This document shows, piece after piece, positions 1 through 64,000 of a stretch of DNA of 64,000 nt (position 1 is the first letter of the stretch; the number at the start of each line of letters is the position of its first letter). The translations under genes were made by a program, and so were the position numbers. The DNA is from Rhodopseudomonas palustris HaA2. Its GTDB lineage: Bacteria > Pseudomonadota > Alphaproteobacteria > Rhizobiales > Xanthobacteraceae. The notes beneath the pieces were generated by a model. The model was not told the DNA's origin and ran no database searches. It saw nothing but the letters and a program-made list of their open reading frames with translations. The stretch lies in NCBI RefSeq assembly GCF_000013365.1, contig NC_007778.1:3348001-3412000 (forward strand), read 5' to 3'.

Positions 1-298
1 TCCAGGGCTCGCCGCGGCGGAAGGCGAAATTGTCGGCATAGGCCGCGCGCCGGCGCACCGGCTCCTTCGGCTCCAGCACCTGATACGGGATGCCTTCACG
101 CTCGCAATAGGCGATCGCCTCCTCGCGGCTGTGGAAGCGCAGGCTGATCTGCTGCTGCATGTCGGTGGACGAGGTCCAGCCCATCAGCGGCTCGATCATC
201 CGGGGTTGCTCGGGCTCGTAGTCGAGCTGCCAGTCGCGGGTCTTGGCGGTCCCGGACTGCATCGCGTTCTTGGCGGGCTTGAAGATCCGTGCGGTCAT
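1..298 (-). CDS. NDUFS4-like complex I accessory subunit (partial)
   Basis: The minus-strand frame starts at the ATG whose complement is at 296-298 and runs off the left edge of the window, so the C-terminus is missing. The 99 visible codons begin MTARIFKPAKNAMQSGTAKT and include a WQLDYEP segment, a GWTSSTD segment and an AYCEREGIPY segment, the pattern of the 'ETC complex I subunit conserved region' family. That family is the bacterial counterpart of mitochondrial NDUFS4/AQDQ, a peripheral-arm subunit of NADH:ubiquinone oxidoreductase found in alphaproteobacteria at about 100 residues, so only a few residues should be missing. It is divergent from opgC. The family assignment is by recognition. 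Confidence 0.85.
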   Translation of the reverse strand, partial: MTARIFKPAKNAMQSGTAKTRDWQLDYEPEQPRMIEPLMGWTSSTDMQQQISLRFHSREEAIAYCEREGIPYQVLEPKEPVRRRAAYADNFAFRRGEPW

Positions 299-564
299 CG
301 AAGGTTCGGGCCTGTCAGGTGCATTGCTGCGGTTTGGTGAAAGCGGCGCTCATAGTGTACCTTGGTGTGTCTATCGAAGTCGAACATTTGCGTGACATGA
401 CAAGGGTCGCGAAACGCAGGAGTTCGTGATCGGTACGGGCCACTTGTGATTCCATCGCGAGGCGGCTGGTTTCGGAAATGGGTATATTCGGTCCCCGACG
501 CCATGACAATCGATCGGGACCGGACCACAACGGTTTCAGAATAAGACACGGGACGAACGGCTCC

Positions 565-1857
565 ATGGAAATTCAGGCAATTCTCCCCGGCAAGGGCCGC
601 GATCTGCGGCTGGATCTGTTCCGCGGCGTGGCCAACTGGGCGATCTACCTGGATCACATCCCGGACAATGTGGTGAACTGGATCACCACCCGGAACTACG
701 GTTTCAGCGACGCCGCCGACCTGTTCGTGTTCATTTCCGGCTACACCGCCTCCTTCGTCTACGCCAAGATGATGCTGGAGCGCGGCTTCATCGTCGGCGG
801 CACAAGGCTGACCAAGCGGGTGTGGCAGCTCTACGTCGCCCACATCGTGCTGTTCGTGATCTACATCGTCGCGATCGGCTATGTCGCGGTGCGTTTCAGC
901 GATCCCGACATCATCAACGAGTTCAATGTCGCGGGCCTGGTCGACAACCCGATCGAGACGCTGCGCCAGGGCCTGCTGCTGAAATTCAAGCCGGTCAATC
1001 TCGACGTGCTGCCGCTCTATATCGTGCTGATGGGGCTGTTTCCGCCGGTGCTGTGGCTGATGCTGCGCAAGCCCGACACGGTGATGATCGCCTCGATCGC
1101 GCTGTATTTCGCCGCGCGCTATTACGAATGGAATCTGCCGTCCTATCCGGCCGGCACCTGGTACTTCAACCCGTTCTGCTGGCAGCTGTTGTTCGTGTTC
1201 GGCGCATGGTGCGCGCTCGGCGGCACCATGCGCTCGCGCTCGATCATCAACTCCAGCTATATGCTGTGGTTCTGCATCGCCTACATGCTGTTCGCGCTGG
1301 TGATGACGATGGCCGGCCGGTTTCCGACCCTCGGCGAAATGTTCCCGACCTGGCTGTTCGAGACCTTCAACCCCAACGACAAGACCAATCTGGCGCCCTA
1401 TCGCTTCCTGCATTTCGCGGTGCTGGTCGTGCTGGTGGTCCGGTTCGTGCCGAAGGAGTGGAAAGGTCTGGAGTCGCCGATTTTCGACCCGCTGATCAAA
1501 TGCGGCCAGCAGTCGCTCGCGGTGTTCTGCGTCGGCGTATTCCTGTCCTTCGTCGCCCATTTCGAACTGATGATGAGCTCGGGCTCGCTGCTGGCGCAGA
1601 TCGTGGTCAGCGTCACCGGCATCGCTCTGATGACGCTGGTGGCCTATTACATCACCTGGTCGAAGAAGCAGGACAAGCCGCTGAGGCCGGCGGTCGCCGC
1701 GGCGGCACCGGCGGCCCAGCCGGCCGGCATGGCGGCGTCGGCGACGAGCGTGGCGGCGGCCGGGCTCGGGCCGGACGCCTCCCGTGCGGCCGCCTCACCC
1801 CCAGCCTCTGCGGCGGCGACGCAATCGGTGCCGTCGGCCGGAGCGACGAAGACGTGA
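565..1857 (+). CDS. opgC: OpgC-type glucan succinyltransferase
   Basis: A 430-residue integral membrane protein of the OpgC acyltransferase family, which transfers succinyl groups from the cytoplasm to osmoregulated periplasmic glucans. The N-terminus has the family hallmark of RDLRLDLFRG followed by a histidine (DHIP) and a FSDAADLFVFISGY stretch in the first transmembrane region, and about ten hydrophobic segments follow. The frame is open from 478, but I chose ATG 565 (MEIQAILPGK) because the family motif starts there and GGGACGAACGG precedes it. The last 60 or so residues are an Ala/Pro-rich low-complexity tail outside the membrane domain. No opgG or opgH lies in the window. Confidence 0.9.
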   Translation: MEIQAILPGKGRDLRLDLFRGVANWAIYLDHIPDNVVNWITTRNYGFSDAADLFVFISGYTASFVYAKMMLERGFIVGGTRLTKRVWQLYVAHIVLFVIYIVAIGYVAVRFSDPDIINEFNVAGLVDNPIETLRQGLLLKFKPVNLDVLPLYIVLMGLFPPVLWLMLRKPDTVMIASIALYFAARYYEWNLPSYPAGTWYFNPFCWQLLFVFGAWCALGGTMRSRSIINSSYMLWFCIAYMLFALVMTMAGRFPTLGEMFPTWLFETFNPNDKTNLAPYRFLHFAVLVVLVVRFVPKEWKGLESPIFDPLIKCGQQSLAVFCVGVFLSFVAHFELMMSSGSLLAQIVVSVTGIALMTLVAYYITWSKKQDKPLRPAVAAAAPAAQPAGMAASATSVAAAGLGPDASRAAASPPASAAATQSVPSAGATKT

Positions 1858-1908
1858 TTTTGAAAGGCTGAGCCGGCGCGAGGCGTCGCGGACGTTCCGC
1901 TGCGAATG

Positions 1909-1985
1909 TGGTCGGGGCAACAGGATTCGAACCTGTGACCTGCAGTACCCAAAACTGCCGCGCTACCAGGCTGCGCTATACCCCG
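1909..1985 (-). tRNA. tRNA-Pro (anticodon UGG)
   Basis: Read on the minus strand, a full cloverleaf is present. The acceptor strands are CGGGG.../...CCCCG, the D arm contains AGCCTGGTA, the anticodon stem is GCAGT/ACTGC around loop TTTGGGT (anticodon TGG), and the T loop is GTTCGAATCC. CCA is encoded at 1911-1909. It follows opgC in convergent orientation. UGG reads CCA, CCG and possibly other proline codons. Confidence 0.97.
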
Positions 1986-2042
1986 ATGCCGTGTCGGTCC
2001 GCCGTCGATACACGCTTCCGCCGACCCCAGCAAGCCACCGGC

Positions 2043-2522
2043 TCAGCGGCCCTTGAACAGCGGATGCCCGACCCGGTCGCCGGCTGCGATGCCGAGCTTC
2101 TTCGCGGTGCCGCCGACGACTTCGAGCACGCCGGTCACCGGCCCGCCGGAGGCGATGATCTTCGTCGACAGCGGTTCGGTGTTCTCGGCGATCCGCAGGA
2201 TGCGGCCGTCGGCGCTGATGAAGATCATGTCGAGCGGGATGTAGGTGTTCTTCATCCACATCGACACCGGCTGCTCCGGCCGGAAGTCGAACAGCATGCC
2301 CTGCCCTTCGGGCAATTGCTTGCGATACATCAGGCCGGTCTCGCGCTCCTGCTCGGTGGTGGCGATCTCGACGCTGAACACATGCACGCCGGTCCGGGTG
2401 ACGATCTCCAGCGTCTCCATCTTGGCCGCCTGCGCGGTCTGCGCGGCGAACGCGCACAACAGCAACGCAGCAGCCAGCGCGCCCAGCAGGCGGCCGAAAC
2501 GTCCAAAACGAAAGCTTGTCAT
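2043..2522 (-). CDS. DUF192 family exported protein
   Basis: The product is 159 residues: an N-terminal signal peptide (positively charged start, then an Ala/Leu-rich core ending AQTAQA near residue 32) and a DUF192 domain. Family signatures are ERETGLMYRKQLPEGQGMLF, the MWMKNTYIPLDMIFI stretch and a C-terminal VTGVLEV...AGDRVG. DUF192 proteins are small beta-rich secreted or periplasmic proteins of unknown biochemical role. I chose ATG 2522 over the longer frame opening at 2618 because the signal peptide begins there and the upstream 32 residues look like noise. The gene ends just before tRNA-Pro on the same strand. Confidence 0.85.
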   Translation of the reverse strand: MTSFRFGRFGRLLGALAAALLLCAFAAQTAQAAKMETLEIVTRTGVHVFSVEIATTEQERETGLMYRKQLPEGQGMLFDFRPEQPVSMWMKNTYIPLDMIFISADGRILRIAENTEPLSTKIIASGGPVTGVLEVVGGTAKKLGIAAGDRVGHPLFKGR

Positions 2523-2685
2523 CGCGACCTGTCCGTCAGTCCGGATTGAAATCGGCGCGACCCTAGCGCGACGATCATGGCCAACGCCAGACCGCGATGA
2601 ACGGAACGGCCGCGCCAAGGCGGCGACGGATCACAAATCGGCGATCTGGGGAGCGGCGTGGTCTGAAAGGCCGACGCGGGGACCG

Positions 2686-3351
2686 TCAGTGCGAGGACAG
2701 GCCGGGGGCGCCGTTCTCCGGCTGGATCTCCGCCGCCATCATCCCCTTGGAGCCCGGCCCGAACCGCACCAGCACATACTGGCCGGGGCGCAGCTCGGTC
2801 ATGCCGTAGCGGCGCAGCGTCTCCATGTGTACGAAGATGTCCGGCGTGCCCTCTCCGCAGGTCAGGAAGCCGAAACCGCGCAGCCGGTTGAACCATTTCA
2901 CCTGGGCGCGCTCGAGCCCGCTGGTCGGCGTGACGCTGACATGGGTGCGCGGCGGCAGCATCTGGGCCGGATGGATCGCGGTGGATTCGTCCATCGAGAC
3001 GACCCGGAACGCCTGATAGCCCTTGGCGCGCTGGACGCATTCGACGACGATCCGTGCGCCCTCATAGGCGGTCTGATAGCCGTCCCGGCGCAGCACGGTG
3101 ACGTGCAGCAACACATCCGCAGCGCCGTTGTCGGGGACGATGAAGCCGTACCCCTTCGAGGCGTCGAACCATTTGATGACGCCGCCGATCTCGACCAGGT
3201 TCGCGGTTTCGCCGATGCCGGCGAAGGCAGCGCCGACACCGTCGCGATGCGTGAATTCGTCGCGAGGCGCGAATTCAACGGCCCCTGACCGCCCGGCACC
3301 GCCGGTCGCCATCACGCCTGGCTTTTTGGACTCAAAACCGTCCGACCCCAT
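2686..3351 (-). CDS. Cold-shock protein with two CSD domains
   Basis: The 221-residue product has two CspA-type cold-shock domains. Domain 1 spans about residues 55-120 with KWFDASKGYGF (RNP1-like, 66-71) and DVLLHV (79-84). Domain 2 spans about 148-215 with KWFNRLRGFGF (RNP1-like, 158-163) and DIFVHM (171-176). Such proteins bind single-stranded nucleic acid and act as RNA chaperones or antiterminators. The double-domain form is common in Rhizobiales and about three times the length of canonical Csp proteins. The first 50 residues are a low-complexity extension; Met14 (3312) is an alternative start. It is monocistronic by spacing. Confidence 0.9.
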   Translation of the reverse strand: MGSDGFESKKPGVMATGGAGRSGAVEFAPRDEFTHRDGVGAAFAGIGETANLVEIGGVIKWFDASKGYGFIVPDNGAADVLLHVTVLRRDGYQTAYEGARIVVECVQRAKGYQAFRVVSMDESTAIHPAQMLPPRTHVSVTPTSGLERAQVKWFNRLRGFGFLTCGEGTPDIFVHMETLRRYGMTELRPGQYVLVRFGPGSKGMMAAEIQPENGAPGLSSH

Positions 3352-3557
3352 GACCCCGGACCCCGCGCGTCAAAATTTCAACCGTGCCGCTCCTGCGACG
3401 CCAGCAATCCGCGTGCCCCAGTTCCATGACTAATCAGGATTGCGCCGCCGCGAATCTATTAATCTAAAGATAACACCGCGATGCCCGCCGCAAAGACAAA
3501 AAACGCGTGATGCGACAGCTATGAACAGGCTTGAATACCTGCGAATCATACGGGGAT

Positions 3558-4319
3558 TCAGTTGCCGACGAACGGTCCGAGCGTCTCGCCGATGTCGTGC
3601 CGGATCACCAGATCGGCGATCTCGTCCTGCTCGGTCGGCTCGTTGTTGATGATCACGAGCTTGGCGCCGGACTCTTTCGCGAGCATCGGAATCCCCGCGG
3701 CCGGCCACACCACCAGCGACGATCCGATCACCAGAAACAAATCGCAATTCTGCGCGAGCTGGCTCGCGTAGCGCATCTCGTCGACGGGCATCGCCTGGCC
3801 GAACGAGATCGTCGCGGTCTTCACCGGCTCGTCGCAGGCGGTGCAATGCGGCGCATGGCCGGCGCGTCGAAACCACTGCCGCACCCAATCGAGCTCGTGG
3901 CGTTTGCCGCAGCCGATGCAGCGCGCATAGGTGGTGTTACCGTGCAGCTCCACGACATCGCCAGCGGCGAAGCCGGAAGCCTGATGCAGATTGTCGATGT
4001 TCTGGGTGATGATCGCCGGCACCTTGCCGGCCTTGTACAGCGCCGCGAGCGCGCGATGGCCGCGTCCCGGCTGCGCCGCCGCGAAGGTGTCGTCCATCGC
4101 GAAGCGCCGCCGCCAGGCCTCGTCGCGCGCATCCTGCCGCGCGACGAATTCCTCGAACGGGATCGGCCGGTTGCGGGTCCACAGCCCGCCCGGCGAGCGA
4201 AAATCCGGAATGCCGGATTCGGTGGAAATCCCGGCGCCGGTGAACGGCACGATCACCGAGGCGCCGGCGATCATGTCGCCGAGCCGCTCGACGCCGCTAC
4301 GCAGGTCGGGTGCGATCAT
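3558..4319 (-). CDS. cobB: NAD-dependent protein deacylase (sirtuin)
   Basis: The product is 253 residues, normal for a bacterial Sir2 enzyme that removes acyl groups from lysines at the cost of NAD+. Visible motifs are GAGIS (28-32) with GIPDFRS for NAD binding, TQNIDNLH (105-112), catalytic His126 in VVELHGN, zinc cysteines 134/137 (CIGC) and 159/162 (CTAC), and IGSSLVV plus IINNEPT near the C-terminus. The frame is open far upstream; Met at 4319 and Met at 4346 (MSNVTGLEA) are both plausible and I prefer the shorter. No obvious partner gene lies beside it. Confidence 0.9.
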   Translation of the reverse strand: MIAPDLRSGVERLGDMIAGASVIVPFTGAGISTESGIPDFRSPGGLWTRNRPIPFEEFVARQDARDEAWRRRFAMDDTFAAAQPGRGHRALAALYKAGKVPAIITQNIDNLHQASGFAAGDVVELHGNTTYARCIGCGKRHELDWVRQWFRRAGHAPHCTACDEPVKTATISFGQAMPVDEMRYASQLAQNCDLFLVIGSSLVVWPAAGIPMLAKESGAKLVIINNEPTEQDEIADLVIRHDIGETLGPFVGN

Positions 4320-4525
4320 GGCTTCCAGTCCCGTGACATTCGACATCTCGCAATTTGCCGCGCCTTCCGCAAGCCGATCGGACGCGGCCCGGATATGCGA
4401 CCGGCTCGACCACGCGCCTCGCCGGTCCGGGTTCCCGATGCACGGATTCGAACCCACATTTTTTTGAATTGCAACGGGGCCGAACCGAGCCGATAGTCGG
4501 GGCGTCTCTACGGATGACCTCCCCG

Positions 4526-4563
4526 AAAAGAGCCCCGTGACCTCCAAGGCGGGGCTCTTTTTT
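4526..4563 (+). terminator. Intrinsic terminator, possibly bidirectional
   Basis: AGAGCCCCG (4529-4537) pairs with CGGGGCTCT (4550-4558), giving a perfect 9 bp stem flanked by AAA/TTT. It is followed by a T-run on the plus strand and a shorter T-run on the minus strand. No recognised plus-strand gene ends just before it. Confidence 0.75.
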
Positions 4564-4679
4564 CGTCGGACTTCGTTCCGCTGGACCTGCGTCCGTCCGT
4601 TTCGCTGCTTCGTCGGCCGGGTCGTCCTTCGATTTTCGTCTGGTTCGCCGCACTCCCCTGCATGCGTTCGAGAAACGAC

Positions 4680-4715
4680 GGGCCCCGGAGCACTGCTCCG
4701 GGGCCCTATTTCTTT
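4680..4715 (+). terminator. Strong intrinsic terminator-like hairpin
   Basis: GGGCCCCGGAG (4680-4690) pairs perfectly with CTCCGGGGCCC (4696-4706) around a 5-base loop, followed by TATTTCTTT. It lies about 160 bases before gloA and would end a transcript coming from the intergenic region. Confidence 0.75.
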
Positions 4716-4875
4716 CCGCGATGCCGCTGTCATCCCGCGCGTCCGATATCGCCATCACGCGAGTGACGCTTTGCGCCATCGCCCGCGCGGCCGAGCGCGC
4801 TCCGCCAGCGCTTTCCAAAGCCGCCGTTTCGTCGCAAGATCGCGCTCTCGCTCGCCTCACGGAGACACCACCAAC

Positions 4876-5325
4876 ATGCGTTTTCTGCACACCATGCTGC
4901 GCGTCCGCGATCTCGACACCGCGCTGCAATTCTTCAGCGGCGCGCTCGGCCTTCAGGAAGTCCGACGCATCGACAACGACAAGGGACGATTCACGCTGCT
5001 GTTTCTGTGCGCGCCAGAAGACGTGGAACTGGTCAGGCAATCGCCCGGGCGCCCGGCGCCGACGATCGAACTCACGCACAATTGGGACGCGGAATCGTAC
5101 GGCGAGGATCGCTTCTTCGGCCATCTCGCTTACGAGGTCGACGACATCTACGCCACGTGCGAGCGGCTGATGAAGATGGGCATCACCATCAACAGGCCGC
5201 CGCGCGACGGTCAGATGGCGTTCGTGCGTTCTCCCGATCTGCATTCCGTCGAGTTGCTGCAGAAGGGCGATGCGTTGCCGCCGCAGGAGCCGTGGGCATC
5301 GATGCCCAACACCGGCCACTGGTAA
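4876..5325 (+). CDS. gloA: Lactoylglutathione lyase (glyoxalase I)
   Basis: A 149-residue vicinal-oxygen-chelate protein that converts the methylglyoxal-glutathione hemithioacetal to S-lactoylglutathione. The four expected metal ligands are visible: His5 ([10 protein letters not shown]), Glu65 (TIELTHNW), His83 (FGHLAYEV) and Glu126 (SVELLQKG). The spacing matches the E. coli-type Ni/Co-dependent enzyme. The start ATG is at 4876; the open frame extending back to 4537 crosses a terminator and is not coding. It is followed after 146 bases by a tiny membrane-protein gene. Confidence 0.93.
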
Positions 5326-5471
5326 TCGCGGCGGCCCGCAGCGCGGCGAACTAACACGCATCGCATTCACATCGATGCGTTTTGTTCCGGATGATCGGGC
5401 TTCGAAATCAGTCGGCTTCCAGGAACCAGCACCATTGCATGACGTTGGTCCTGCAAATCATGGAGGCTGAC

Positions 5472-5552
5472 ATGGCACGTGGACTACTTCTCTGGCTGAT
5501 CGGCATTCCGATCCCGATCATCATTCTGCTCTGGCTGTTCTTCGGCAGCTGA
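5472..5552 (+). CDS. 26-residue single-span membrane protein
   Basis: A short frame with a strong ribosome-binding site: GGAGG ends six bases before the ATG at 5472. The product starts MARGLLLWLIGIPIPIIILL and ends in WLFFGS, almost entirely one hydrophobic helix with an Ile-Pro repeat in the middle. A clear intrinsic terminator follows 23 bases after the stop, so the cistron has both a start signal and an end signal. The function is unknown; small hydrophobic proteins of this type are often missed by gene callers. Confidence 0.6.
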   Translation: MARGLLLWLIGIPIPIIILLWLFFGS

Positions 5553-5574
5553 GTGCGATCGACCATCGAAACGC

Positions 5575-5602
5575 AACAGGCCCCGTCATCGCGGGGCCTG
5601 TT
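5575..5602 (+). terminator. Intrinsic terminator after the small membrane gene
   Basis: CAGGCCCCG (5577-5585) pairs with CGGGGCCTG (5592-5600) around a 6-base loop, extended by AA/TT, followed by TTTGCG. It sits just after the 26-residue gene and would also work towards the PilZ gene side. Confidence 0.75.
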
Positions 5603-5652
5603 TGCGTGCAGAGCGACGAATGTCGAGCGACGGGGCCGATGCGGCTGCACGT

Positions 5653-5910
5653 TCAGACGACGAATTTGACTCCGACCGTCGTGCCGCGCCGCCAGACCAC
5701 TTCGCAATTCCGGCCGGTCCGGGAATCGCGTGAAAACGCCAGCCGGAGCTTGGGTCCGAGCGAGAGCGCGTCGGCGAGATTGAGCTTGGCGCCGGTGGTG
5801 GACAGGTCGATCACCTCGCAGGGCCGCGCCGCGAATCCGCCGTCCAGCGTGATCCACCCGCTTTGCCGAACCGATTTGCGCGATTCGCGCTTGCTTCGCT
5901 CTTTGGCCAT
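5653..5910 (-). CDS. PilZ domain protein
   Basis: An 85-residue stand-alone PilZ domain. The c-di-GMP-binding elements are recognisable: an Arg-rich segment near the start (RKSVRQ, the RxxxR region) and DLSTTGAKL around residues 36-44 (the D/N-x-S-x-x-G motif), followed by a beta-rich stretch ending CEVVWRRGTTVGVKF. Single-domain PilZ proteins act as diffusible c-di-GMP receptors. It is convergent with the small membrane gene. A diguanylate cyclase lies 47 kb away in the same window; any link is not shown. Confidence 0.85.
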   Translation of the reverse strand: MAKERSKRESRKSVRQSGWITLDGGFAARPCEVIDLSTTGAKLNLADALSLGPKLRLAFSRDSRTGRNCEVVWRRGTTVGVKFVV

Positions 5911-6192
5911 GTCCGCTCCGTTGCATTCCGGTCTAGCCCCGCGACATTGAAAAAACGTTGCAAACTTGATCGAAATGTCCGGGTATTCACGCTTCTTGAC
6001 GCGGCGGACTTGCCCGACCCGGCAAACGCCACTATACGTTCGCGCGCCGCTGACGCCCGGGGCCCTTGGGCCGCTTGCGCGGAGGCTCCGACCGTCAACG
6101 TAACCCGTTGATACGGCTCGTGAATACGACGTACGACCGTGCGTTTCCGCCGGCCAGCGATCCCGAATCCGGTTCGCCAGCCACGCGGCTTC

Positions 6193-6267
6193 GCTCCCTT
6201 CGTCTATCGGTTAGGACGCCACCCTTTCACGGTGGAGAGAGCGGTTCGATTCCGCTAGGGAGCGCCA
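6193..6267 (+). tRNA. tRNA-Glu (anticodon UUC)
   Basis: A complete cloverleaf: acceptor GCTCCCT/AGGGAGC, D arm GTCTATCGGTTAGGAC, anticodon stem CCACC/GGTGG around CTTTCAC (anticodon TTC), T loop GTTCGATTCC, discriminator G and encoded CCA at 6265-6267. The gene-sparse, accessory-looking block begins right after it; tRNA genes are frequent integration sites, but no integrase or duplicated 3' end is visible. Confidence 0.97.
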
Positions 6268-6458
6268 AATCCAACCTTCTGAAATCATTTAGAAAAATGC
6301 AATTCGGCCTATGTTTTTCGCAAGGATAGTTTTTCACACGTGGTGGCACGGCCAGTGCAGGCAACATTGACGCTTTGGTCGGGCGCGCTGTCTGGCGGAT
6401 CCGGGGCACTTACGATTGTGGCCGGCGGCTAAGCCGGCCCACTTCACTGGCCGATTGA

Positions 6459-7793
6459 CTAACGCATTTCGAACAGCTCCTGATGAAAGCGGGAAGCCGG
6501 CAGTCCTTGCGTGATCATCGTTCGGCGCATGGCGTCGCCGAAGGCGCTTGGGCCGCAAAACCAGATGTCGGCTTGCTTCCATTCCGGCACCATGGCGGCG
6601 AGCTTCTCCACGGTGAGGCGGTCGTTCTGCGAACCATCCACCAGATGAAACACGGTCCCGGTCTGCTGAGCTAGTCGCCGGATTGGAGCGATGAAGCCGG
6701 AGTCCGGCGTATTCGTCGCATAGAACAGGTCGATCGGATCAGACCGGCCGACCCGAACGAGTTGTTTCAGGCGCGCAATGAAGGGCGTAATTCCGACCCC
6801 GCCGCCGATCCAGATCTGCCGGCTGCCATCGCCCTGGAAATCGAACCGGCCATAGGGACCCTCGACAACGACCCCCTGCCCCACGTGCAAGCTGGCCGCG
6901 AGCGTTCGTGTGTAGTCGCCGAGCCCCTTGATCGAGAACTCGAGCAACCCGTCGTCGTGCCAGGCCGAGGTGATGGTGAACGGATGTGCCGCCTCGACAT
7001 CATCGAAGTCGACGAATGCAAATTGGCCGGCCTCGTGCCCGCGCCAGGCGGTTTGCAGCCGGACACCGACTTCGAGCATCTGGTTGTCATCGTGCAGCGA
7101 CAGCGTCGCGATCGCTCCGGTTGCCTTTCGCGATCTGCCGATCCGCCCAAACAGCGAGGTCAGCGCCGCAACCGTGCCGGCGAGCAACAGAACTGCCAGC
7201 ACCGGACCGAGCGGTTTGGTCCAGTAGCTGCGGTCGATCAGGATGAAGGCGTGAAACACCAGCACCAGATAGACCGCCGGCATCAGCCGATGCGTCATGA
7301 AGAAATATTTGTAGGGAAACCGTTTCCACAGCGCGATCGCCACCAATGCAATGAGGGCATAGAGCGCCCACTCGCCGATTTCCGCGGCCGGATGCTTGAG
7401 GTATGCAAACAGGTTGAAGCCGGGTTCAACTCCTTCCGCATGCGGCGGCTTCGGCGGGATCGCGAACAGCCCAGTTTCGCTGATCCACGACGGCCCCTTG
7501 CGCAGCAGCCAATGCGCAATCGCGAACCCCAGCACTGAAATCCCGAGCCATTTGTGCAGGCGATAGAATTTGTCGAGACCACCCAAGGGGGTCTCGAACC
7601 ACACCGGCCGGGCCGCCAGAATCACGCCGATCGACATCAGGCCGAGCGCCATCACGCCGGTGCCATAAACCAGCGTCGTGCGTGTGGCCCAGAACCCTTG
7701 CCTGAAGTCGTCCGGCGCCAGGCTGAGCAGCCACAATCCCAGCAGTATACCGACTGCTCCAACGAATGCGGTCGCCACTCTCGGAGTCTGCAT
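6459..7793 (-). CDS. Ferric-reductase-like flavocytochrome
   Basis: The 444-residue product joins a ferric-reductase transmembrane domain (about residues 10-215, six to seven helices) to an FAD-binding and NAD(P)H-binding ferredoxin-reductase module (about 225-444). Candidate heme-ligand histidines sit in YRLHKWLG, AIAHWLL, FMTHRLM and LVFHAFI. FAD binding is suggested by HPFTITSA, nucleotide binding by IWIGGGVGITPFIA and IWFCGP. Such proteins carry electrons from NAD(P)H across the inner membrane to metals or oxygen, as in the FRE/NOX family. The substrate is unknown. The start at 7793 gives a clean N-terminal helix. It lies upstream of a periplasmic Spy-like gene on the same strand. Confidence 0.8.
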   Translation of the reverse strand: MQTPRVATAFVGAVGILLGLWLLSLAPDDFRQGFWATRTTLVYGTGVMALGLMSIGVILAARPVWFETPLGGLDKFYRLHKWLGISVLGFAIAHWLLRKGPSWISETGLFAIPPKPPHAEGVEPGFNLFAYLKHPAAEIGEWALYALIALVAIALWKRFPYKYFFMTHRLMPAVYLVLVFHAFILIDRSYWTKPLGPVLAVLLLAGTVAALTSLFGRIGRSRKATGAIATLSLHDDNQMLEVGVRLQTAWRGHEAGQFAFVDFDDVEAAHPFTITSAWHDDGLLEFSIKGLGDYTRTLAASLHVGQGVVVEGPYGRFDFQGDGSRQIWIGGGVGITPFIARLKQLVRVGRSDPIDLFYATNTPDSGFIAPIRRLAQQTGTVFHLVDGSQNDRLTVEKLAAMVPEWKQADIWFCGPSAFGDAMRRTMITQGLPASRFHQELFEMR

Positions 7794-7888
7794 GGTTCGC
7801 CTCGATCGCCATCGCCAAATGCAAGATTTGCGGGCCGCCCGGAGGGCAAGCCCGCTCTTGCGAAACTGCTCGTGGGAAATCCTGCGCT

Positions 7889-8347
7889 CTAGTCCGAGCG
7901 GCGATCACGCGAGCGCTGAAACAGCGCCTCGCCGAAGCGCCGCTTCTGCCGATCGTCGAGCGATGCGTAGAGAGGCTGAGCCGCGTCGGCGAGCTTCTTC
8001 AGATCGTTGCCGTGTTCGATCCGAGAGTCGCCGTCCTTGCGCATCTGCTCGATCAGGTCGACGTTGCTCGCCTGGTTGGCGCGCGCATTCCGCCACGATT
8101 GGCGCTGTTCGCCCTGCTTCCTCCAGACATTGACCAGTTCGGCCTGGACGCCCGACCAGTTCTTGTCCTGTTCGGGCGTCAACCGAAGGTCCGCCTTGAG
8201 CTGGGCGGCACGGGCCGCGGCGTGATCCGCGAGCTGGCTCGCAGTCAATTCCACACGGTCGGATCGATCCCGCGCCATCGCGGGCCCGATTGTCGCCGAC
8301 CCGATCAACACAGCAGCGACCGCCAATGATGTGATGGTTCTTCGCAT
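7889..8347 (-). CDS. Spy/CpxP-like periplasmic protein (LTXXQ)
   Basis: A 152-residue secreted protein: a signal peptide of about 25 residues (MRRTITSL... ending PAMA) followed by an all-helical, charged domain with the LTPEQDKNW motif of the LTXXQ family and a QPLYASLDDRQKRRF segment that resembles the second repeat. Spy and CpxP are periplasmic chaperones induced by envelope stress. A chaperone role here is inferred from family only. The DUF3309 gene lies 34 bases upstream on the same strand and may be cotranscribed. Confidence 0.75.
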   Translation of the reverse strand: MRRTITSLAVAAVLIGSATIGPAMARDRSDRVELTASQLADHAAARAAQLKADLRLTPEQDKNWSGVQAELVNVWRKQGEQRQSWRNARANQASNVDLIEQMRKDGDSRIEHGNDLKKLADAAQPLYASLDDRQKRRFGEALFQRSRDRRSD

Positions 8348-8381
8348 GATATCGTCCTTTTCCGGAGTTGAGTTCCTGCGT

Positions 8382-8546
8382 TCATAGCTTTCCGAGCAAC
8401 AGCAGAATCAGCAGAATGACGACCACAAGGCCGAGACCGCCGCCGCCGTAATATCCAGTGCCGTAGAACGGCCCACCTCCGATTCCGGTGAAGCCTCCCA
8501 ACAGCGCGATGATCAGGATGATGAGAATGATCGTTCCGAGTGACAT
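8382..8546 (-). CDS. DUF3309 small membrane protein
   Basis: This gene was found by reading the minus strand directly. It encodes 54 residues beginning MSLGTIILIILIIALLGGF, then a glycine/tyrosine-rich loop (GIGGGPFYGTGYYGGGG), then a second hydrophobic helix ending LLGKL. This is the DUF3309 pattern: two short transmembrane helices with a glycine hinge. AGGAGT precedes the ATG. DUF3309 peptides are widespread in Rhizobiales, often near stress genes; their function is unknown. Confidence 0.85.
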   Translation of the reverse strand: MSLGTIILIILIIALLGGFTGIGGGPFYGTGYYGGGGLGLVVVILLILLLLGKL

Positions 8547-8904
8547 GTGAGACTCCTGTCTGGTGTCGTTCCAACAGCGTCGGGACGTCAGAACGAGAAC
8601 GAATGATCAGGATTCAAGGGCCTGCCATGATGTGGCTCGGACGGTGCTCTCGTCGACAATCAGTCATCAATGGCGTTGAGGATTGGTCGCTCAGCGAGCT
8701 GGCATCGTCACTCGCGACGACGCACTTGGAACTCGATAGTTCCATTCCGGCAGAACTAAATCGCGAAGGCGGCTTGTTGCGAACAAGTCCCAACGACGAG
8801 AGCCCGCGGTTTGCCACTTGTGCATCGAGGTGCGTGAAGGATGGTCCCGTCGGGACACCACGTGACATCCCTCGCTAAAGCGGAAACACTCCTCCGTGAA
8901 TCGC
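8547..8904. other. Intergenic region, no supported gene
   Basis: These 358 bases lie between the DUF3309 gene and the response regulator. Frames of 84 (minus) and 112 (plus) codons are open, but neither has recognisable domains, and the base composition is flatter than in neighbouring genes. It may hold the DUF3309/Spy promoter. Confidence 0.5.
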
Positions 8905-9279
8905 TCAAACGTCCTTCAACATCAGCAACGCCATCGTCTCGATGATCGTGCGCTCGTCATAGGGCTTCGAGAAGAACTTACTTCCTGTCGGCAGACTGCT
9001 CTCTTCAAGAATGGCCTCGCCGGACGCAACGATCAGCTGAACAGGCGGCCATCGATCGCGGATGTAGTGCGATAGCTTGATGCCGTCCATCGTACCCGGC
9101 ATCTGCACGTCGGTAAAAACCAGATCGACGTCATTTCGGGATTCGAGAATGCGAATCGCCTCCTCCGCGTCGTTCGCCTCCAGCGCTTCGTACCCGGCTG
9201 ACAGCACAAGATCGACAGCTCCCATCCGAATGATGGTGCTGTCTTCGACTACCAAGACAACTGCCTTGCCGTTGTTCAT
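8905..9279 (-). CDS. Single-domain response regulator
   Basis: The 124-residue product is a CheY-like receiver with no output domain. Visible active-site residues are the acidic pair around Asp13 (VVEDSTIIR), phospho-acceptor Asp57 in VFTDVQMPG, Ser/Thr in IVASGE and Lys105 in FSKPY. Receivers with this DVQMPG..MDGIKLS pattern are common partners of HisKA_2/HWE kinases in Rhizobiales. The kinase gene ends 60 bases upstream on the same strand, so the two probably form a phosphorelay pair; the downstream target is not in the window. Confidence 0.9.
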   Translation of the reverse strand: MNNGKAVVLVVEDSTIIRMGAVDLVLSAGYEALEANDAEEAIRILESRNDVDLVFTDVQMPGTMDGIKLSHYIRDRWPPVQLIVASGEAILEESSLPTGSKFFSKPYDERTIIETMALLMLKDV

Positions 9280-9339
9280 AAGTCACTCAGCTTCGTAAGT
9301 GGTGTTCGGTTCGTCCGAAGATTTGAAGGCACGGTGCTG

Positions 9340-10389
9340 TCACGCCTGTGGAAGGCCATCTCGGCTATCGGAATTCTCCCGATGGCTGATCGTCACAATC
9401 GTGCCGGGGTTTGCGTCCGTCGCGGCAACCGTTCCTGACAGGTTCTTCGCGAGCGCCTCGACGATTCCGGTGCCCAAACCTGCCTTTGGCGCATCGCCAC
9501 CCAAAGGCATGCCGACGCCGTTATCCGCAACCGAAAGTGTCCAGTCCTTGCCGGACGAATGATAGTCGATCACGATTTGGCCCGTGGGCTGATCCGGGAA
9601 TGCGTGCTTGAGGGCATTGATCACCAGTTCGGTGACGATAAGGCCGAGACTGACGGATACTCCCGCGCTCACCGTGGTGTCGTCCGATTTTACAAGGATC
9701 GAGAGGCGGTCCGGGTCATCGATCATCGACGCACCGAGGCTCTGGGAGAGTTGGATAAAATAGGTCCGGAGTTCTACGGTTTCCCCACTCGCGGTCGAGA
9801 GCTGGCGTTGGAGAGCAGCGATCGACATGACCCGGTTGTGGGCATTGCGGAGCTGACCGCGCGCTTCTTCGGACTGGACCCGACGGGCGCTCTGCATAAG
9901 CACGCTTGCAATGATCTGGAGGCTGTTCGCAACCCGATGCTGCACTTCTTGCAGAAGGATCGCCTTTTCACGGATGAGATCGTCTTTGAGTCGCGCTGCG
10001 GCGCGCTCATCGGTCACATCGGTAACCGCCAGGAGCAGCCGGACATGATCTCTGTCTCCGTCATCGAGAGTCCGGGCATTGACGACCAAGTTCCGGGCTG
10101 TCTGGTTCGGCCTCTCGAGGTCGATTTCATAGGCTTCGATCTGTGCACTTCCCGACGCTGTCGCCCTCAGCAGCGAAGCAAGCTTGGGCATCGCCCACTC
10201 ACCGTTGCCGAGTTCGCTGAGGCATTTGCCCGAAACCGTCGCAGGATCGATCGCGAAGGCCCGGCAGAACGACGCGCTCGCCGCAATGACCCTCTGCTCC
10301 TCCGAGAGGAAAAGGAGCGGTTCGTGCGAGGACACCACAACGGCAAGTGTGCTCGCTGCCTCGAAATGTTCGGTCGGGGTCTGAAGCAT
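9340..10389 (-). CDS. PAS-HisKA_2 sensor histidine kinase
   Basis: A 349-residue cytoplasmic kinase without transmembrane segments. The N-terminal part (about 15-130) looks like a PAS sensor. The HisKA_2 dimerisation helix has its phospho-acceptor His151 in EVQHRVANSLQII, and the ATPase domain shows the N box (ELVINALKHAF, Asn258) and G1 box (DNGVGMPLGG, from 289). HisKA_2 kinases resemble PdtaS-type light or stress sensors. It is organised as an operon with the single-domain receiver at 8905. The signal is not identifiable from sequence. Confidence 0.9.
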   Translation of the reverse strand: MLQTPTEHFEAASTLAVVVSSHEPLLFLSEEQRVIAASASFCRAFAIDPATVSGKCLSELGNGEWAMPKLASLLRATASGSAQIEAYEIDLERPNQTARNLVVNARTLDDGDRDHVRLLLAVTDVTDERAAARLKDDLIREKAILLQEVQHRVANSLQIIASVLMQSARRVQSEEARGQLRNAHNRVMSIAALQRQLSTASGETVELRTYFIQLSQSLGASMIDDPDRLSILVKSDDTTVSAGVSVSLGLIVTELVINALKHAFPDQPTGQIVIDYHSSGKDWTLSVADNGVGMPLGGDAPKAGLGTGIVEALAKNLSGTVAATDANPGTIVTISHRENSDSRDGLPQA

Positions 10390-10657
10390 ATTTGGCCCTC
10401 TAGGGCCGGAGACTCGCGATGGGAGTCATAGCTCGGCAAGAGCGCCGGGTTCCACAGCCTAAGGTTGACGCCCTGAGTTACTCTAACATGTGGGGTGCAA
10501 CAATGCATCCCGCTAGGGCGGCCCGCCCCAAGATCACGAAATGGGACGGTCTCTCCAACCGGGCCAAGCGCACATGCGTTCATGCCCCTGGCCCCCCGGG
10601 TCGGCTGCGAGGCCCTGGTCGCGCCATCTCCGCGTGACCGAGGTGGGTCACGAGCCC

Positions 10658-10683
10658 CAAATGCAGGAAGCAAATGCAGGAAG
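10658..10683. repeat. 13-bp perfect tandem duplication
   Basis: The unit CAAATGCAGGAAG occurs twice in direct succession (10658-10670 and 10671-10683). It is probably a replication-slippage duplication in non-coding DNA. Confidence 0.8.
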
Positions 10684-10771
10684 CATGGGTGCGCAGTCGG
10701 CACGCCGTTGCTCACCTTACGACCAGCGATGGTCAATGCTTGGGTGCCGTCAGCGGCACAATTCTACACAC

Positions 10772-10815
10772 CTCAACCGACACAGTTCGAAGGCTCAACC
10801 GACACAGTTCGAAGG
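10772..10815. repeat. 22-bp perfect tandem duplication
   Basis: A 22-base unit beginning CTCAACCGACACAG and ending TTCGAAGG is repeated exactly, back to back (10772-10793, 10794-10815). The unit contains the palindrome TTCGAA. It could be a recent slippage event or a duplicated protein-binding site. Confidence 0.85.
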
Positions 10816-10918
10816 CGCTTTTCCGTGCTTTCAGTTGGTGAGCGTCGATTCGAATTAGCCGTCCGCGAGGGAGCGCCGTTTTCTTCTCCCCGTATTCAGA
10901 CCATTCGGCCGCCCGCCC

Positions 10919-11263
10919 TCACCGTTCAGTCGGTCCGGGTCCGTATTGCAGAACCTGGACCTTTTCCTTCGTAATCAGACCGCCGCCCATCATGCCGTCC
11001 AGTACTGGAAGGAATGCATCGATCCTGTCCGGCGCGTCGACGATTTCAATGACGATCGGCAGGTCTTCGGAGAGCCTCAGGATTTTGCTGGTATGCAGAC
11101 GGCTTGAATGCCCGAACCCGACGGCCCCTCTCAAGACGGTCGCCCCGCCCAGGTGCATCTCCCGCGCCTTCAGAACGATCGCTTCATGGAGGGGCCGACC
11201 GTCGAAGCGGTCGTCTTCACCGATGAAGATGCGGAGAAGTACGGCATCACGAGGTAGTTGCAT
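10919..11263 (-). CDS. DUF190 protein
   Basis: A 114-residue DUF190 protein starting MQLPRDAVLLRIFIGEDDRF. Family features are the LLRIFIGE opening, the PLHEAIVLKAREMHLGGATVLRG helix/loop and the PIVIEIVD strand, a PII-like ferredoxin-like fold. DUF190 genes are often found with crcB fluoride exporters, and here it is the last gene of such an operon. It is closely similar to the C-terminal half of the preceding CrcB-DUF190 fusion, so the two probably arose by duplication. I chose Met 11263 over the open frame to 11368 by homology to that fused copy. Confidence 0.85.
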   Translation of the reverse strand: MQLPRDAVLLRIFIGEDDRFDGRPLHEAIVLKAREMHLGGATVLRGAVGFGHSSRLHTSKILRLSEDLPIVIEIVDAPDRIDAFLPVLDGMMGGGLITKEKVQVLQYGPGPTER

Positions 11264-11330
11264 CGAACTCGTCCTATTGGTTCGCTCGGACCGGCATTGG
11301 TCATCGAACACGTCTTGCCTGCTCGCGCCG

Positions 11331-12143
11331 CTAGCGGCCGGCCGGCCGTCCATACTGCAGGACTTCAACCTTCTCCATCGTCACCATCCCGCCGGGCATC
11401 ATCTCGTCGAGTGCGGGCAGAAAACGCGAAACAGCATCTTCGCCGTCGATGATCTCGATGATCAGGGGGAGAGTGTCCGGAACGCCGAGGGCGTTTGCCA
11501 GATGCATCTGGCTGGACTGCCCATAGCCGGCAGGTCCGCGAAATACGGTGGCACCGGCCAGCTGCATTTCACGGGCCTTCAGCACGATCGCCTCGTAGAG
11601 CGGCATACCGTCGTGTTGGTCGGATTCGTCGACGAAAATCCGCAGCAGCGTCGCGTGACGGGGGATCTGGAGATTCTCAGCCTCCGCTCCTGTCGCAGCC
11701 ACGGTTCGCAAGCGGTTCAGCCTTGTCGCAACGGCGTATCCGACCCAGACGGCAATCAGCCACGCGACCGGAGATGCGGCGACATTGGCCAATGCGGCGG
11801 CGCGATGGCCATGATGGATCAACTGGAGCGTGTCGAGGCTGAATCCCGAGAAGGTCGTATAGCCCCCACAGATTCCGGTCATCACGAATTGGCGTTGGCG
11901 TGTCCCCGCAAAGATCCGCCCGTCGGGCCCGGTCAGGGTGGCATAAAAGCCGATAATGAAAGATCCGGTGACGTTGACGAACAGGATCGCCCACGGAAAG
12001 GGTGGGCCGACGAGCGCCAATTGCGCAACGCCGACGAGGTACCGCGACAACCCGCCGATGACGCTGCCCAATGCAATGAGGCCATAGAGCGTGAAGCGCT
12101 CCCATGCGCGCATCGCCCAATCGGGAATTCTACGATCTGTCAT
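11331..12143 (-). CDS. crcB: CrcB-DUF190 fusion (fluoride channel)
   Basis: This 270-residue protein joins a full CrcB/Fluc domain (about residues 12-140, four helices) to a DUF190 domain (about 165-265). CrcB motifs are GGLSRY, FPWAILFVNVTGSF and GGYTTFSGFS, the phenylalanine-box segment of fluoride channels. The DUF190 part has the same LLRIF...EAIVLKAREM...IIEII pattern as the neighbouring stand-alone gene. Fluc channels are dual-topology dimers that export fluoride. With a second crcB just upstream (36-base gap), a heterodimer is likely. Fusion to DUF190 would tether a PII-like domain to the channel. Confidence 0.88.
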   Translation of the reverse strand: MTDRRIPDWAMRAWERFTLYGLIALGSVIGGLSRYLVGVAQLALVGPPFPWAILFVNVTGSFIIGFYATLTGPDGRIFAGTRQRQFVMTGICGGYTTFSGFSLDTLQLIHHGHRAAALANVAASPVAWLIAVWVGYAVATRLNRLRTVAATGAEAENLQIPRHATLLRIFVDESDQHDGMPLYEAIVLKAREMQLAGATVFRGPAGYGQSSQMHLANALGVPDTLPLIIEIIDGEDAVSRFLPALDEMMPGGMVTMEKVEVLQYGRPAGR

Positions 12144-12179
12144 GACGAAACTGCCGTTTCCGGGCGGCTGGAATGGCAA

Positions 12180-12581
12180 TCACGGCAGATCCCCGGTTGC
12201 GAGCATAAAACCGATAGCGGCAAGGCCGAGACATAGGATCAAGGAGATCGCGACGTTGCCGATGGCTCTCCAGCGTTCGCCTTCACGCGCAAGCGTCAGG
12301 GTCTGCAAGCTGAAGGACGAGACGGTGGTGTAGCACCCCAGAAACCCCGTGACCGCGAACAGCCAGGGGGCCGGCTGAGACAACAGCCCGTGCCCACTGT
12401 TGGCCAAGCCACCGAGAATCCCGATGGCAAGAGCTCCCGTCGCGTTGACCGTCAAGGTGCCCCACGGGAACGTCTCGCCAATAGTGCGGGCGACGAATCC
12501 AGAGATCCCAAATCGAGCCACCCCGCCGAACATGCTGCCGAGTGCGACCCAGATGGCCCCGTAGATGATGTCCATACTCAC
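12180..12581 (-). CDS. crcB: CrcB fluoride channel subunit
   Basis: A 133-residue CrcB/Fluc protein with four hydrophobic helices and the motifs GGVARFGISGF, FPWGTLTVNATGA and TGFLGCYTTVSSFS. The last motif departs from the usual GGxTTFSTFS: Gly is replaced by Cys and the first box Phe by Val, while the second Phe is kept. The downstream fused copy keeps the consensus. This asymmetry fits a heterodimeric channel in which the two subunits have specialised. It is first gene of the crcB / crcB-DUF190 / DUF190 operon. I saw no convincing fluoride riboswitch upstream. Confidence 0.9.
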   Translation of the reverse strand: MSMDIIYGAIWVALGSMFGGVARFGISGFVARTIGETFPWGTLTVNATGALAIGILGGLANSGHGLLSQPAPWLFAVTGFLGCYTTVSSFSLQTLTLAREGERWRAIGNVAISLILCLGLAAIGFMLATGDLP

Positions 12582-13242
12582 TGCTCGCTACGACGTGTCG
12601 TGTGTTGGCCGACGAATTCACGGCTGTGCGGCAACTATCAACGGTGTTGCCGGCAACGGGAGAGCGCCGTTGCGTTCGCCCGGTGGGACACCCGTGCATT
12701 CGGGGGCTGAATATACCGCCCCGAACAAAACGGTCACGACGATCTACCGAACGAATGTGTAGCGATCAACAAAGCTGTTGTGCAGCTCGAGACTGCGCAA
12801 ACGTTCGTGATCAGTTGTCATCGCCGGTTGGACTCCTATCGAACGGGCGAGTGCTTCGACACCGTAGAAGAACGTATTGTCGCGCTCTGCCGCCAAGCCA
12901 TTGTCGGATTGACGATCCGTTGCGTCCTTTGTATGGAAAACGGCGATGGGGATGGAGTCCCCCGACAACCGCCGCGAGGCTGATGACTCCTACCGGGCGC
13001 GTTCGCGTCGGTAGGAGTGTGTCCAACTCTCCTTCGACAGAACCCCCGACACACTTCAGTTTCGACGACCTGCAGAGGTCGCCGAGCGATGTCGTTTGTC
13101 GCCGCGCTGCGTGCCTTGCTGGTCATGCTCGCGGGACGTACTTGTGCGCTCTGCGCTTTGGCCGCCGTTGCGGCGAAAATGATGCCGGCGTTGGGCCCGG
13201 GTGCGAAGCAGAAGCTCGTGTTGTTGCCGCTTTGGGGGATCG
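12582..13242. other. Intergenic region upstream of crcB operon
   Basis: These 661 bases separate the divergent crcB operon and a hypothetical gene. No frame carries a recognisable domain; a plus-strand frame at 13089-13283 with a hydrophobic start is possible but overlaps the next gene. A perfect 10-bp hairpin lies at 12986-13018, and a strong stem near 12635-12680 lies in the crcB leader. Confidence 0.5.
12986..13018. repeat. Perfect 10-bp inverted repeat
   Basis: ACTCCTACCG (12986-12995) pairs with CGGTAGGAGT (13009-13018), with a GC-rich inner region that can also pair around TTCG. There is no T-run on either side, so it may be an operator, a structured RNA element or a factor-dependent terminator. 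Confidence 0.6.
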
Positions 13243-13617
13243 ATGGCCAGGATCGGGAACGCCCGCACGATTGCAGACATTGAATTCGTCATCGATGCGC
13301 CAAGCCCTGCCACCGACCAGGCCACGTGGACGGTTCACGGCGTGGAATGCTCTCGCGAACGACACCGATACAATGGACCAAGCTACTCGTTCGCCCTCGA
13401 GATTCTCCAGTTGCGATCGAAGGCGCAAGGGCAGCCGCCATGGCATGTCGTCATCATCGGCGAACTTTGGAATTTTTACGACGCCAAGGCGGCGCCGCAC
13501 AAAACCCAGCACCTCAAGGTGATTTCCGGCAAAGCCGCCGATATCCTCGCGTGGATGCGGCACAACAGGAATGCGAAGCTTCAGCGAGCGACCTCGCACG
13601 ACGGTCGACCCGAGTGA
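13243..13617 (+). CDS. Hypothetical protein, 124 residues
   Basis: The frame starting at ATG 13243 (MARIGNARTIADIEFVIDAP) follows TGGGGGATCG and encodes a soluble, mixed-composition protein with a WHVVIIGELWNFYDA segment and a C-terminal GKAADILAWMRHNR segment. It has no signal peptide or membrane helix. I do not recognise a family. The amino-acid composition and codon bias look like real coding sequence, better than the surrounding frames. It is flanked by the crcB leader and a convergent zinc-ribbon gene, in the accessory-looking block. Confidence 0.55.
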   Translation: MARIGNARTIADIEFVIDAPSPATDQATWTVHGVECSRERHRYNGPSYSFALEILQLRSKAQGQPPWHVVIIGELWNFYDAKAAPHKTQHLKVISGKAADILAWMRHNRNAKLQRATSHDGRPE

Positions 13618-13697
13618 CTCGGCATCGCGCAGAAACAGGTCGATGGACCACGGGCGGGTTTCGGGAGGAGCTTTCGACCCGCGCCGCGTCAAGGCTC

Positions 13698-13898
13698 TCA
13701 CGCGACCGCCGGTGCACCCGGCTCGCGCAGCAGCACCCAATATGATTCCGGCCCGGCCTTGACGGCGTAGCGGTCGACGTGGCCGCAGGTCAGGCATTCG
13801 AAGGTGCGCAGTTCGTGGATGTTCTCGATCGGAAAAATCCGCGCCAGCGCCGTCCGCTCTCCGCATGCGGTGCATTCGGGCCGTCGTCGTCGATCCAT
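13698..13898 (-). CDS. Small zinc-ribbon protein
   Basis: A 66-residue protein with two CxxC knuckles, CTAC (residues 9-12) and CLTC (35-38), separated by a short loop, which is the layout of a zinc ribbon. The sequence between (IENIHELRTFEC) and after (GHVDRYAVK) is typical of small Rhizobiales hypotheticals annotated from Bradyrhizobium and Rhodopseudomonas. Its role is unknown; zinc ribbons usually contact nucleic acid or protein. It starts at ATG 13898 after ACCTGTC and stands alone. Confidence 0.7.
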   Translation of the reverse strand: MDRRRRPECTACGERTALARIFPIENIHELRTFECLTCGHVDRYAVKAGPESYWVLLREPGAPAVA

Positions 13899-14187
13899 GA
13901 CAGGTCCTGATCAGGTAGCAGCGGGCGACTGTGAGCCCTGAGTCTGCGAATCACGATACGGCGGCGACGCGCGCGGATATTGACGCAGAGCAAGCCGCGC
14001 ATGGCCGACGGTCGGAATTCGACGCCGCCGACCTTCGGATGGTCTCGGACGACCTCGCGCGGCGCGCATCTGCCCTGCGCGTCCGGCGGCGCCAAATCGG
14101 CGCCAAGCGGGAATACCGGCGAACAATTTGCGCCACCACCCGTTGCGCAGGGGTATGTTCCGCGTGTTCACGGCACAGGAGATTCCC

Positions 14188-14766
14188 ATGACACTCTCAG
14201 ACGGACCCGAGCGGCTTCAGGCCACGGTCGAGGCGGCGATCGGCAAGCACTGGAAGGCCTATCTGGTCGAAGGCATCCTGCTTCTGGTCTTCGGCTTCGC
14301 CGCGATCCTGCTGCCGCTGCTCGCCAGCCTCGCGATCACGATCCTGCTCGGCTGGCTTTTCCTGGTCAGCGGCATCGCCGGCCTCGCCTTCAGCTTCTGG
14401 GCGCGGCAGGCGCCGGGGTTCTGGTGGTCGCTGGCCTCCGCAATCCTGGCGGTGATCGCCGGCATCGTCGTGATCTCGATGCCGGTGGAGATCACGGTGA
14501 CGCTCACCTTGGTGATCGGCATCTACTTCCTGGCCGAAGGCGTGGCGACGATCATGTACGCGCTCCAGCACCGCGGCCGGCTGTCGGAACGCTGGGGCTG
14601 GATGCTCGCCGCCGGCGTGCTCGACATCCTGGTGGCGTTCATCATCATCTCGGGATGGCCCGGCACCGCGGCCTGGGCGGTCGGCCTTCTGGTCGGCATC
14701 AATCTGGTGTTCGGCGGCACCTCGCTGATCGCGATGGCGCTCGCCGCCCGCAACAAGGCGTCATGA
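14188..14766 (+). CDS. HdeD family membrane protein (DUF308)
   Basis: A 192-residue integral membrane protein with about six helices in three GxxxxxxG-rich hairpins, ending in a short positive tail. The repeated DUF308 pattern is visible: LVEGILLLVFGFAAILLP, ITILLGWLFLVSGIAGLAFS and VIGIYFLAEGVATIMYAL. In E. coli HdeD contributes to acid resistance at high cell density; the biochemical role is unknown. I chose ATG 14188 (MTLSDGPERLQ) because CAGGAGATTCCC precedes it. It is convergent with a small secreted-protein gene. Confidence 0.85.
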   Translation: MTLSDGPERLQATVEAAIGKHWKAYLVEGILLLVFGFAAILLPLLASLAITILLGWLFLVSGIAGLAFSFWARQAPGFWWSLASAILAVIAGIVVISMPVEITVTLTLVIGIYFLAEGVATIMYALQHRGRLSERWGWMLAAGVLDILVAFIIISGWPGTAAWAVGLLVGINLVFGGTSLIAMALAARNKAS

Positions 14767-14806
14767 TGCCGTAAGGCGACGCCGCTGAAACGCGTCTGGC
14801 CGCGGC

Positions 14807-15133
14807 TCAGCAGCCGCGGCAGATGCTCTTGATCTTGCGGTCGAGCGCCGCATCGGCCGGATCGACCTGGTCGATCGAACGCTCGGGCGGAACGTCCGTG
14901 CGCCGCGGCTGCCGATGGCCGACGGGGGCCTGCCCGGTGACGCCCTGATCCTTGGTCAGGGCCGGCGGCACCGACGGGTTGGCCGGACCACCCACACCGC
15001 CCGCGCCGCCACTGCGGGCGCCGGATCCGGCTCCGCCGCTCATGCCGCCGGAGCCGCTACCACCCGACTGCGCCAACGCCAGACCGCCACTCGCGAGCGT
15101 CAGGGCCGTGGCCGCAATGATCAGCTTTCTCAT
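14807..15133 (-). CDS. Small secreted Gly/Ser-rich protein
   Basis: A 108-residue protein with a clear signal peptide (MRKLIIAATALTLASGGLALA, cleavage near residue 21), then a glycine/serine repeat tract up to about residue 50, a Pro-rich linker, and a C-terminal segment (RSIDQVDPADAALDRKIKSI) ending CRGC. It has no catalytic motif. The terminal Cys pair could form a disulfide or bind metal. Similar short proteins are common hypotheticals in Rhodopseudomonas. GGAGAACGAG precedes the ATG. Confidence 0.7.
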   Translation of the reverse strand: MRKLIIAATALTLASGGLALAQSGGSGSGGMSGGAGSGARSGGAGGVGGPANPSVPPALTKDQGVTGQAPVGHRQPRRTDVPPERSIDQVDPADAALDRKIKSICRGC

Positions 15134-15229
15134 CTCGTTCTCCTTGCCGTGGCGCTGTCGGGCCGCATCCAGCGCGACAACGCATGATCGACGTTGCGGT
15201 TGCCGTCTCCCGTTGCGTCGCGAGGTCGC

Positions 15230-16321
15230 TCAGCACGAGCCGGGCGGATAGAGATGGACGTCACCGCAATAGTCGCGGACACGATAGCGCGAATCCGCGA
15301 CTGTTCCATCCTCGCCCGTCAAATAGTTCGGACCGATCGGCGCCTTGCCGTAGCCGCCGGGAATGTCGAGCACGTATTCCGGCTGGCACAGGCCGGAGAC
15401 GCGGCCGCGCAGCGCCCGCATCAGCGCCTGCCCTTCCGCGATCGTGGTGCGCAGATGCGCGGTGCCCGGCGCGAGGTCGCCGTGATGCAGATAATACGGC
15501 TTGATCCGGCATTCGACGAAGCCGCGCATCAAGGCTTCCAGCGTCTCCGAATCATCGTTCACACCGCGCAACAGCACCGACTGGCTGACCATCGGAATCC
15601 CGGCATCTATCAGCATCGCACACGCGGCGCGCGCAGCCGCGGTGAGCTCGCGCGGGTGGTTGGCGTGAAGCGCGACCCAGGTGGTTTTCCCGGGTGTCTG
15701 CAACGCCCGCACCAGCTCCGGCGTGATCCGCGCAGGATCGGCAACCGGCACGCGGGTGTGGAAGCGGATGATCTTGACGTGCGCGATGGTCGCCAGTTCG
15801 GCCATGATCTCGGCCATCCGGCGCGGCGACAGCATCAACGGATCGCCGCCGGTGAAGATCACCTCCCAGATTTCCGGGTGGGCCCGGATGTAGTCGAGCG
15901 CCGCCGCGGTCGCCTCGCGCGACAGCGCGTTGTCCTTGCCGGGGCCGATCGTCTCGCGGCGGAAACAGAACCGGCAATACACCGCGCAGACATGCACCAG
16001 CTTCAGCAGCACGCGGTCGCGGTGGCGATGCACGATGCCCTCGACCGGCGCATGGGCGCCGTCGCCGATCGGATCGTCGCGCTCGATCGGCAGCGTGACG
16101 AGTTCGTCGGCACGCGGGATGTATTGCCGCGCGATCGGATCGTGGGGATCGTTCGGATCGATCAGCGCCGCGACATCGGGCGTCACCGCGATCGCGTAGC
16201 GTGCCGCGACCTGTTCGAGATCGTCGCGCGACTCCGCCGGCGCGAGACCTTGCGCGATCAGCTCAGAGGGTTGCCGCAGTGTTGTGGCGGCGGGCGTTTG
16301 CAATCGTGTGACCCTGCTCAT
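15230..16321 (-). CDS. epmB: EF-P lysine 2,3-aminomutase EpmB
   Basis: A radical-SAM enzyme of 363 residues that converts alpha-lysine to (R)-beta-lysine for EF-P modification. The [4Fe-4S]/SAM motif CAVYCRFC is at residues 112-119, followed by FTGGDPLM and a FHTRVPVADPARIT stretch. The C-terminal GGYGKAPIGPNYL contains the probable PLP lysine. The start ATG (complement 16319-16321) overlaps the epmA stop by four bases, so the two are translationally coupled. EpmB lacks the C-terminal oligomerisation extension of clostridial KamA, as expected for this family. Confidence 0.93.
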   Translation of the reverse strand: MSRVTRLQTPAATTLRQPSELIAQGLAPAESRDDLEQVAARYAIAVTPDVAALIDPNDPHDPIARQYIPRADELVTLPIERDDPIGDGAHAPVEGIVHRHRDRVLLKLVHVCAVYCRFCFRRETIGPGKDNALSREATAAALDYIRAHPEIWEVIFTGGDPLMLSPRRMAEIMAELATIAHVKIIRFHTRVPVADPARITPELVRALQTPGKTTWVALHANHPRELTAAARAACAMLIDAGIPMVSQSVLLRGVNDDSETLEALMRGFVECRIKPYYLHHGDLAPGTAHLRTTIAEGQALMRALRGRVSGLCQPEYVLDIPGGYGKAPIGPNYLTGEDGTVADSRYRVRDYCGDVHLYPPGSC

Positions 16322-17373
16322 GACGCCTCGCCCGCCGGCGGCGTCCACACCACCTGATCGATGCTGGTCGCGCCCGCCGCCAGCATCACCAGCCGGTCGA
16401 AGCCGAGCGCCACGCCGCTCGCCTCGGGCATCTGTCCGACCGCGGCGAGGAAATCCTCGTCGAGCGGATAGCGCTCGCCATAGCGGCGCTGCTTCTCGTC
16501 CATCGCCGCGGTGAAGCGCGCGCGCTGCTCGGCGGCATCAGTCAGTTCGCCGAAGCCGTTGGCGAGTTCGACGCCGCAGGCATAGACCTCGAAGCGCTCG
16601 GCGACCCGCGGGTCGCCGGCCTTGGTCCGCGCCAGCGCCGCCTCCGGCGCCGGATAATCGCACAGCACCGTCATCCGCCCCTCGCCGAGCCGCGGCTCGA
16701 CATGCTCGACCAGCACCTTGCTGAAAATATCCGACCAATTGTCGTCGGTGGCGACGCGCACTTTCGCGGCGGCCGCGCGCGCCAGCGCGTCGCGATCGCC
16801 CTCGCCGTCGATGATGGTCGCCAGCAGATCGATCGCGGCGAAGCGCTCGAACGCGGCGGCCACCGTCAGCAACTCGGCCTCCGCCTGCGGATCGCAGCTC
16901 CGGTCCCGCAACGTGAAGCCGCCGATTCCCGTGGTGCGCGCCGCCAGCGCGATCAGCGCGACGCAATCGGCGATCACCGCCTCATAGCGCTCGCAGGCCC
17001 GGTACCATTCCAGCATGGTGAATTCCGGCAAATGCAACCGCCCGCGCTCGCGGTCGCGGAACACCCGGGCGAATTCGAAGATCCGCTGCTCGCCGGCGGC
17101 CAATAGCTTCTTGCAGGCGAATTCCGGCGAGGTGCGCAGGTATCGCGTCCGCCGCGCGCCGTCGGGGCCCTTGAGTTCGGTACGCGGCGCGTGCAGATGA
17201 GTCTCGTTGCCGGGCGACAGTTGCAGGATCGCGGTCTCCACCTCGGCGAAATCCGCGGTCGCGAACCAGTCCCGGGCCGCCCGGGTCACGGCGCCCCGCG
17301 CGCGCAAAAAAGGCTGTCGGTCCAGATACCTGTCCCGATTCCACCAGGGCGACGCGCCGGCCTCTTTGTGCAT
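16318..17373 (-). CDS. epmA: EF-P--(R)-beta-lysine ligase EpmA
   Basis: The 351-residue product is a truncated class II lysyl-tRNA synthetase-like enzyme without the anticodon-binding domain. It activates (R)-beta-lysine and attaches it to a conserved EF-P lysine. Motif 2 is seen as FRDRERGRLHLPEFTMLEW and motif 3 as GVALGFDRLVML near the C-terminus. It overlaps epmB by ATGA and is divergent from efp, with 140 bases between the starts. I chose Met 17373 (MHKEAGASPWWN); the frame is open to 17412. A third factor, EpmC, is not in the window. Confidence 0.93.
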   Translation of the reverse strand: MHKEAGASPWWNRDRYLDRQPFLRARGAVTRAARDWFATADFAEVETAILQLSPGNETHLHAPRTELKGPDGARRTRYLRTSPEFACKKLLAAGEQRIFEFARVFRDRERGRLHLPEFTMLEWYRACERYEAVIADCVALIALAARTTGIGGFTLRDRSCDPQAEAELLTVAAAFERFAAIDLLATIIDGEGDRDALARAAAAKVRVATDDNWSDIFSKVLVEHVEPRLGEGRMTVLCDYPAPEAALARTKAGDPRVAERFEVYACGVELANGFGELTDAAEQRARFTAAMDEKQRRYGERYPLDEDFLAAVGQMPEASGVALGFDRLVMLAAGATSIDQVVWTPPAGEAS

Positions 17374-17513
17374 CTCAAGTCGCCCCCGCCGGAAAGCGCA
17401 AAACGCTGGCATAGTCGGGGCAAATGGGTATGTTGCGGCCCGAAACCGTTTCGCAGGCCGCCGGATGCCAATGCCCGGATCGGGCCCGGATCTGAACCAC
17501 AGGAAATATTCCT

Positions 17514-18080
17514 TTGAGAGTCATCGCCAGTTCTATTCGCAAGGGCAACGTCCTCGAGCAAGATGGGAAGCTTTACGTCGTCCTGTCAGCCGAAAACATC
17601 CATCCCGGCAAGGGAACTCCGGTCAGCCAGATCGAAATGCGCCGAATCAGCGACGGCGTGAAGATCTCGGAGCGCTACAAGACCACCGACCAGGTCGAAA
17701 AGGCCACGATCGAAGAGCGCAATTACAGCTTCCTGTATGAAGACGGCGAAGGCTTCCACTTCATGGAGCCGGAATCCTTCGACCAGGTTCAGGTCACCAA
17801 GGACGTGGTCGGCAACAGCGCGCCCTATCTGCAGGAAGGCATGGTGGTGAAGCTGTCGATGCACGACACCGTCGCGGTCGCGATCACGCTGCCGCAGCGC
17901 GCCACCCTCGAAGTGGTCGAGACCGAGCCGGTCACCAAGGGCCAGACCGCGTCGTCGTCCTACAAGCCGGCGGTGCTGTCGAACGGCGTCCGCACCGCGG
18001 TCCCGCCGCATGTCGGAGTCGGCACCCGGATCGTGGTGCTGACCGAAGACGGCTCCTATGTCGAGCGCGCCAAGGACTGA
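17514..18080 (+). CDS. efp: Elongation factor P
   Basis: The 188-residue EF-P relieves ribosome stalling at polyproline stretches. Its N-terminal KOW-like domain contains NIHPGKGTP, with Lys33 equivalent to the E. coli lysine that EpmA/EpmB modify, followed by two OB domains. The C-terminal motif [20 protein letters not shown] and GSYVERAKD are typical. The start is a TTG at 17514, preceded by AGGAAATATTCC; no ATG is available at the conserved N-terminus ([12 protein letters not shown]). The modifying enzymes are divergently encoded next door. Confidence 0.95.
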
Positions 18081-18110
18081 GGCGCCTCGATCTCCCTGTC
18101 GAACACGACC

Positions 18111-18137
18111 AGCCCGCCGCATCCCGGCGGGCTTTTT
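18111..18137 (+). terminator. Intrinsic terminator after efp
   Basis: AGCCCGCCG (18111-18119) pairs with CGGCGGGCT (18125-18133) around a 5-base loop, followed by a run of five T. It lies 31 bases after the efp stop. Confidence 0.88.
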
Positions 18138-18241
18138 CGTGGGTACGGAGCCCACATGCGGCACCTGCGAACGCCCCGGGCTTGGCCGGCGGACGAAAAC
18201 CCCGGTAGATTGCCTCCGAACTGCAGGAGGCGCGTCGCGTT

Positions 18242-19864
18242 TTGAGATCGGGATCGATCGGCCGGACATTGCTGCGGCGGGTGCGCGGGCTGCCGCTGCT
18301 GCTGATCGCCGCTCTCGTCGCCGCTACGCCGGCCGCCGCAGACGACTTCCGCACCCCCAATGTGACCACGCTGCGGGCCGACTGGGGCGCGGCGCTGAAC
18401 CAGTTGCGCTCCGAACTGGCCGGCACGCCCGCCGTCGCCACCGAGTTCGTCTTCAGCGGCCGTCGCGGGCTTCCTGCCTATGATCCGCGCCGGATCCCGG
18501 CGCTGGTCCGGCTCAATGGCATCAGCGCCCGGTTCTTCCCCGGCATCGGCCGCAGCGCGGTGCCGGTGCTGCTGCCGTTCGATATCGCCGCCCTGCTCGA
18601 CGCCGATCCGAAGGCCGAACCGGATCCCGAATTGCTGGCGCGGGTCCAGGTCGGCTTCCGCCCGGCCGAGATGTTCGACGCCGGCCCCTCCGGCTACGAC
18701 GCGGTGTTCGCGCTCGCGCCCGGCGGCGACGACATGCCGCCGCGGGTATTCGTCAGCCCCATCGAGGTGCAGATCACCGGGTCGAACCTAGTCTACGACA
18801 TCGCCGACCCGTTCGGCGGCAGAGGCGAGCCGGTCAAGGCGCTGGCCGCGCAATATCCAGACCTGCGCCGCTTCATCCGCGAAGGCTACGTGCGTTACGC
18901 CTTCACGCGGTTCGGCATTGCCTATGTGGTGTCGATCCAGTGCCTCGACTCGGTGCCGAAAGCCAAGCGCCTCGCCTGCCGCGAAAGCTATCCGGTGGCC
19001 GAGCGTTTCCTGAAAGCGCTGCGGCTCGCCGGCGGCCGGCCGTATCGCCCGCGCCGCGACATCGCGCCCGCGACCGCCGAGCGGCCGGCGGCGCCGTCGC
19101 CGGATTTCACCTATCGGGCAAGTGGCGACATCATTGCCAATTCGGGCTTCCGCAAGCAGCAGGGCCGGCCCGATGCCACCGTTTACGCTCAGATGCGGTT
19201 TCCGATCGAGCAGCCGCCGGCCTATGCGCGGTCGCAGTCCTATGTGCCGCACCGTCCCGCGGTCGGCGCGCACAGCCCCTATGCCTATCCGTGGCGGGAC
19301 AATTTTTGCGAGAGCCGCAGCTTCGGCGTCGGCCAGTGCGCCACCGGCTTCGGCCATCAGGGCCAGGACATCCGCCCCGGCGCCTGCCTGCCGGGCCAGG
19401 CCGATTGCGACGTCAAGCAGCAGGGCGTGGTCGCGGTCCGCGACGGTGTGCTGATCCGTTCGCCGAAGCAGCAGGCGGTGACGCTGCAGGTCAACACCGG
19501 CCGCGAGCACATCCGCTTCCGCTATATGCACATGTCGCCGACGGAACTCGACGCCGATGGCGTGCTCAACGGCCGCCGCGTCGATGAAGGCGAGCGCTTC
19601 GGCGTGGTCGGCAATTATCTCGATCGCCCCAACGGCACCTCACGCCATCTGCATTTCGACGTCCAGGTGTTCACCCCGGACGGCTGGCTCTGGGTCAATC
19701 CCTACACCACGCTGGTCGCCGCCTATGAACGCCTGCTCGGCGGCCGCGGCCGGGAGGTCGCGCCCGATGGACAGCCGGTGGAGAGCGAGGTCAGCGCCGC
19801 CTCCGAGGACGTGACCCGCGCCGCGGCGGCGCGCGCGGGCCATGATCCGGTCGACACGCCCTGA
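18242..19864 (+). CDS. M23-family metallopeptidase-like exported protein
   Basis: A 540-residue secreted protein: a signal peptide (hydrophobic core LPLLLIAALVAATPAAA, end near residue 34), a long N-terminal region of unknown fold (about 35-300), and a C-terminal LytM/M23 domain. Zinc-ligand candidates His372 and Asp376 (GFGHQGQD) and H469-L-H471 (RHLHF) are present, in the right order and spacing for a peptidoglycan endopeptidase. The start is TTG 18242, with AGGAGG eleven bases upstream. It is followed by an MltB-like transglycosylase gene, suggesting a cell-wall remodelling pair. Confidence 0.85.
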   Translation: MRSGSIGRTLLRRVRGLPLLLIAALVAATPAAADDFRTPNVTTLRADWGAALNQLRSELAGTPAVATEFVFSGRRGLPAYDPRRIPALVRLNGISARFFPGIGRSAVPVLLPFDIAALLDADPKAEPDPELLARVQVGFRPAEMFDAGPSGYDAVFALAPGGDDMPPRVFVSPIEVQITGSNLVYDIADPFGGRGEPVKALAAQYPDLRRFIREGYVRYAFTRFGIAYVVSIQCLDSVPKAKRLACRESYPVAERFLKALRLAGGRPYRPRRDIAPATAERPAAPSPDFTYRASGDIIANSGFRKQQGRPDATVYAQMRFPIEQPPAYARSQSYVPHRPAVGAHSPYAYPWRDNFCESRSFGVGQCATGFGHQGQDIRPGACLPGQADCDVKQQGVVAVRDGVLIRSPKQQAVTLQVNTGREHIRFRYMHMSPTELDADGVLNGRRVDEGERFGVVGNYLDRPNGTSRHLHFDVQVFTPDGWLWVNPYTTLVAAYERLLGGRGREVAPDGQPVESEVSAASEDVTRAAAARAGHDPVDTP

Positions 19865-19954
19865 TCGTCGCCGCGGCTGCCGTTCTGCCCTGCCCGAGAT
19901 CAATTGCTCGCGGGCCTCTGCCCCGCGCCGGCTTCAGCCGCTACACTGCGCCGT

Positions 19955-21181
19955 ATGGCCAGCTTCGATTCCCGCTTCACGCCGACCCGCCGCCGCCTGC
20001 TGCAAACCGCGCTCGGCGCGGCTGTGATGTGGCCGGCCATCGCGCGCGCCGCCCCGGCCGGCTTCGACGCGTGGCGCGACGGGTTCCGCAGCCGCGCGCT
20101 CGCCAAGGGCATCACGCCGCAGACCTGGGACCGCGCGATGGCCCGGCTCGAGCCGGACATGAGCGTGTTCAAGAATTTCCAGAAGCAGCCCGAATTCCAC
20201 GAGCAGCTCTGGCAATACATCAACCGCCGCGTCTCCGACTGGCGCATCACCAACGGCCGCTTGGCGCTGCAGAAGACCGAGCCGCTGTTCGCCCGGATCG
20301 AGCGCGACTTCGGCGTCGAGCGCGGCACGCTGCTGGCGCTGTGGGGCGTCGAGAGCGCCTATGGCGATCCCTTGGTGCAGCAGAACCACATGCGGCCGGT
20401 GTTTCCCTCGCTCGCGGCGCTGGCCTGGAACGAGCCGCGCCGCAAAGCCTATTGGGAAACCGAACTGATCAACGCGCTCAGAATCGTCGATCGCGGCTGG
20501 TCGACGCCCGAGGAGATGCGCGGCTCCTGGGCCGGCGCGATGGGGCATACCCAATGGATGCCGGAAGTCTGGCTCAATGTCGGCATCGACTACGACCGCG
20601 ACGGTCGCGTCTCGCCGTTCGGCCGCCCCGACGACGCCCTCGGCTCCAGCGCAAAATATCTGGTCAATCGCGGCAAATATCGCCGCGGCGAGCATTGGGG
20701 CTACGAGGTCCGCGGGCCCGGCGGCGCGATCAGCGGCAGCCGTTCGTATCTCGCGTGGTCGCGCTCCGGCGTCAGCCGCGTCGACGGCGAGCCGTTTCCC
20801 GATCCGCAGGCGATGGCGCAGATGTGGGTGCCGGTCGCGGGCGGTCCGCAGTTTCTGCTGGGACCGAATTTCTACGCGGTGCGCAGCTACAACCCGTCGA
20901 TGAACTACGCACTCGCGATCTGCCATCTCGGCGACCGCATCCTCGGCGCCGGCCCGTTCGCGAATCCGTTCCCGGGCTCGGAGCGGGCGATGACGCTGGC
21001 CGAAGTGCAGGAGATGCAGACCCGGCTGACCCGCGCCGGCTTCGACACCGGCGGCACCGACGGCCGCGTCGGCAACGATACGATGAAAGCGGTGCGCGAT
21101 TATCAGGCGCGCGCCGGCATGCAGCCGGCCGACGGCTATGGCGGCCTCAAGCTGCTTGCGCGGCTGCGGCAGGGCCCGTAA
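19955..21181 (+). CDS. MltB-type lytic murein transglycosylase
   Basis: The 408-residue product has a twin-arginine-type signal (RRRLLQTALGAAV), an SLT_2 (MltB) catalytic domain and a C-terminal PG_binding_1 domain. The catalytic Glu is in LLALWGVESAYGD; supporting motifs are GSWAGAMGHTQWMP and SSAKYLVNRGKY. The C-terminal MTLAEVQEMQTRLTRAGF...DGRVGNDT motif is the peptidoglycan-binding repeat. It cleaves glycan strands to 1,6-anhydromuramyl products; anmK at the right end of the window would recycle the anhydro sugar. I chose Met 19955 over the frame opening at 19904. Confidence 0.92.
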   Translation: MASFDSRFTPTRRRLLQTALGAAVMWPAIARAAPAGFDAWRDGFRSRALAKGITPQTWDRAMARLEPDMSVFKNFQKQPEFHEQLWQYINRRVSDWRITNGRLALQKTEPLFARIERDFGVERGTLLALWGVESAYGDPLVQQNHMRPVFPSLAALAWNEPRRKAYWETELINALRIVDRGWSTPEEMRGSWAGAMGHTQWMPEVWLNVGIDYDRDGRVSPFGRPDDALGSSAKYLVNRGKYRRGEHWGYEVRGPGGAISGSRSYLAWSRSGVSRVDGEPFPDPQAMAQMWVPVAGGPQFLLGPNFYAVRSYNPSMNYALAICHLGDRILGAGPFANPFPGSERAMTLAEVQEMQTRLTRAGFDTGGTDGRVGNDTMKAVRDYQARAGMQPADGYGGLKLLARLRQGP

Positions 21182-21193
21182 GTCATTTCCGCA

Positions 21194-22309
21194 ATGCGAC
21201 ATCATTGGACCTGGCACCGGGTGAAGGCGCTCGCGCACGAGGAGTGGCGCGCGCTGGTCACCATCAATCCGAGCGACCGGCCCTGGCAGATGCCGGCGTC
21301 GGTGGCGCTCGCCGCCGGGCTGCCGATGCTGATCGGCGCGTATTTCGATCATCTCGATTACGGCCTGATCTCGTCGCTCGGCGGCATGGCGTTTCTGTAT
21401 CTGCCGCGCACGCCGCTGCATCACCGCATGGCGGCGATGATGGCGGCGTCGTTCGGCTTCCTCGCCTGCTACACGGTCGGCCTGGTGGTGCATCTGCTGC
21501 CGTTCCTGCTCGTGCCGGCGCTCACCTTCGTCGCCATCATGGTGACGATGGTGTGCCGGTTCTATCGGGTCGGACCGCCCGGTAGCCTGTTCTTCGTGAT
21601 GGCGGCCTCGATCGCCGCCTACACGCCGAGCGATCTGATGCAGGTGCCGCTGAAGGTCGGGCTGTTCGCGATGGGCAGCCTGCTCGCCACCCTGATCGCC
21701 CTCGTCTACACGCTCTACGTGTCGCGGATCCGCGATCCGTTGCCGATCGAGCCGTTGGCGCAAGCCGATTTCGATGTCGTCGTGCTCGACTCGGTGCTGA
21801 TCGGCTGCGCCGTCGGCGTCTCGCTGGCGCTGGCGCAGGCGCTGCAACTGGAGCGACCCTATTGGGTGCCGGTGAGCTGCCTGGCGGTGATCCAGGGCCT
21901 GTCGGTGCGCGCGATCTGGAACCGGCAGCTGCACCGCATTCTCGGCACCGTGCTCGGCCTGGTGATCGCCGCGGGATTGCTGTCGCTGCCGCTGGAAAAA
22001 TGGAGCATCGCATTTCTGGTGCTCGGCCTCAGCTTCGTGATCGAGATCGCGGTGATCCGGCATTACGGCTTCGCAGTCATCTTCATCACGCCGCTGACGA
22101 TCTTCCTCGCCGATGCCGCCACGCTCGGCCACGGCATCCCGGTCGAGATCATCGAGGCGCGGCTGATCGACACCGTGCTGGGCTGTCTGGTCGGGTTTTT
22201 CGGCGGCATCCTGCTGCACAATGCCGGCTTCCGCCGGCTGGTGCGGCCCATGATCCGCCGGTTGACGCCGCTGCGGCTGGTGCCGGACCGCGCGCCGCGG
22301 CAGCCGTGA
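21194..22309 (+). CDS. FUSC-family membrane protein
   Basis: A 371-residue protein starting 13 bases after the transglycosylase stop, so probably in one operon. About ten transmembrane helices form two homologous halves (around 35-180 and 190-340). The second half has the FUSC-type stretch ALQLERPYWVPVSCLAVIQG, matched by related segments of aromatic-acid exporter (AaeB/YccS-like) proteins. Substrates of this family include fusaric and hydroxybenzoic acids. The substrate here is not predictable. There is no large cytoplasmic domain between the halves, so it is a compact family member. Confidence 0.75.
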   Translation: MRHHWTWHRVKALAHEEWRALVTINPSDRPWQMPASVALAAGLPMLIGAYFDHLDYGLISSLGGMAFLYLPRTPLHHRMAAMMAASFGFLACYTVGLVVHLLPFLLVPALTFVAIMVTMVCRFYRVGPPGSLFFVMAASIAAYTPSDLMQVPLKVGLFAMGSLLATLIALVYTLYVSRIRDPLPIEPLAQADFDVVVLDSVLIGCAVGVSLALAQALQLERPYWVPVSCLAVIQGLSVRAIWNRQLHRILGTVLGLVIAAGLLSLPLEKWSIAFLVLGLSFVIEIAVIRHYGFAVIFITPLTIFLADAATLGHGIPVEIIEARLIDTVLGCLVGFFGGILLHNAGFRRLVRPMIRRLTPLRLVPDRAPRQP

Positions 22310-22403
22310 CAAAATCCGCCAAAAGTCCGGGTGCGGATCGCCGGCCGCCGTGGGATAATACCCGCCTTCGCCCTCATTGCTGGATGTGTCGCAGGATCGT
22401 GCC

Positions 22404-22694
22404 GTGACCGATGTGCGCCCGCAGGCCGAGACCTTTCAGGCCCCGCTCGACGAGATCGTCTGGAACACCGCCTTCCGCCGCGGCTTCGCCGAAGCCCGCT
22501 CCGGGCGCTTGCCGAAATTCGACGACGAGCTGATGTTTCAGGACGGTCTCGCCTGGGTCTACGAATGGGGCCGCCAGTTCGCCATCCTCGCCCCGCCTGA
22601 TTTGCCGCTGGTGCTGCCCGACGAAGGCGCGCTCAACCCGAAAGCCGTCGAGCTGTTCCGCGAGATGGTGATGCAGGGCGAGATCTGTACGTAG
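22404..22694 (+). CDS. Conserved hypothetical protein, about 96 residues
   Basis: A small soluble protein starting (GTG 22404) VTDVRPQAETFQAPLDEIVW and continuing AFRRGFAEARSGRLPKFDDE, with a FQDGLAWVYEWGRQFA core. It has no signal or membrane segment. AGGATC precedes the GTG start; a TTG at 22377 would add nine residues. I recognise the sequence style as a Rhodopseudomonas/Bradyrhizobium conserved hypothetical but cannot name a domain. It is followed by a strong hairpin. Confidence 0.65.
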   Translation: MTDVRPQAETFQAPLDEIVWNTAFRRGFAEARSGRLPKFDDELMFQDGLAWVYEWGRQFAILAPPDLPLVLPDEGALNPKAVELFREMVMQGEICT

Positions 22695-22722
22695 GTTCGC
22701 GCCGGCCCGGCTCGTCAAGAAG

Positions 22723-22750
22723 ACGTCGCCGGACTCGCGTCCGGCGACGT
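22723..22750. terminator. Strong hairpin between convergent genes
   Basis: ACGTCGCCGGA (22723-22733) pairs perfectly with TCCGGCGACGT (22740-22750). There is no clean T-run, but the position between the convergent hypothetical gene and the chemoreceptor suggests it ends both transcripts. Confidence 0.6.
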
Positions 22751-22785
22751 GTTCGTTGAATGACTTGCCGGTGTCGGCCGAGCGC

Positions 22786-24477
22786 TCAGGCGGCCCTCAC
22801 CGTGTCGACGAATTTCGACACTTCCAGCTTCAGCCGGGCGCTGTCCTTCGCCAGCAATTGTGCCGACGACAACACCTGAGATGAGGCCGAACCGGTCTCC
22901 GTGGCGCCGCGCTGGACGTCGATGACGTTGGACGAAACCTGCTGCGTGCCGTGCGCGGCCTGCTGCACGTTGCGCGAAATCTCCTGCGTCGCGGCGCCCT
23001 GCTCCTCGACCGCCGCGGCGATCGTGGAGGCGATCTCGGACAGCCGCTCGATGGTGATGCTGACCTGCTTGATCGCGTCGACCGACTCGCCGGTCGCCGA
23101 CTGGATGCCGGAGATCTGCTGGCTGATCTCCCCGGTGGCCTTGGCCGTCTGTTCCGCCAGCGCCTTGACCTCGGACGCGACGACAGCGAAGCCACGCCCC
23201 GCCTCGCCGGCACGGGCCGCCTCGATGGTGGCGTTGAGCGCCAGCAGATTGGTCTGGCCGGCGATCGTATTGATCAGTTCGATGATGTCGCCGATCCGCG
23301 CCGCGGCCTTGGACAATTCGCTCACCCGCTCGTTGGTGCTGCGCGTCTGATTGACCGCATCGACCGCGATTCGCGCCGACTCCTGAACCTGCCGGCTGAT
23401 CTCGCTGATCGACGAGCTGAGCTCTTCGGTCGCCGAAGCCACCGACTGGACGTTGGCGGAGGCTTCTTCGGAAGCTGCAGCGACGGTGGAGCTGAGATGC
23501 TGGGCGCGCTCCGCCGACGACGTCAGCGTTTGTGCGGATGCCTCGAGCTCGGTGGAGGCCGATGACACCGTGCCGACGATCTCGCCGACGGCCGCTTCGA
23601 AGCCCGAAGCGAGCTTGTTCATTTCCGCCTTGCGCTGCTCGGCGCGGATCCGGTCGCTTTCCTGCTGCTCGGCCTCGAGCTGGCGGACGCGGATGGCGTT
23701 GTCCTTGAACACCTGAACCGCCATCGCCATCTTGCCGATCTCGTCGCGCCGGTCGGCGTGCGGAATATCGACCGTCAGATCGTTCTGCGCCAGTTTTCCC
23801 ATCGCGGAGGTCATGTCGACGATGCCGCGGGTGACGACGCGGCCGAGAAACAGCAGGCCGAGAACAATCAGCACGACCATGGCCACGCCGCTCGCAATGA
23901 TCGCCGTGAACGACGACGACGCCGCAGCCGCCGCAGCTTCGGCACGCACCGTCAGCAGCGAGGCCTCGGCCTTGACGATCTCGTCGACCAGCGAGCGGAT
24001 CGCATCCATCGTCGCCTTGCCGGCGCCCGAAGCTTCGAGGCCGCGCGCTTCATTGACCGTCTGCGGATTCTTCATCAGAGCAATTTCACGCTCGGCGACC
24101 TTCTGCCGCCATTCGGAGGCCGCTGCATCGATCTGGTCGAGCCGCTTCTGCTGCGCAGGATTGTCCGAAGTCAGAGTCTTGATCTCGCTCCACGCCGTCT
24201 TCAAGGCCTTGTCCGAGTTTCGATACGGCTCGAGGAATTTGTCGTCGCCGCTCACCAGAAATCCACGCACGCCGGTTTCACCATCGACCATCGCGGCGAC
24301 GATCGCCTTGGCGCGGTCGATGACCTTGTAGGTGTGCGTCGTCCGCTCGTTGTTCTGTTCGAGAACCGACAGGTTTCGGGCGATGACCACGTTGGACGCG
24401 ATCGCGACGAGACCGAGAAGTGTGAAGATGATGGCGAGCTTGTAGGACGTTCTGATATTCAGCAGGGCTTTCCACAT
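22786..24477 (-). CDS. Methyl-accepting chemotaxis protein (CHASE3)
   Basis: The 563-residue receptor has an N-terminal helix ([19 protein letters not shown]), a periplasmic CHASE3-like sensor ([20 protein letters not shown] and [13 protein letters not shown]), a second helix near residue 200, a HAMP segment and a cytoplasmic signalling domain. The signalling hairpin contains [26 protein letters not shown]-type sequence with [16 protein letters not shown]. The tail is [14 protein letters not shown] with no CheR-docking pentapeptide. I chose Met 24477 (MWKALLNI). It closely resembles the second receptor at 47824. No che operon is in the window. Confidence 0.92.
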
Positions 24478-24756
24478 AGGGGGACGATCTTTCACGATGG
24501 CCAAGAAGGCGGGTTTTGACGAGGCGGGCCCAGCCGGAGGGGACGTCCGGCGTGAGTTGGGGACACAGACGCACGACGAACCGATGAAAGCCGATGCACG
24601 ACAAAGTTGAGCCAGGCCCGCGCAGCTACTAAGAACGATCCGCAACTAACTTTAGGAGAGTGCAGTTAATCGGCCGTTGATAGTTCCCGCCTTTGGACAC
24701 TCCGCAGGCATACCCCGTATTAGTACGAGGTACCGCGTGATCACCGCGTCGGTCGA

Positions 24757-26598
24757 CTATCTGATCATCGCCGGCCCGGGATCCGGCACCGCGACGTCGA
24801 TCACGCGAAACTGCACGCGTTCGGCGCCCTGCCAGCGGTCGATCGCGAGCGAGCCGGCGACATGCAGCGGATGGCCGCGGTTCTCGGCGAGCGCCTGCCC
24901 GAGCTTCTGCCCGACGCTGCGGAATGCAATGCCGTTGACGATGGCGCCGTCGCCGGATTTGAAGCGCAGCCGCAGATGCGCCTGCCCGACTTCGTCGGCA
25001 TAGACCAGTTGATGCGCCGGCAGCGCGATGACCGGCTCGGGATTGCCGGCGCCGAACGGCCCGGCGCGATTGAGCGTGGCGGCGAATTCCGGCGTGATAC
25101 CGCGTGCCGACACCGCGCCGTCGATCGACAATTCGTTGACGTGGCGCGACTTGGCGACGTCGGCGGCGAGCGCGGTTTCGAGCCAGCCGCGGAATTCGGC
25201 GAGGCGTTCCTTGCGCAGCGTCACGCCGGCGGCCATCGCGTGGCCGCCGCCTTTCATCAGGATGCCCTCGGTCACGGCGTTGCGCACCGCGCGGCCGAGA
25301 TCGACGCCGCCGATCGAGCGGCCCGAGCCGGTGCCGATGCCGCCGGGCTCCAGCGCGATGGCGAACGCCGGCCGGCCGAATTTTTCCTTCAGCCGCGACG
25401 CGACGAGGCCGACCACGCCGGGATGCCAGCCCTCGGACGCGGTGACGATCACCGCGCCCTTGTCCTCGAGGCCGAGCGCGGCGATCGCCTCGGCCTCCGC
25501 CTGCGCTTCGGCGTGTTGCTCGATGACGCGGCGCTCGGTGTTGAGGCGATCGAGTTCGGCGGCGATCCGCGCGGCTTCCGAAACATCACCTTCGAGCAGC
25601 AGCCGCACCCCGAGATCGGCGCGGCCGATCCGGCCGCCGGCATTGATCCGCGGCCCGAGCATGAAGCCGAGATGCCAGACTTCGGGTGGCCCGTTGAGCC
25701 GCGCCACGTCCATCAGCGCGGTGTGGCCGACATGATCGCGGCGGCGCAGCGCGATCAGCCCCTTGGCGACGAAGGCGCGGTTGAGCCCGATCAGGGGCGC
25801 CACGTCGGCGACAGTGCCGAGCGCGACGTGATGCAGCATGTCGAGCAGATTCGGCTCCGGCCGCTCCAGCGTCCAGAAGCCGCGATGGCGCAGCTCGCGA
25901 TTGACCGCGACCAGCGTCATCATCACCAGCCCGACGGCGGCGAGATGGCCGAGGCCGGACAGATCATCGGGCCGGTTCGGATTGATCAGCGCGTCGACCT
26001 CGGGCAGTTCGTCGGCGGTCTGGTGATGATCGATCACCACCACGCTCATGCCGAGCCGGCGCGCCTCGGCCAGCGGCTCGAGGCTGGTGGTGCCGCAATC
26101 CACCGTGATCAGCAGCGTCGCGCCCTTGTCCGCCAGCATCCGGATGGCGTCGACATTCGGGCCGTAGCCCTCGAAGATGCGGTCGGGAATGTGGATCAGC
26201 GGATCGAGCCCGCAATGCCGCAGATGCCAGGCCAGCAATGCGGCCGAGGTCGCGCCGTCGACGTCGTAATCGCCGAAGATCGCCACCTTCTCGCGTTTCG
26301 TCGCGGCGTCGGCGATGCGGCTGGCGCCGGCCTCCATCTGCGTCACCGTCGATGGATCGGGCATCAGCTTGCGGATGGTCGGGTCGAGGAAATCGGCGAC
26401 CGCGTCGATCTCGATGCCGCGCCCGGCGATCACCCGCGCCAGCATCTCCGGCAATTGATAGCGCTGCGCGATCGCCTGCGCCTTGGCGGTGCCGCGCGCA
26501 TCCAGCCGGTCGCGCCACAGCTTGCCGGTGGCGGAACGGGTCACGCCGAGAAACGCCGACACGGGATCAGGCGGCAATGCGGATGCGGGCAAGGTCAT
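24757..26598 (-). CDS. recJ: Single-stranded-DNA exonuclease RecJ
   Basis: A 613-residue DHH-superfamily nuclease that degrades single-stranded DNA 5' to 3' in recombination and mismatch repair. Metal-binding motifs are FGDYDVDGATS (Asp110, 112 and 114), LLITVDCGT (near 163-170) and IDHHQTAD (DHH at 190-192), then DHHA1 with GGGHAMAAGVTL and a C-terminal OB-like domain. Length and layout are normal. The stop lies 280 bases from the chemoreceptor start. A REP-like palindrome separates its start from the HAD gene. Confidence 0.95.
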   Translation of the reverse strand: MTLPASALPPDPVSAFLGVTRSATGKLWRDRLDARGTAKAQAIAQRYQLPEMLARVIAGRGIEIDAVADFLDPTIRKLMPDPSTVTQMEAGASRIADAATKREKVAIFGDYDVDGATSAALLAWHLRHCGLDPLIHIPDRIFEGYGPNVDAIRMLADKGATLLITVDCGTTSLEPLAEARRLGMSVVVIDHHQTADELPEVDALINPNRPDDLSGLGHLAAVGLVMMTLVAVNRELRHRGFWTLERPEPNLLDMLHHVALGTVADVAPLIGLNRAFVAKGLIALRRRDHVGHTALMDVARLNGPPEVWHLGFMLGPRINAGGRIGRADLGVRLLLEGDVSEAARIAAELDRLNTERRVIEQHAEAQAEAEAIAALGLEDKGAVIVTASEGWHPGVVGLVASRLKEKFGRPAFAIALEPGGIGTGSGRSIGGVDLGRAVRNAVTEGILMKGGGHAMAAGVTLRKERLAEFRGWLETALAADVAKSRHVNELSIDGAVSARGITPEFAATLNRAGPFGAGNPEPVIALPAHQLVYADEVGQAHLRLRFKSGDGAIVNGIAFRSVGQKLGQALAENRGHPLHVAGSLAIDRWQGAERVQFRVIDVAVPDPGPAMIR

Positions 26599-26679
26599 GG
26601 CGCGTGGAGATAAGCACGAAGCGAGGGCGAGGCAAACCGATGCCTCTTGCCGGCGGGCCTCGCAACCTGCACCGCGTCG

Positions 26680-26790
26680 TCATCCTGAGGCGCTCGCCCG
26701 CACGGCGCGCCTCGAAGGATGCGGCAGCGAGCACGACCCTCGTCGCGCATCCTTCGAGGCGCGCAAGAAAGAGCGCGCACCTCAGGATGA
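26680..26790. repeat. REP-like palindromic element (CATCCTGAGG family)
   Basis: Outer arms TCATCCTGAGG/CCTCAGGATGA and inner 17-base arms (26707-26723 and 26746-26762, GCGCCTCGAAGGATGCG and complement) form a nested dyad of about 110 bases. This is a common intergenic palindrome of Bradyrhizobium-type genomes, here between recJ and the HAD gene. Confidence 0.85.
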
Positions 26791-26816
26791 CGGAAGCCTT
26801 GTGGTAGACCCGAAGA

Positions 26817-27542
26817 TCAGCACCCCAGCCGATCGGCGATGCCGCCGAAATCCGCGGCGACGATGTCCCAGGCGCCGGTCGCCTCGTAATCCTGCTTCTG
26901 CAGCGGGCCGTATTCGGTCGGCCGGGCGACGAAGGCAGTCTTCAGGCCGAGCTTCTGCGCCGCGTCGAGGTCGTTGTTGTGGGCGGCGACCATCATCACC
27001 TGCCCGGGCGGAAGATTCAGCAGCCGCGCGGCGCCGAGATAAGTCTCGGGGTCGGGCTTGTAGTGCTCGAACAGATCGCCGCCGAGGATCAGGTCCCACG
27101 GCAGCCCGACTGTCTTGGCCATCCGCGTCAGCAGCCCGACATTGCCGTTCGACAGCGGGCTGATGATGTAGGTCGATTTCAGCCGGGCGAGCCCCGCGAC
27201 GACATCCGGCCACGGCTTCAGCCGGTGCCAGCCGGTCGTCATGTAGTGCAGATCGTCCTCGGTCAGCCCCGCGATGCCGAACTCGACCACCAGCTTCTCC
27301 AGCGAGCGGCGATGCAGATCGTCGAGCATGATGAAGCCGGCAGACGGATTCTTGCGGACCGCGTCCATCGACGGCACATAGGCCTGCCGCCACGCATCGA
27401 CCAGCCCGGCCCAGTCGCCGCTGATGCCGCGCGTCGCCGACCACGCCGTGAAGTCGGCGATCAGGCTGGAGCGCCAGTCGACCACAGTGCCGAAGATGTC
27501 GAACACCAGGGCCTTGACGTCGATCGGTTCGGCAGCGGGCAT
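26817..27542 (-). CDS. HAD hydrolase, haloacid dehalogenase type II
   Basis: A 241-residue HAD protein. Motif I is FDIFGTVVDWR, with the nucleophile Asp (about residue 15), but Phe-Gly replaces the usual YGT, as in type II dehalogenases. Motif II is SPLSNGN, and the lysine lies in HYKPDPETYLGA; an acidic region (VAAHNNDLDAA) replaces the canonical GDxxxD with AAHNND. The family hydrolyses 2-haloacids or small organic phosphates; the substrate is unknown. The cap domain spans about 25-95. Confidence 0.85.
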   Translation of the reverse strand: MPAAEPIDVKALVFDIFGTVVDWRSSLIADFTAWSATRGISGDWAGLVDAWRQAYVPSMDAVRKNPSAGFIMLDDLHRRSLEKLVVEFGIAGLTEDDLHYMTTGWHRLKPWPDVVAGLARLKSTYIISPLSNGNVGLLTRMAKTVGLPWDLILGGDLFEHYKPDPETYLGAARLLNLPPGQVMMVAAHNNDLDAAQKLGLKTAFVARPTEYGPLQKQDYEATGAWDIVAADFGGIADRLGC

Positions 27543-27568
27543 GGGTCGTCTCCCTTGTTGTTCTTGTT

Positions 27569-27668
27569 GTCATTCCGGGGCGCGCGGAACGCGCGAACCC
27601 GGAATCTCGCCGCGCAAGTCCGAGATTCCGGGTTCGCCCGCGGCTTCGCTGCGCGCGCCCGGAATGAC
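27569..27668. repeat. Long imperfect inverted repeat (CATTCCGGG family)
   Basis: Arms starting GTCATTCCGGGGCGCGCGGA and ending CGCGCCCGGAATGAC surround an inner pair GAACCCGGAATCTCG / CGAGATTCCGGGTTC. It is an intergenic REP-like element, between the HAD and GNAT genes, and touches the end of the latter. Confidence 0.85.
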
Positions 27669-27671
27669 GGG

Positions 27672-28115
27672 CTAGAGAATCTTCCGATATTGCATGAAGC
27701 CGGAATCGTCGGCGATGCGGTCGTAGAGCAGCCGCGCGGTGGCGTTGCCGGTTTGCGTCAGCCAATGCACCCGGCTGCAGCCGTCGGCCTTGGCGCGGGC
27801 GTACACCGCCTCGATCAGCTTGCGGCCGAGGCCGAGCCCGCGCGCGCTGTCGGCGACGAACAGGTCCTGCAAGTAGCAGTAATCGCCGGCCGTCCAGCAC
27901 GAGCGGTGATACAGGAACTGCACGATGCCGGTGAGCCGTCCGTCGACATAGGCGCCGAGCAGATACATCGGCTCGGCGGCGTCGTGGAACCGCGCCCAGG
28001 TGACGTCACTGGTCCCCGGCGCGAGCGTCGCCTTGTAGAATTCGAGGTAGCCGGCCCACAGCGGCTCCCAGGCGGCGCGCTCGTCGGGGCCGACAGGACG
28101 AATCTCGACGGCCAT
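27672..28115 (-). CDS. GNAT-family N-acetyltransferase
   Basis: A 147-residue GNAT fold protein. The acetyl-CoA-binding motif A is YLQDLFVADSARGLGLGRKLIEAV (R/Q-x-x-G-x-G/A as ARGLGLG), preceded by the beta4 strand and followed by HWLTQTGNATARLLYDRI (motif B). The N-terminal helix (PVGPDERAAWEPLWAGYLEFY) is typical. The substrate is not predictable. Only 12 bases separate its start from the end of glpX, so it is likely cotranscribed downstream of glpX. Confidence 0.88.
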   Translation of the reverse strand: MAVEIRPVGPDERAAWEPLWAGYLEFYKATLAPGTSDVTWARFHDAAEPMYLLGAYVDGRLTGIVQFLYHRSCWTAGDYCYLQDLFVADSARGLGLGRKLIEAVYARAKADGCSRVHWLTQTGNATARLLYDRIADDSGFMQYRKIL

Positions 28116-28127
28116 GGCCGGCTCTCC

Positions 28128-29132
28128 TTAATCGAGGTGGAATTTCTCGAACTGGCGGTGATCCGCCTTGATGTAGCGCACCGTGCCGGTCACCGAGCGC
28201 ATCACCACGGTCTCGGTCTGGATCACGTGCTTGCGGAACTTGACGCCGGACAAGAGCGAGCCGTCGGTGACGCCGGTGGCGGCGAACAGGCAGTCACCCT
28301 TCACCATGTCCTCGATCTGGTAGACGAAGTTCGGGTCCTCGATGCCCATCGACTCGGCGCGATTGCGCTTCGAATAGGTGTCGAGCAGCAACCGGCACTG
28401 CATCTGGCCGCCGATGCAGCGCAGCGCCGCCGCAGCCAGCACGCCCTCCGGCGCGCCGCCGGTGCCCATGTAGATGTCGACGCCGGTGTTGTCCGGGTCG
28501 GCGCAATGGATCACGCCGGCGACGTCGCCGTCGGTGATCAGCTGGACGCCGGCGCCGGTGGCGCGGATCTTGGCGATCAGCTCGGCATGGCGCGGGCGGT
28601 CGAGCACCAGCACGGTGATGTCGTGCACCGACACGTCCTTGGCCTGCGCCAGGCGGCGGATGTTCTCTTCCGGCGGCGCGTCGATATCGATCAGGCCCTT
28701 GTCGTAGCCCGGGCCGATCGCGATCTTCTGCATGTAGACGTCGGGCGCGTGCAGCAGCGTGCCGCCTTCGGCCATCGCCATGGTGGCGATCGAGCCCGGC
28801 ATGTTCTTGGCGCACAGCGTGGTGCCTTCGAGCGGATCGACCGCGATGTCGACCTTCGGCCCGGCGTCGATGCCGGCGCCGACCTTCTCGCCGATGAACA
28901 GCATCGGCGCCTCGTCGCGCTCGCCCTCGCCGATCACCACGGTGCCTTCGATCGGCATCTTGTTGAGTTCGCGGCGCATCGCGTCGACCGCGGCCTGGTC
29001 GGCGCCCTTTTCGTTGCCGTGGCCGCGAAGCCGCGCCGCCGACACCGCCGCACGCTCCGTCACGCGCACGATCTCGAGCGTCAGGATGCGCTCCAGCAGC
29101 AATTGCGGCGGAACGGAAATGGTGGTCGACAT
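28128..29132 (-). CDS. glpX: Class II fructose-1,6-bisphosphatase
   Basis: The 334-residue GlpX enzyme dephosphorylates fructose 1,6-bisphosphate in gluconeogenesis and the Calvin cycle (in phototrophs some also act on sedoheptulose bisphosphate). Motifs include VVIGEGERDEAPML, VDIAVDPLEGTTLCA (metal-binding Asp/Glu), ITDGDVAGVIHCADP and MGTGGAPEGVLAAAAL. I chose Met 29132 (MSTTISVPPQLL). Its neighbours are hom upstream and a GNAT gene downstream on the same strand, a frequent alphaproteobacterial order. Confidence 0.95.
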   Translation of the reverse strand: MSTTISVPPQLLLERILTLEIVRVTERAAVSAARLRGHGNEKGADQAAVDAMRRELNKMPIEGTVVIGEGERDEAPMLFIGEKVGAGIDAGPKVDIAVDPLEGTTLCAKNMPGSIATMAMAEGGTLLHAPDVYMQKIAIGPGYDKGLIDIDAPPEENIRRLAQAKDVSVHDITVLVLDRPRHAELIAKIRATGAGVQLITDGDVAGVIHCADPDNTGVDIYMGTGGAPEGVLAAAALRCIGGQMQCRLLLDTYSKRNRAESMGIEDPNFVYQIEDMVKGDCLFAATGVTDGSLLSGVKFRKHVIQTETVVMRSVTGTVRYIKADHRQFEKFHLD

Positions 29133-29247
29133 CGGCGTCTCCTCGAACTCTGCCTGCACCCCAGCGGCGCGGGCGTACTTGTCTCTGACGTGGTCCAAAG
29201 CAGGATGACTTATCTTCGAACCGTCATCCTGATCTGGTTACTTGTTC

Positions 29248-29296
29248 GAGCATGATCTTATCCGAAAACCGGTATCCACTTTTCGGGATCATGCTC
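29248..29296. repeat. Palindromic element between hom and glpX
   Basis: GAGCATGATC (29248-29257) and GATCATGCTC (29287-29296) flank an inner CCGAAAA.../...TTTTCGG pair. This 49-base dyad is a well-known intergenic repeat in Bradyrhizobium relatives and touches the hom stop codon; it may also act as a terminator. Confidence 0.85.
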
Positions 29297-30618
29297 TAGT
29301 TCTTCTCGATCCGGATGACCTGCGGCCGGCCGCTGATCACCTTGTCGCGCTGCACCGCCTGCAGCGCGCGGCGCACCGCGTCTTCGCTGGTCGCATAAGT
29401 GATCAGGATCACCGGCACCGGCGCGGATTTCAACGGCTTGCCGTTGGCATCCATCGCCCGCTCGGGCTGGCGCTGCACGATCGATTCGATCGAGATCTCC
29501 TGTTCGGCCAGACGGGTCGCGATCGTCGCCGCGGTGCCGGCGTGGTCGCGCGCCATCAGCCGCAGATAATAGCCGCCCTCGTGGCGCTGCATCGGCGCCT
29601 TGGTGATCACCTTGAGCTTGCCCACCGGCCGGCCGAACGGCTCGGCGCGAATGCCGCGCGCGACGTCGGCGATATCGGCGACCACGGCCGAGGCCGTCGC
29701 GGCCGCGCCGGCGCCGGCGCCGACCAGCGTGATCGGCGGAATGCCGTCGCCGTCGATCGTCACCGCATTGGTGACGCCCATCACTTGCGCGATCGACGAG
29801 GTCTTCGGCACCATGGTCGGATGCACGCGCTGCTCGATGCCCTGCGGCGTGCGCACCGCGACGCCGAGCAGCTTGACGCGGTAGCCGAGATCGGCGGCGG
29901 CGCGCAGATCCTCCGGCGTAATCGAGGTGATGCCTTCGACATGGACCGCGCTCTGCGCGACCTTGGTGCCGAAGGCCAGACTGGCGAGAATGGACAGCTT
30001 CTGCGCGGTGTCGTGGCCGTCGATGTCGAACGCCGGATTGGCCTCGGCGTAGCCGAGCCGCTGCGCGTCCTTCAGGCACGCGTCGAACGACAGCCCTTCC
30101 TGCTCCATCCGGGTCAGGATGTAGTTGCAGGTGCCGTTGAGGATGCCGTAGATGCGATGAATGTCGGTGCCGGCGAGGCCCTCGCGCAGCGTCTTGATGA
30201 CGGGAATAGCGGCGCCGACGGCGGCCTCGTAGTTCAGCGCGACGCCGTGCTTCTCGGCGAGCGCCGCGAGTTTCAGGCCGTGCTTGGCGATCAGCGCCTT
30301 GTTGGCGGTGACCACCGATTTGCCGGCGGCGAGCGCCGCCTCGATCGCCGGCCCGGCCGGCTCGTCGACGCCGCCGATCAGTTCGACGAAGCAGTCGACT
30401 TCGGGATCGGTGGCGATCGCCAGCGGGCTCTTGGCCCATCTAATGCCGGAGAGGTCGACGCCGCGCTTCTTGGCCTTCGACCGCGCGGTGACGGCGACGA
30501 CACGCACGGGACGGCCGCAGCGCGCCGCGAGCGTGCGCTGCTGCTGTTCGATGACGCGGACCACTTCGGCGCCGACGGTGCCGAGACCCGCAATACCCAC
30601 TCTGAGTGGCGCGACCAT
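29296..30618 (-). CDS. hom: Homoserine dehydrogenase
   Basis: The 440-residue enzyme reduces aspartate semialdehyde to homoserine in the threonine/methionine branch. The Rossmann motif is GIAGLGTVGAEVV (residues 7-20), catalytic features are TANKALIAKHG and NYEAAVGAAIPVI, then GTCNYIL and DGHDTAQKL. A C-terminal ACT domain (about 355-440, YYLRLMARDHAGT) allows feedback control. I chose Met 30618 (MVAPLRVGIAG). It is directly downstream of an AlaC-type aminotransferase gene, a common Rhizobiales operon. Confidence 0.95.
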   Translation of the reverse strand: MVAPLRVGIAGLGTVGAEVVRVIEQQQRTLAARCGRPVRVVAVTARSKAKKRGVDLSGIRWAKSPLAIATDPEVDCFVELIGGVDEPAGPAIEAALAAGKSVVTANKALIAKHGLKLAALAEKHGVALNYEAAVGAAIPVIKTLREGLAGTDIHRIYGILNGTCNYILTRMEQEGLSFDACLKDAQRLGYAEANPAFDIDGHDTAQKLSILASLAFGTKVAQSAVHVEGITSITPEDLRAAADLGYRVKLLGVAVRTPQGIEQRVHPTMVPKTSSIAQVMGVTNAVTIDGDGIPPITLVGAGAGAAATASAVVADIADVARGIRAEPFGRPVGKLKVITKAPMQRHEGGYYLRLMARDHAGTAATIATRLAEQEISIESIVQRQPERAMDANGKPLKSAPVPVILITYATSEDAVRRALQAVQRDKVISGRPQVIRIEKN

Positions 30619-30738
30619 GACGCGCTGAACCTGCTGCCGGAAGAGTTGAGACGGAAAGGACCGGAGACGGCCCCGAACGGACTGGCCAGAAACCAAAGCA
30701 CCTGCGCCGAAGGCCGCGCAGGCCCTCGGCGACCGTGC

Positions 30739-31959
30739 CTATCGCCGGGTGGCGAGAGGCACCACGTTGTGCAACGTTTCGACGCCGCTTTCAAGGAAGC
30801 GCCGGACGCCGCGCGCCGCCTGGCGGATGCGCTGCTCGTTTTCCACCATGGCGATGCGAACATAGCCTTCGCCGTGCTCGCCGAAGGCGACGCCGGGCGA
30901 CACCACGACGCCGGATTTCTCCACCATCAGGGTGGCGAACTGCATGCTGCCGATCTCGCGAAATGCCGGCGGCAGCGGCGCCCAGGCGAACATCGAGGCC
31001 GACGGCGGCGGGATCTCCCAGCCGGCCCGGCCGAAGCTCTCGACCAGCGCGTCGCGGCGCTTCTTGTAGGTCTCGCGCATCTCGCGGATACAATCGTCCG
31101 GGCCGTTCAGCGCCGCGGTGGCGGCGACCTGCACCGGCGTGAACGCACCGTAATCGAGATACGACTTCACCCGCGCCAGGGCGGCGATGATGCGCTCGTT
31201 GCCGACCGCAAAGCCCATCCGCCAGCCGGCCATCGAGAACGTCTTCGACATCGAGGTGAACTCGACGGTGACGTCCATCGCGCCCGGCACCTGCAGCACC
31301 GACGGCGGCGGGTTGGCATCGTCGAAATAGACTTCGGCATAGGCCAGATCCGACAGGATCATGATCTCGTGCTTCTTCGCGAACGCCACCAGATCCTTGT
31401 AGAAATCGAGGCTGGCCACATAGGCGGTCGGATTCGACGGATAGCAGGCGATCAGCGCGATCGGCTTCGGGATCGAATGGATGATGGCGCGCTCGGCCGC
31501 GGCGAAGAATTCCGGGGTCGGCTCGGACGGCACCGAGCGGATCACGCCGCCGGCCATCAGGAAGCCGAAGGCGTGGATCGGGTAGCTCGGATTCGGGCAC
31601 AGCACGACGTCGCCTGGCGCGGTGATCGCCTGGGCGACGTTGGCGAAGCCTTCCTTGGAGCCGAGCGTGGCGACCACCTGGGTGTCGGGATTCAGCTTCA
31701 CCCCGAACCGGCGGTCGTAATAGGCCGCCTGGGCCTTGCGCAGCCCGGTGATGCCGCGCGAGGCGGAATAGCGGTCGGTGCGCGGCTTGCCGAGCGTCTC
31801 CTTGAGCTTCTCCAGCACGTGCGGCGGCGCCGGCAGGTCCGGGTTGCCCATCCCCATGTCGATGATGTCGGCCCCGGCATTCCGCGCGGCCGCCTTGGCC
31901 CGGTTGACCTGTTCGAACACGTAAGGCGGCAGGCGGCGGATGCGGTAAAATTCTTCCAT
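30739..31959 (-). CDS. alaC: Class I aminotransferase, AlaC-type
   Basis: A 406-residue fold-type I PLP aminotransferase. Substrate/PLP elements are DMGMGNPDLPAPPHV, CYPSNPTA, DLAYAEVYFD, and the Schiff-base lysine in TSMSKTFSMAGWR. C-terminal GYVRIAMVENEQRIRQA holds the carboxylate Arg. The sequence is of the alanine/glutamate-pyruvate aminotransferase (AlaC) type, related to LL-diaminopimelate aminotransferases; upstream of hom it fits amino-acid synthesis. Substrate assignment is by family resemblance only. Confidence 0.85.
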   Translation of the reverse strand: MEEFYRIRRLPPYVFEQVNRAKAAARNAGADIIDMGMGNPDLPAPPHVLEKLKETLGKPRTDRYSASRGITGLRKAQAAYYDRRFGVKLNPDTQVVATLGSKEGFANVAQAITAPGDVVLCPNPSYPIHAFGFLMAGGVIRSVPSEPTPEFFAAAERAIIHSIPKPIALIACYPSNPTAYVASLDFYKDLVAFAKKHEIMILSDLAYAEVYFDDANPPPSVLQVPGAMDVTVEFTSMSKTFSMAGWRMGFAVGNERIIAALARVKSYLDYGAFTPVQVAATAALNGPDDCIREMRETYKKRRDALVESFGRAGWEIPPPSASMFAWAPLPPAFREIGSMQFATLMVEKSGVVVSPGVAFGEHGEGYVRIAMVENEQRIRQAARGVRRFLESGVETLHNVVPLATRR

Positions 31960-32149
31960 GGTTCTCGACTCCGGGGTGCGGCTGGATCGTTACCGCGTTC
32001 TTGATCGGAGGGGAATCCGATTCAGGCGCAGAAACGCTCCCATTGGCACGATTTTGCGGCGGATCGGGTCGAGGACGGTGTTTGTGCTGCGCCGACCTGC
32101 GAACGGTGACCCGCCACCGTCGCCGTTCGTGCACCGGCGACGCTGACGG

Positions 32150-32461
32150 CTATTTGGCGGCGGCCGGCTTGGCGGCGCTGGCATTGGCGTTCGCCTGGCG
32201 CTCGCGGGCGGCAATCAGTTCCTGCTCGATCTTGTTGCGCTCGGCGGGAGCCAGCACGGCCTCGTCGCGGTTGGCCGGCAAATCGTTGACCGCCGGGAAG
32301 GCTTCCGCCTCCTTCGGCTTCTCGACCTTGTCGCTGGCGCCCATCAGCGGCATGTCGGACAGCGAGATCGAGCAACCGCCGAGGCAGAGCCCGGCCAGCA
32401 GCACCGCCGCGGCCAGACCGGCGCGCCGATGACCCCGATCTCCGCCGTTCGCTCCGGGCAT
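32150..32461 (-). CDS. Small lipoprotein
   Basis: The 103-residue product has a signal with lipobox LCLGGC (hydrophobic core AGLAAAVLLAGLCLGGC), so it is probably lipidated at the Cys near residue 30. The mature part is charged and helical, with AEAFPAVNDLPANRDEAVL and an ERNKIEQELIAARERQ coiled-coil-like segment, ending in a Lys/Ala tail. I chose the ATG at 32461 because GAGAGGCGGGG precedes it; earlier Met codons at 32479 and 32635 lack a good site. Function unknown; it lies divergent from phaC. Confidence 0.75.
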   Translation of the reverse strand: MPGANGGDRGHRRAGLAAAVLLAGLCLGGCSISLSDMPLMGASDKVEKPKEAEAFPAVNDLPANRDEAVLAPAERNKIEQELIAARERQANANASAAKPAAAK

Positions 32462-32803
32462 CGGCCCCGCCTCTCGCATCACGCGCAAAACGCTGTTCCC
32501 TTGCTCGCGGCGGCCAGACGCGCACCGGAGCCCTCTTCGTGATCCGCCCGAACCAAGGCGGCCGTCAAATCTTATCCTGCCGAACCCGCTGCGACCCAGA
32601 GCCGGCCAGCACATGAACCGCGAACGGTGTTGCACCTTAGGCGATCCGGCCCCGAGTCAGTGGGATGCCAATGTGGCTAAATCAAGCGCAAATTGTCGCA
32701 CTGCAGCACATCGAGTTCAGCACCGTTTACCGAACTATGCCATCATCGGCGAGACAACGACAAAATCGTCTAAGGTCTTCGAACAGGGTTGAAGCGTCCG
32801 GTC

Positions 32804-34609
32804 ATGAGCGACATGCTACCAGAAACCAGCACGGCGAAGAAGTTCGATCCCGAGGCTTTCGCGCGTAATCTGGCGCAGGCGATGGAGTGCGGCAGCCAGG
32901 CGCTGGCGACGATGCTGAAGCCGAGCGAGCCGATCGACGGTGTCAAGCCGCCGACCGAACTGACGGAGATCGTCAAGACGCTCACCAGCGTCGCCACCTA
33001 CTGGATGTCCGACCAGACCCGCGCCGCGGAGCTGCAGACGAAGCTCGGCAAATCCTATCTCGAGCTGTGGGGCAACGCCTCCAAGAAGCTCGCCGGCGAG
33101 ACGGCCGTCGCCCCGACCATCGAGCCGCCGGCGCGCGACAAGCGTTTCGCCGATCCGGACTGGCGAAAGAACCAGTTCTACGAATTCATCATGCAGGCCT
33201 ATCTGTTGACCTCGCAATGGGCCAACGAGCTGGTCGAGAAGGCCGACGGCCTCGACCCGCACACCAAGCGAAAGGCCGCATTCTACATCCAGCAGATCAC
33301 CAACGCGATGGCGCCGTCGAACTTCGTGCCGACCAATCCGGAATTGACCCGGCTGACGCTCGAGAACAGCGGCGACAATCTGGTGCGCGGCATGAAGATG
33401 CTCGCCGAGGACATCGCCGCCGGCAAAGGCCATCTCAAGATTCGCCAGTCCGACCCGTCCAATCTGGAAGTCGGCGTCAACATGGCGACGACGCCCGGCA
33501 AGGTGATCTTCCAGAACGAGATCATGCAACTGATCCAGTACACGCCCGCGACCGAGACGGTGCTGCGCACGCCTCTGCTGATCGTGCCGCCATGGATCAA
33601 CAAGTTCTACATTCTCGATCTCAAGCCCGAGAAGTCGTTCATCAAATACTGCGTCGACCAGGGTCTCACCGTGTTCGTGATCTCCTGGGTCAATCCCGAC
33701 AAGCGCCTCGCCGACAAGAGCTTCGCCGACTACATGAAGCTCGGGCCGCTGACCGCGATGGACGTGATCGAGAAGGTCACCGGCGAGCTGAAGGTGCACA
33801 CCATCGGCTATTGCGTCGGCGGCACCCTGCTCGCCTCGACGCTGGCCTGGCTGGCCGAGCGCCGCCGCCAGCGCGTCACCTCGGCGACCTTCCTGACCAC
33901 CCAGGTCGATTTCACCCATGCCGGCGACCTCAGCGTGTTCGTCGACGAGGGCCAGATCTCGGCGCTGGAGCGCGACATGCAGACGACCGGCGTGCTCGAA
34001 GGCGCCAGGATGGCGATGGCGTTCAACATGCTGCGGTCGAACGACCTGATCTGGTCCTATGTGGTCAGCAACTATCTGAAGGGCCAGCCGCCCGCCGCGT
34101 TCGACCTGCTGCACTGGAATTCCGACGCCACCCGGATGCCGGCGGCGAACCACTCTTACTATCTGCGCAACTGTTATCTCGACAACAAGCTGTCGGCCGG
34201 CACCATGGTGCTCGACGACACCCCGCTCGATCTGTCGAAGGTCAAGGTGCCGATCTACAACCTCGCCACCCGCGAGGACCACATCGCGCCGGCGGAATCC
34301 GTGCTGTACGGTTCGCAATTCTTCGGCGGCCCGGTGAAATACGTGCTGTCCGGCTCCGGCCACATCGCCGGCGTGATCAATCCGCCGGCGGCGAACAAAT
34401 ATCAGTACTGGACCAGCGAGACCATCCGCGCCGGCTCGGTCGCCGAATGGCTGAAGGGCGCGCAGGAGCACAAGGGTTCGTGGTGGCCGGACTGGCGCGA
34501 ATGGGTCGGCAGTTTCGATCCCGAACAGGTCCCTGCCCGCGGCATCGGCAACGAGACCTATCAGCCGATCGAGGACGCCCCCGGCAGCTACGTCCGGGTG
34601 CGATCCTGA
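32804..34609 (+). CDS. phaC: Class I polyhydroxyalkanoate synthase
   Basis: A 601-residue PhaC that polymerises (R)-3-hydroxyacyl-CoA into storage granules. The lipase-like box is GYCVGG with the nucleophile Cys337, and the other triad members are Asp492 (REDHIAP) and His520 (GSGHIAG). The N-terminal PhaC_N region and PPWINKFYILDLKPE and NPDKRLADKSFADY stretches are class-typical. The start is ATG 32804 (MSDMLPETS). Neither phaE nor phaAB neighbours it, consistent with class I. Confidence 0.95.
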   Translation: MSDMLPETSTAKKFDPEAFARNLAQAMECGSQALATMLKPSEPIDGVKPPTELTEIVKTLTSVATYWMSDQTRAAELQTKLGKSYLELWGNASKKLAGETAVAPTIEPPARDKRFADPDWRKNQFYEFIMQAYLLTSQWANELVEKADGLDPHTKRKAAFYIQQITNAMAPSNFVPTNPELTRLTLENSGDNLVRGMKMLAEDIAAGKGHLKIRQSDPSNLEVGVNMATTPGKVIFQNEIMQLIQYTPATETVLRTPLLIVPPWINKFYILDLKPEKSFIKYCVDQGLTVFVISWVNPDKRLADKSFADYMKLGPLTAMDVIEKVTGELKVHTIGYCVGGTLLASTLAWLAERRRQRVTSATFLTTQVDFTHAGDLSVFVDEGQISALERDMQTTGVLEGARMAMAFNMLRSNDLIWSYVVSNYLKGQPPAAFDLLHWNSDATRMPAANHSYYLRNCYLDNKLSAGTMVLDDTPLDLSKVKVPIYNLATREDHIAPAESVLYGSQFFGGPVKYVLSGSGHIAGVINPPAANKYQYWTSETIRAGSVAEWLKGAQEHKGSWWPDWREWVGSFDPEQVPARGIGNETYQPIEDAPGSYVRVRS

Positions 34610-34634
34610 GCGGCGGTCGCGAATAGACGGCGGC

Positions 34635-34997
34635 TCAGGTCCCCGACACCCAGGCCAGCACCAGCGCGAAGCCGGCGAGGCCCACGGTGACGTGGGTGCC
34701 GAGCAGCACATTGGCGGCCACCGGCGAGCGGCGGGCCAGCGCGGCGATGAAGCCGGAGAACGCCGACACCGCGAACAGGCCGGCGGCGATCTTGCCGAAC
34801 GAAATGCCCCCCATCGGCGCCGCGCCGTCCGGCGTGCCGTGCAGCAGCATCACCAGCGTCTCGAGCCCGCCGAAGCCGAGCAGCAGATGCAGCGCCACCA
34901 GCCCCTGCCTGCGCTCGCCGCGCATGAACAACAGCAGCAGATACAGCCCGAGCGCCGTCGCAGCGCTCAGGATCACCAGGACAGGAGTTGCCGTCAT
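34635..34997 (-). CDS. Hypothetical four-helix membrane protein
   Basis: A 120-residue protein with about four hydrophobic helices (VLVILSAATALGLYLLLLF; LVALHLLLGFGGLETLVML; IAAGLFAVSAFSGFIAAL; HVTVGLAGFALVLAWV). The helices carry GxxxG-like glycines, and two histidines lie near helix ends (LHLLLG, LGTHVTVG), but no known family is recognised. I chose Met 34997 because the longer frame lacks a good start. It is convergent with phaC (25-base gap). Confidence 0.65.
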   Translation of the reverse strand: MTATPVLVILSAATALGLYLLLLFMRGERRQGLVALHLLLGFGGLETLVMLLHGTPDGAAPMGGISFGKIAAGLFAVSAFSGFIAALARRSPVAANVLLGTHVTVGLAGFALVLAWVSGT

Positions 34998-35109
34998 ACC
35001 GCCTCCGCATGTCGCGCCGGGTAAAGGTCGCGATCTAATCACGGCCCGGCGCGTCTGGTAAGTCCGACCTGAGACGCAGATCTCGACGCGCCGCGGGATG
35101 CTGGAGTCG

Positions 35110-35712
35110 TCAGTTCGCCTTTTGCGCGGTGACGTGCAGGATGGTCACCGCCTCATTGTCGTAGCCCACATCCCGATTGGCCTCGATCGCCAGCGACGAC
35201 CACGTGCCGGCTTCGGCATAGCGTTCGCGCAGCCAGTCTTCCGACGGGTAGTTGTAGTAGCGCGCGAGCTTGTCGCGACCCTCGCCGTCGCCGGCCTTGT
35301 AGCTCGCATAGAACAACCCGCCGGGCTTCAGCGCGCGCCGGACTCGCGCCAGCACGTCGCCGAGCTGGTCGCGCGGCACGTGCAGCAGACAGGCATTGGC
35401 CCAGACGCCCTCATACAGCGCCTCGGCATCGAGCTGGTGAAACAGCAGCGTCTCGACCGGGCGGCCGAGTTTGAGCGCGGCCTGCGCGGCCATCTGCGGC
35501 GAACCGTCGGTCGGGCGGACGTCGAAGCCCTGCGCCAGCATATGCGCGCTGTCGGCGCCGGCGCCGCAGCCGAGTTCGAGGATCGCTGCGCCCGCCGGCA
35601 ACAACGCCAGAAACTGGTTCAGCCGCAGATGGCGGTGCTTGCTCCACGCCGCGTAGTCCGCGGCGTTGCCCTGATAGAACGCGAGCGTCTCCGGATCGAA
35701 TGCGTCGGTCAT
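35110..35712 (-). CDS. SAM-dependent methyltransferase
   Basis: A 200-residue class I methyltransferase. Motif I is AAILELGCGAGADSAHML (residues about 42-59), the acidic loop is PTDGSPQM, and the post-motif ANACLLHVPRDQLGDVLARVRRALKPGGLFYAS is typical of the Methyltransf_11/25 group. The C-terminal strand is VTILHVTAQK. The acceptor is unknown. It lies 8 bases downstream of argC on the same strand, so it may be translated from the argC transcript. Confidence 0.85.
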   Translation of the reverse strand: MTDAFDPETLAFYQGNAADYAAWSKHRHLRLNQFLALLPAGAAILELGCGAGADSAHMLAQGFDVRPTDGSPQMAAQAALKLGRPVETLLFHQLDAEALYEGVWANACLLHVPRDQLGDVLARVRRALKPGGLFYASYKAGDGEGRDKLARYYNYPSEDWLRERYAEAGTWSSLAIEANRDVGYDNEAVTILHVTAQKAN

Positions 35713-35720
35713 GGCGGCGC

Positions 35721-36716
35721 CTAATCCAGACCCGGCGTTTCCGGCAACCCCAGCATCAGCCGCATGTTCTGCACCGCGGCGCCCGAGGCGCCCTTGCCGA
35801 GATTGTCGAGCCGCGCCACCAGCACCGCCTGACGATGCGCATCGCTGCCGAACACGCAGAGTTCCAGCCGGTTGGTCTCGTTCAGCGCCTCCGGCTCGAT
35901 CCGGCCGTCGCTGATCGCCGCGCTGTCCTGCGGCAGCACCGACACATAGGCGCAGCCGGCATAGCGCGCCTCCAGAGCAGCCTGCAGGTCCGCCACCGCG
36001 GGCTTGCCCGGCAATGTGTCAAGATGCAGCGGCACCGACACCAGCATGCCCTGCCGGAAATTGCCGACCGACGGGATGAAGATCGGCCGCCGCGTCAGCT
36101 TCGCATAAAGCTGCGTCTCGGCCAGATGCTTGTGCGCGAAGCCGAGCCCGTAGAGCTCGAACGCCGGCGCGGTGCCGGCCTCGTAGGCCGCGATCATCGC
36201 CTTGCCGCCGCCGGAATAACCGCTGACCGCGTTGATCGACACCGGGTGGTCCGGCGGGATCAGGCCGGCGTCGACCAGCGGCCGCAGCAGCGCGACCCCG
36301 CCGGTCGGGTAGCAGCCCGGATTGGAGACTTTTCGCGCGGCGCGGATCTTCTCGGGCTGGTCCGGCGCCAGCTCGGCGAAGCCATAGGCCCAGTCCGGCG
36401 CGACGCGAAACGCGGTCGAGGCGTCGAGCACTTTCGGCGCGTCGCCGCCCATGCCGTCGATCGTCGCCACGGTCTCTTTCGCCGCATCGTCCGGCAGGCA
36501 CAGGATCACGAGATCGACCTCGGCCATCAGCGCGCGCTTGGCGGCCGTGTCCTTGCGCTTGTCGTCGGCGATATCCTTGACGATGACCTGACCGTGGCGG
36601 GCCAGCCGCTCGCGGATGCCGAGCCCGGTGGTGCCGGCGGCGCCGTCGATGAACACGACCGGCTTGCCGCTCCGGCCGGAGGCGGCATCGTTCGTTGGAG
36701 TGTCCGTCAGGGTCAT
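35721..36716 (-). CDS. argC: N-acetyl-gamma-glutamyl-phosphate reductase
   Basis: The 331-residue enzyme makes N-acetylglutamate semialdehyde in arginine synthesis. It has [15 protein letters not shown] for NADP binding, and the catalytic cysteine Cys135 is in [10 protein letters not shown]. It belongs to the shorter ArgC type 2 group (the 'AGTTGLGI' variant). I chose Met 36716 (MTLTDTPTN), because the open frame to 36986 overlaps the PaiB-like gene. That gene lies 11 bases upstream on the same strand. Confidence 0.95.
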
Positions 36717-36727
36717 CTCGGTTTCCT

Positions 36728-37396
36728 TCACAATGCCGGCGCGAACGCCGTCGCGGGCTCTATGTAGTCCAACTGCGGCCGCAGCGCGATCATCTGCGCG
36801 GCGATCTCTTGCGCCGCCGGGTCGCCCTGCCGCGCCAGCGCGATGGCCACCGCGACATGATCGGCGTCGGATTTGTGCTGGTTCAGCTTGAAGCTGCCCT
36901 CGACCAGATCCACCCGCATCATGACGCCGACGATCGCCTTCTTCATCGCGCTGCGCCGCCCGGCCGTCATCTTCGCCGCCGTCCACGGCCGCTTCGGCGC
37001 CAGCGAGCTTTCGAAGACCGCGCTGACCTCGTCAAGATGGGAGTCGAGCTCGGCCTCCGACATCACCGCGGCGGCCCCCGTCAGATGCACGCTCTGATAC
37101 AGCCAGGTCGGCACCTGATCGGGCGAGGCATACCAGTCCGCCGAGACATAAGCCCCCGGCCCGCTCACCGCCATCAGCCACGACGTGCGGCTGTCGGCGA
37201 GCGCCGCCAGCGGATTGCCGCGCGCGACGTGAAACGACAGCAGCGGCGTGCCGTTGCTGGAATAGCCGACCGCGAACGGCAGCGGCGACGCCACCGGCTT
37301 GCGGCCGTCATGGGCGCAGACGAGACCAAAGCCACGCGCCGCCGCAAAGGCAAGGCATTGCGACCGGTCGGACTTGAAGGGTGGCGGCACGTACAT
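36728..37396 (-). CDS. PaiB-like FMN-binding transcriptional regulator
   Basis: The 222-residue product matches the FMN_bind_2 family (PaiB, a negative regulator of sporulation and degradative enzymes in Bacillus). It begins [10 protein letters not shown], the family's hallmark start, and shows [25 protein letters not shown] and a [25 protein letters not shown] stretch that would bind flavin. The role in alphaproteobacteria is not known; a redox or polyamine-linked function is speculative. It precedes argC. Confidence 0.88.
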
Positions 37397-37848
37397 GGCA
37401 GGCTCCTGTTAAGACGGAGCCGCCGGGATCAGTTCGCGTGTGGAAGGGGGGAAGAAGATCGACCTGCCGCGGACCGAAACCGGCGGCAGGGGCAACGCTG
37501 TCAATCGCGAACAGCCGCTCCCACCGCGCAAATGCGGCGGCGGTTGGCTTTGGCGATGGTCACGGCGTTGATCATGCCGCGTTGATAGTTGCAGAAATTG
37601 ATACCGTCAAGCCGCGATGCGGCTCCGCAACACTGCTCTGACAAATCGGCGGCAACGCCCGGCATACTTGCAAATCGACCGGGTGCGCTGTATTTCCCGC
37701 GCACTGGTCGGCAGTTCACCAAGGCGTCGCTGTCCCGCAAGGGAAGCTAAACCTGCCACGTTCCCTGATCCGGCAGACACTTGTCCCGTGCCGCGTCGAA
37801 AGTCAGCGACCATCGACATTTTCGTTCGGCACGATCGAGGATGAGGTC
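37397..37848. other. Intergenic region, divergent promoters
   Basis: About 450 bases between the PaiB-like gene and the DUF2087 gene. No coding frame is supported. It has an imperfect hairpin CTGCCGC/GCGGCAG near 37463-37488 and probably the promoters of both flanking genes. Confidence 0.5.
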
Positions 37849-38394
37849 ATGACCAGAACTATTTTCCCCTATGCGGCGCCCGATGTCTCGACGCTGGCAC
37901 GCGCGCTCGGCCGCGAACTCGAAGCGCAGGACCGCAAGCTCGGCCACGTCCAGCTGCTGAACCTCCTGACCCGCGCCGCCGGTTTCCGCAACTTCCAGCA
38001 TTTCCGCGCCCAGTTCGACGCCGCGGACGAGTTGCAGCGGCAGCCCGAACCCGAGCCGGTGGCGGATCTGCAAAAGGTCGCCCGCGTCGCCCGCTATTTC
38101 GACGGCGCAGGCGGGCTGACGCGCTGGCCGAAAAAGGCCAGCCACCGCGTGTTGTGCCTGTGGGTGCTGTGGTCGCGCGTCCCCGCCGGCCAGGAGATGA
38201 GCGAGAAGCCGTTCAACGAATGGCTCGCCGCGCATCACGGCTTCGGCGACCACGCGCTGCTGCGCCGCGAGCTGTGCGATCACGGCCTGATGACGCGGAC
38301 GCGCGACGGCCGGGTCTATCGCCGGATCGAGCAGAAGCCGCCGCCCGAAGCCGTGGCCCTGATCCGCGCCCTCGCGCCGCGCCGCGCGGCCTGA
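37849..38394 (+). CDS. DUF2087 domain protein
   Basis: The 181-residue product has an N-terminal region rich in charged helices (DVSTLARALGRELEAQDRKLG and LLTRAAGFRNFQHFRAQF) and a C-terminal DUF2087 domain (about 85-170) with VARYFDGAGGLTRWPKKAS, FNEWLAAHHGFGDHALLRREL and LCDHGLMTRTRDGRVYRRI. DUF2087 is a winged-helix-like region found in small putative transcription factors. The N-terminal helical part with the FRNFQHF motif may serve as a separate dimerisation or binding module. It is followed by a hydrolase gene 34 bases away. Confidence 0.8.
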   Translation: MTRTIFPYAAPDVSTLARALGRELEAQDRKLGHVQLLNLLTRAAGFRNFQHFRAQFDAADELQRQPEPEPVADLQKVARVARYFDGAGGLTRWPKKASHRVLCLWVLWSRVPAGQEMSEKPFNEWLAAHHGFGDHALLRRELCDHGLMTRTRDGRVYRRIEQKPPPEAVALIRALAPRRAA

Positions 38395-38428
38395 CGGCAC
38401 GCCGGCTGACAATTTCAAGAGGCACACC

Positions 38429-39337
38429 ATGCTGAATCCCCTGAACCGGGGCCGCGCCTTTGCGCGCGCCGCCCTGCCCGTCCTCGTACCCACCGCGCGA
38501 GGCATCATCGAACTCGCCGAATCCGGCGACGGCCCTGCCGTGCTGGCGCTGCATGGCGGCATGGGCGGCTATGACCAGAGCCTGCTGCTGGCGCGCGCGA
38601 CGCTCGGCGACGATCCACGCCATCGCGTGCTGGCGCTGTCGCGCCCCGGCTATCTCGGCACGCCGCAGGCGCGCGGCGCAACGCCCGAGCAGCAGGCCGA
38701 TCTCTATGCCGCGCTGCTCGACACACTCGGCATCGACAGAGCGATCGTCATCGCGGTCTCGGCCGGCGGGCCGTCGGCACTGCATTTCGGGCTGCGCCAT
38801 CCGTCGCGCTGCGCCGGCGTGGTGCTGGTGTCGTGCTGCACCGGCACGCTCGAGGTGCCGCCACAGGTACGGTCGCGCCTGCCGATGATGAAATGGATCG
38901 CCCGGGTGCCGGGCCTCGTCGCGCTGATGCGCTGGGGTGCGGCGCGCGATCCGGACAAGGCGGCAAGCCGCTCGATCCGCGATCCGGAGCTGCGCGCGCG
39001 GACGCTGGCTCACCCCATCGCCGGCGCGATGCTGGCAGAGTTGCAGACCGGCGTGTTCACCCGGATGGCGCAGCGGCTGCCCGGCACGCTGACCGACACC
39101 GCGACCTTTGCCGCGATGCCGCCGATCGACGTCTCGGCCCTGGCGCCGCCGCTGCTGGCGATCCACGGCACAGCCGACGCGGTGGTGCCGTTCGCCCACG
39201 CCGAGCGCGTCGCCCGCGCCGCGCCGCACGGCGAGCTGCTGGCGATCGAGGGAGGCGAGCACGTCAGCCTCTTCACCCACCTCGACGAGGTGCGCGCGCG
39301 GGTCGGTGATTTCGTCAGCAAATGCTGCTCCACGTGA
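38429..39337 (+). CDS. Alpha/beta hydrolase
   Basis: A 302-residue alpha/beta hydrolase. The oxyanion stretch is LALHGGMGGYDQ, the nucleophile Ser is in IAVSAGGPSALH, the acidic residue is expected in AIHGTADAVVPF and the catalytic His in EGGEHVSLF. The N-terminus (LNRGRAFARAALPVLVP) may be an amphipathic extension. The substrate is unknown. It is downstream of the DUF2087 gene on the same strand, so possibly in one operon. Confidence 0.85.
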   Translation: MLNPLNRGRAFARAALPVLVPTARGIIELAESGDGPAVLALHGGMGGYDQSLLLARATLGDDPRHRVLALSRPGYLGTPQARGATPEQQADLYAALLDTLGIDRAIVIAVSAGGPSALHFGLRHPSRCAGVVLVSCCTGTLEVPPQVRSRLPMMKWIARVPGLVALMRWGAARDPDKAASRSIRDPELRARTLAHPIAGAMLAELQTGVFTRMAQRLPGTLTDTATFAAMPPIDVSALAPPLLAIHGTADAVVPFAHAERVARAAPHGELLAIEGGEHVSLFTHLDEVRARVGDFVSKCCST

Positions 39338-39380
39338 TCACTCGCGATCTGATCGCGGCGTCAGCCAAGCCGGCAGCGAG

Positions 39381-39551
39381 CTCCCTCGCCCCGCCCTTGC
39401 GGGGAGAGGGTTGGGGTGAGGGGCGACACGAGTCGCGGACTCTCGCCTCAAGTGCAGAACAGATGCGCTCGGCCTCGTCGAGACGCCCCCTCACCCGCCC
39501 GGCTTCGCTGCGCTCCGCCGGACGACCTCTCCCCGCGCGCGGGGAGAGGTG
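39381..39551. repeat. REP-like element (CTCTCCCCGC family)
   Basis: Arms such as GCGGGGAGAGGG / CCTCTCCCCGCG and GGGGTGAGGGG / CCCCCTCACCC make a nested dyad of about 170 bases. The same family recurs at 56764-56896 on this window. Confidence 0.85.
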
Positions 39552-39557
39552 ACTTCC

Positions 39558-39639
39558 CGTCATTGCGAGGAGCGAAGCGACGAAGCAATCCAGATTAGTG
39601 CATCGATCACTGGATTGCTTCGCTTCGCTCGCAATGACG
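39558..39639. repeat. REP-like element (CGTCATTGCGAG family)
   Basis: CGTCATTGCGAGGAGCGAAG and CGAAGCAATCCAG pair with CTGGATTGCTTCG and CTTCGCTCGCAATGACG. The same family recurs at 55006-55086 and 63046-63199. It directly adjoins the previous element, forming a paired REP array. Confidence 0.9.
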
Positions 39640-39665
39640 AAATCAGCGCGCGCCGACGACGGTCT

Positions 39666-40655
39666 TCAGATCACCGGGCTCCACGGCGCCGGCACCAGGC
39701 GATAGCCGCTGCCGTCCTTCTGGACGTAGCCGTTGGCGGGGAACGGATAGTGGAAGCCCTGCACCCGCATCTTGTCGGCGACCAGCATGTCGTAGACCTT
39801 GCGGCGGGTGGTCTCGGCCATCGCCGGGTCCTGGTCGAACATCAGGTGCCAGCCGGGATTGGCGACGAACAGCGCCGGCAAATTGGTGATGTCGGACTGA
39901 ATGAACACCTTGTCCGAACCGGACGACAGCACGAACGAGGTGTGCCCCGGGGTGTGGCCGGCCGATTCCACCGCGAGCAGGCCGGGTGCGACGTCCTTGC
40001 CCCATTCATACGGCGTGACCTTCTTGTTCAGCCCGGCCTCGAACACCCGGCGGGCGTTCTTGAACACGCCCTGCATCCGCTCGCCGGAGGCGCGGCTCAT
40101 CTCGCCGTCGTCCATGAAGTACTTCCACTCCGCCGCCGGCACCAGCACCTCGGCATTGGGAAACGCCGGCTGGTTGTCGGCGCCGAGCAGGCCGTTGATG
40201 TGGTCGCCGTGGAAATGCGAGATCACCACGATGTCGACCGCCTTGGGATCGAGGCCGGCGGCCGCCATGTTGCCGGCGAACTGCCCGACATTGCCCTTGC
40301 TCGACGCAAACGCGGCGGGGCCGTTGCCGGTGTCGACCACGACCAGCTTGCCGCCGGTGTTGATCACCAGCGGGGCGAAGTTGATCGAGATCCTGTCCTT
40401 GGGCAGGAAGGCCGCTTCGAGCGCCTTGTTGACCTCGTCCTTCTTGGCGTTGAGCACGAAGCTGTCGCCGAGCGGAAAGCTGTTCACGCCGTCGGAGATC
40501 ACGTTCACCTGTGCGTCGCCGACCTTGTAACGGTAGAAGCTCGGCGCCTGCTTGTCGGCGAGCGGGGCGGCCGCCTCGGCGGGAGCACTGCGCAGCAACG
40601 GCGCGGCCGCGAGTGCGGCGGCGGCAGTCAGGGCGTGACGTCGGGTCATGTCCAT
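39666..40655 (-). CDS. Tat-exported MBL-fold metallohydrolase
   Basis: A 329-residue protein with a twin-arginine-type leader (TRRHALTAAAALAAAPLL) and a metallo-beta-lactamase fold. Zinc ligands are in SHFHGDHINGL, VESAGHTPGHTSFV and SDITNLPA, with a final HYPFPANGYV. Related proteins include quorum-quenching lactonases and periplasmic hydrolases, but the substrate is not clear. The neighbours do not help: REP repeats on one side and DedA on the other. Confidence 0.85.
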   Translation of the reverse strand: MDMTRRHALTAAAALAAAPLLRSAPAEAAAPLADKQAPSFYRYKVGDAQVNVISDGVNSFPLGDSFVLNAKKDEVNKALEAAFLPKDRISINFAPLVINTGGKLVVVDTGNGPAAFASSKGNVGQFAGNMAAAGLDPKAVDIVVISHFHGDHINGLLGADNQPAFPNAEVLVPAAEWKYFMDDGEMSRASGERMQGVFKNARRVFEAGLNKKVTPYEWGKDVAPGLLAVESAGHTPGHTSFVLSSGSDKVFIQSDITNLPALFVANPGWHLMFDQDPAMAETTRRKVYDMLVADKMRVQGFHYPFPANGYVQKDGSGYRLVPAPWSPVI

Positions 40656-40810
40656 GGCGGTTCCTCGGATGGGTTGGTTCGGGCCGGCGGCACTCTACGC
40701 CGCGGCCGATGACTTGTTTGCGTCATGACGACAGTTTGATCGCGCGGGACGCAGCACGCGACCCGATCCACAACACCGCCGGGCGTTGCATATTCCGCTG
40801 CCGCTCTGCG

Positions 40811-41341
40811 TCAGATCGACCGCACCAGCCAGTTCGCTCCGATCGACAGCGCATCGCCGAACAGCAGCAGCACCGCCGACCACACCAGCGCCGACAGCAC
40901 ATTGGCGATCTGGAAATGCCAATACGGCATCTCGAAGATGCCCGCCGCGAGCGGCACCGAGGCGCGCAGCGGCCCGAAGAAGCGGCCGATGAAGATGCTC
41001 GGCACCCCCCATTTCTGCACGAAGTCCTCGCCGCGCAGCAGCAGCCCGGGGAACTTCGACAGCGGCCACATCTGGGCGACGCTGTCCTTGTAGCGATAGC
41101 CGAACCAGTACGACAGCCAATCGCCAAGCGAGGCACCGAGCGCAGCGCCGAGCCACACCGGCCAGAAACTGATGCCGCTGGCGCCGACCAGCGCGCCGAT
41201 CGCCACCAGCGCGCCCCAGGCCGGCACCACCAGCGAGATGAAGGCGAGCGATTCCCCGAACGCCAGCACCAGCACCACCGGCGCGGCCCAGGCCTGGTGC
41301 TCGCGCACGAAATCGATGAGGCCGCGAAATGCTTCTTCCAT
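40811..41341 (-). CDS. DedA-family membrane protein
   Basis: The 176-residue product starts MEEAFRGLIDFVREHQ and has the DedA/SNARE-associated pattern: FGESLAFISLVVPAWGAL, LGAALGASLGDWLSYWFGYR and GRFFGPLRASVPLAAGIFEM, the family's Gly-Arg-F-x-G-P-x-R motif. It has about four to five helices. DedA proteins flip phospholipids or undecaprenyl phosphate and are needed for envelope homeostasis. The frame is open to 41539; I chose Met 41341 because GGAAGGGACA precedes it. Confidence 0.88.
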   Translation of the reverse strand: MEEAFRGLIDFVREHQAWAAPVVLVLAFGESLAFISLVVPAWGALVAIGALVGASGISFWPVWLGAALGASLGDWLSYWFGYRYKDSVAQMWPLSKFPGLLLRGEDFVQKWGVPSIFIGRFFGPLRASVPLAAGIFEMPYWHFQIANVLSALVWSAVLLLFGDALSIGANWLVRSI

Positions 41342-41819
41342 TGTCCCTTCCGACCTGCGGGCGACCCGCCGGCGGTTCATCTTGCTGTCGCATAGCACGG
41401 CCCCCCGCCCTTCCGACAAGCGCCGCCCCCCGTGACGGATTGCCCGGGGCCGGTCGCAAAGCAGACCGCGATGGCCCGAATGCGGCCGACGGGCTCGCAA
41501 CCGGGGTTCTGCACGCCCAGGTGACGGTTTGCACGTCACACCACCGCGACCGAGCCGCGATCGGCGGTATCATGCGGCGGATGGCGACAGGCTCTGCCCT
41601 TCCCATTCCGCCGGCTCCGGCCTATATGCGCGTTCCGGCGGTGGGCCGGCCGGGTGGTCGCGGCAGGGCGGCGACTGCGACCGGATGCCCGCTCCGGCCT
41701 GCCGGCGTCACCATCCGCAGCGCTTCCATGGCATAGTTGACCGCACCGATTCGGCGGGCGCGCGGCGCCGGCGGCAGGCAATCCGATCTCGAGACGACTC
41801 CAGCACAGCTTCAGGACTC
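41342..41819. other. Intergenic region between dedA and parE
   Basis: About 480 bases between divergent genes. Open frames exist in this high-GC sequence, but none shows a domain or signal. It should hold the parE and dedA promoters. Confidence 0.5.
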
Positions 41820-43874
41820 ATGGCCAAGGCATTGAAGGCGAGCAGCAAATCGAAACCGGCCTCCGACCTGTTCGGAGCCGCGGCGAAATCCGGTGCGCCG
41901 CGCGCGGCCGCCAAGCCGACCGGCGGCGCCGAGGCCGGTTACACCGCCGCCGACATCGAGGTGCTCGAAGGGCTGGAGCCGGTGCGGCGCCGCCCCGGCA
42001 TGTATATCGGCGGCACCGACGAGAAGGCGCTGCATCACCTGTTCGCCGAAGTGATCGACAACTCGATGGACGAGGCGCTGGCCGGCCACGCCACCTTCAT
42101 CGAGGTCGAGCTCGGCGCCGACGGCTACCTCACCGTCTCCGACAACGGCCGCGGCATCCCCGTTGATCCGCATCCGAAATTTCCGAAAAAGTCGGCGCTC
42201 GAAGTGATCATGTGCACGCTGCATGCCGGCGGCAAATTCGACAGCAAGGTGTACGAGACCTCGGGCGGTCTGCACGGCGTCGGCGTCAGCGTCGTCAATG
42301 CGTTGTCGTCGCTGCTTGAAGTGGAAGTCGCGCGCGGCCAGCAACTCTACCGCATGGTGTTCGCGCGCGGCATCCCGCAGGGCAAGCTGGAGAGCCTGGG
42401 CAAGATCAACAACCGCCGCGGCACCCGCGTCCGCTTCAAGCCCGACACCGACATCTTCGGCGCCAAAGCGGCGTTCAAGCCGCAGCGGCTGTTCAAGATG
42501 GCGCGGTCGAAGGCGTATCTGTTCGGCGGCGTCGAGATCCGCTGGAAGTGCGACCCCGAATTGCTGAAGGGTGTCGAGGATGTTCCGCCCGAGGACACCT
42601 TCCACTTCCCCGGCGGCCTGAAGGACTATCTCGGCGCGGCGATCCACGCCGACACGCTGGTGCATCCCGACATTTTCTCCGGCAAGTCCGGCCGCAACGG
42701 CGCCCACGGCGCCTGCGAATGGGCCGTCGCCTGGACCGCGGACGCCGACGGCTTCCTGTCGTCCTACTGCAACACGGTGCCGACGCCCGACGGCGGCACC
42801 CATGAATCCGGCATGCGCTCCGCTTTGCTGCGCGGCCTCAAGGATCACGCCGAGCGCGTCGGCCAGGGCAAGCGCGCCTCGTCGATCACCTCCGAAGACG
42901 TCATGGTCGGCGCCGCGGTGATGCTCAGCGTGTTCGTGCGCGAGCCGGAATTCCAGGGCCAGACCAAGGACCGCCTCGCCACCGCCGAAGCGCAGAAGAT
43001 CGTCGAACAGGCGATCAAGGACCCGTTCGACCATTGGCTGTCCGGCAACCCGGTGCAGGCCAACAAGCTCCTGGACTTCGTCGTCGAGCGCGCCGAGGAG
43101 CGGCTGCGCCGCCGCCAGGAAAAGGAAATCTCGCGCAAGACCGCGGTGAAGAAGCTGCGGCTGCCCGGCAAGCTCGCCGACTGCACCAACACCGCCGCCG
43201 AAGGCTCCGAACTGTTCATCGTCGAGGGCGATTCGGCCGGCGGCAGCGCCAAGCAGGCGCGCGACCGCAAGACGCAAGCTGTGCTCCCCTTGCGCGGCAA
43301 AATCCTCAACGTCGCCTCGGCGACCAAGGACAAGGTGGTGGCGAACGCCCAGCTCTCCGACCTGATGCAGGCGATCGGCTGCGGCACCGGCGTGAACTAC
43401 CGCGAGGAAGATCTGCGCTACGCGCGCATCATCATCATGACCGACGCCGACGTCGACGGCGCGCATATCGCCTCGCTGCTGATCACCTTCTTCTATCGGC
43501 AGATGCCGAAGCTGATCGACGAAGGCCACCTCTATCTCGCGGTGCCGCCGCTGTACCGCCTGACCCATGGCGCCAAGACCGTCTACGCCCGCGACGACGC
43601 CCACAAGGACGAGCTGCTGAAGAAGGAATTCAACGCCAACGCCAAGGTCGATGTCGGCCGCTTCAAAGGCCTCGGCGAGATGATGCCCGCCCAGCTCAAG
43701 GAAACCACCATGGACCCGGCGCGCCGCACGTTGCTGCGCGTCAGCCTGCTGGACATCGACCGCGACGGCACCGCCGATTCCGTCGAGCGCCTGATGGGCA
43801 CCAAGGCCGAAGCAAGGTTCGCCTTCATCAGCGACAAGGCGGAATTCGCGAGCGAGGATCTGCTGGACGTGTGA
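41820..43874 (+). CDS. parE: DNA topoisomerase IV subunit B
   Basis: A 684-residue type IIA topoisomerase ATPase subunit. GHKL motifs are EVIDNSMDEALAGH and VSDNGRGIPVD, then GGLHGVGVSVVNALS; the TOPRIM domain has IVEGDSAGGSAKQARD and IIMTDADVDGAHI. The length suits ParE rather than the roughly 800-residue GyrB, and no GyrB-specific insertion is seen. The first 40 residues are an Ala/Lys-rich extension. The start is ATG 41820 after CAGGACTC. The ATPase/PIN module begins just 22 bases past its stop. Confidence 0.93.
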   Translation: MAKALKASSKSKPASDLFGAAAKSGAPRAAAKPTGGAEAGYTAADIEVLEGLEPVRRRPGMYIGGTDEKALHHLFAEVIDNSMDEALAGHATFIEVELGADGYLTVSDNGRGIPVDPHPKFPKKSALEVIMCTLHAGGKFDSKVYETSGGLHGVGVSVVNALSSLLEVEVARGQQLYRMVFARGIPQGKLESLGKINNRRGTRVRFKPDTDIFGAKAAFKPQRLFKMARSKAYLFGGVEIRWKCDPELLKGVEDVPPEDTFHFPGGLKDYLGAAIHADTLVHPDIFSGKSGRNGAHGACEWAVAWTADADGFLSSYCNTVPTPDGGTHESGMRSALLRGLKDHAERVGQGKRASSITSEDVMVGAAVMLSVFVREPEFQGQTKDRLATAEAQKIVEQAIKDPFDHWLSGNPVQANKLLDFVVERAEERLRRRQEKEISRKTAVKKLRLPGKLADCTNTAAEGSELFIVEGDSAGGSAKQARDRKTQAVLPLRGKILNVASATKDKVVANAQLSDLMQAIGCGTGVNYREEDLRYARIIIMTDADVDGAHIASLLITFFYRQMPKLIDEGHLYLAVPPLYRLTHGAKTVYARDDAHKDELLKKEFNANAKVDVGRFKGLGEMMPAQLKETTMDPARRTLLRVSLLDIDRDGTADSVERLMGTKAEARFAFISDKAEFASEDLLDV

Positions 43875-43896
43875 ACCCGATACGAAAGCGCTGCGC

Positions 43897-45291
43897 ATGC
43901 TTACGCATTTAAAACTACAAAACTTCAAATCTTGGAGAAATGCCAATATCGCACTCGCGCCACTTACAGCCCTCTATGGCGCTAATTCATCCGGGAAAAG
44001 CAGCATAATTCAGTTCTTATTGATGCTGAAGCAAACGAAGGACTCGCAGGACCGGTCGTTAGCGCTCGACTTCGGAGGAGTCGAATCCCCCGCAGACCTT
44101 GGATCATTCAAGGATGCAGTCTTCTTTCACCAGGAAGATAATGCCATCTCCTGGCAACTCGACTGGCATCTCAAGAGCGACCTAAAAATTGCAGACCCAT
44201 CCGGAAAGCGAACTGACTATCTGTTTGAAGGAAGGGAGATCAAGATTTCTTCCTCAGTTAGACTTCGTAACAAGCAGGCGGTCGGCGAGTATCTCGAATA
44301 CGATTTTGCAGGAACACAATTTACTCTCAAACGCGCAAGAGAACGACCTGCGTTTCAATTAGACACGCAAGGTCCGAACGACTTTCGGTTCATCCGAACG
44401 CTGGGACGCAAGTGGGATTTGCCGGGCCCAACAAAATCCTACGCCTTTCCCGATCAAGCTCGACTCTACTTCCAAAATTCTCAGTTTCTGAGCGAATTTG
44501 AGAACGAGTACGTCAAACAGATGGATAGCCTGATTCATCTTGGCCCGCTCCGAGACTACCCCAAACGTCAGTATATTTGGGCTGGATCTAGCCCGATCGA
44601 CGTTGGGCGGACCGGCGAGCGGACTATCGAGGCTATACTTGCCGCCACCTCCCGGAACGAAGTCAGAAACCTTCGCGCCAAAGCTCGACTAAGGCCATTT
44701 CAAGAGATGATAGCTTGGTGGCTTAGGGAAATGGGCCTCATCCACTCATTTAAACTCGTGGAGATCGGTTCTGGTGCTGGACTTTATCGAACTGTAATCA
44801 AGCGCGACCCTGAATCTCCAGAAACGCTTATAACGGATGTTGGATTCGGAATTTCTCAGATTCTTCCCGCTCTCGTTCTACTATACTACGCACCTGAGGG
44901 ATCGACGATCGTACTCGAACAACCAGAAATACATCTTCATCCCGCAATTCAGTCTTCTCTTGCAGACTTGATCATAACCGCAATTAAGACCCGCAACATA
45001 CAGGTCATTCTCGAGAGCCACAGCGAGCATCTGCTCATGCGACTATTGAGGCGAGTAGCCGAGGGTAACAAGTCACCATATCCCGAGATTGAACCCCAAG
45101 ATATGAAGGTTTATTTTTGCCAAGCTCGTGACGGAGAATCACGAGCGGAGGAATTGAAGGTGAACTTGTTCGGCTCGATCGAGAATTGGCCAACCGATTT
45201 CTTCGGCGATCAATTTGGAGAGATCGCAGCGCGCGAGGAGGCGGCTATCCAGAAACAAGCCGCATTGAGCAAACGTGCGCGCAATCGTTGA
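43897..45291 (+). CDS. ABC/OLD-like ATPase, DUF3696 type
   Basis: A 464-residue SMC/ABC-type ATPase with no TOPRIM or transmembrane part. Walker A is GANSSGKSS (28-36), then the family motif HLGPLRDYPKRQY (214-226), an ABC signature-like segment VGFGISQILP (315-324), Walker B TIVLEQPEIHLHP (337-349) and the switch ESHSEHLL (373-380). A C-terminal DFFGDQFGE (434-442) matches DUF3696 proteins. Such ATPases drive defence systems by sensing phage DNA or proteins and controlling a partner nuclease. Codon use is visibly AT-richer than parE, suggesting transfer. The stop overlaps the PIN-like gene by 17 bases. The start is 22 bases after parE, so no separate promoter is obvious. Confidence 0.85.
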   Translation: MLTHLKLQNFKSWRNANIALAPLTALYGANSSGKSSIIQFLLMLKQTKDSQDRSLALDFGGVESPADLGSFKDAVFFHQEDNAISWQLDWHLKSDLKIADPSGKRTDYLFEGREIKISSSVRLRNKQAVGEYLEYDFAGTQFTLKRARERPAFQLDTQGPNDFRFIRTLGRKWDLPGPTKSYAFPDQARLYFQNSQFLSEFENEYVKQMDSLIHLGPLRDYPKRQYIWAGSSPIDVGRTGERTIEAILAATSRNEVRNLRAKARLRPFQEMIAWWLREMGLIHSFKLVEIGSGAGLYRTVIKRDPESPETLITDVGFGISQILPALVLLYYAPEGSTIVLEQPEIHLHPAIQSSLADLIITAIKTRNIQVILESHSEHLLMRLLRRVAEGNKSPYPEIEPQDMKVYFCQARDGESRAEELKVNLFGSIENWPTDFFGDQFGEIAAREEAAIQKQAALSKRARNR

Positions 45292-45778
45292 TGAAAACGT
45301 GGCGATTGTCGCAAATGATGTTTCGCGGCAGATCAAACAAGCCCCTCAAGCCTCGATCGCTTGTCGAATGGCGTGCATCGATGCGCTGAAAAAAGTTGTT
45401 AAGAATGGGATTGTTGTATTGGATGACGCGGGTGAGGTGCTTGCGAAATATCGCCATTACCTGAATGGCCGGGGACTGCCAGGCGTTGGCGATGCATTCC
45501 TCCGGCACATTGTCGAGAATCAATACAATCCTAGAAAGGTTCGAAGACAGGCACTCAGAAGGAACGAAGATGGCAGCTTTGCCGATTTTCCTGTCGATGC
45601 TAGCTTAGCTCGCTTCGATCCAGCAGATCGGATCTTTGTAGCACTTGCTTGCGCGGTGTCTGATCGATGTTCAATCTTAAATGCAGTGGACAGCGACTAC
45701 TCAATTCACATTAAAGACTTAAGCTCGTTTGGGGTGGAGGTCGTTGAACTATGCCCTGACTGTCTTCGAAAAGGCTAA
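45275..45778 (+). CDS. PIN-like nuclease domain protein
   Basis: The 167-residue product starts at GTG 45275, inside the end of the ATPase gene (17-base overlap). It resembles a PIN domain: Asp6 (MRAIVDENVAIV), acidic VVLDDAGE (Asp50/51), Glu81 (FLRHIVENQ), Asp118 (FDPADRIFVALA) and Asp139/Asp141 (ILNAVDSDYSI), the acidic pattern that binds metal in Mg-dependent RNases. The second half has the ADRIFVALA helix and final strand GVEVVEL. It is probably the effector of the ATPase gene's module. There is no antitoxin-like gene. Low-GC composition matches its partner. Confidence 0.75.
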   Translation: MRAIVDENVAIVANDVSRQIKQAPQASIACRMACIDALKKVVKNGIVVLDDAGEVLAKYRHYLNGRGLPGVGDAFLRHIVENQYNPRKVRRQALRRNEDGSFADFPVDASLARFDPADRIFVALACAVSDRCSILNAVDSDYSIHIKDLSSFGVEVVELCPDCLRKG

Positions 45779-45844
45779 CGAAGGCCATACAAGGGCTTTA
45801 AAGGGCACTGCTTAGCGAGGCCGATGACAATTGGAGACCTCCCC

Positions 45845-46033
45845 ATGCGCATACTCTTCCTCGTCATCGGCATCATCGCCCTGTTGATGGGCCTGGTCTG
45901 GACCGGCCAGGGCGCCGGGCTGATTCAATGGCCGGAACAGAGCTTCATGATCAATCAGTCGCAATGGATGTGGTACGGCGCTTCCACCGCGTTCGGCGGC
46001 TTCCTGCTGATCATGATCTCGCGCAAGTTGTGA
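45845..46033 (+). CDS. Small two-helix membrane protein
   Basis: The 62-residue product starts MRILFLVIGIIALLMGLVWT and has a second hydrophobic stretch, GASTAFGGFLLIMISRKL, linked by a polar loop with tryptophan pairs (IQWPEQSF and SQWMWYG). GGAG lies nine bases before the ATG at 45845. I do not recognise a family. Its GC content returns to the host norm, so it marks the right edge of the AT-rich module. A REP element follows. Confidence 0.75.
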   Translation: MRILFLVIGIIALLMGLVWTGQGAGLIQWPEQSFMINQSQWMWYGASTAFGGFLLIMISRKL

Positions 46034-46050
46034 CGTCCGTAGCACTGAAC

Positions 46051-46145
46051 GTAGGGTGGCGCTGAGCGCAGCGAAGCCCACGCGCGACGAGCGATTTTGC
46101 CGGATCACGCGTGGGCACGGCGCTGCGCGCCTTTGCCCACCCTAC
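46051..46145. repeat. REP-like inverted repeat (GTAGGGTGG family)
   Basis: GTAGGGTGG at the left and CCACCCTAC-type sequence at the right end, with inner GCCCACGCG / CGCGTGGGC pairing, form a 95-base imperfect dyad. This family is known from Bradyrhizobium-type genomes. It lies between convergent genes. Confidence 0.8.
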
Positions 46146-46161
46146 CCGGCTTTCCACCCCC

Positions 46162-47670
46162 TCACCGCCGGAACGTCTTGATCTCCGACACCGAGCCGTC
46201 GCGATAGGTCAGTTCGACCGACACCGACTTCACGCCGGGCGACAATTTCAGATAGGGCGTGGCGCTGCTCGGGATCGCGACCGGGTCGCGCAGGTCGCAG
46301 GCGGGCAGTTTCAGCACCTTGTCGGGCACCGCGCTGTCGATGCCGATCCTCACCTCGCGGATCGCGCAGCGATACGACATCAGATGCGTGTAGTAGACCA
46401 GCAGGCCGTTGTAGTCGCGAAACGACAGCCAGCTCGTCGCGGTCATGTCGAGGATCTTGCGCTGGTCGCGCAGCAATGCAGCCTCCGGCTCGAACCGGAT
46501 CGGAAACGGCCCCTGCGTCTCGCCGAGCGCATCGACATAGCGCACCTCGATGGTCGAGGCCTGGGCATCGGCGGGGAGCTGGATCGACGGGTTCGGCATC
46601 CGCTTGCGGGTGCGCGGATCGAGCGTGTCCATGAAGCCGGTCTCGCGGAACTCGCCGCTGTCGCCGAGCCGCCAGGAGATGCCGAGCGTCGGATCAGCGA
46701 TCGAGAACACCACGGTCCAGCCGCCATTGTGGCGGGAGAAGCTGGCGATCGGCGCGTTGAGACTCTCCGAGGTCGGCGGCTTCAGCGGCGCCACCGGCGG
46801 CAGCGCGGCGACCTTCTGCGGCGGCGCGGCGGACGCTACCGGCGCGGCCGCGGCTGCGGCGGGCTTCGCCGCGCCGTTCAGAAACACGTCGTCGACCATC
46901 TGGTCGAAATACACCGGCACCTGCCGATGGCCGACGGTGTCGGCCATCTCGCTGACGGCGCGGCGCGTCCGCTGCGCGACCTGCACCAGGTTCTCGCCGG
47001 GATCGAGCAGTTGCTTGGCGAACACCCGGGTGAACACCGAATTCGGATCGGCGTCGGTGTCCGACAGCCGGTCGAGCGCGGTCTGCCGCGGCCCGGCCGA
47101 GAACACCGAGAACACGCCCTCGGGCAGCGTCGTCATCGGCGCCAGCCCGCCGCGGCCACTCAGCGCGCGGACGCCGCGGCGCTCGAACGGATTGTTGCGG
47201 CAGGCGTCGAACACCAGGATCGCAGTGCGCGCGCCGCGATTCTGCAGCCGCTCGACGATGCGGTCGGCGAGCACCGAGGCGTCGCGGACCAGCTCCTCCT
47301 GGCCTTCGGTCGCCGCCGGCACATCGGTCGGCAGCAGGAAGTTCTGGCCGGAAATTTCGAAACCGTGGCCGGCGTAGAAGAAGAACGCTGTGTCGCCGGG
47401 CTCGATCGCCTGATCGAACGCCAGCAGGCTCTGGCTGAATGCCGTGCGGTTCTGATTCTCCGCCACCATCACCTGAAAGCCGAGCGTGCGCAGCGCGTCG
47501 CCCATGGTGCGGGCGTCGTTCACCGCTTTCTGCAGCTTCGGAACGTTGCGATAATCGTTGTTGCCGACCACCAGCGCGACGCGCTTGGCGGCCTCGGCGG
47601 GCGCGCTGCCGATCAGCACCGCGGCGATCATCCCGATCGCCGATAGTCCCCACCGCGCCAGCGATCGCAT
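46162..47670 (-). CDS. Periplasmic caspase-like peptidase (C14)
   Basis: A 502-residue protein with a signal peptide (MRSLARWGLSAIGMIAAVLIG, end near residue 27) and an orthocaspase-type domain (about 30-260). The catalytic dyad is visible: His102 in FYAGHGF and Cys157 in FDACRNNPF. A proline-rich linker (about 270-300) leads to a C-terminal domain of about 200 residues of unknown fold with a YRDGSVSEIKTF end. Bacterial caspase homologues cleave after Arg/Lys or Asp, and this one acts outside the cytoplasm. The function is not known. Confidence 0.85.
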   Translation of the reverse strand: MRSLARWGLSAIGMIAAVLIGSAPAEAAKRVALVVGNNDYRNVPKLQKAVNDARTMGDALRTLGFQVMVAENQNRTAFSQSLLAFDQAIEPGDTAFFFYAGHGFEISGQNFLLPTDVPAATEGQEELVRDASVLADRIVERLQNRGARTAILVFDACRNNPFERRGVRALSGRGGLAPMTTLPEGVFSVFSAGPRQTALDRLSDTDADPNSVFTRVFAKQLLDPGENLVQVAQRTRRAVSEMADTVGHRQVPVYFDQMVDDVFLNGAAKPAAAAAAPVASAAPPQKVAALPPVAPLKPPTSESLNAPIASFSRHNGGWTVVFSIADPTLGISWRLGDSGEFRETGFMDTLDPRTRKRMPNPSIQLPADAQASTIEVRYVDALGETQGPFPIRFEPEAALLRDQRKILDMTATSWLSFRDYNGLLVYYTHLMSYRCAIREVRIGIDSAVPDKVLKLPACDLRDPVAIPSSATPYLKLSPGVKSVSVELTYRDGSVSEIKTFRR

Positions 47671-47823
47671 TCAGAAGTCCCCGAACAGCAAGACGGCCGG
47701 ATCGCGCCGCCTGCGCCATAGTCGGTCAAAACCCGAAGCGGGTTCAACCGAAAATGGCGCATCGCAGGCGATCCGGCCTTGGGGGTGGCGCGGACCTGGG
47801 GGAGGTCCGCGCCACGTCCGCGC

Positions 47824-49509
47824 TCACGCTGCGCGGACGGTCTCGAGGAACTTGCCGACTTCGAGCTTGAGGCGGTTGCTGTCGTTGGCGAGCGACTGCG
47901 CCGCCGACAGCACCTGGCTCGACGCCGAGCCGGTTTCGCTGGCGCCGCGCTGGACGTCGATCACGCTCGACGACACCTGCTGGGTGCCCTGCGCCGCCTG
48001 CTGCACGTTGCGCGAAATCTCCTGCGTCGCGGCGCCCTGCTCTTCCACCGCCGAGGCGATGGTCGAGGCGATCTCGGACATCTTGCCGATCGTCGCGCCG
48101 ATTTCCCGAATCGCCGACACCGACTGATCGGTCGCGGCCTGGATGCCGCTGATCTGCTGGCTGATCTCGCCGGTCGCCTTCGCGGTCTGTTCGGCGAGCG
48201 CCTTCACCTCAGAGGCGACCACCGCGAAGCCGCGCCCGGCATCGCCGGCGCGCGCCGCCTCGATGGTGGCGTTGAGCGCCAGCAGGTTGGTCTGGCCGGC
48301 GATGGTGTTGATCAGGTCGACCACGTCGCCGATCCGCGCCGCGGCGGTGGACAATTCGCCGACGCGCTCGTTGGTGATCTGCGCCTGGCCCACGGCTTCC
48401 CGGGCGATGCGTGCGGACTCCTGCACCTGGCGGCTGATCTCGGTCACCGACGACGCCATCTCCTCGGTCGCGGACGCCACCGACTGCACGTTGGCGGAGG
48501 CCTGCTCGGACGCCGCCGCGACCGTTGTCGTCACTTCCTGGGCGTGGCGCGCGTTGGAGGTCAGCGTCGTCGCGGAAGCTTCCAGTTCGGTCGACGCCGA
48601 CGACACCGTCTGGATCACCTCGCCGACCGCGGCTTCGAAGTCGTGCGCCAGCTTGTTCATGTCCTGCTTGCGCTGCGCCGCGAGCTTGAGGTCCTGCTCG
48701 ACCTTGGCTTCGGCCTCCTGCTTCGCCTTGTCGGCGAGCATCGTCTTGATGCCTTCGACGGCATTGGCAGTCTGACCGATTTCGTCGCGACGCTCGGTGC
48801 CAGAGATCACGACCGTCTCACCGCGGGCCATCGCCTGCAGATCGCCGACCAGCCGCCCGATCGGACGCGCGACGCCGAACTGCACGATCGCGAAGGCGAT
48901 CGCCAGCACCGCGAGGAAGGCGCCGCCGATCATCAGCACGGTGAGGCGGATGGCGCTCGCCACGTCGGCGGAAATGCCCTGCTGACGCGCATGGATGTCC
49001 TTGTCGATACGGACTGTGATCGCAGTCTGCGCCACACGCAACGCCTGGTTGTCGTCCCCCATGCTTTTCGCCAGCTTCACGGCCGCTTCTTTCTGATTGG
49101 CCATGGCCGCCTTCTCGACGAGTACGTATTTGGCCACGACGACGTCCTCGAACTGCCGCACGATGCGGTCGAAATCCGCCGCATAGGTGGGAAGCCCCTT
49201 CTTGGCCTCGGCGATGTAGTCGACGAATTCTCTCTGCGCCGCCGCGGCCTCCTGACTGACCTTCTGCAGCTCGGCCTGATCGGTCTCCGCGATCACGCGC
49301 CAGGACAGCCGACCGAGATTGTAGACGCGCGCATTGGCCCGGATGTTGGCCTTCATGCTCTGCACATCCCTGTCCAGCATCTCGGCATACAGCCGCTCGA
49401 TCTCGCCCATTTTCGCCGCAGCGAACCAGACGCCACCCGCGACCACGACGCTGAGCAGCACAAAACATGCGAGAATTTTGTAGAGGATCTTGACGTTGGA
49501 AAGTTTCAC
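47824..49509 (-). CDS. Methyl-accepting chemotaxis protein
   Basis: A 561-residue receptor: helix 1 ([19 protein letters not shown]), a four-helix-bundle-like periplasmic domain (about 35-190), helix 2 ([20 protein letters not shown]), HAMP and the cytoplasmic signalling hairpin. The tail is [14 protein letters not shown], with no CheR pentapeptide. It is almost identical in the signalling region to the receptor at 22786, so the two are paralogues with different sensors. The start GTG 49509 (VKLSNVKI) is preferred; an upstream frame is open but lacks a membrane-helix start. Confidence 0.88.
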
Positions 49510-49847
49510 GGCCGTGCCCCATGTTGAGATTTCAGGCGACGCCCCAATTGCGGACGTCGATGCTATCGACGGCGGTCGGCAGCTCAGCCGGTGACGTCGC
49601 CATTGGTCGGTGAAGTGGCGCAACAACAGCGCATGTCCGGTCACATCTCGCGAACCGCGCAATCGCAAGGCTTTGGTGAACGCGCGACGTCGGATTCCGT
49701 GGTCAGCAAGGGAGCGACAAAATGCGCGTTGCAGGCGATGAAGCTCAGATCATAGTCGGCATTGGCATCCCTCGATCGCGATTCTGAATCAACGGGATCA
49801 GCATGAGGCCAAACACATAATCTCACGTGTGTACGAATTCGGTCAGA
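49510..49847. other. Divergent promoter region
   Basis: About 340 bases between the chemoreceptor and the AraC-family gene, both transcribed outwards. No coding frame is supported. It should hold both promoters and may hold the AraC protein's own operator. Confidence 0.5.
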
Positions 49848-50948
49848 ATGGACAAACGGCACGACCTGATTGACATAGCTCAAGCCGACGACGACGCTGG
49901 CGCCGAACTAACAGGCATCCGTCGATCGCTGTACGCAATGCCACCGCCGTCCGACGCTCATTCGACCTGCCAGACACCTCCCACCGAGCTACTGAAGGAC
50001 TTCGCGATCCTTCGCACCAATGATCCGGACACCGCGCGCAAGCTGGTCTGGAGTCGGTTCGGCCTCAATCTATCGACGCCGAGGATTGAAGGATTCTTCT
50101 CCCGGGCCAACATCGCGGAACTGCCAAATGTTTCGCTATATTTCTGCGCCAACTCCACGCCCGTCGCGCTGCAGATCCCGAACAGCAAGGGCGCTCATGT
50201 GCACCTGTGCCTGCGCGGCCGCGGCACGCTGATACATGACCGCCGCCGCATCGAGATCGGCGAAGGCGAGGCGTTCGTCTGTTCGCCCGGCAAGCCTGCT
50301 TTGCTCGATTTCGCCGCAGGCTATGAGGAACTGGCGCTGCACGTCCCGGTGCCGATGCTGGAGCGAACCTTCGCCGCGCTGACCGGGTTGGGGCCGCACA
50401 CGACGATCGCGTTCGAGCCCGAGATCATCACCGACGATCCGCACTATGCAGGCTTCCGCGATCTCGTGCTGCTGCTCGCCGGAAGCCTCGATGCCGCATT
50501 CTCCGCCTGGCCAAAGGCGACGATCGCGCAACTCGAGCTGGCCTGCGTGTCGCAACTTCTGTACTGCACATCGCACAATCTCCGTCGCGTGCTCTGTCCG
50601 GAAGATTTCGGCGCGGTGCCCAGCCTGGTCCGCATCGCCGAGCATTATATCGAGAGCCGCTGCGAGTCCGACGCCAGCGTCGACGATATTGCGCGAGCGT
50701 GCGCCGTCAGCGTCTCGACTCTGACCCGGATGTTTATGAAGTACCGCGGCTACTCGCCCGCCGCTTTCATCAAGCGCGCCAAACTGGCGCGCGCCAGACA
50801 GTTACTCGAATCCCGCGCAGCCAGCACGGTGGTCGGCGTCGCGCTGCGCTGCGGCTTCGCCAATCCGAGCCGCTTCGCCAAGGACTATCGCGAGGCGTTC
50901 GGGGAGTCGCCGACCGAGACGCTGCGGCGACGGCGACCGCAAGACTGA
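49848..50948 (+). CDS. AraC-family transcriptional regulator
   Basis: The 366-residue product starts MDKRHDLIDIAQADDD. Residues about 75-235 form an AraC_binding_2-type cupin-like domain (EGFFSRANIAELPNVSLYF, GRGTLIHDRRRIEIGEGEAF), and the C-terminal 100 residues hold two helix-turn-helix units (ASVDDIARACAVSVSTLTR and TVVGVALRCGFANPSRFAKD). This is the layout of FeaR/OxyR-like regulators of catabolic genes. The effector is unknown. The start is uncertain (49827, 49848 or 49938 are all in frame). Confidence 0.8.
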   Translation: MDKRHDLIDIAQADDDAGAELTGIRRSLYAMPPPSDAHSTCQTPPTELLKDFAILRTNDPDTARKLVWSRFGLNLSTPRIEGFFSRANIAELPNVSLYFCANSTPVALQIPNSKGAHVHLCLRGRGTLIHDRRRIEIGEGEAFVCSPGKPALLDFAAGYEELALHVPVPMLERTFAALTGLGPHTTIAFEPEIITDDPHYAGFRDLVLLLAGSLDAAFSAWPKATIAQLELACVSQLLYCTSHNLRRVLCPEDFGAVPSLVRIAEHYIESRCESDASVDDIARACAVSVSTLTRMFMKYRGYSPAAFIKRAKLARARQLLESRAASTVVGVALRCGFANPSRFAKDYREAFGESPTETLRRRRPQD

Positions 50949-51338
50949 CGATCGACGGCTTCGATCCGCTGATCGCCTCCGTCTTGCGCATCACCCGCGA
51001 CCGCGCTCCGTCGCCGGAGTCGGCTTCCCCCGGCCGCGCTGCTCAAAATGCCGCCAGAAACGCCGTTTCATTAAGTGTTTCGAGCGGTTTCATGCGCCGC
51101 CGCATTGACTTTGGCCGATTCCGGCCTATGTTCCGGCCTTGAAGCGGCCCGGTATCGAAGCGCGATGCCCGTTGTGCCGTCTGTCAGCGATCAGACTTCC
51201 CCGTGCAACAATGCGTGCCGCTCCGGGGTTGGGCGCGACAGCCTATTTCCAGATTCAAGGCGGCGGTTTCGACCAATGGCGTGATCCCGAACTCCGAAAT
51301 TTCGGTCCGGGTCAGGTTGCGCCGACAACAGAGGCTCA
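50949..51338. other. Long leader region upstream of rhlE
   Basis: About 390 bases before the helicase gene without a supported frame. Cold-inducible RNA helicase genes often have long structured 5' leaders; that role here is inference. No terminator hairpin is evident. Confidence 0.45.
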
Positions 51339-52889
51339 ATGTCCTTCAACAATCTCGGCCTTTCAGACAAGGTCCTCGCCGCTGTCGCAGCCAGCGGCTA
51401 CACGACGCCCACCCCGATCCAGGAACAGGCGATCCCCCACGTGCTCGCCCGGCGAGACGTCCTCGGCATCGCCCAGACCGGCACCGGCAAGACCGCGGCG
51501 TTCGTGCTGCCGATGCTGACGATGCTGGAAAAGGGCCGCGCCCGCGCGCGGATGCCGCGCACCCTGATCCTCGAGCCGACCCGCGAGCTCGCCGCCCAGG
51601 TCAAGGAACAGTTCGACAAATACGGCGCCGGCCAGAAGCTCAACGTCGCTTTGCTGATCGGCGGCGTCTCGTTCGGTGATCAGGACCTCAAACTCACCCG
51701 CGGCGTCGACGTGCTGATCGCCACCCCGGGCCGCCTGCTCGACCACACCGAACGCGGCGGCCTGCTGCTCACCGGCGTCGAGATGCTGATCATCGACGAA
51801 GCCGACCGGATGCTCGACATGGGCTTCATTCCGGACATCGAGCGGGTCTGCAAGCTGGTGCCGTTCACCCGCCAGACGCTGTTCTTCACCGCGACGATGC
51901 CGCCGGAAATCCGCCGCGTCACCGAGACCTTCCTGCACAATCCCGAGAAGATCGAAGTCTCCAAGCCGGCTTCCACCGCCGTGACGGTGGCGCAGTCGCA
52001 GGTGGCCTGCGGTCGCGAGCCGCACGAGAAGCGCGAGACCTTGCGCAGCCTGATCCGCGCCGCCACCGACCTGCAGAACGCGATCATCTTCTGCAACCGC
52101 AAGCGCGAAGTGGCGTTGCTGGCGAAATCGCTGCAGAAGCACGGCTTCAGCGTCGGCGCGCTACACGGCGACATGGACCAGAGCGCCCGCACCGCGGCGC
52201 TGGATCAATTCCGCAAGGGCGAATTGCCGATCCTGGTGGCCTCGGACGTCGCCGCGCGCGGCCTCGACATTCCGGAAGTCAGCCACGTCTTCAATTTCGA
52301 CGTGCCGCATCATCCCGACGACTACGTCCATCGCGTCGGCCGCACCGGCCGCGCCGGACGGCTCGGCACCGCGATCTCGATCGTCGCGCCGTCCGACCAG
52401 AAATCGATCGCCGCGATCGAGAAGCTGATCGGCAAGGAAATCCCCCGCGTCGACGCCGGCCCGGTCGGCGAAGCCGACCGCGAGCAGGCCGAAGACACCG
52501 ACCGGCCCGCGCGGTCGTCGCGGCGCTCGTCCGAATCGCGCAGCCGCGAAGTGCGGGGCGAAGACCGCCCGGCCCGCGAGTCGCGTGGCCCGCGGCGCGA
52601 ACCGCGCGGCGAGGGACGTGGCGAAGCGCGCCCTGCGCGTGAGCCGCGGGAGGCCCGCGCACCGGTCGAGGCCCGTGAGGCGCCCCGTGAGGTTCGCGAG
52701 CCGCGTGAACCGCGCGAGGCCCGCAAGCCGCGCCGCGAACCGCGCAACGCGCCGGCGGCGCCCGCCGCCGCGCCGGCTGCCCATGCCTCGTTCGGGTCGG
52801 CGCCGCCGGCACGCGACCTGTCGTCCGAGCCGGGCGACCATTCGCATCTGCCCGCCTTCCTGCTGCGTCCTGTGCGCGCACGGGGCTGA
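51339..52889 (+). CDS. rhlE: DEAD-box RNA helicase RhlE-type
   Basis: A 516-residue DEAD-box helicase with all core motifs: Q motif (TPTPIQEQAIP), AQTGTGKT (45-52), PTREL, TPGR, DEAD (153-156), FTATMP (SAT variant), FCNRKREVALL, ARGLDIP and HRVGRTGRAGR. It is followed by a long low-complexity tail (about 395-500) rich in Arg, Glu, Pro and Ala, with repeated AREPREAR-type units, then a short terminal segment with LPAFLLRPVRARG. RhlE helicases work in ribosome assembly and RNA turnover. The tail probably gives RNA binding or phase behaviour. Confidence 0.93.
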   Translation: MSFNNLGLSDKVLAAVAASGYTTPTPIQEQAIPHVLARRDVLGIAQTGTGKTAAFVLPMLTMLEKGRARARMPRTLILEPTRELAAQVKEQFDKYGAGQKLNVALLIGGVSFGDQDLKLTRGVDVLIATPGRLLDHTERGGLLLTGVEMLIIDEADRMLDMGFIPDIERVCKLVPFTRQTLFFTATMPPEIRRVTETFLHNPEKIEVSKPASTAVTVAQSQVACGREPHEKRETLRSLIRAATDLQNAIIFCNRKREVALLAKSLQKHGFSVGALHGDMDQSARTAALDQFRKGELPILVASDVAARGLDIPEVSHVFNFDVPHHPDDYVHRVGRTGRAGRLGTAISIVAPSDQKSIAAIEKLIGKEIPRVDAGPVGEADREQAEDTDRPARSSRRSSESRSREVRGEDRPARESRGPRREPRGEGRGEARPAREPREARAPVEAREAPREVREPREPREARKPRREPRNAPAAPAAAPAAHASFGSAPPARDLSSEPGDHSHLPAFLLRPVRARG

Positions 52890-53004
52890 CGCGCGGTCGT
52901 TTGACCCGGGACATTTACCCGGCATTCACCCTCGCAACGTAGCCTTGCAACCGTTGATGCAGGGTTGGGGGCAGTCCCCCCACGACGGGGAGCATCTGGC
53001 CGCC

Positions 53005-54063
53005 ATGCAGAATGACCACGAACGCAGCATGGCGTATGCCGAGCTGGCGCTGAACCAGATCCGGGCGCTGCGGCAGGGCGCGATGCCGCGCAACTACGAG
53101 ATCTGGTACGTCTACGCCACCGGCTACAACGCCGAGCTCAACAAGGCGATCAACGAGGCGCTGGCCCAGAACGGCCGGCTGTCGGACGCCGACCTCGAGC
53201 AGCTACACGATAGCTATTTGTCGCACGGCCGCACCCACGAGCGCATCGACCGGATCGGCGCCCGCGTCGTCAACGAGATCGACGACATGATGTCGCTGCT
53301 GTCCGATGCGCTCGGCACCACCGCGACGTTCGGCGACAACCTGCAGGGCGCGAGCCAGAACCTGTCGATCGCCACCGACCACGAGCAGATCAAGGCGATC
53401 ATCGAGCGGCTGGTCGGGTCGACCCGCGAGATGCAGCAGGCCAACCACGCCCTCGAAGAGCGGCTGTCCTCGTCGCGGCAGGAAATCACCAATCTGCAGG
53501 CCAGCCTCGAGGCGATCAGCGCCGAGAGCCTGACCGATCCCTTGACCGGCCTCGGCAACCGCAAGCATTTCGACCGCGTCGTCACCGAAGCGGTGCGCAG
53601 CGCCACGGTGAGCCGGCTGCCGCTGTCGCTGCTGATGATGGACATCGATCACTTCAAGTCGTTCAACGACAATTACGGCCACCTCACCGGCGATCAGGTG
53701 CTGCGGCTGGTCGGCATGACGTTGAAGCAGAGCATCAAGACCAAGAACGTCCCGGCGCGCTACGGCGGCGAGGAATTCGCCGTGGTGCTGCCGGACACGC
53801 CGCTGCGCCAGGCGCTGATGGTCGCCGACGACATCCGCCGCGTGGTGATGTCGAAGGAATTGAAGAAGAAGTCGACCGGCGAGATCCTCGGCCGGGTGAC
53901 GCTGTCGGCCGGCGTCTCGACGCTGAAGCCGGACGACGACGCCGACGCGCTGATCGAACGCGCCGACGCCTGCCTGTATTCGGCCAAGCGCAACGGCCGC
54001 AACCGGGTGATCTGCGAAACCGATCCTGAATTCCGCAGCGTCGCGCCCGCCAAGGTCGCGTAG
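53005..54063 (+). CDS. Diguanylate cyclase (GGDEF)
   Basis: A 352-residue soluble protein: an N-terminal helical domain (about 1-185) with long coiled-coil-like helices (residues about 80-175, rich in Glu/Gln/Ser), then a GGDEF domain. The active-site sequence is RYGGEEF (G254-F258), with substrate-related LTDPLTGLGNRKHFDR and DIDHFKSFNDNYGH before it. No RxxD inhibitory site precedes the motif. It synthesises c-di-GMP. The frame runs back to 52585; Met 53005 (MQNDHERSM) or 52957 are likely starts. Confidence 0.88.
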   Translation: MQNDHERSMAYAELALNQIRALRQGAMPRNYEIWYVYATGYNAELNKAINEALAQNGRLSDADLEQLHDSYLSHGRTHERIDRIGARVVNEIDDMMSLLSDALGTTATFGDNLQGASQNLSIATDHEQIKAIIERLVGSTREMQQANHALEERLSSSRQEITNLQASLEAISAESLTDPLTGLGNRKHFDRVVTEAVRSATVSRLPLSLLMMDIDHFKSFNDNYGHLTGDQVLRLVGMTLKQSIKTKNVPARYGGEEFAVVLPDTPLRQALMVADDIRRVVMSKELKKKSTGEILGRVTLSAGVSTLKPDDDADALIERADACLYSAKRNGRNRVICETDPEFRSVAPAKVA

Positions 54064-54071
54064 CGCCGCAA

Positions 54072-54473
54072 CTAAGCTCCGCGCTGCCGCACGCGCTTCG
54101 GCTTCGCGGCGCTGGCCGCCGCGCGCGGCTTGCTCTTCGGCTTCCGCGTCTTCGTCAGCGCCGCGCGCTCCGCCGCCGCGAGCGACGCCCGCGCCCATTG
54201 CGCCAGTTCGTCGGGATCGTCGAGCAGCCGGTCCGGCAGCCGCCAATACGAACCGACCGTCACCGTGCGCAGCCGCGTGGTGTAGTGGAACGGCGCCGTG
54301 CCCTCGGCCTGGAAACGCGGAATCGTCTCGGCGTCGGCGCGCAGATAAATCGCGCCCTGGATCACCAGCGCGAAATTGACGCCGTCGGCGGAGATGCCGA
54401 AGCCGGAAAACATCCGGCGGATCGTCACCGGCCCGAACGGCGAAAACAAATCGATGAGGAATTCGCGGTCCAT
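54072..54473 (-). CDS. TfoX N-terminal domain protein
   Basis: A 133-residue protein starting MDREFLIDLFSPFGPVTIRR, which with RRMFSGFGISADGVNFALVIQGAIYLRAD and FHYTTRLRTVTVGSYWRLPDRL matches the TfoX_N domain (PF04993-type). The C-terminal TfoX_C is replaced by a basic Lys/Arg/Ala-rich tail. In Haemophilus TfoX is a competence regulator; stand-alone N-domain proteins in alphaproteobacteria have no known role. It is convergent with the GGDEF gene (8-base gap). Confidence 0.85.
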   Translation of the reverse strand: MDREFLIDLFSPFGPVTIRRMFSGFGISADGVNFALVIQGAIYLRADAETIPRFQAEGTAPFHYTTRLRTVTVGSYWRLPDRLLDDPDELAQWARASLAAAERAALTKTRKPKSKPRAAASAAKPKRVRQRGA

Positions 54474-54538
54474 CGGCGCCCCCGCCGCTCTCGACCCGTC
54501 ACCGGGTCTACCCCCGTGCGATCGCGACGGCGGACGCC

Positions 54539-54952
54539 TCAGCCGTCGACGTTGGCCGGCACCAGCTCGACCGACTCGCCGCAGCCGCAGGCCGAGATCT
54601 GGTTCGGATTGTTGAACACGAACTGCGCCTGCATCTTGTCGGCCTTGTAGTCCATCTCGGTGCCGAGCAGGAACAGCACGGCCTTGGGGTCGATCAGGAT
54701 CTTGACGCCCTTGTCCTCGATCACCTCGTCGGTCGCCTGCAGATCGCGGGCGTATTCCACCGTGTAGGACTGGCCGGCGCAGCCGCCGTTCTTGATGCCG
54801 ACGCGCAGCCCGACGATCTCGCCGTCGGCGCGCGACATCAGGTCCTTGACGCGGGTCGCGGCGGCCTCGGTCAGGCGCATCACCTGCGGCCGCGGGCGGC
54901 GCGCGGGCTTGGTCGGGGTCGTTGCTGGTGTCGTCTCGGTCATCGTTTCCAT
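54539..54952 (-). CDS. sufA: A-type Fe-S carrier SufA
   Basis: The 137-residue HesB/IscA-fold protein has the conserved cysteines in NGGCAGQSY and SACGCGES (a C...CGC pattern), which bind and transfer Fe-S clusters. The first 20 or so residues are a Thr/Pro-rich extension; Met at 54943 (MTETTPATT) is an alternative start. It is the last gene of the minus-strand suf cluster, separated from sufT by a REP-like element. Confidence 0.93.
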   Translation of the reverse strand: METMTETTPATTPTKPARRPRPQVMRLTEAAATRVKDLMSRADGEIVGLRVGIKNGGCAGQSYTVEYARDLQATDEVIEDKGVKILIDPKAVLFLLGTEMDYKADKMQAQFVFNNPNQISACGCGESVELVPANVDG

Positions 54953-55005
54953 CCTCGTGGCGGTTCAAGGCCGCCCGGTTGGTTGATTATCTAAGACCCT
55001 CACCC

Positions 55006-55086
55006 CGTCATTGCGAGCGAAGCGAAGCAATCCAGTTCAGTGCACGGGGCATGGATTGCTTCGTCGCTGCGCTCCTCGCAATGACG
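55006..55086. repeat. REP-like element (CGTCATTGCGAG family)
   Basis: CGTCATTGCGAGCGAAGCGA and CTTCGTCGCTGCGCTCCTCG-type arms form the same element as at 39558-39639 and 63046-63199. It separates sufT from sufA. Confidence 0.9.
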
Positions 55087-55106
55087 GCGAGGCCTCGCAC
55101 GTCACC

Positions 55107-55475
55107 TCACCACATATTCAGCACGAGCCGCGCCTCGTCGCTCATCCGCTCCGGCGTCCACGGCGGCTCCCAGACGATGGCGACGTTGACCACGCCGACG
55201 CCGGGCACGGTGGCGACCGCGTTCTCGACCATGGTCGGCAGTTCCGCCGCCGCTGGGCAGTTCGGCGTCGTCAGCGTCATGTCGACGTCGACGGTGCGGT
55301 CGTCCTTGATCTCGACCTTGTAGATCAGGCCGAGTTCGTAAATGTCGGCCGGAATTTCCGGGTCGAACACCGTCTTCAGCGCCGCGACGATCTCGGTGCC
55401 GAGCCGCTCGGTCTCCTCGGGCGGCAGCGCCGAGACGGTCTGCATATTGGCCTTGGCTTCGATCGTATCGGTCAT
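55107..55475 (-). CDS. sufT: SufT (DUF59/MIP18-like)
   Basis: A 122-residue MIP18/DUF59 protein. Features include FDPEIPADIYELGLIYKVEI, VDMTLTTPNCPAAAELPTMVENAV with a conserved Cys, and VWEPPWTPERMSDEARLVL. SufT assists Fe-S cluster maturation, especially under high iron demand. Its ATG overlaps the sufS stop by four bases (55472-55475), so translation is coupled. Confidence 0.93.
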   Translation of the reverse strand: MTDTIEAKANMQTVSALPPEETERLGTEIVAALKTVFDPEIPADIYELGLIYKVEIKDDRTVDVDMTLTTPNCPAAAELPTMVENAVATVPGVGVVNVAIVWEPPWTPERMSDEARLVLNMW

Positions 55476-56716
55476 GCGAACAGGTCCCGCGCCTTGATCA
55501 GCGCATTAGCGAGTTGGTCGACTTCCTCACGGGTATTATACATGCCGAACGACGCCCGGCACGTCGCCGTGACCTGGAACCGCTCCAGCAACGGCATCAC
55601 GCAATGGGTTCCCGCCCGCACCGCGATGCCCTGGCGGTCGATCACGGTGGCGATGTCGTGCGGGTGCGCGCCCTTCATCTCGAAGGAAATCACCGGCCCC
55701 TTGCCCTTGGCGGTGCCGATGATGCGCAGCGAATTGATCTCGCGCAATCGCTGTTCCGCATACGTCAAAAGATCGTGTTCGTGCGCGGCGATGCGCTCCT
55801 TGCCGATCGAATTGACGTAGTCGATCGCCGCCCCGAGCCCGACCGCCTCGACGATCGCCGGGGTGCCGGCCTCGAACCGGTGCGGCGGGTCGCCGTAGGT
55901 CACCCAGTCCTGCGCCACTTCGCGAATCATCTCGCCGCCGCCGTTGAACGGCCGCATCTTGGCGAGGACGTCGTATTTGCCGTACAGCACGCCGATCCCG
56001 GTCGGGCCGTACAGCTTGTGGCCGGTCATGATGTAGAAATCGCAGTCGATGTCCTGGACGTCGATGGTGAGATGCACCGCGCCCTGGCTGCCGTCGACCA
56101 GCACCGGAATGCCGCGGTCGTGCGCCAGCTTCACCACCTCTTTCACCGGCACGATGGTGCCGAGCGCGTTCGACATCTGCGTGATCGCGACCAGCTTGGT
56201 CTTCGGCGACAGCAGCTTCTCGAATTCGTCGATCAGGAAATTGCCGTCGTCGTCGACCGGCGCCCATTTGAGAACAGCACCCTGACGTTCGCGCAAGAAG
56301 TGCCACGGCACGATGTTGGAATGGTGCTCCATGATCGAGAGCACGATCTCGTCGCCCTCGCCGATATTCGGCGCGCCGAACGACGACGCCACCAGATTGA
56401 TCGCCTCGGTGGCGTTGCGGGTGAAGATGATCTCTTCCGGCCGCTTGGCGTTGAGGAAATGCTGCACGCGGGTGCGACCGCCCTCATAGGCTTCGGTCGC
56501 CGCGTTGGCGAGATAATGCAGCCCGCGATGCACATTGGCGTATTCGCTCTCATACGCCTTGGTCATCCGCTCCAGCACGGCGCGCGGCTTCTGCGCCGAG
56601 GCGGCGTTGTCGAGATACACCAGATCCTTGCCGTAAACCTTCAGCGCCAGCGCCGGAAAATCCTCGCGGACTTTGGCGACGTCGTAGGACCCATTCGAAA
56701 CCGCGGGATGCGCCAT
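55472..56716 (-). CDS. sufS: SufS cysteine desulfurase
   Basis: A 414-residue group II cysteine desulfurase that takes sulfur from cysteine for Fe-S assembly. PLP binds the lysine in MTGHKLYGPTG; the catalytic Cys lies in TATCRASFGMYNT near the C-terminus, as in SufS. The N-terminal VYLDNAASAQKP is typical. SufE is not seen nearby, so the sulfur acceptor may be elsewhere. It lies downstream of sufD across a REP-containing 231-base gap and overlaps sufT. Confidence 0.95.
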   Translation of the reverse strand: MAHPAVSNGSYDVAKVREDFPALALKVYGKDLVYLDNAASAQKPRAVLERMTKAYESEYANVHRGLHYLANAATEAYEGGRTRVQHFLNAKRPEEIIFTRNATEAINLVASSFGAPNIGEGDEIVLSIMEHHSNIVPWHFLRERQGAVLKWAPVDDDGNFLIDEFEKLLSPKTKLVAITQMSNALGTIVPVKEVVKLAHDRGIPVLVDGSQGAVHLTIDVQDIDCDFYIMTGHKLYGPTGIGVLYGKYDVLAKMRPFNGGGEMIREVAQDWVTYGDPPHRFEAGTPAIVEAVGLGAAIDYVNSIGKERIAAHEHDLLTYAEQRLREINSLRIIGTAKGKGPVISFEMKGAHPHDIATVIDRQGIAVRAGTHCVMPLLERFQVTATCRASFGMYNTREEVDQLANALIKARDLFA

Positions 56717-56763
56717 GTCAGGCCTTCCAACTCGAGAGCGATCGCAGCAGTGCCGCATCGACT

Positions 56764-56896
56764 CCCTCTCCCCGCGCGCGGGGAGAGGGCTGGGGTGAGG
56801 GGGCGTGTCCGCGAGGCCGAGACTCGGCGAGACGCCCCCTCACCCGGATCATCGCTACGCGACGATCCGACCTCTCCCCGCACGCGGGGAGAGGTG
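56764..56896. repeat. REP-like element inside the suf cluster
   Basis: Arms CTCTCCCCGCGCGCGGGGAG and CTCTCCCCGCACGCGGGGAG bracket inner GGGGTGAGGGGGCG/CGCCCCCTCACCC. It is the same family as 39381-39551. It splits sufD from sufS and may affect transcript stability or termination. Confidence 0.9.
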
Positions 56897-56947
56897 AAGT
56901 GCGTGCTCGCTTCTGGCTCCGGGACGCCGACTGCATGATTGTCCGCC

Positions 56948-58261
56948 CTACCCCCGCGCCGCCAGCCAGCGCTCGGCGGCGCCGATCGCGAGTTCGCGCA
57001 GATTGTCGTCGGCGATCGCCTCGATCGCCTCGCCGACGAAGGCCTGGATCAGCAGCGCCTCGGCCTCCTTCTCGGCGAGACCGCGCGCGCGCAGATAGAA
57101 CAGCAGTTGATCGTCGAGCGCGCCGATCGCGGCGCCGTGGCCGCAGGTGACGTCGTCGGCGAAGATCTCGAGTTCCGGCTTGTTGTCGGCCTCGGCCTCG
57201 TCGGAAAGCAGCAGCGCCCGCGTCATCATCTTGGCATCGGTCTGCTGCGCCGGCTGGCGCACATTGATACGGCCCTGGAACACCGAGTGTCCGCGATCAT
57301 CGGCCACCGCGCGAAACCCTTCGCGGCTGACGCAATGCGGCACGTCGTGATTCATCACCAGCGTGGTGTCGGCATGCTGCTTGCCGTTCAACAGATTGAC
57401 GCCGTTGGTCTCGACCTGCGCGTGCTCGCCGGCGATCGTCACGGTCGACGAATAGCGGCTGACCAGCGCGCCGGTCGCGATTCCGACGACGTTGTAGTGT
57501 GCATGCGCGCCGACGCGCACTTCGGCGGCGGCGATGCTGAACGCCTCGCGCGAATCTTCGATCAACCGGACGTGATCCAGCCGCGCGCCGTCGCCGATCG
57601 CGATCACCGCCGCGTCGTGGACCTGATAGACGCCGGCACCCTCGCTCGCGACATAGCTTTCGACCACCGTCGCGGCGGCATTGTTGCCGATCGAAATCAG
57701 CGAGCGCGTGAACATCGCCGCGGGTGCGCCACCGGACGCGATGTGGAGAATGTGCAGCGGCCGCGCCGGCTTGGCACCGTCGGCCACCTCGATCACCACG
57801 CCGTCGGTCATCAGCGCGGTGTTGAGCGCCGTCATCGGATTGGCATTGTCGAGCGACAGCAGCCGGTCGTCGCCGGCGTCGAGCGCATCGCGCAGGCTGC
57901 GGATCGATAGCCCGGCCTCCAGCGCCGTCAGATCGGACAGCGACGGCACCAGCGCGCCGTCGACCAGCACCAGCCGGCGCACGCCGTCGATCGCATGCAG
58001 CTTCACCGCCGCTTCGGCGCGCGCCAGCGCAGCCGCATCCGGCGCCGGCGCCACCGGCAGCACCTCGCGCATCAGCGCGCGCAGGTCGGTGTACTTCCAA
58101 TCCTCGATCCGGCGATGCGGCAGGCCGATGCGCTGGAACGCGGCCAGCGCGTCGCGGCGCGCGTCGGCGACCTGGCCGGCATCCGGCTGGCGCGCGACGA
58201 CGCTGGCCAAATTCGCCCCGGCCATATCCATCTTGTCGGTCTTCGCCACTGCGATATTCAT
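56948..58261 (-). CDS. sufD: SufD scaffold subunit
   Basis: A 437-residue SufBD-family protein. SufD partners SufB and SufC in the Fe-S cluster scaffold. Typical features are the IEDWKYTDLRALM start, the long beta-helix core with repeated ...VEVADGAKPARPLHI... and GVNLLNGKQHADTTLVMNHD, and a C-terminal LEIFADDVTCGHGAAIGALDD with a conserved Cys/His. The start Met 58261 (MNIAVAKTDK) is 19 bases after sufC. Confidence 0.95.
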   Translation of the reverse strand: MNIAVAKTDKMDMAGANLASVVARQPDAGQVADARRDALAAFQRIGLPHRRIEDWKYTDLRALMREVLPVAPAPDAAALARAEAAVKLHAIDGVRRLVLVDGALVPSLSDLTALEAGLSIRSLRDALDAGDDRLLSLDNANPMTALNTALMTDGVVIEVADGAKPARPLHILHIASGGAPAAMFTRSLISIGNNAAATVVESYVASEGAGVYQVHDAAVIAIGDGARLDHVRLIEDSREAFSIAAAEVRVGAHAHYNVVGIATGALVSRYSSTVTIAGEHAQVETNGVNLLNGKQHADTTLVMNHDVPHCVSREGFRAVADDRGHSVFQGRINVRQPAQQTDAKMMTRALLLSDEAEADNKPELEIFADDVTCGHGAAIGALDDQLLFYLRARGLAEKEAEALLIQAFVGEAIEAIADDNLRELAIGAAERWLAARG

Positions 58262-58280
58262 CTGATCCGTCCGATCCGCC

Positions 58281-59039
58281 TCAGGCCGCCGCGTCCTGAT
58301 ATTGCGCGTAGCCATTGGCTTCGAGTTCGAGCGCCAGCTCCTTGCCGCCGCTCTTCACCACCTTGCCGCGCGACATCACATGCACGAAGTCCGGCACGAT
58401 GTAGTCGAGCAGCCGCTGATAATGCGTGATCACCACCATCGCCCGGTCCGGCGTGCGCAGCGCGTTGACGCCTTCGGAGGCGATGCGCAGCGCGTCGATG
58501 TCGAGGCCGGAATCCATCTCGTCGAGGATGCACAGGCTCGGCTGAAACAGCGCCATCTGCAGCACTTCGTTGCGCTTCTTCTCGCCGCCGGAGAAGCCGA
58601 CATTGACGCCGCGCTTCAGCATCTCCTGCGGAATGCCGAGCGAACCCGCCACTTCACGCACGCGCTTGAGGAAATCCGGCGTCGACAGTTCGGCTTCGCC
58701 GCGCGACTTGCGCTGCGCGTTCAGCGCGGTGCGCAGGAACGTCATCGTCGCCACGCCGGGAATTTCGACCGGATACTGAAATGCCAGGAACACGCCCTTG
58801 GCGGCGCGCTCGTCCGGCGCCATCGCCAGCAGATCCTCGCCCTTGAACAGGATCTCGCCGCCGGTGACTTCGTAGCCCGGCTTGCCGGCGATCACATGCG
58901 ACAGCGTCGACTTGCCGGAGCCGTTCGGCCCCATGATCGCGTGCACCTCACCCGGATTCACGCTGAGCGTCAGCCCATGCAGGATCTCGCGCTCGGCGAC
59001 GCGGACCTGGAGATTCTTGACTTCGAGCAATGCGGACAT
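58281..59039 (-). CDS. sufC: SufC ATPase
   Basis: The 252-residue ABC ATPase powers the SufBCD scaffold. Walker A is MGPNGSGKST (about 36-45), the signature is FSGGEKKRNEV, Walker B is SLCILDEMDSGLD and the switch His is in VVITHYQRLLDYI. The length is standard. The chosen start is Met 59039 (MSALLEVKNL); a frame running back to 59099 is less likely. A small coiled-coil gene lies 56 bases upstream. Confidence 0.96.
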   Translation of the reverse strand: MSALLEVKNLQVRVAEREILHGLTLSVNPGEVHAIMGPNGSGKSTLSHVIAGKPGYEVTGGEILFKGEDLLAMAPDERAAKGVFLAFQYPVEIPGVATMTFLRTALNAQRKSRGEAELSTPDFLKRVREVAGSLGIPQEMLKRGVNVGFSGGEKKRNEVLQMALFQPSLCILDEMDSGLDIDALRIASEGVNALRTPDRAMVVITHYQRLLDYIVPDFVHVMSRGKVVKSGGKELALELEANGYAQYQDAAA

Positions 59040-59095
59040 CGGTGCTTCCTTTATCTCAGTCGGAGATACGCGACGCGCGCGCCATCCCCGTAAAT

Positions 59096-59317
59096 TCAAT
59101 CCACGAGATCGAGCCGCTTTTCGATGCGGTCGAGACGGGTTTTGATCACGGCGATATCGCTGTGATCGTGTTCAACGAGGGTCACCAAGCCGGCGAGATA
59201 CTGTCGGACGGTGGTCATCTCCGCACTCATCGTGCTGATCCGGTCCGACATCTTGGCCATATCGCCCCGGATCTCGCGAAGATACTCAAGCACAAGATTG
59301 TCCGGCTCGACCATCAC
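59096..59317 (-). CDS. Small coiled-coil protein within suf cluster
   Basis: A 73-residue protein starting MMVEPDNLVLEYLREIRGDM and largely one coiled coil (LREIRGDMAKMSDRIS, TTVRQYLAGLVTL, IKTRLDRIEKRLDLV heptads). It has no signal or membrane helix. Short proteins of this type (EYLR..R..M....RI....L) are widespread in Rhizobiales, often next to toxin genes or unrelated operons. Its position between sufB and sufC suggests cotranscription, but a role in Fe-S assembly is unproven. Confidence 0.75.
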   Translation of the reverse strand: MMVEPDNLVLEYLREIRGDMAKMSDRISTMSAEMTTVRQYLAGLVTLVEHDHSDIAVIKTRLDRIEKRLDLVD

Positions 59318-59398
59318 CCACCTCCGTCCTTCTCTCCAACACGGCTATCGGCGGACTTTGCTTTGTTGGCCAGCGCCAAAACGTCCTTGTCGTTTTGG

Positions 59399-60895
59399 TT
59401 AGCCGACGCTCCCCTCGAGCGAGATCGAGATCAACTTCTGCGCTTCCACCGCGAATTCCATCGGCAGTTGCTGCAGCACGTCCTTGACGAAGCCGTTGAC
59501 GACGAGGCCGACGGCCTCCTCCTGGCTGAGGCCACGCTGGACGCAGTAGAACAGCACGTCCTCGGAAATCTTCGACGTGGTGGCTTCGTGCTCGAACAGC
59601 GCCGAGGAATTCTTCGCCTCGATATACGGCACAGTGTGCGCGCCGCACTGGTCGCCGATCAGCAGCGAATCGCAGGCGGTGAAGTTGCGCGCGCCCTTAG
59701 CCTTGCGATGCGCGGTGACGAGGCCGCGATAGGTGTTCTGCGATCGGCCTGCGGCGATGCCCTTGGAGATGATCCGGCTGGTGGTGTTGTTGCCGAGGTG
59801 GATCATCTTGGTGCCCGAATCGACCTGCTGATAGCCGTTCGAGATCGCGATCGAGTAGAACTCGCCGCGCGAATTATCACCGCGCAGGATGCAGCTCGGA
59901 TATTTCCAGGTGATCGCCGAACCGGTCTCGACCTGGGTCCAGGAGATCTTGGAATTATTGCCGCGGCAATCGCCACGCTTGGTGACGAAATTGTAGATAC
60001 CGCCCTTGCCTTCCGAATTGCCCGGGTACCAGTTCTGCACCGTCGAGTACTTGATCTCGGCGTCGTCGTGCGTGACCAGTTCGACCACCGCGGCGTGCAA
60101 CTGGTTCTCGTCGCGCTGCGGCGCGGTGCAGCCTTCGAGATAAGAAACGTAGGAGCCCTTGTCGGCGATGATCAGCGTGCGCTCGAACTGGCCGGTGTTG
60201 CGCTCGTTGATGCGGAAATAGGTCGACAGCTCCATCGGACAGCGCACGCCCGGCGGCACGTAGACGAACGAGCCGTCGGAGAACACCGCGGAGTTCAACG
60301 TCGCGTAATAATTGTCCGACGTCGGCACCACGGTGCCGAGATATTTCTTCACCAGGTCGGGATGTTCTTTGATCGCTTCCGAGATCGGCATGAAGATCAC
60401 GCCGGCCTTCTTCAGCTCGGCCTGGAACGTGGTCGCCACCGAGACCGAATCGAACACCGCATCGACCGCGATCTTGCGGCTCGGCGTGTTCGGCTCGCCC
60501 GGCCGCGGCTCGACGCCTTCCAGCAGCGCGACTTCACGCAGCGGAATGCCGAGCTTCTCGTAGGTCTTCAGGATCTCGGGATCGATCTCGTCGAGCGAGC
60601 CGATCGTCTTCTTCGGCTTCGGCGCCGAATAGTAATAGAGATCCTGGAAATCGATCTTCGGGTAGTCCACCCGCGCCCAGGTCGGCTCGGTCATGGTCAG
60701 CCAGCGACGATAGGCCTCGAGCCGCCACTGCAGCATCCAGTCCGGCTCGTTCTTCTTCGCTGAGATGAAGCGGACGATGTCTTCCGAAAGCCCCTTCGGG
60801 GCCTTGTCGGATTCGATCAGCGTCTCGAATCCATATCGATATTGATCGACGTCGATCTGGCGAACCCGATCGACGGTCTCTTGGACGGCAGCCAT
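59399..60895 (-). CDS. sufB: SufB scaffold subunit
   Basis: A 498-residue SufB, the main Fe-S scaffold. Conserved elements are [40 protein letters not shown] (with the Cys implicated in sulfur transfer), [20 protein letters not shown] and a C-terminal [19 protein letters not shown]. It is followed by the small coiled-coil gene and preceded by an IscS/NifS-like cysteine desulfurase gene 82 bases away, together forming the start of the suf operon. Confidence 0.97.
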
Positions 60896-60977
60896 TTAAA
60901 CCTCCGCTCGCGGTTTCAAGGACCGCGGTGGATCTACTGGAACATGCTTACACGATCCGGCGCGGGATGAAACCCTC

Positions 60978-62144
60978 TTAGAACCGTTCAAGCTCTGTTT
61001 CATGATCCCTTTTAGTTAGGTTGCCCGCAAGCTTTCGCCAAGCCTTCAAGCATCGATCAATGTCGGATTCGCTACTCGACCAGCCGAGACTGAGCCGTAT
61101 CGCCGACTGAGCAAGTTCCGGACCAAACCCCATCGCCTCCAGCACATGCGACGCGCGAACTTTGCCCGACGAACACGCGGAGCCGGACGACACCGCGACG
61201 CCGGCGAGGTCGAAGCCGATCACCGCGGTCTCGGCGCGCAATCCGGGCAGCGCGACCAGCGTGGTGTTCGGCAGCCGCGGCACGGATTCGGCGATGATGA
61301 CGCTGCCTTCGGTTTGCCTCAGGTTTGCCTCGAGCCGATTCCGCAGGTTTTCGATCCGCGCCATGTCGGATTCCATCCCCGCCATCGCCGCCGCAACCGC
61401 CGCGCCGAAGCCTGCGATCCCGGCGACATTCTCGGTTCCGGCCCGCCGACCCAGCTCCTGGCCGCCGCCCCGCAGCAGAGGCTCCAGACCGGCCAGCCGC
61501 TCCGTCAACACGAGAGCGCCGACACCGGTCGGCCCGCCCAGCTTGTGTGCCGACAGCGACACCAAGTCGGCTCCCAATTCATTGACCGTGAACGGGATTT
61601 TCCCCAGCGCCTGAATCGCATCGACATGCAGCAGGCCGTCCGCGGCATGGACGATTTCAGCAATCGCCGGAAGGGGTTGCAGCGCGCCGGTCTCGTTGTT
61701 GGCGAGCATCACCGACACCAGCGCCGGGTGCCCGCCGGCCAGCAACCCGCGCAGGTGATCCAGATCGACAACGCCTTCACGTGAGACTTGAACGGTCGCG
61801 ACGCTGCCGTGCGGAAACCGCCCGCCGGTCAGCACCGAAGCATGTTCGATCGCCGAAACGACAAGCTGCTCAATGCGTTGGGAGCCGATCCCGAGTCCGG
61901 GCGTGAGCGCCAGCGTGTTGGCCTCGGTGCCGCCTGACGTAAACACGACATTGCGCGGCGCGGCCCCGACCGCCGCCGCGACCATCGCCCGCGCCTGCTC
62001 GACCAGCCCACGCGCAGCCCGGCCCTCGGCGTGAATCGAGGAGGGGTTGCCTGCCAGCTCCATCGCCGCGGCCATCGCCGCCCGCGCCTGCGGCCGCAGC
62101 GGCGTCGTCGCATTCCAGTCGAGATACACCCGGTCGGCCGTCAC
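60978..62144 (-). CDS. IscS/NifS-like cysteine desulfurase
   Basis: A 388-residue group I cysteine desulfurase, clearly distinct from SufS in the same cluster. It starts at GTG 62144 (VTADRVYLDWNATTPL) after AGGACAGGAAATTC. The PLP lysine is in SLSAHKLGGPTG, and the catalytic Cys is in SSGSACSSGKVRASHVL. It may supply sulfur to SufB for housekeeping clusters, while SufS covers other demand. It is the first gene of the suf cluster; an inverted repeat lies about 35 bases upstream. Confidence 0.9.
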   Translation of the reverse strand: MTADRVYLDWNATTPLRPQARAAMAAAMELAGNPSSIHAEGRAARGLVEQARAMVAAAVGAAPRNVVFTSGGTEANTLALTPGLGIGSQRIEQLVVSAIEHASVLTGGRFPHGSVATVQVSREGVVDLDHLRGLLAGGHPALVSVMLANNETGALQPLPAIAEIVHAADGLLHVDAIQALGKIPFTVNELGADLVSLSAHKLGGPTGVGALVLTERLAGLEPLLRGGGQELGRRAGTENVAGIAGFGAAVAAAMAGMESDMARIENLRNRLEANLRQTEGSVIIAESVPRLPNTTLVALPGLRAETAVIGFDLAGVAVSSGSACSSGKVRASHVLEAMGFGPELAQSAIRLSLGWSSSESDIDRCLKAWRKLAGNLTKRDHETELERF

Positions 62145-62176
62145 GAATTTCCTGTCCTTCTGTAACAGCCTGAGCC

Positions 62177-62195
62177 GGTTCCATTTTTTAGAACC
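62177..62195 (-). promoter_or_regulatory. Inverted repeat upstream of the suf operon
   Basis: On the minus strand the sequence GGTTCTAAAAAATGGAACC contains GGTTC and GAACC arms around an AT-rich centre, 33-51 bases before the GTG start of the desulfurase gene. This is a reasonable operator position for an iron or Fe-S regulator (RirA/IscR/Irr types), but I cannot assign it by motif. Confidence 0.35.
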
Positions 62196-62387
62196 CGCGA
62201 TCCGGGGTCGGATCTGGCGCGCTGCCCTGTTCAATATGCTTGCAATTGGCCCTGCGCTCCATGCTAGAACGCATCTCCCCGTTCATCCCGCCGTTGCCTG
62301 ATCTGCCGGACGGCGGCCAACGGCCGTTTTGGCAGGGCCCGCGTGCGCCCGACGCGCCGGCCCACCCCAATCTACCAAGGATCGCTG

Positions 62388-63035
62388 ATGCCTGAAGTCA
62401 TTTTCACCGGTCCCGCAGGCCGCCTCGAGGGCCGCTACCACCCCGCCAAGCAGAAGAACGCGCCGATCGCGATGGTGTTGCACCCGCATCCGCAGTTCCG
62501 CGGCAGCATGAACCACCCGATCGTCTATCAGGTGTATTACGCCTTCGTGGCGCGCGGTTTCTCGGTGCTGCGCTTCAATTTCCGCGGTGTCGGCCGCAGC
62601 CAGGGGTCGTTCGACCACGGCACCGGCGAATTGTCCGATGCTGCCTCGGCGCTCGACTGGGCCCAGACCATCAACCCCGAGGCGCGCGCCTGCTGGGTCG
62701 CCGGCTTCTCGTTCGGCGCCTGGATCGGCATGCAGCTCCTGATGCGGCGGCCCGAGGTCGAGGGCTTCATCTCGATCGCGCCGGAGCCGAATCGCTACGA
62801 TTTCTCGTTCCTGGCGCCCTGCCCGTCGTCCGGCCTGATCGTGCACGGCGAAAAGGACATCGTGGCGCCCGCCAAGGACGTCAACACGCTGGTCGAAAAG
62901 CTGAAGACCCAGAAGGGCATCATCATCGACCAGCAGACCATCCCCGGCGCCAACCACTTCTTCGAGGACAAGATGGAGCCGCTGATGGAGACGGTGACGT
63001 CCTATCTCGACATGCGGCTGGCCAACGTCCGCTGA
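62388..63035 (+). CDS. Alpha/beta hydrolase (YsgA/OsmC-like family)
   Basis: A 215-residue alpha/beta hydrolase starting MPEVIFTGPAGRLEGRYHPA. It has the LHPHPQFRGSMNHP oxyanion-side stretch and the nucleophile Ser in WVAGFSFGAWIGMQ; the acid Asp in VHGEKDIVAPA and the His in GANHFFEDK. This dienelactone-hydrolase-like group ("YsgA"/DUF alpha/beta) is common near suf genes in alphaproteobacteria. The substrate is unknown. AAGGATCG precedes the ATG. It is divergent from the suf operon. Confidence 0.82.
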   Translation: MPEVIFTGPAGRLEGRYHPAKQKNAPIAMVLHPHPQFRGSMNHPIVYQVYYAFVARGFSVLRFNFRGVGRSQGSFDHGTGELSDAASALDWAQTINPEARACWVAGFSFGAWIGMQLLMRRPEVEGFISIAPEPNRYDFSFLAPCPSSGLIVHGEKDIVAPAKDVNTLVEKLKTQKGIIIDQQTIPGANHFFEDKMEPLMETVTSYLDMRLANVR

Positions 63036-63045
63036 CGCTTCCGCC

Positions 63046-63199
63046 CGTCATTGCGAGGAGCACCCGGATCGGCGCTGCGCGCCGTCCGGGCACAGGCTCC
63101 GCGACGAAGCAATCCAGCTCCGTGCACTGCGCTCTGGATTGCTTCGCGGAGCCTGTCATCGGGCGGCGCTTCGCGCCGACCCGTTGGCTCGCAATGACG
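63046..63199. repeat. Composite REP-like element
   Basis: CGTCATTGCGAGGAGC and CTCGCAATGACG form the outer CGTCATTGCGAG family arms. Between them both arms carry extra GC-rich inserts (GATCGGCGCTGCGCGCCGTCC and GGGCGGCGCTTCGCGCCGACC) not seen in the other two family members here. It looks like an element with an insertion or a merged pair of palindromes. Confidence 0.8.
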
Positions 63200-63207
63200 C
63201 AGAAGGA

Positions 63208-64000
63208 CTACGGTCGCGCCAGCAGCCCGCCGGTCATCGGGAACGACACCCCGGTGGTCGCCGGATAGCTGAGCGGCAGGCCTTTCAGGCCGCGCGCGGC
63301 CAGGAATCCAAAGGCCTGCGCCTCCATCGCATCGGCCGACCAGCCGAGCGCGTCGGCGCTTTCGACCCGCGCCGGCTCGAGTTGCTCGCGCAGCATCCGC
63401 ATCATCGTCAGATTGCGCGCACCGCCGCCCGTGATCACGAAGCTGGTCGGCGGCTTCGGCAGCAGCGGCACGATGGCCGCGATCGCGCCCGCGGTAAACG
63501 CCGTCAACGTCGCCGCGCCATCGGCCGGCGACCAATCGCGCAATCCCAGCGAGGCGAAGTCGTTGCGGTCGAGCGATTTCGGCGGCCGCTGGGCGAAGAA
63601 CGGATGCTGCAGGGCGTCCGCGATCCAGCCTTCGTCCGCTGTGCCCTGGGCCGCGAGCCGGCCCTCACAATCGAACGGCTTGCCGATCGCGCGGAACACG
63701 AAATCGTCGAGCAGCGCATTGCCAGGCCCTGTATCGCAGGCGATCAGCGCATCGTTTCCGTCGATATAGGTGACGTTGGAGACGCCGCCGATATTGACCA
63801 CCACGATCGGCCCATCGCGGCCGAGCGATTGCGCCAGCGCGCGGTGATAGACCGGGACGAACGGCGCCCCCTGCCCGCCGGCCGCGACATCGGCCGCGCG
63901 AAAATCGTGCATCACCGGAATCCGGATCGCCTTCGCCAGTGCCTGGGCGTCGCCGATCTGCACCGTCAATTTGGCCGCGGGCCGGTGCAACACGGTCTGG
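63208..64000 (-). CDS. anmK: Anhydro-N-acetylmuramic acid kinase (partial)
   Basis: The minus-strand frame enters from the right edge, so the N-terminus is missing. About 264 residues are visible, beginning [17 protein letters not shown]. Phosphorylation of anhMurNAc is indicated by [28 protein letters not shown] and VITGGGARN, the AnmK nucleotide and substrate elements. It recycles the 1,6-anhydro sugars released by lytic transglycosylases such as that at 19955. It abuts the composite REP element. Confidence 0.93.

Follow-up and report, generated by a model that had tools for sequence, protein, structure and literature searches.

A standalone HEC-03 pair of ATPase and PIN-like protein beside parE in Rhodopseudomonas palustris HaA2: a candidate defence system with an altered active site

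Two genes downstream of parE in Rhodopseudomonas palustris HaA2 are read here, at a probability of roughly 0.6, as a standalone and probably acquired copy of HEC-03, a candidate defence system in which an ATPase would gate a ribonuclease. The window, meaning the whole stretch of 64,000 nucleotides that was analysed (NC_007778.1, positions 3,348,001 to 3,412,000), was compared with loci of relatives, which are designated by L numbers. The comparison establishes the identity of the family, the obligate pairing and co-inheritance of its two proteins, PIN-type motifs in the family and, for part of the relatives, a position near or within restriction and Hma operons.

Both genes are on the forward strand; the first encodes an ATPase of 464 amino acids and the second a small protein of 167 amino acids (Table 1). 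A preliminary description, made from the letters alone, had given the open reading frames, their overlap of 17 bases, the size of the small protein and a 22-base junction with parE, all of which the sequence confirms. It had also called the genes visibly richer in AT than their neighbours, and this holds: GC is 0.495 in the ATPase gene and 0.494 in the small gene against 0.67 in parE, and GC3 is 0.514 and 0.464 against 0.875. The ATPase gene has the lowest GC3 among the 34 long ORFs of the window, which were picked greedily and some of which may be antisense. From their translations, the ORFs flanking the pair read as ordinary genes and none reads as a defence gene. Promoter and terminator scans gave results near chance level, and the one N6 methylase match in the genome lies about 93 kb from the pair. 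Elsewhere in the window, the ORF at 46162-47670 on the reverse strand has an N-terminal half that resembles a caspase-like (peptidase C14) protein, as judged from its translation.

Table 1. Features of the HEC-03 pair in the window, and RNA ligase genes at loci of relatives (positions with an L number refer to that locus).
Feature	Position	Strand	Details and basis
Junction, parE stop to ATPase ATG, 22 bases	43875..43896	+	sequence
HEC-03B ATPase gene, ABC/OLD-type, AAA_15/AAA_21 and C-terminal DUF3696	43897..45291	+	464 aa, ATG start; PADLOC, Pfam
Walker A GANSSGKSS, residues 28-36	43978..44004	+	conserved in ATPase alignment
ABC signature-like DVGFGISQ, residues 314-321	44836..44859	+	conserved in ATPase alignment
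Walker B TIVLEQPEIHLHP, residues 337-349	44905..44943	+	conserved in ATPase alignment
H-loop-like ESHSEH, residues 373-378	45013..45030	+	conserved in ATPase alignment
DUF3696, residues 398-443	45088..45225	+	Pfam PF12476, 35.6 bits, cut-off 22
HEC-03A PIN-like protein gene	45275..45778	+	167 aa, GTG start; PADLOC; PIN assignment from family members
PIN motif I, Asp6-Glu7-Asn8 (family Asp-Thr-Asn)	45290..45298	+	alignment
PIN motif II, position 58, Lys here (family Glu)	45446..45448	+	alignment
PIN motif III, Asp118 with Ile120 (family Lys120)	45626..45634	+	alignment
PIN motif IV, Asp139-x-Asp141-Tyr142 (family Trp142)	45689..45700	+	alignment
RNA ligase (PF09414) genes directly behind HEC-03A	L138:8501-9193, L139:9927-10619, L140:9928-10629, L141:9964-10563		

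Searches with HMMs of both proteins, which had been proposed as a check, gave matches of near full length in PADLOC-DB. The ATPase matches HEC-03B (PDLC04148) at 626.4 bits, with residues 1-456 on positions 1-454 of 458, and its next-best match is NsnB at 198.8 bits; the small protein matches HEC-03A (PDLC04147) at 112.7 bits, with residues 1-162 on positions 1-153 of 159, and this is its sole PADLOC match at E up to 1. At the same threshold the small protein had no hit in Pfam or NCBIfam. Since both proteins match models under one PADLOC system name, the pair is a listed candidate and not an unknown pair: judged by these models it is a member of HEC-03, a little-studied PADLOC candidate defence system, and the preliminary description, which did not recognise a described system in it, is not borne out on this point. 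HEC stands for Hma-embedded candidate, and several HECs, including HEC-06, are antiviral according to a 2026 paper that cites the preprint 10.1101/2024.01.29.577857 (excerpts of PMC12988326). In the open full-text literature searched, HEC-03 is named in one paper only, a rumen survey whose excerpts list it as a subtype (PMC13356809), and excerpts of the PADLOC web server paper (PMC9252829) do not mention HEC. The literature searched, mostly open-access papers, yielded no activity of HEC-03 itself, nothing relevant on NsnA/NsnB, and one unrelated paper on DUF3696.

The nucleotide-binding motifs read in the preliminary description (Walker A GANSSGKSS, signature VGFGISQ, Walker B TIVLEQPEIHLHP) are confirmed and conserved in the ATPase alignment, as is ESHSEH (residues 373-378), which resembles an H-loop. 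Among solved structures the ATPase matched an OLD-family nuclease (1.5e-5) and SMC heads. Its Pfam AAA_21 match, a domain described as a putative AbiEii toxin domain, is its sole toxin-antitoxin-related Pfam match. Of the 88 ATPase columns with at least 95% conservation, the window departs from the family at 4, where rows depart at 1.1 on average (rank 6 of 88), and in the alignment these departures fall outside the nucleotide-binding motifs.

HEC-03A and HEC-03B are obligate, co-inherited partners. Among 398 genomes of the phylum, 15, the window's own included, hold HEC-03B (E up to 1e-60) and the identical 15 hold HEC-03A (E up to 1e-3), with the two genes adjacent and B before A in every one. 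A 13-row ATPase profile run against species genomes gave at least 592 stretches, 548 of them encoding a relative, and the best 80 were analysed. A lies directly behind B on the same strand in 79 of these best 80 loci, some of the 79 A genes being in pieces or cut by contig ends; at the exception (L111) the contig ends 203 bases after B, and no A fragment was found there. Co-occurrence of the two genes, raised earlier as the point to examine, is thus borne out in both samples. The distances within each protein family also agree (Mantel r 0.80 over 70 shared rows; 0 of 2000 permutations as high).

Plasmids and viral contigs give the same picture of the pair. Eleven plasmid records hold B at 1e-40, of which six are predicted conjugative, and A adjoins B in all 11; A is found at 1e-3 in 12 records, and the twelfth (Tistrella) has in front of A a more distant ATPase whose best PADLOC match is still HEC-03B (204.6 bits). 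Viral contigs hold 35 ATPase relatives. Each of the four that score over 600 bits is paired with A and none of the 31 that score 125-273 bits is, so pairing marks a sharp family boundary. With the small protein as query no relative was found in phage records or in viral contigs; the B profile found the four viral-contig HEC-03 loci that the A query alone missed. One of the viral-collection ATPases (L142) is identical in sequence to that of a Delftia contig (L034), and the viral call may reflect a prophage or a mislabelled chromosomal piece.

The pair in the window was probably acquired horizontally, as its atypical base composition and its distribution suggest. Comparison of the parE locus in related strains, which had been suggested as a check of presence or absence, found the pair in none of 15 congeners (no A match; only partial B matches, of at most 23.8 bits), and the content of the junction varies. 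The 69-amino-acid gene downstream of the pair is present in all 16 genomes of the genus. The end of parE lies inside the fetched flank in 11 of the 15 congeners and outside it in four; the distance from there to the 69-amino-acid gene is 38-122 bases in four congeners (in L123, where the parE end is 98% identical, it is 38 bases), and in the other seven the gap holds 608-1340 bases of other sequence. Given the lack of the pair in congeners and the varying gap, its most likely origin is arrival at a variable site just downstream of parE. Three congeners (L126, L131, L132) carry between parE and the 69-amino-acid gene an apparent HigB/HigA-type toxin-antitoxin pair, recognised from its translation; with such a pair where the window has HEC-03, the junction looks like a landing site.

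PIN nucleases carry four conserved acids, the Asp of motif I, the Glu of motif II, the Asp of motif III and the Asp of motif IV. The HEC-03A family is PIN-like and is likely to consist of PIN-type nucleases. Its most frequent Pfam matches are PIN_3, in 28 of 79 members, and PIN, in 25 of 79, both weak (best E 7.6e-5 and 5.6e-4); no Pfam PIN model matches the window protein. Aligned by hhalign to VapC-type PINs of related genomes, the family gave E 2.4e-4 at a probability of 44% over 59 columns, with motifs I and II aligned and two controls at E 0.14 and 0.36, for a VapC-type set picked with the motif I pattern, which favours motif I. PF01850 was used for that set because PIN_3 gave no match at 1e-12 in the genomes of 21 relatives. 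Against solved structures the family profile matched no PIN and gave two other matches (E 0.36 and 0.42), and phmmer with the window protein found nothing.

The window copy differs from its family at the PIN motifs themselves. In an alignment of 84 rows, comprising the window and 83 gene pieces from 79 loci, 79 of 80 filled rows retain Asp6 of motif I, and at position 7 Thr is found in 71 of 80 and Glu in the window only. At position 58, the motif II position, 77 of 79 filled rows have Glu, one has Gln and one, the window, has Lys. Motif III has Asp118 in 76 of 78 filled rows and Lys120 in 76 of 80, with Ile120 in the window only; motif IV has Asp139 in 76 of 78, Asp141 in 70 of 78 and Trp142 in 76 of 78, with Tyr142 again confined to the window. 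Cys160 is present in all 77 filled rows. The four-acid set of the window copy is thus Asp6, Lys58, Asp118 and Asp139, and the motif II acid is missing. The acidic pattern proposed in the preliminary description holds for Asp6, Asp118 and Asp139/Asp141, at which the family shows conservation; Glu81 is not a conserved position, and motif II is at position 58. Overall, among the 20 columns with at least 95% conservation, the window protein departs at 3, a number exceeded only by the divergent L028 and L030. A planctomycete HEC-03A (L109:11386-11916), with Gln58 in motif II and Glu118 in motif III, is a second natural active-site variant.

Together with Glu7, Ile120 and Tyr142, Lys58 speaks against a normal PIN active site in the window copy. 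With Lys58 in place of the conserved motif II Glu, the window nuclease may be dead, altered, attenuated or put to a new use. The missing motif II acid also puts in doubt, for this gene, the earlier expectation that the ATPase unleashes the RNase.

The surroundings of relatives bear on a role in defence. PADLOC models identified, among 19 chosen neighbours, HmaA, HmaB, HmaC, a type III methyltransferase and restriction enzyme, a type I methyltransferase and restriction enzyme, a DrmD-like helicase and a mad3-like protein; seven of the 19 had no PADLOC match at 1e-20. When the identified neighbours served as blastp queries (E up to 1e-15, at least 200 aligned residues), a restriction, Hma or mad3-like homologue was found on the same strand within five ORFs in 18 of the best 80 loci, three of which (L064, L108, L111) rest on 23-29% identity and one of which is counted for a mad3-like neighbour; this count describes the loci and is no test of enrichment. 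The other 62 loci, many of them on short contigs, have no such homologue within five ORFs. The gene order is HmaB-B-A-HmaC in L088, L104 and L110; in L044 the pair is flanked by a type III methyltransferase homologue upstream and a type III restriction gene downstream; type I R genes precede the pair in L035 and L083; and the annotated order on an Acinetobacter soli plasmid is N-6 methylase, hypothetical gene, ATPase, A and HNH endonuclease. The PADLOC rule for HEC-03 is not known to require Hma. A defence setting of the kind expected earlier is seen in 18 of the best 80 relatives; beside the window copy no defence gene is evident from the translations. In L093, from 11762-14746 onward, two tandem HmaB-like genes lie behind the pair, which suggests a duplicated methylase in an Hma operon.

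Part of the family has a third gene. At the first four plasmid loci the gene behind A is annotated as an RNA ligase and matches PF09414 at 107.7-116.3 bits. With a profile grown from these genes, 17 of the best 80 genome loci and three of the four viral loci have a ligase immediately after A, and nine of the 12 plasmid records with A have one beside or near it. In one plasmid record (Aeromonas caviae NZ_AP022111.1) there are two matches, of which the one listed lies about 1.7 kb from A; the three Acinetobacter plasmid records with A have no ligase match at 1e-10. Four ligases were compared with the PADLOC models, and none matched. Each of the 21 ligase rows inspected carries the KxDG motif. 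The window and the other 63 of the best 80 loci gave no ligase match, and in the genome of the window PF09414 is without a match at E up to 0.001.

The ligase label changes five times on the ATPase tree (89 rows, built by a quick method and with some long branches) against 21.3 times in shuffles, none of 500 being as low, so the ligase has largely been inherited together with the pair. The ligase occurs in one large clade (support 94; 17 of 20 rows) and, apart from it, in the seven deep plasmid and viral rows; the rows of the large clade without ligase are L078, where the contig ends inside A, L067 and L077. The last of these has a truncated HEC-03A match as well and is possibly a degraded system. 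The window row has a long branch (0.93), lies outside the ligase clade and has no starred small set around it. Elsewhere on the tree, two loci from genomes labelled Phycisphaeraceae (L096) and Leptolyngbya (L107) have close ATPases on end branches of 0.2 and 0.04, possibly from mixed metagenome bins or recent transfer. The ligase is found in none of the 18 restriction, Hma or mad3-like loci and in 17 of the 62 others (Fisher p 0.009), a contrast that reduces to only three phylogenetically independent pairs; such an exclusion would fit two ways of keeping an RNase safe. Excerpts of PMC3710099, PMC11090510 and PMC12707154 do not describe an operon of ATPase, PIN protein and RNA ligase.

From these observations we infer an RNA target, control of the nuclease by the ATPase, a trigger and an antiviral outcome as follows. 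HEC-03B would be a resting ABC-type ATPase that detects either an invader or a restriction system that has failed; once activated, it would license the PIN-type ribonuclease HEC-03A, which would cut RNA and so stop translation or growth, and an RNA ligase, where one travels with the pair, could repair the breaks in cells that are uninfected or that survive. By analogy, the most likely working mode would resemble that of the restriction guardian PrrC. Of the preliminary reading as a whole, the pairing of an ATPase with a PIN-like protein, a likely horizontal origin and the defence context of relatives stand, and the novelty of the pair and Glu81 as a catalytic acid are given up.

The altered active site bears on whether the window copy is decaying or repurposed, with an intact ATPase and a PIN protein without catalysis that serves at most as a binding subunit. 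This is a tentative reading, at less than even odds, to which the residues at positions 7, 58, 120 and 142 point, as does the share of conserved columns changed in the small protein, the largest among the 79 rows bar the two divergent ones; the ATPase too is above average in its departures, so some drift may affect both genes. Against it, both frames are open and without stops, the nucleotide-binding motifs of the ATPase are kept, Asp6, Asn8, Asp118, Asp139 and Cys160 are retained, and the changes at positions 7, 58 and 120 jointly keep the net charge and would fit a rewired site. A closer parallel to PrrC, in which a partner restriction-modification complex silences the nuclease, phage attack on the partner frees it, and restriction-less forms rely on repair by the RNA ligase, is possible if doubtful. 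It draws on the Hma, type III and type I arrangements described above, on the absence of ligase from loci with restriction, Hma or mad3-like genes and on the precedent of PrrC (excerpts of PMC2610378 and PMC12707154); however, three independent pairs give that exclusion no power, embedding in such operons may also hold for unrelated defence cargo, and neither partner is evident beside the window copy.

A toxin-antitoxin or addiction module, with the ATPase as antitoxin of a PIN toxin, is unlikely. PIN domains are best known from VapC toxins (excerpts of PMC13092281), and the predicted conjugative plasmids among the records with B would suit an addiction module, but the ATPase is large, has full ABC-type motifs and matches PADLOC defence ATPases, and its AAA_21 match is to a putative toxin domain, not to an antitoxin. 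That the two are ordinary host RNA-processing genes with no defence role is very improbable; RNA ligase neighbours in part of the family would suit such a role, but the pair is patchy (15 of 398 genomes), missing from 15 of 15 congeners and atypical in base composition, and restriction, Hma or mad3-like genes lie near 18 of the best 80 relatives.

A bolder proposal, which we regard as speculative and rather doubtful, would make HEC-03 a two-protein, PIN-based counterpart of PrrC: its RNase would be held in check by the restriction or Hma complex of the host operon or, in standalone forms, by an RNA ligase of the same operon that reseals the cuts, and the window copy would represent a version reduced to two genes, its site rewired (Glu7/Lys58/Ile120 for Thr/Glu/Lys). 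If this were true, HEC-03 would be a defence system with its own RNA repair enzyme, and the ligase would be a third component missing from the PADLOC models. Independently of that proposal, HEC-03 can now be described as a firmly delimited genetic unit, in which ATPase and PIN protein are obligate partners in several phyla. The type of its nuclease is now likely, one natural variant of the active site has come to light, and part of the family has an RNA ligase as third gene. The chief value lies in the active-site variant of the window and, above all, in the RNA ligase partner of relatives, as a defence RNase accompanied by an RNA ligase of its own would lend itself directly to testing as a cut-and-repair or self-limiting system.

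Among known systems the pair is closest to HEC-03 itself, to which both proteins correspond at near full length and whose other members show the same B-A order between HmaB and HmaC; the window copy differs in standing alone, in its altered PIN active site and in being without the RNA ligase found in part of the family. The likeness to PARIS consists of an AriA-type match of the window ATPase, at 103 bits against 626 for HEC-03B; membership was rejected, as no AriB match was found and the small protein matches only HEC-03A (E up to 1). Gabija and Septu share a related ATPase domain (GajA 40.8 bits, PtuA 24.3 bits). The partner in Gabija is the GajB helicase and that in Septu the PtuB HNH nuclease; the small protein matches no partner of either, and both systems were rejected.

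In PrrC and RloC an ABC-type ATPase controls an RNase, as would be the case in HEC-03, and PrrC is associated with type I restriction (excerpts of PMC2610378 and PMC12707154). They differ in joining the ATPase and a HEPN nuclease in one polypeptide (excerpts of PMC3710099), whereas HEC-03 has two proteins and a PIN-type nuclease; with separate genes and no HEPN match in Pfam, membership was rejected. VapC-type PINs share with the HEC-03A family the DTN of motif I and the Glu of motif II, which align; in contrast to them, HEC-03A has an ATPase as partner, and the profile similarity is weak and limited to the N-terminal half. In two other PIN-dependent defence systems, protection is lost in catalytic mutants (excerpts of PMC13092281).
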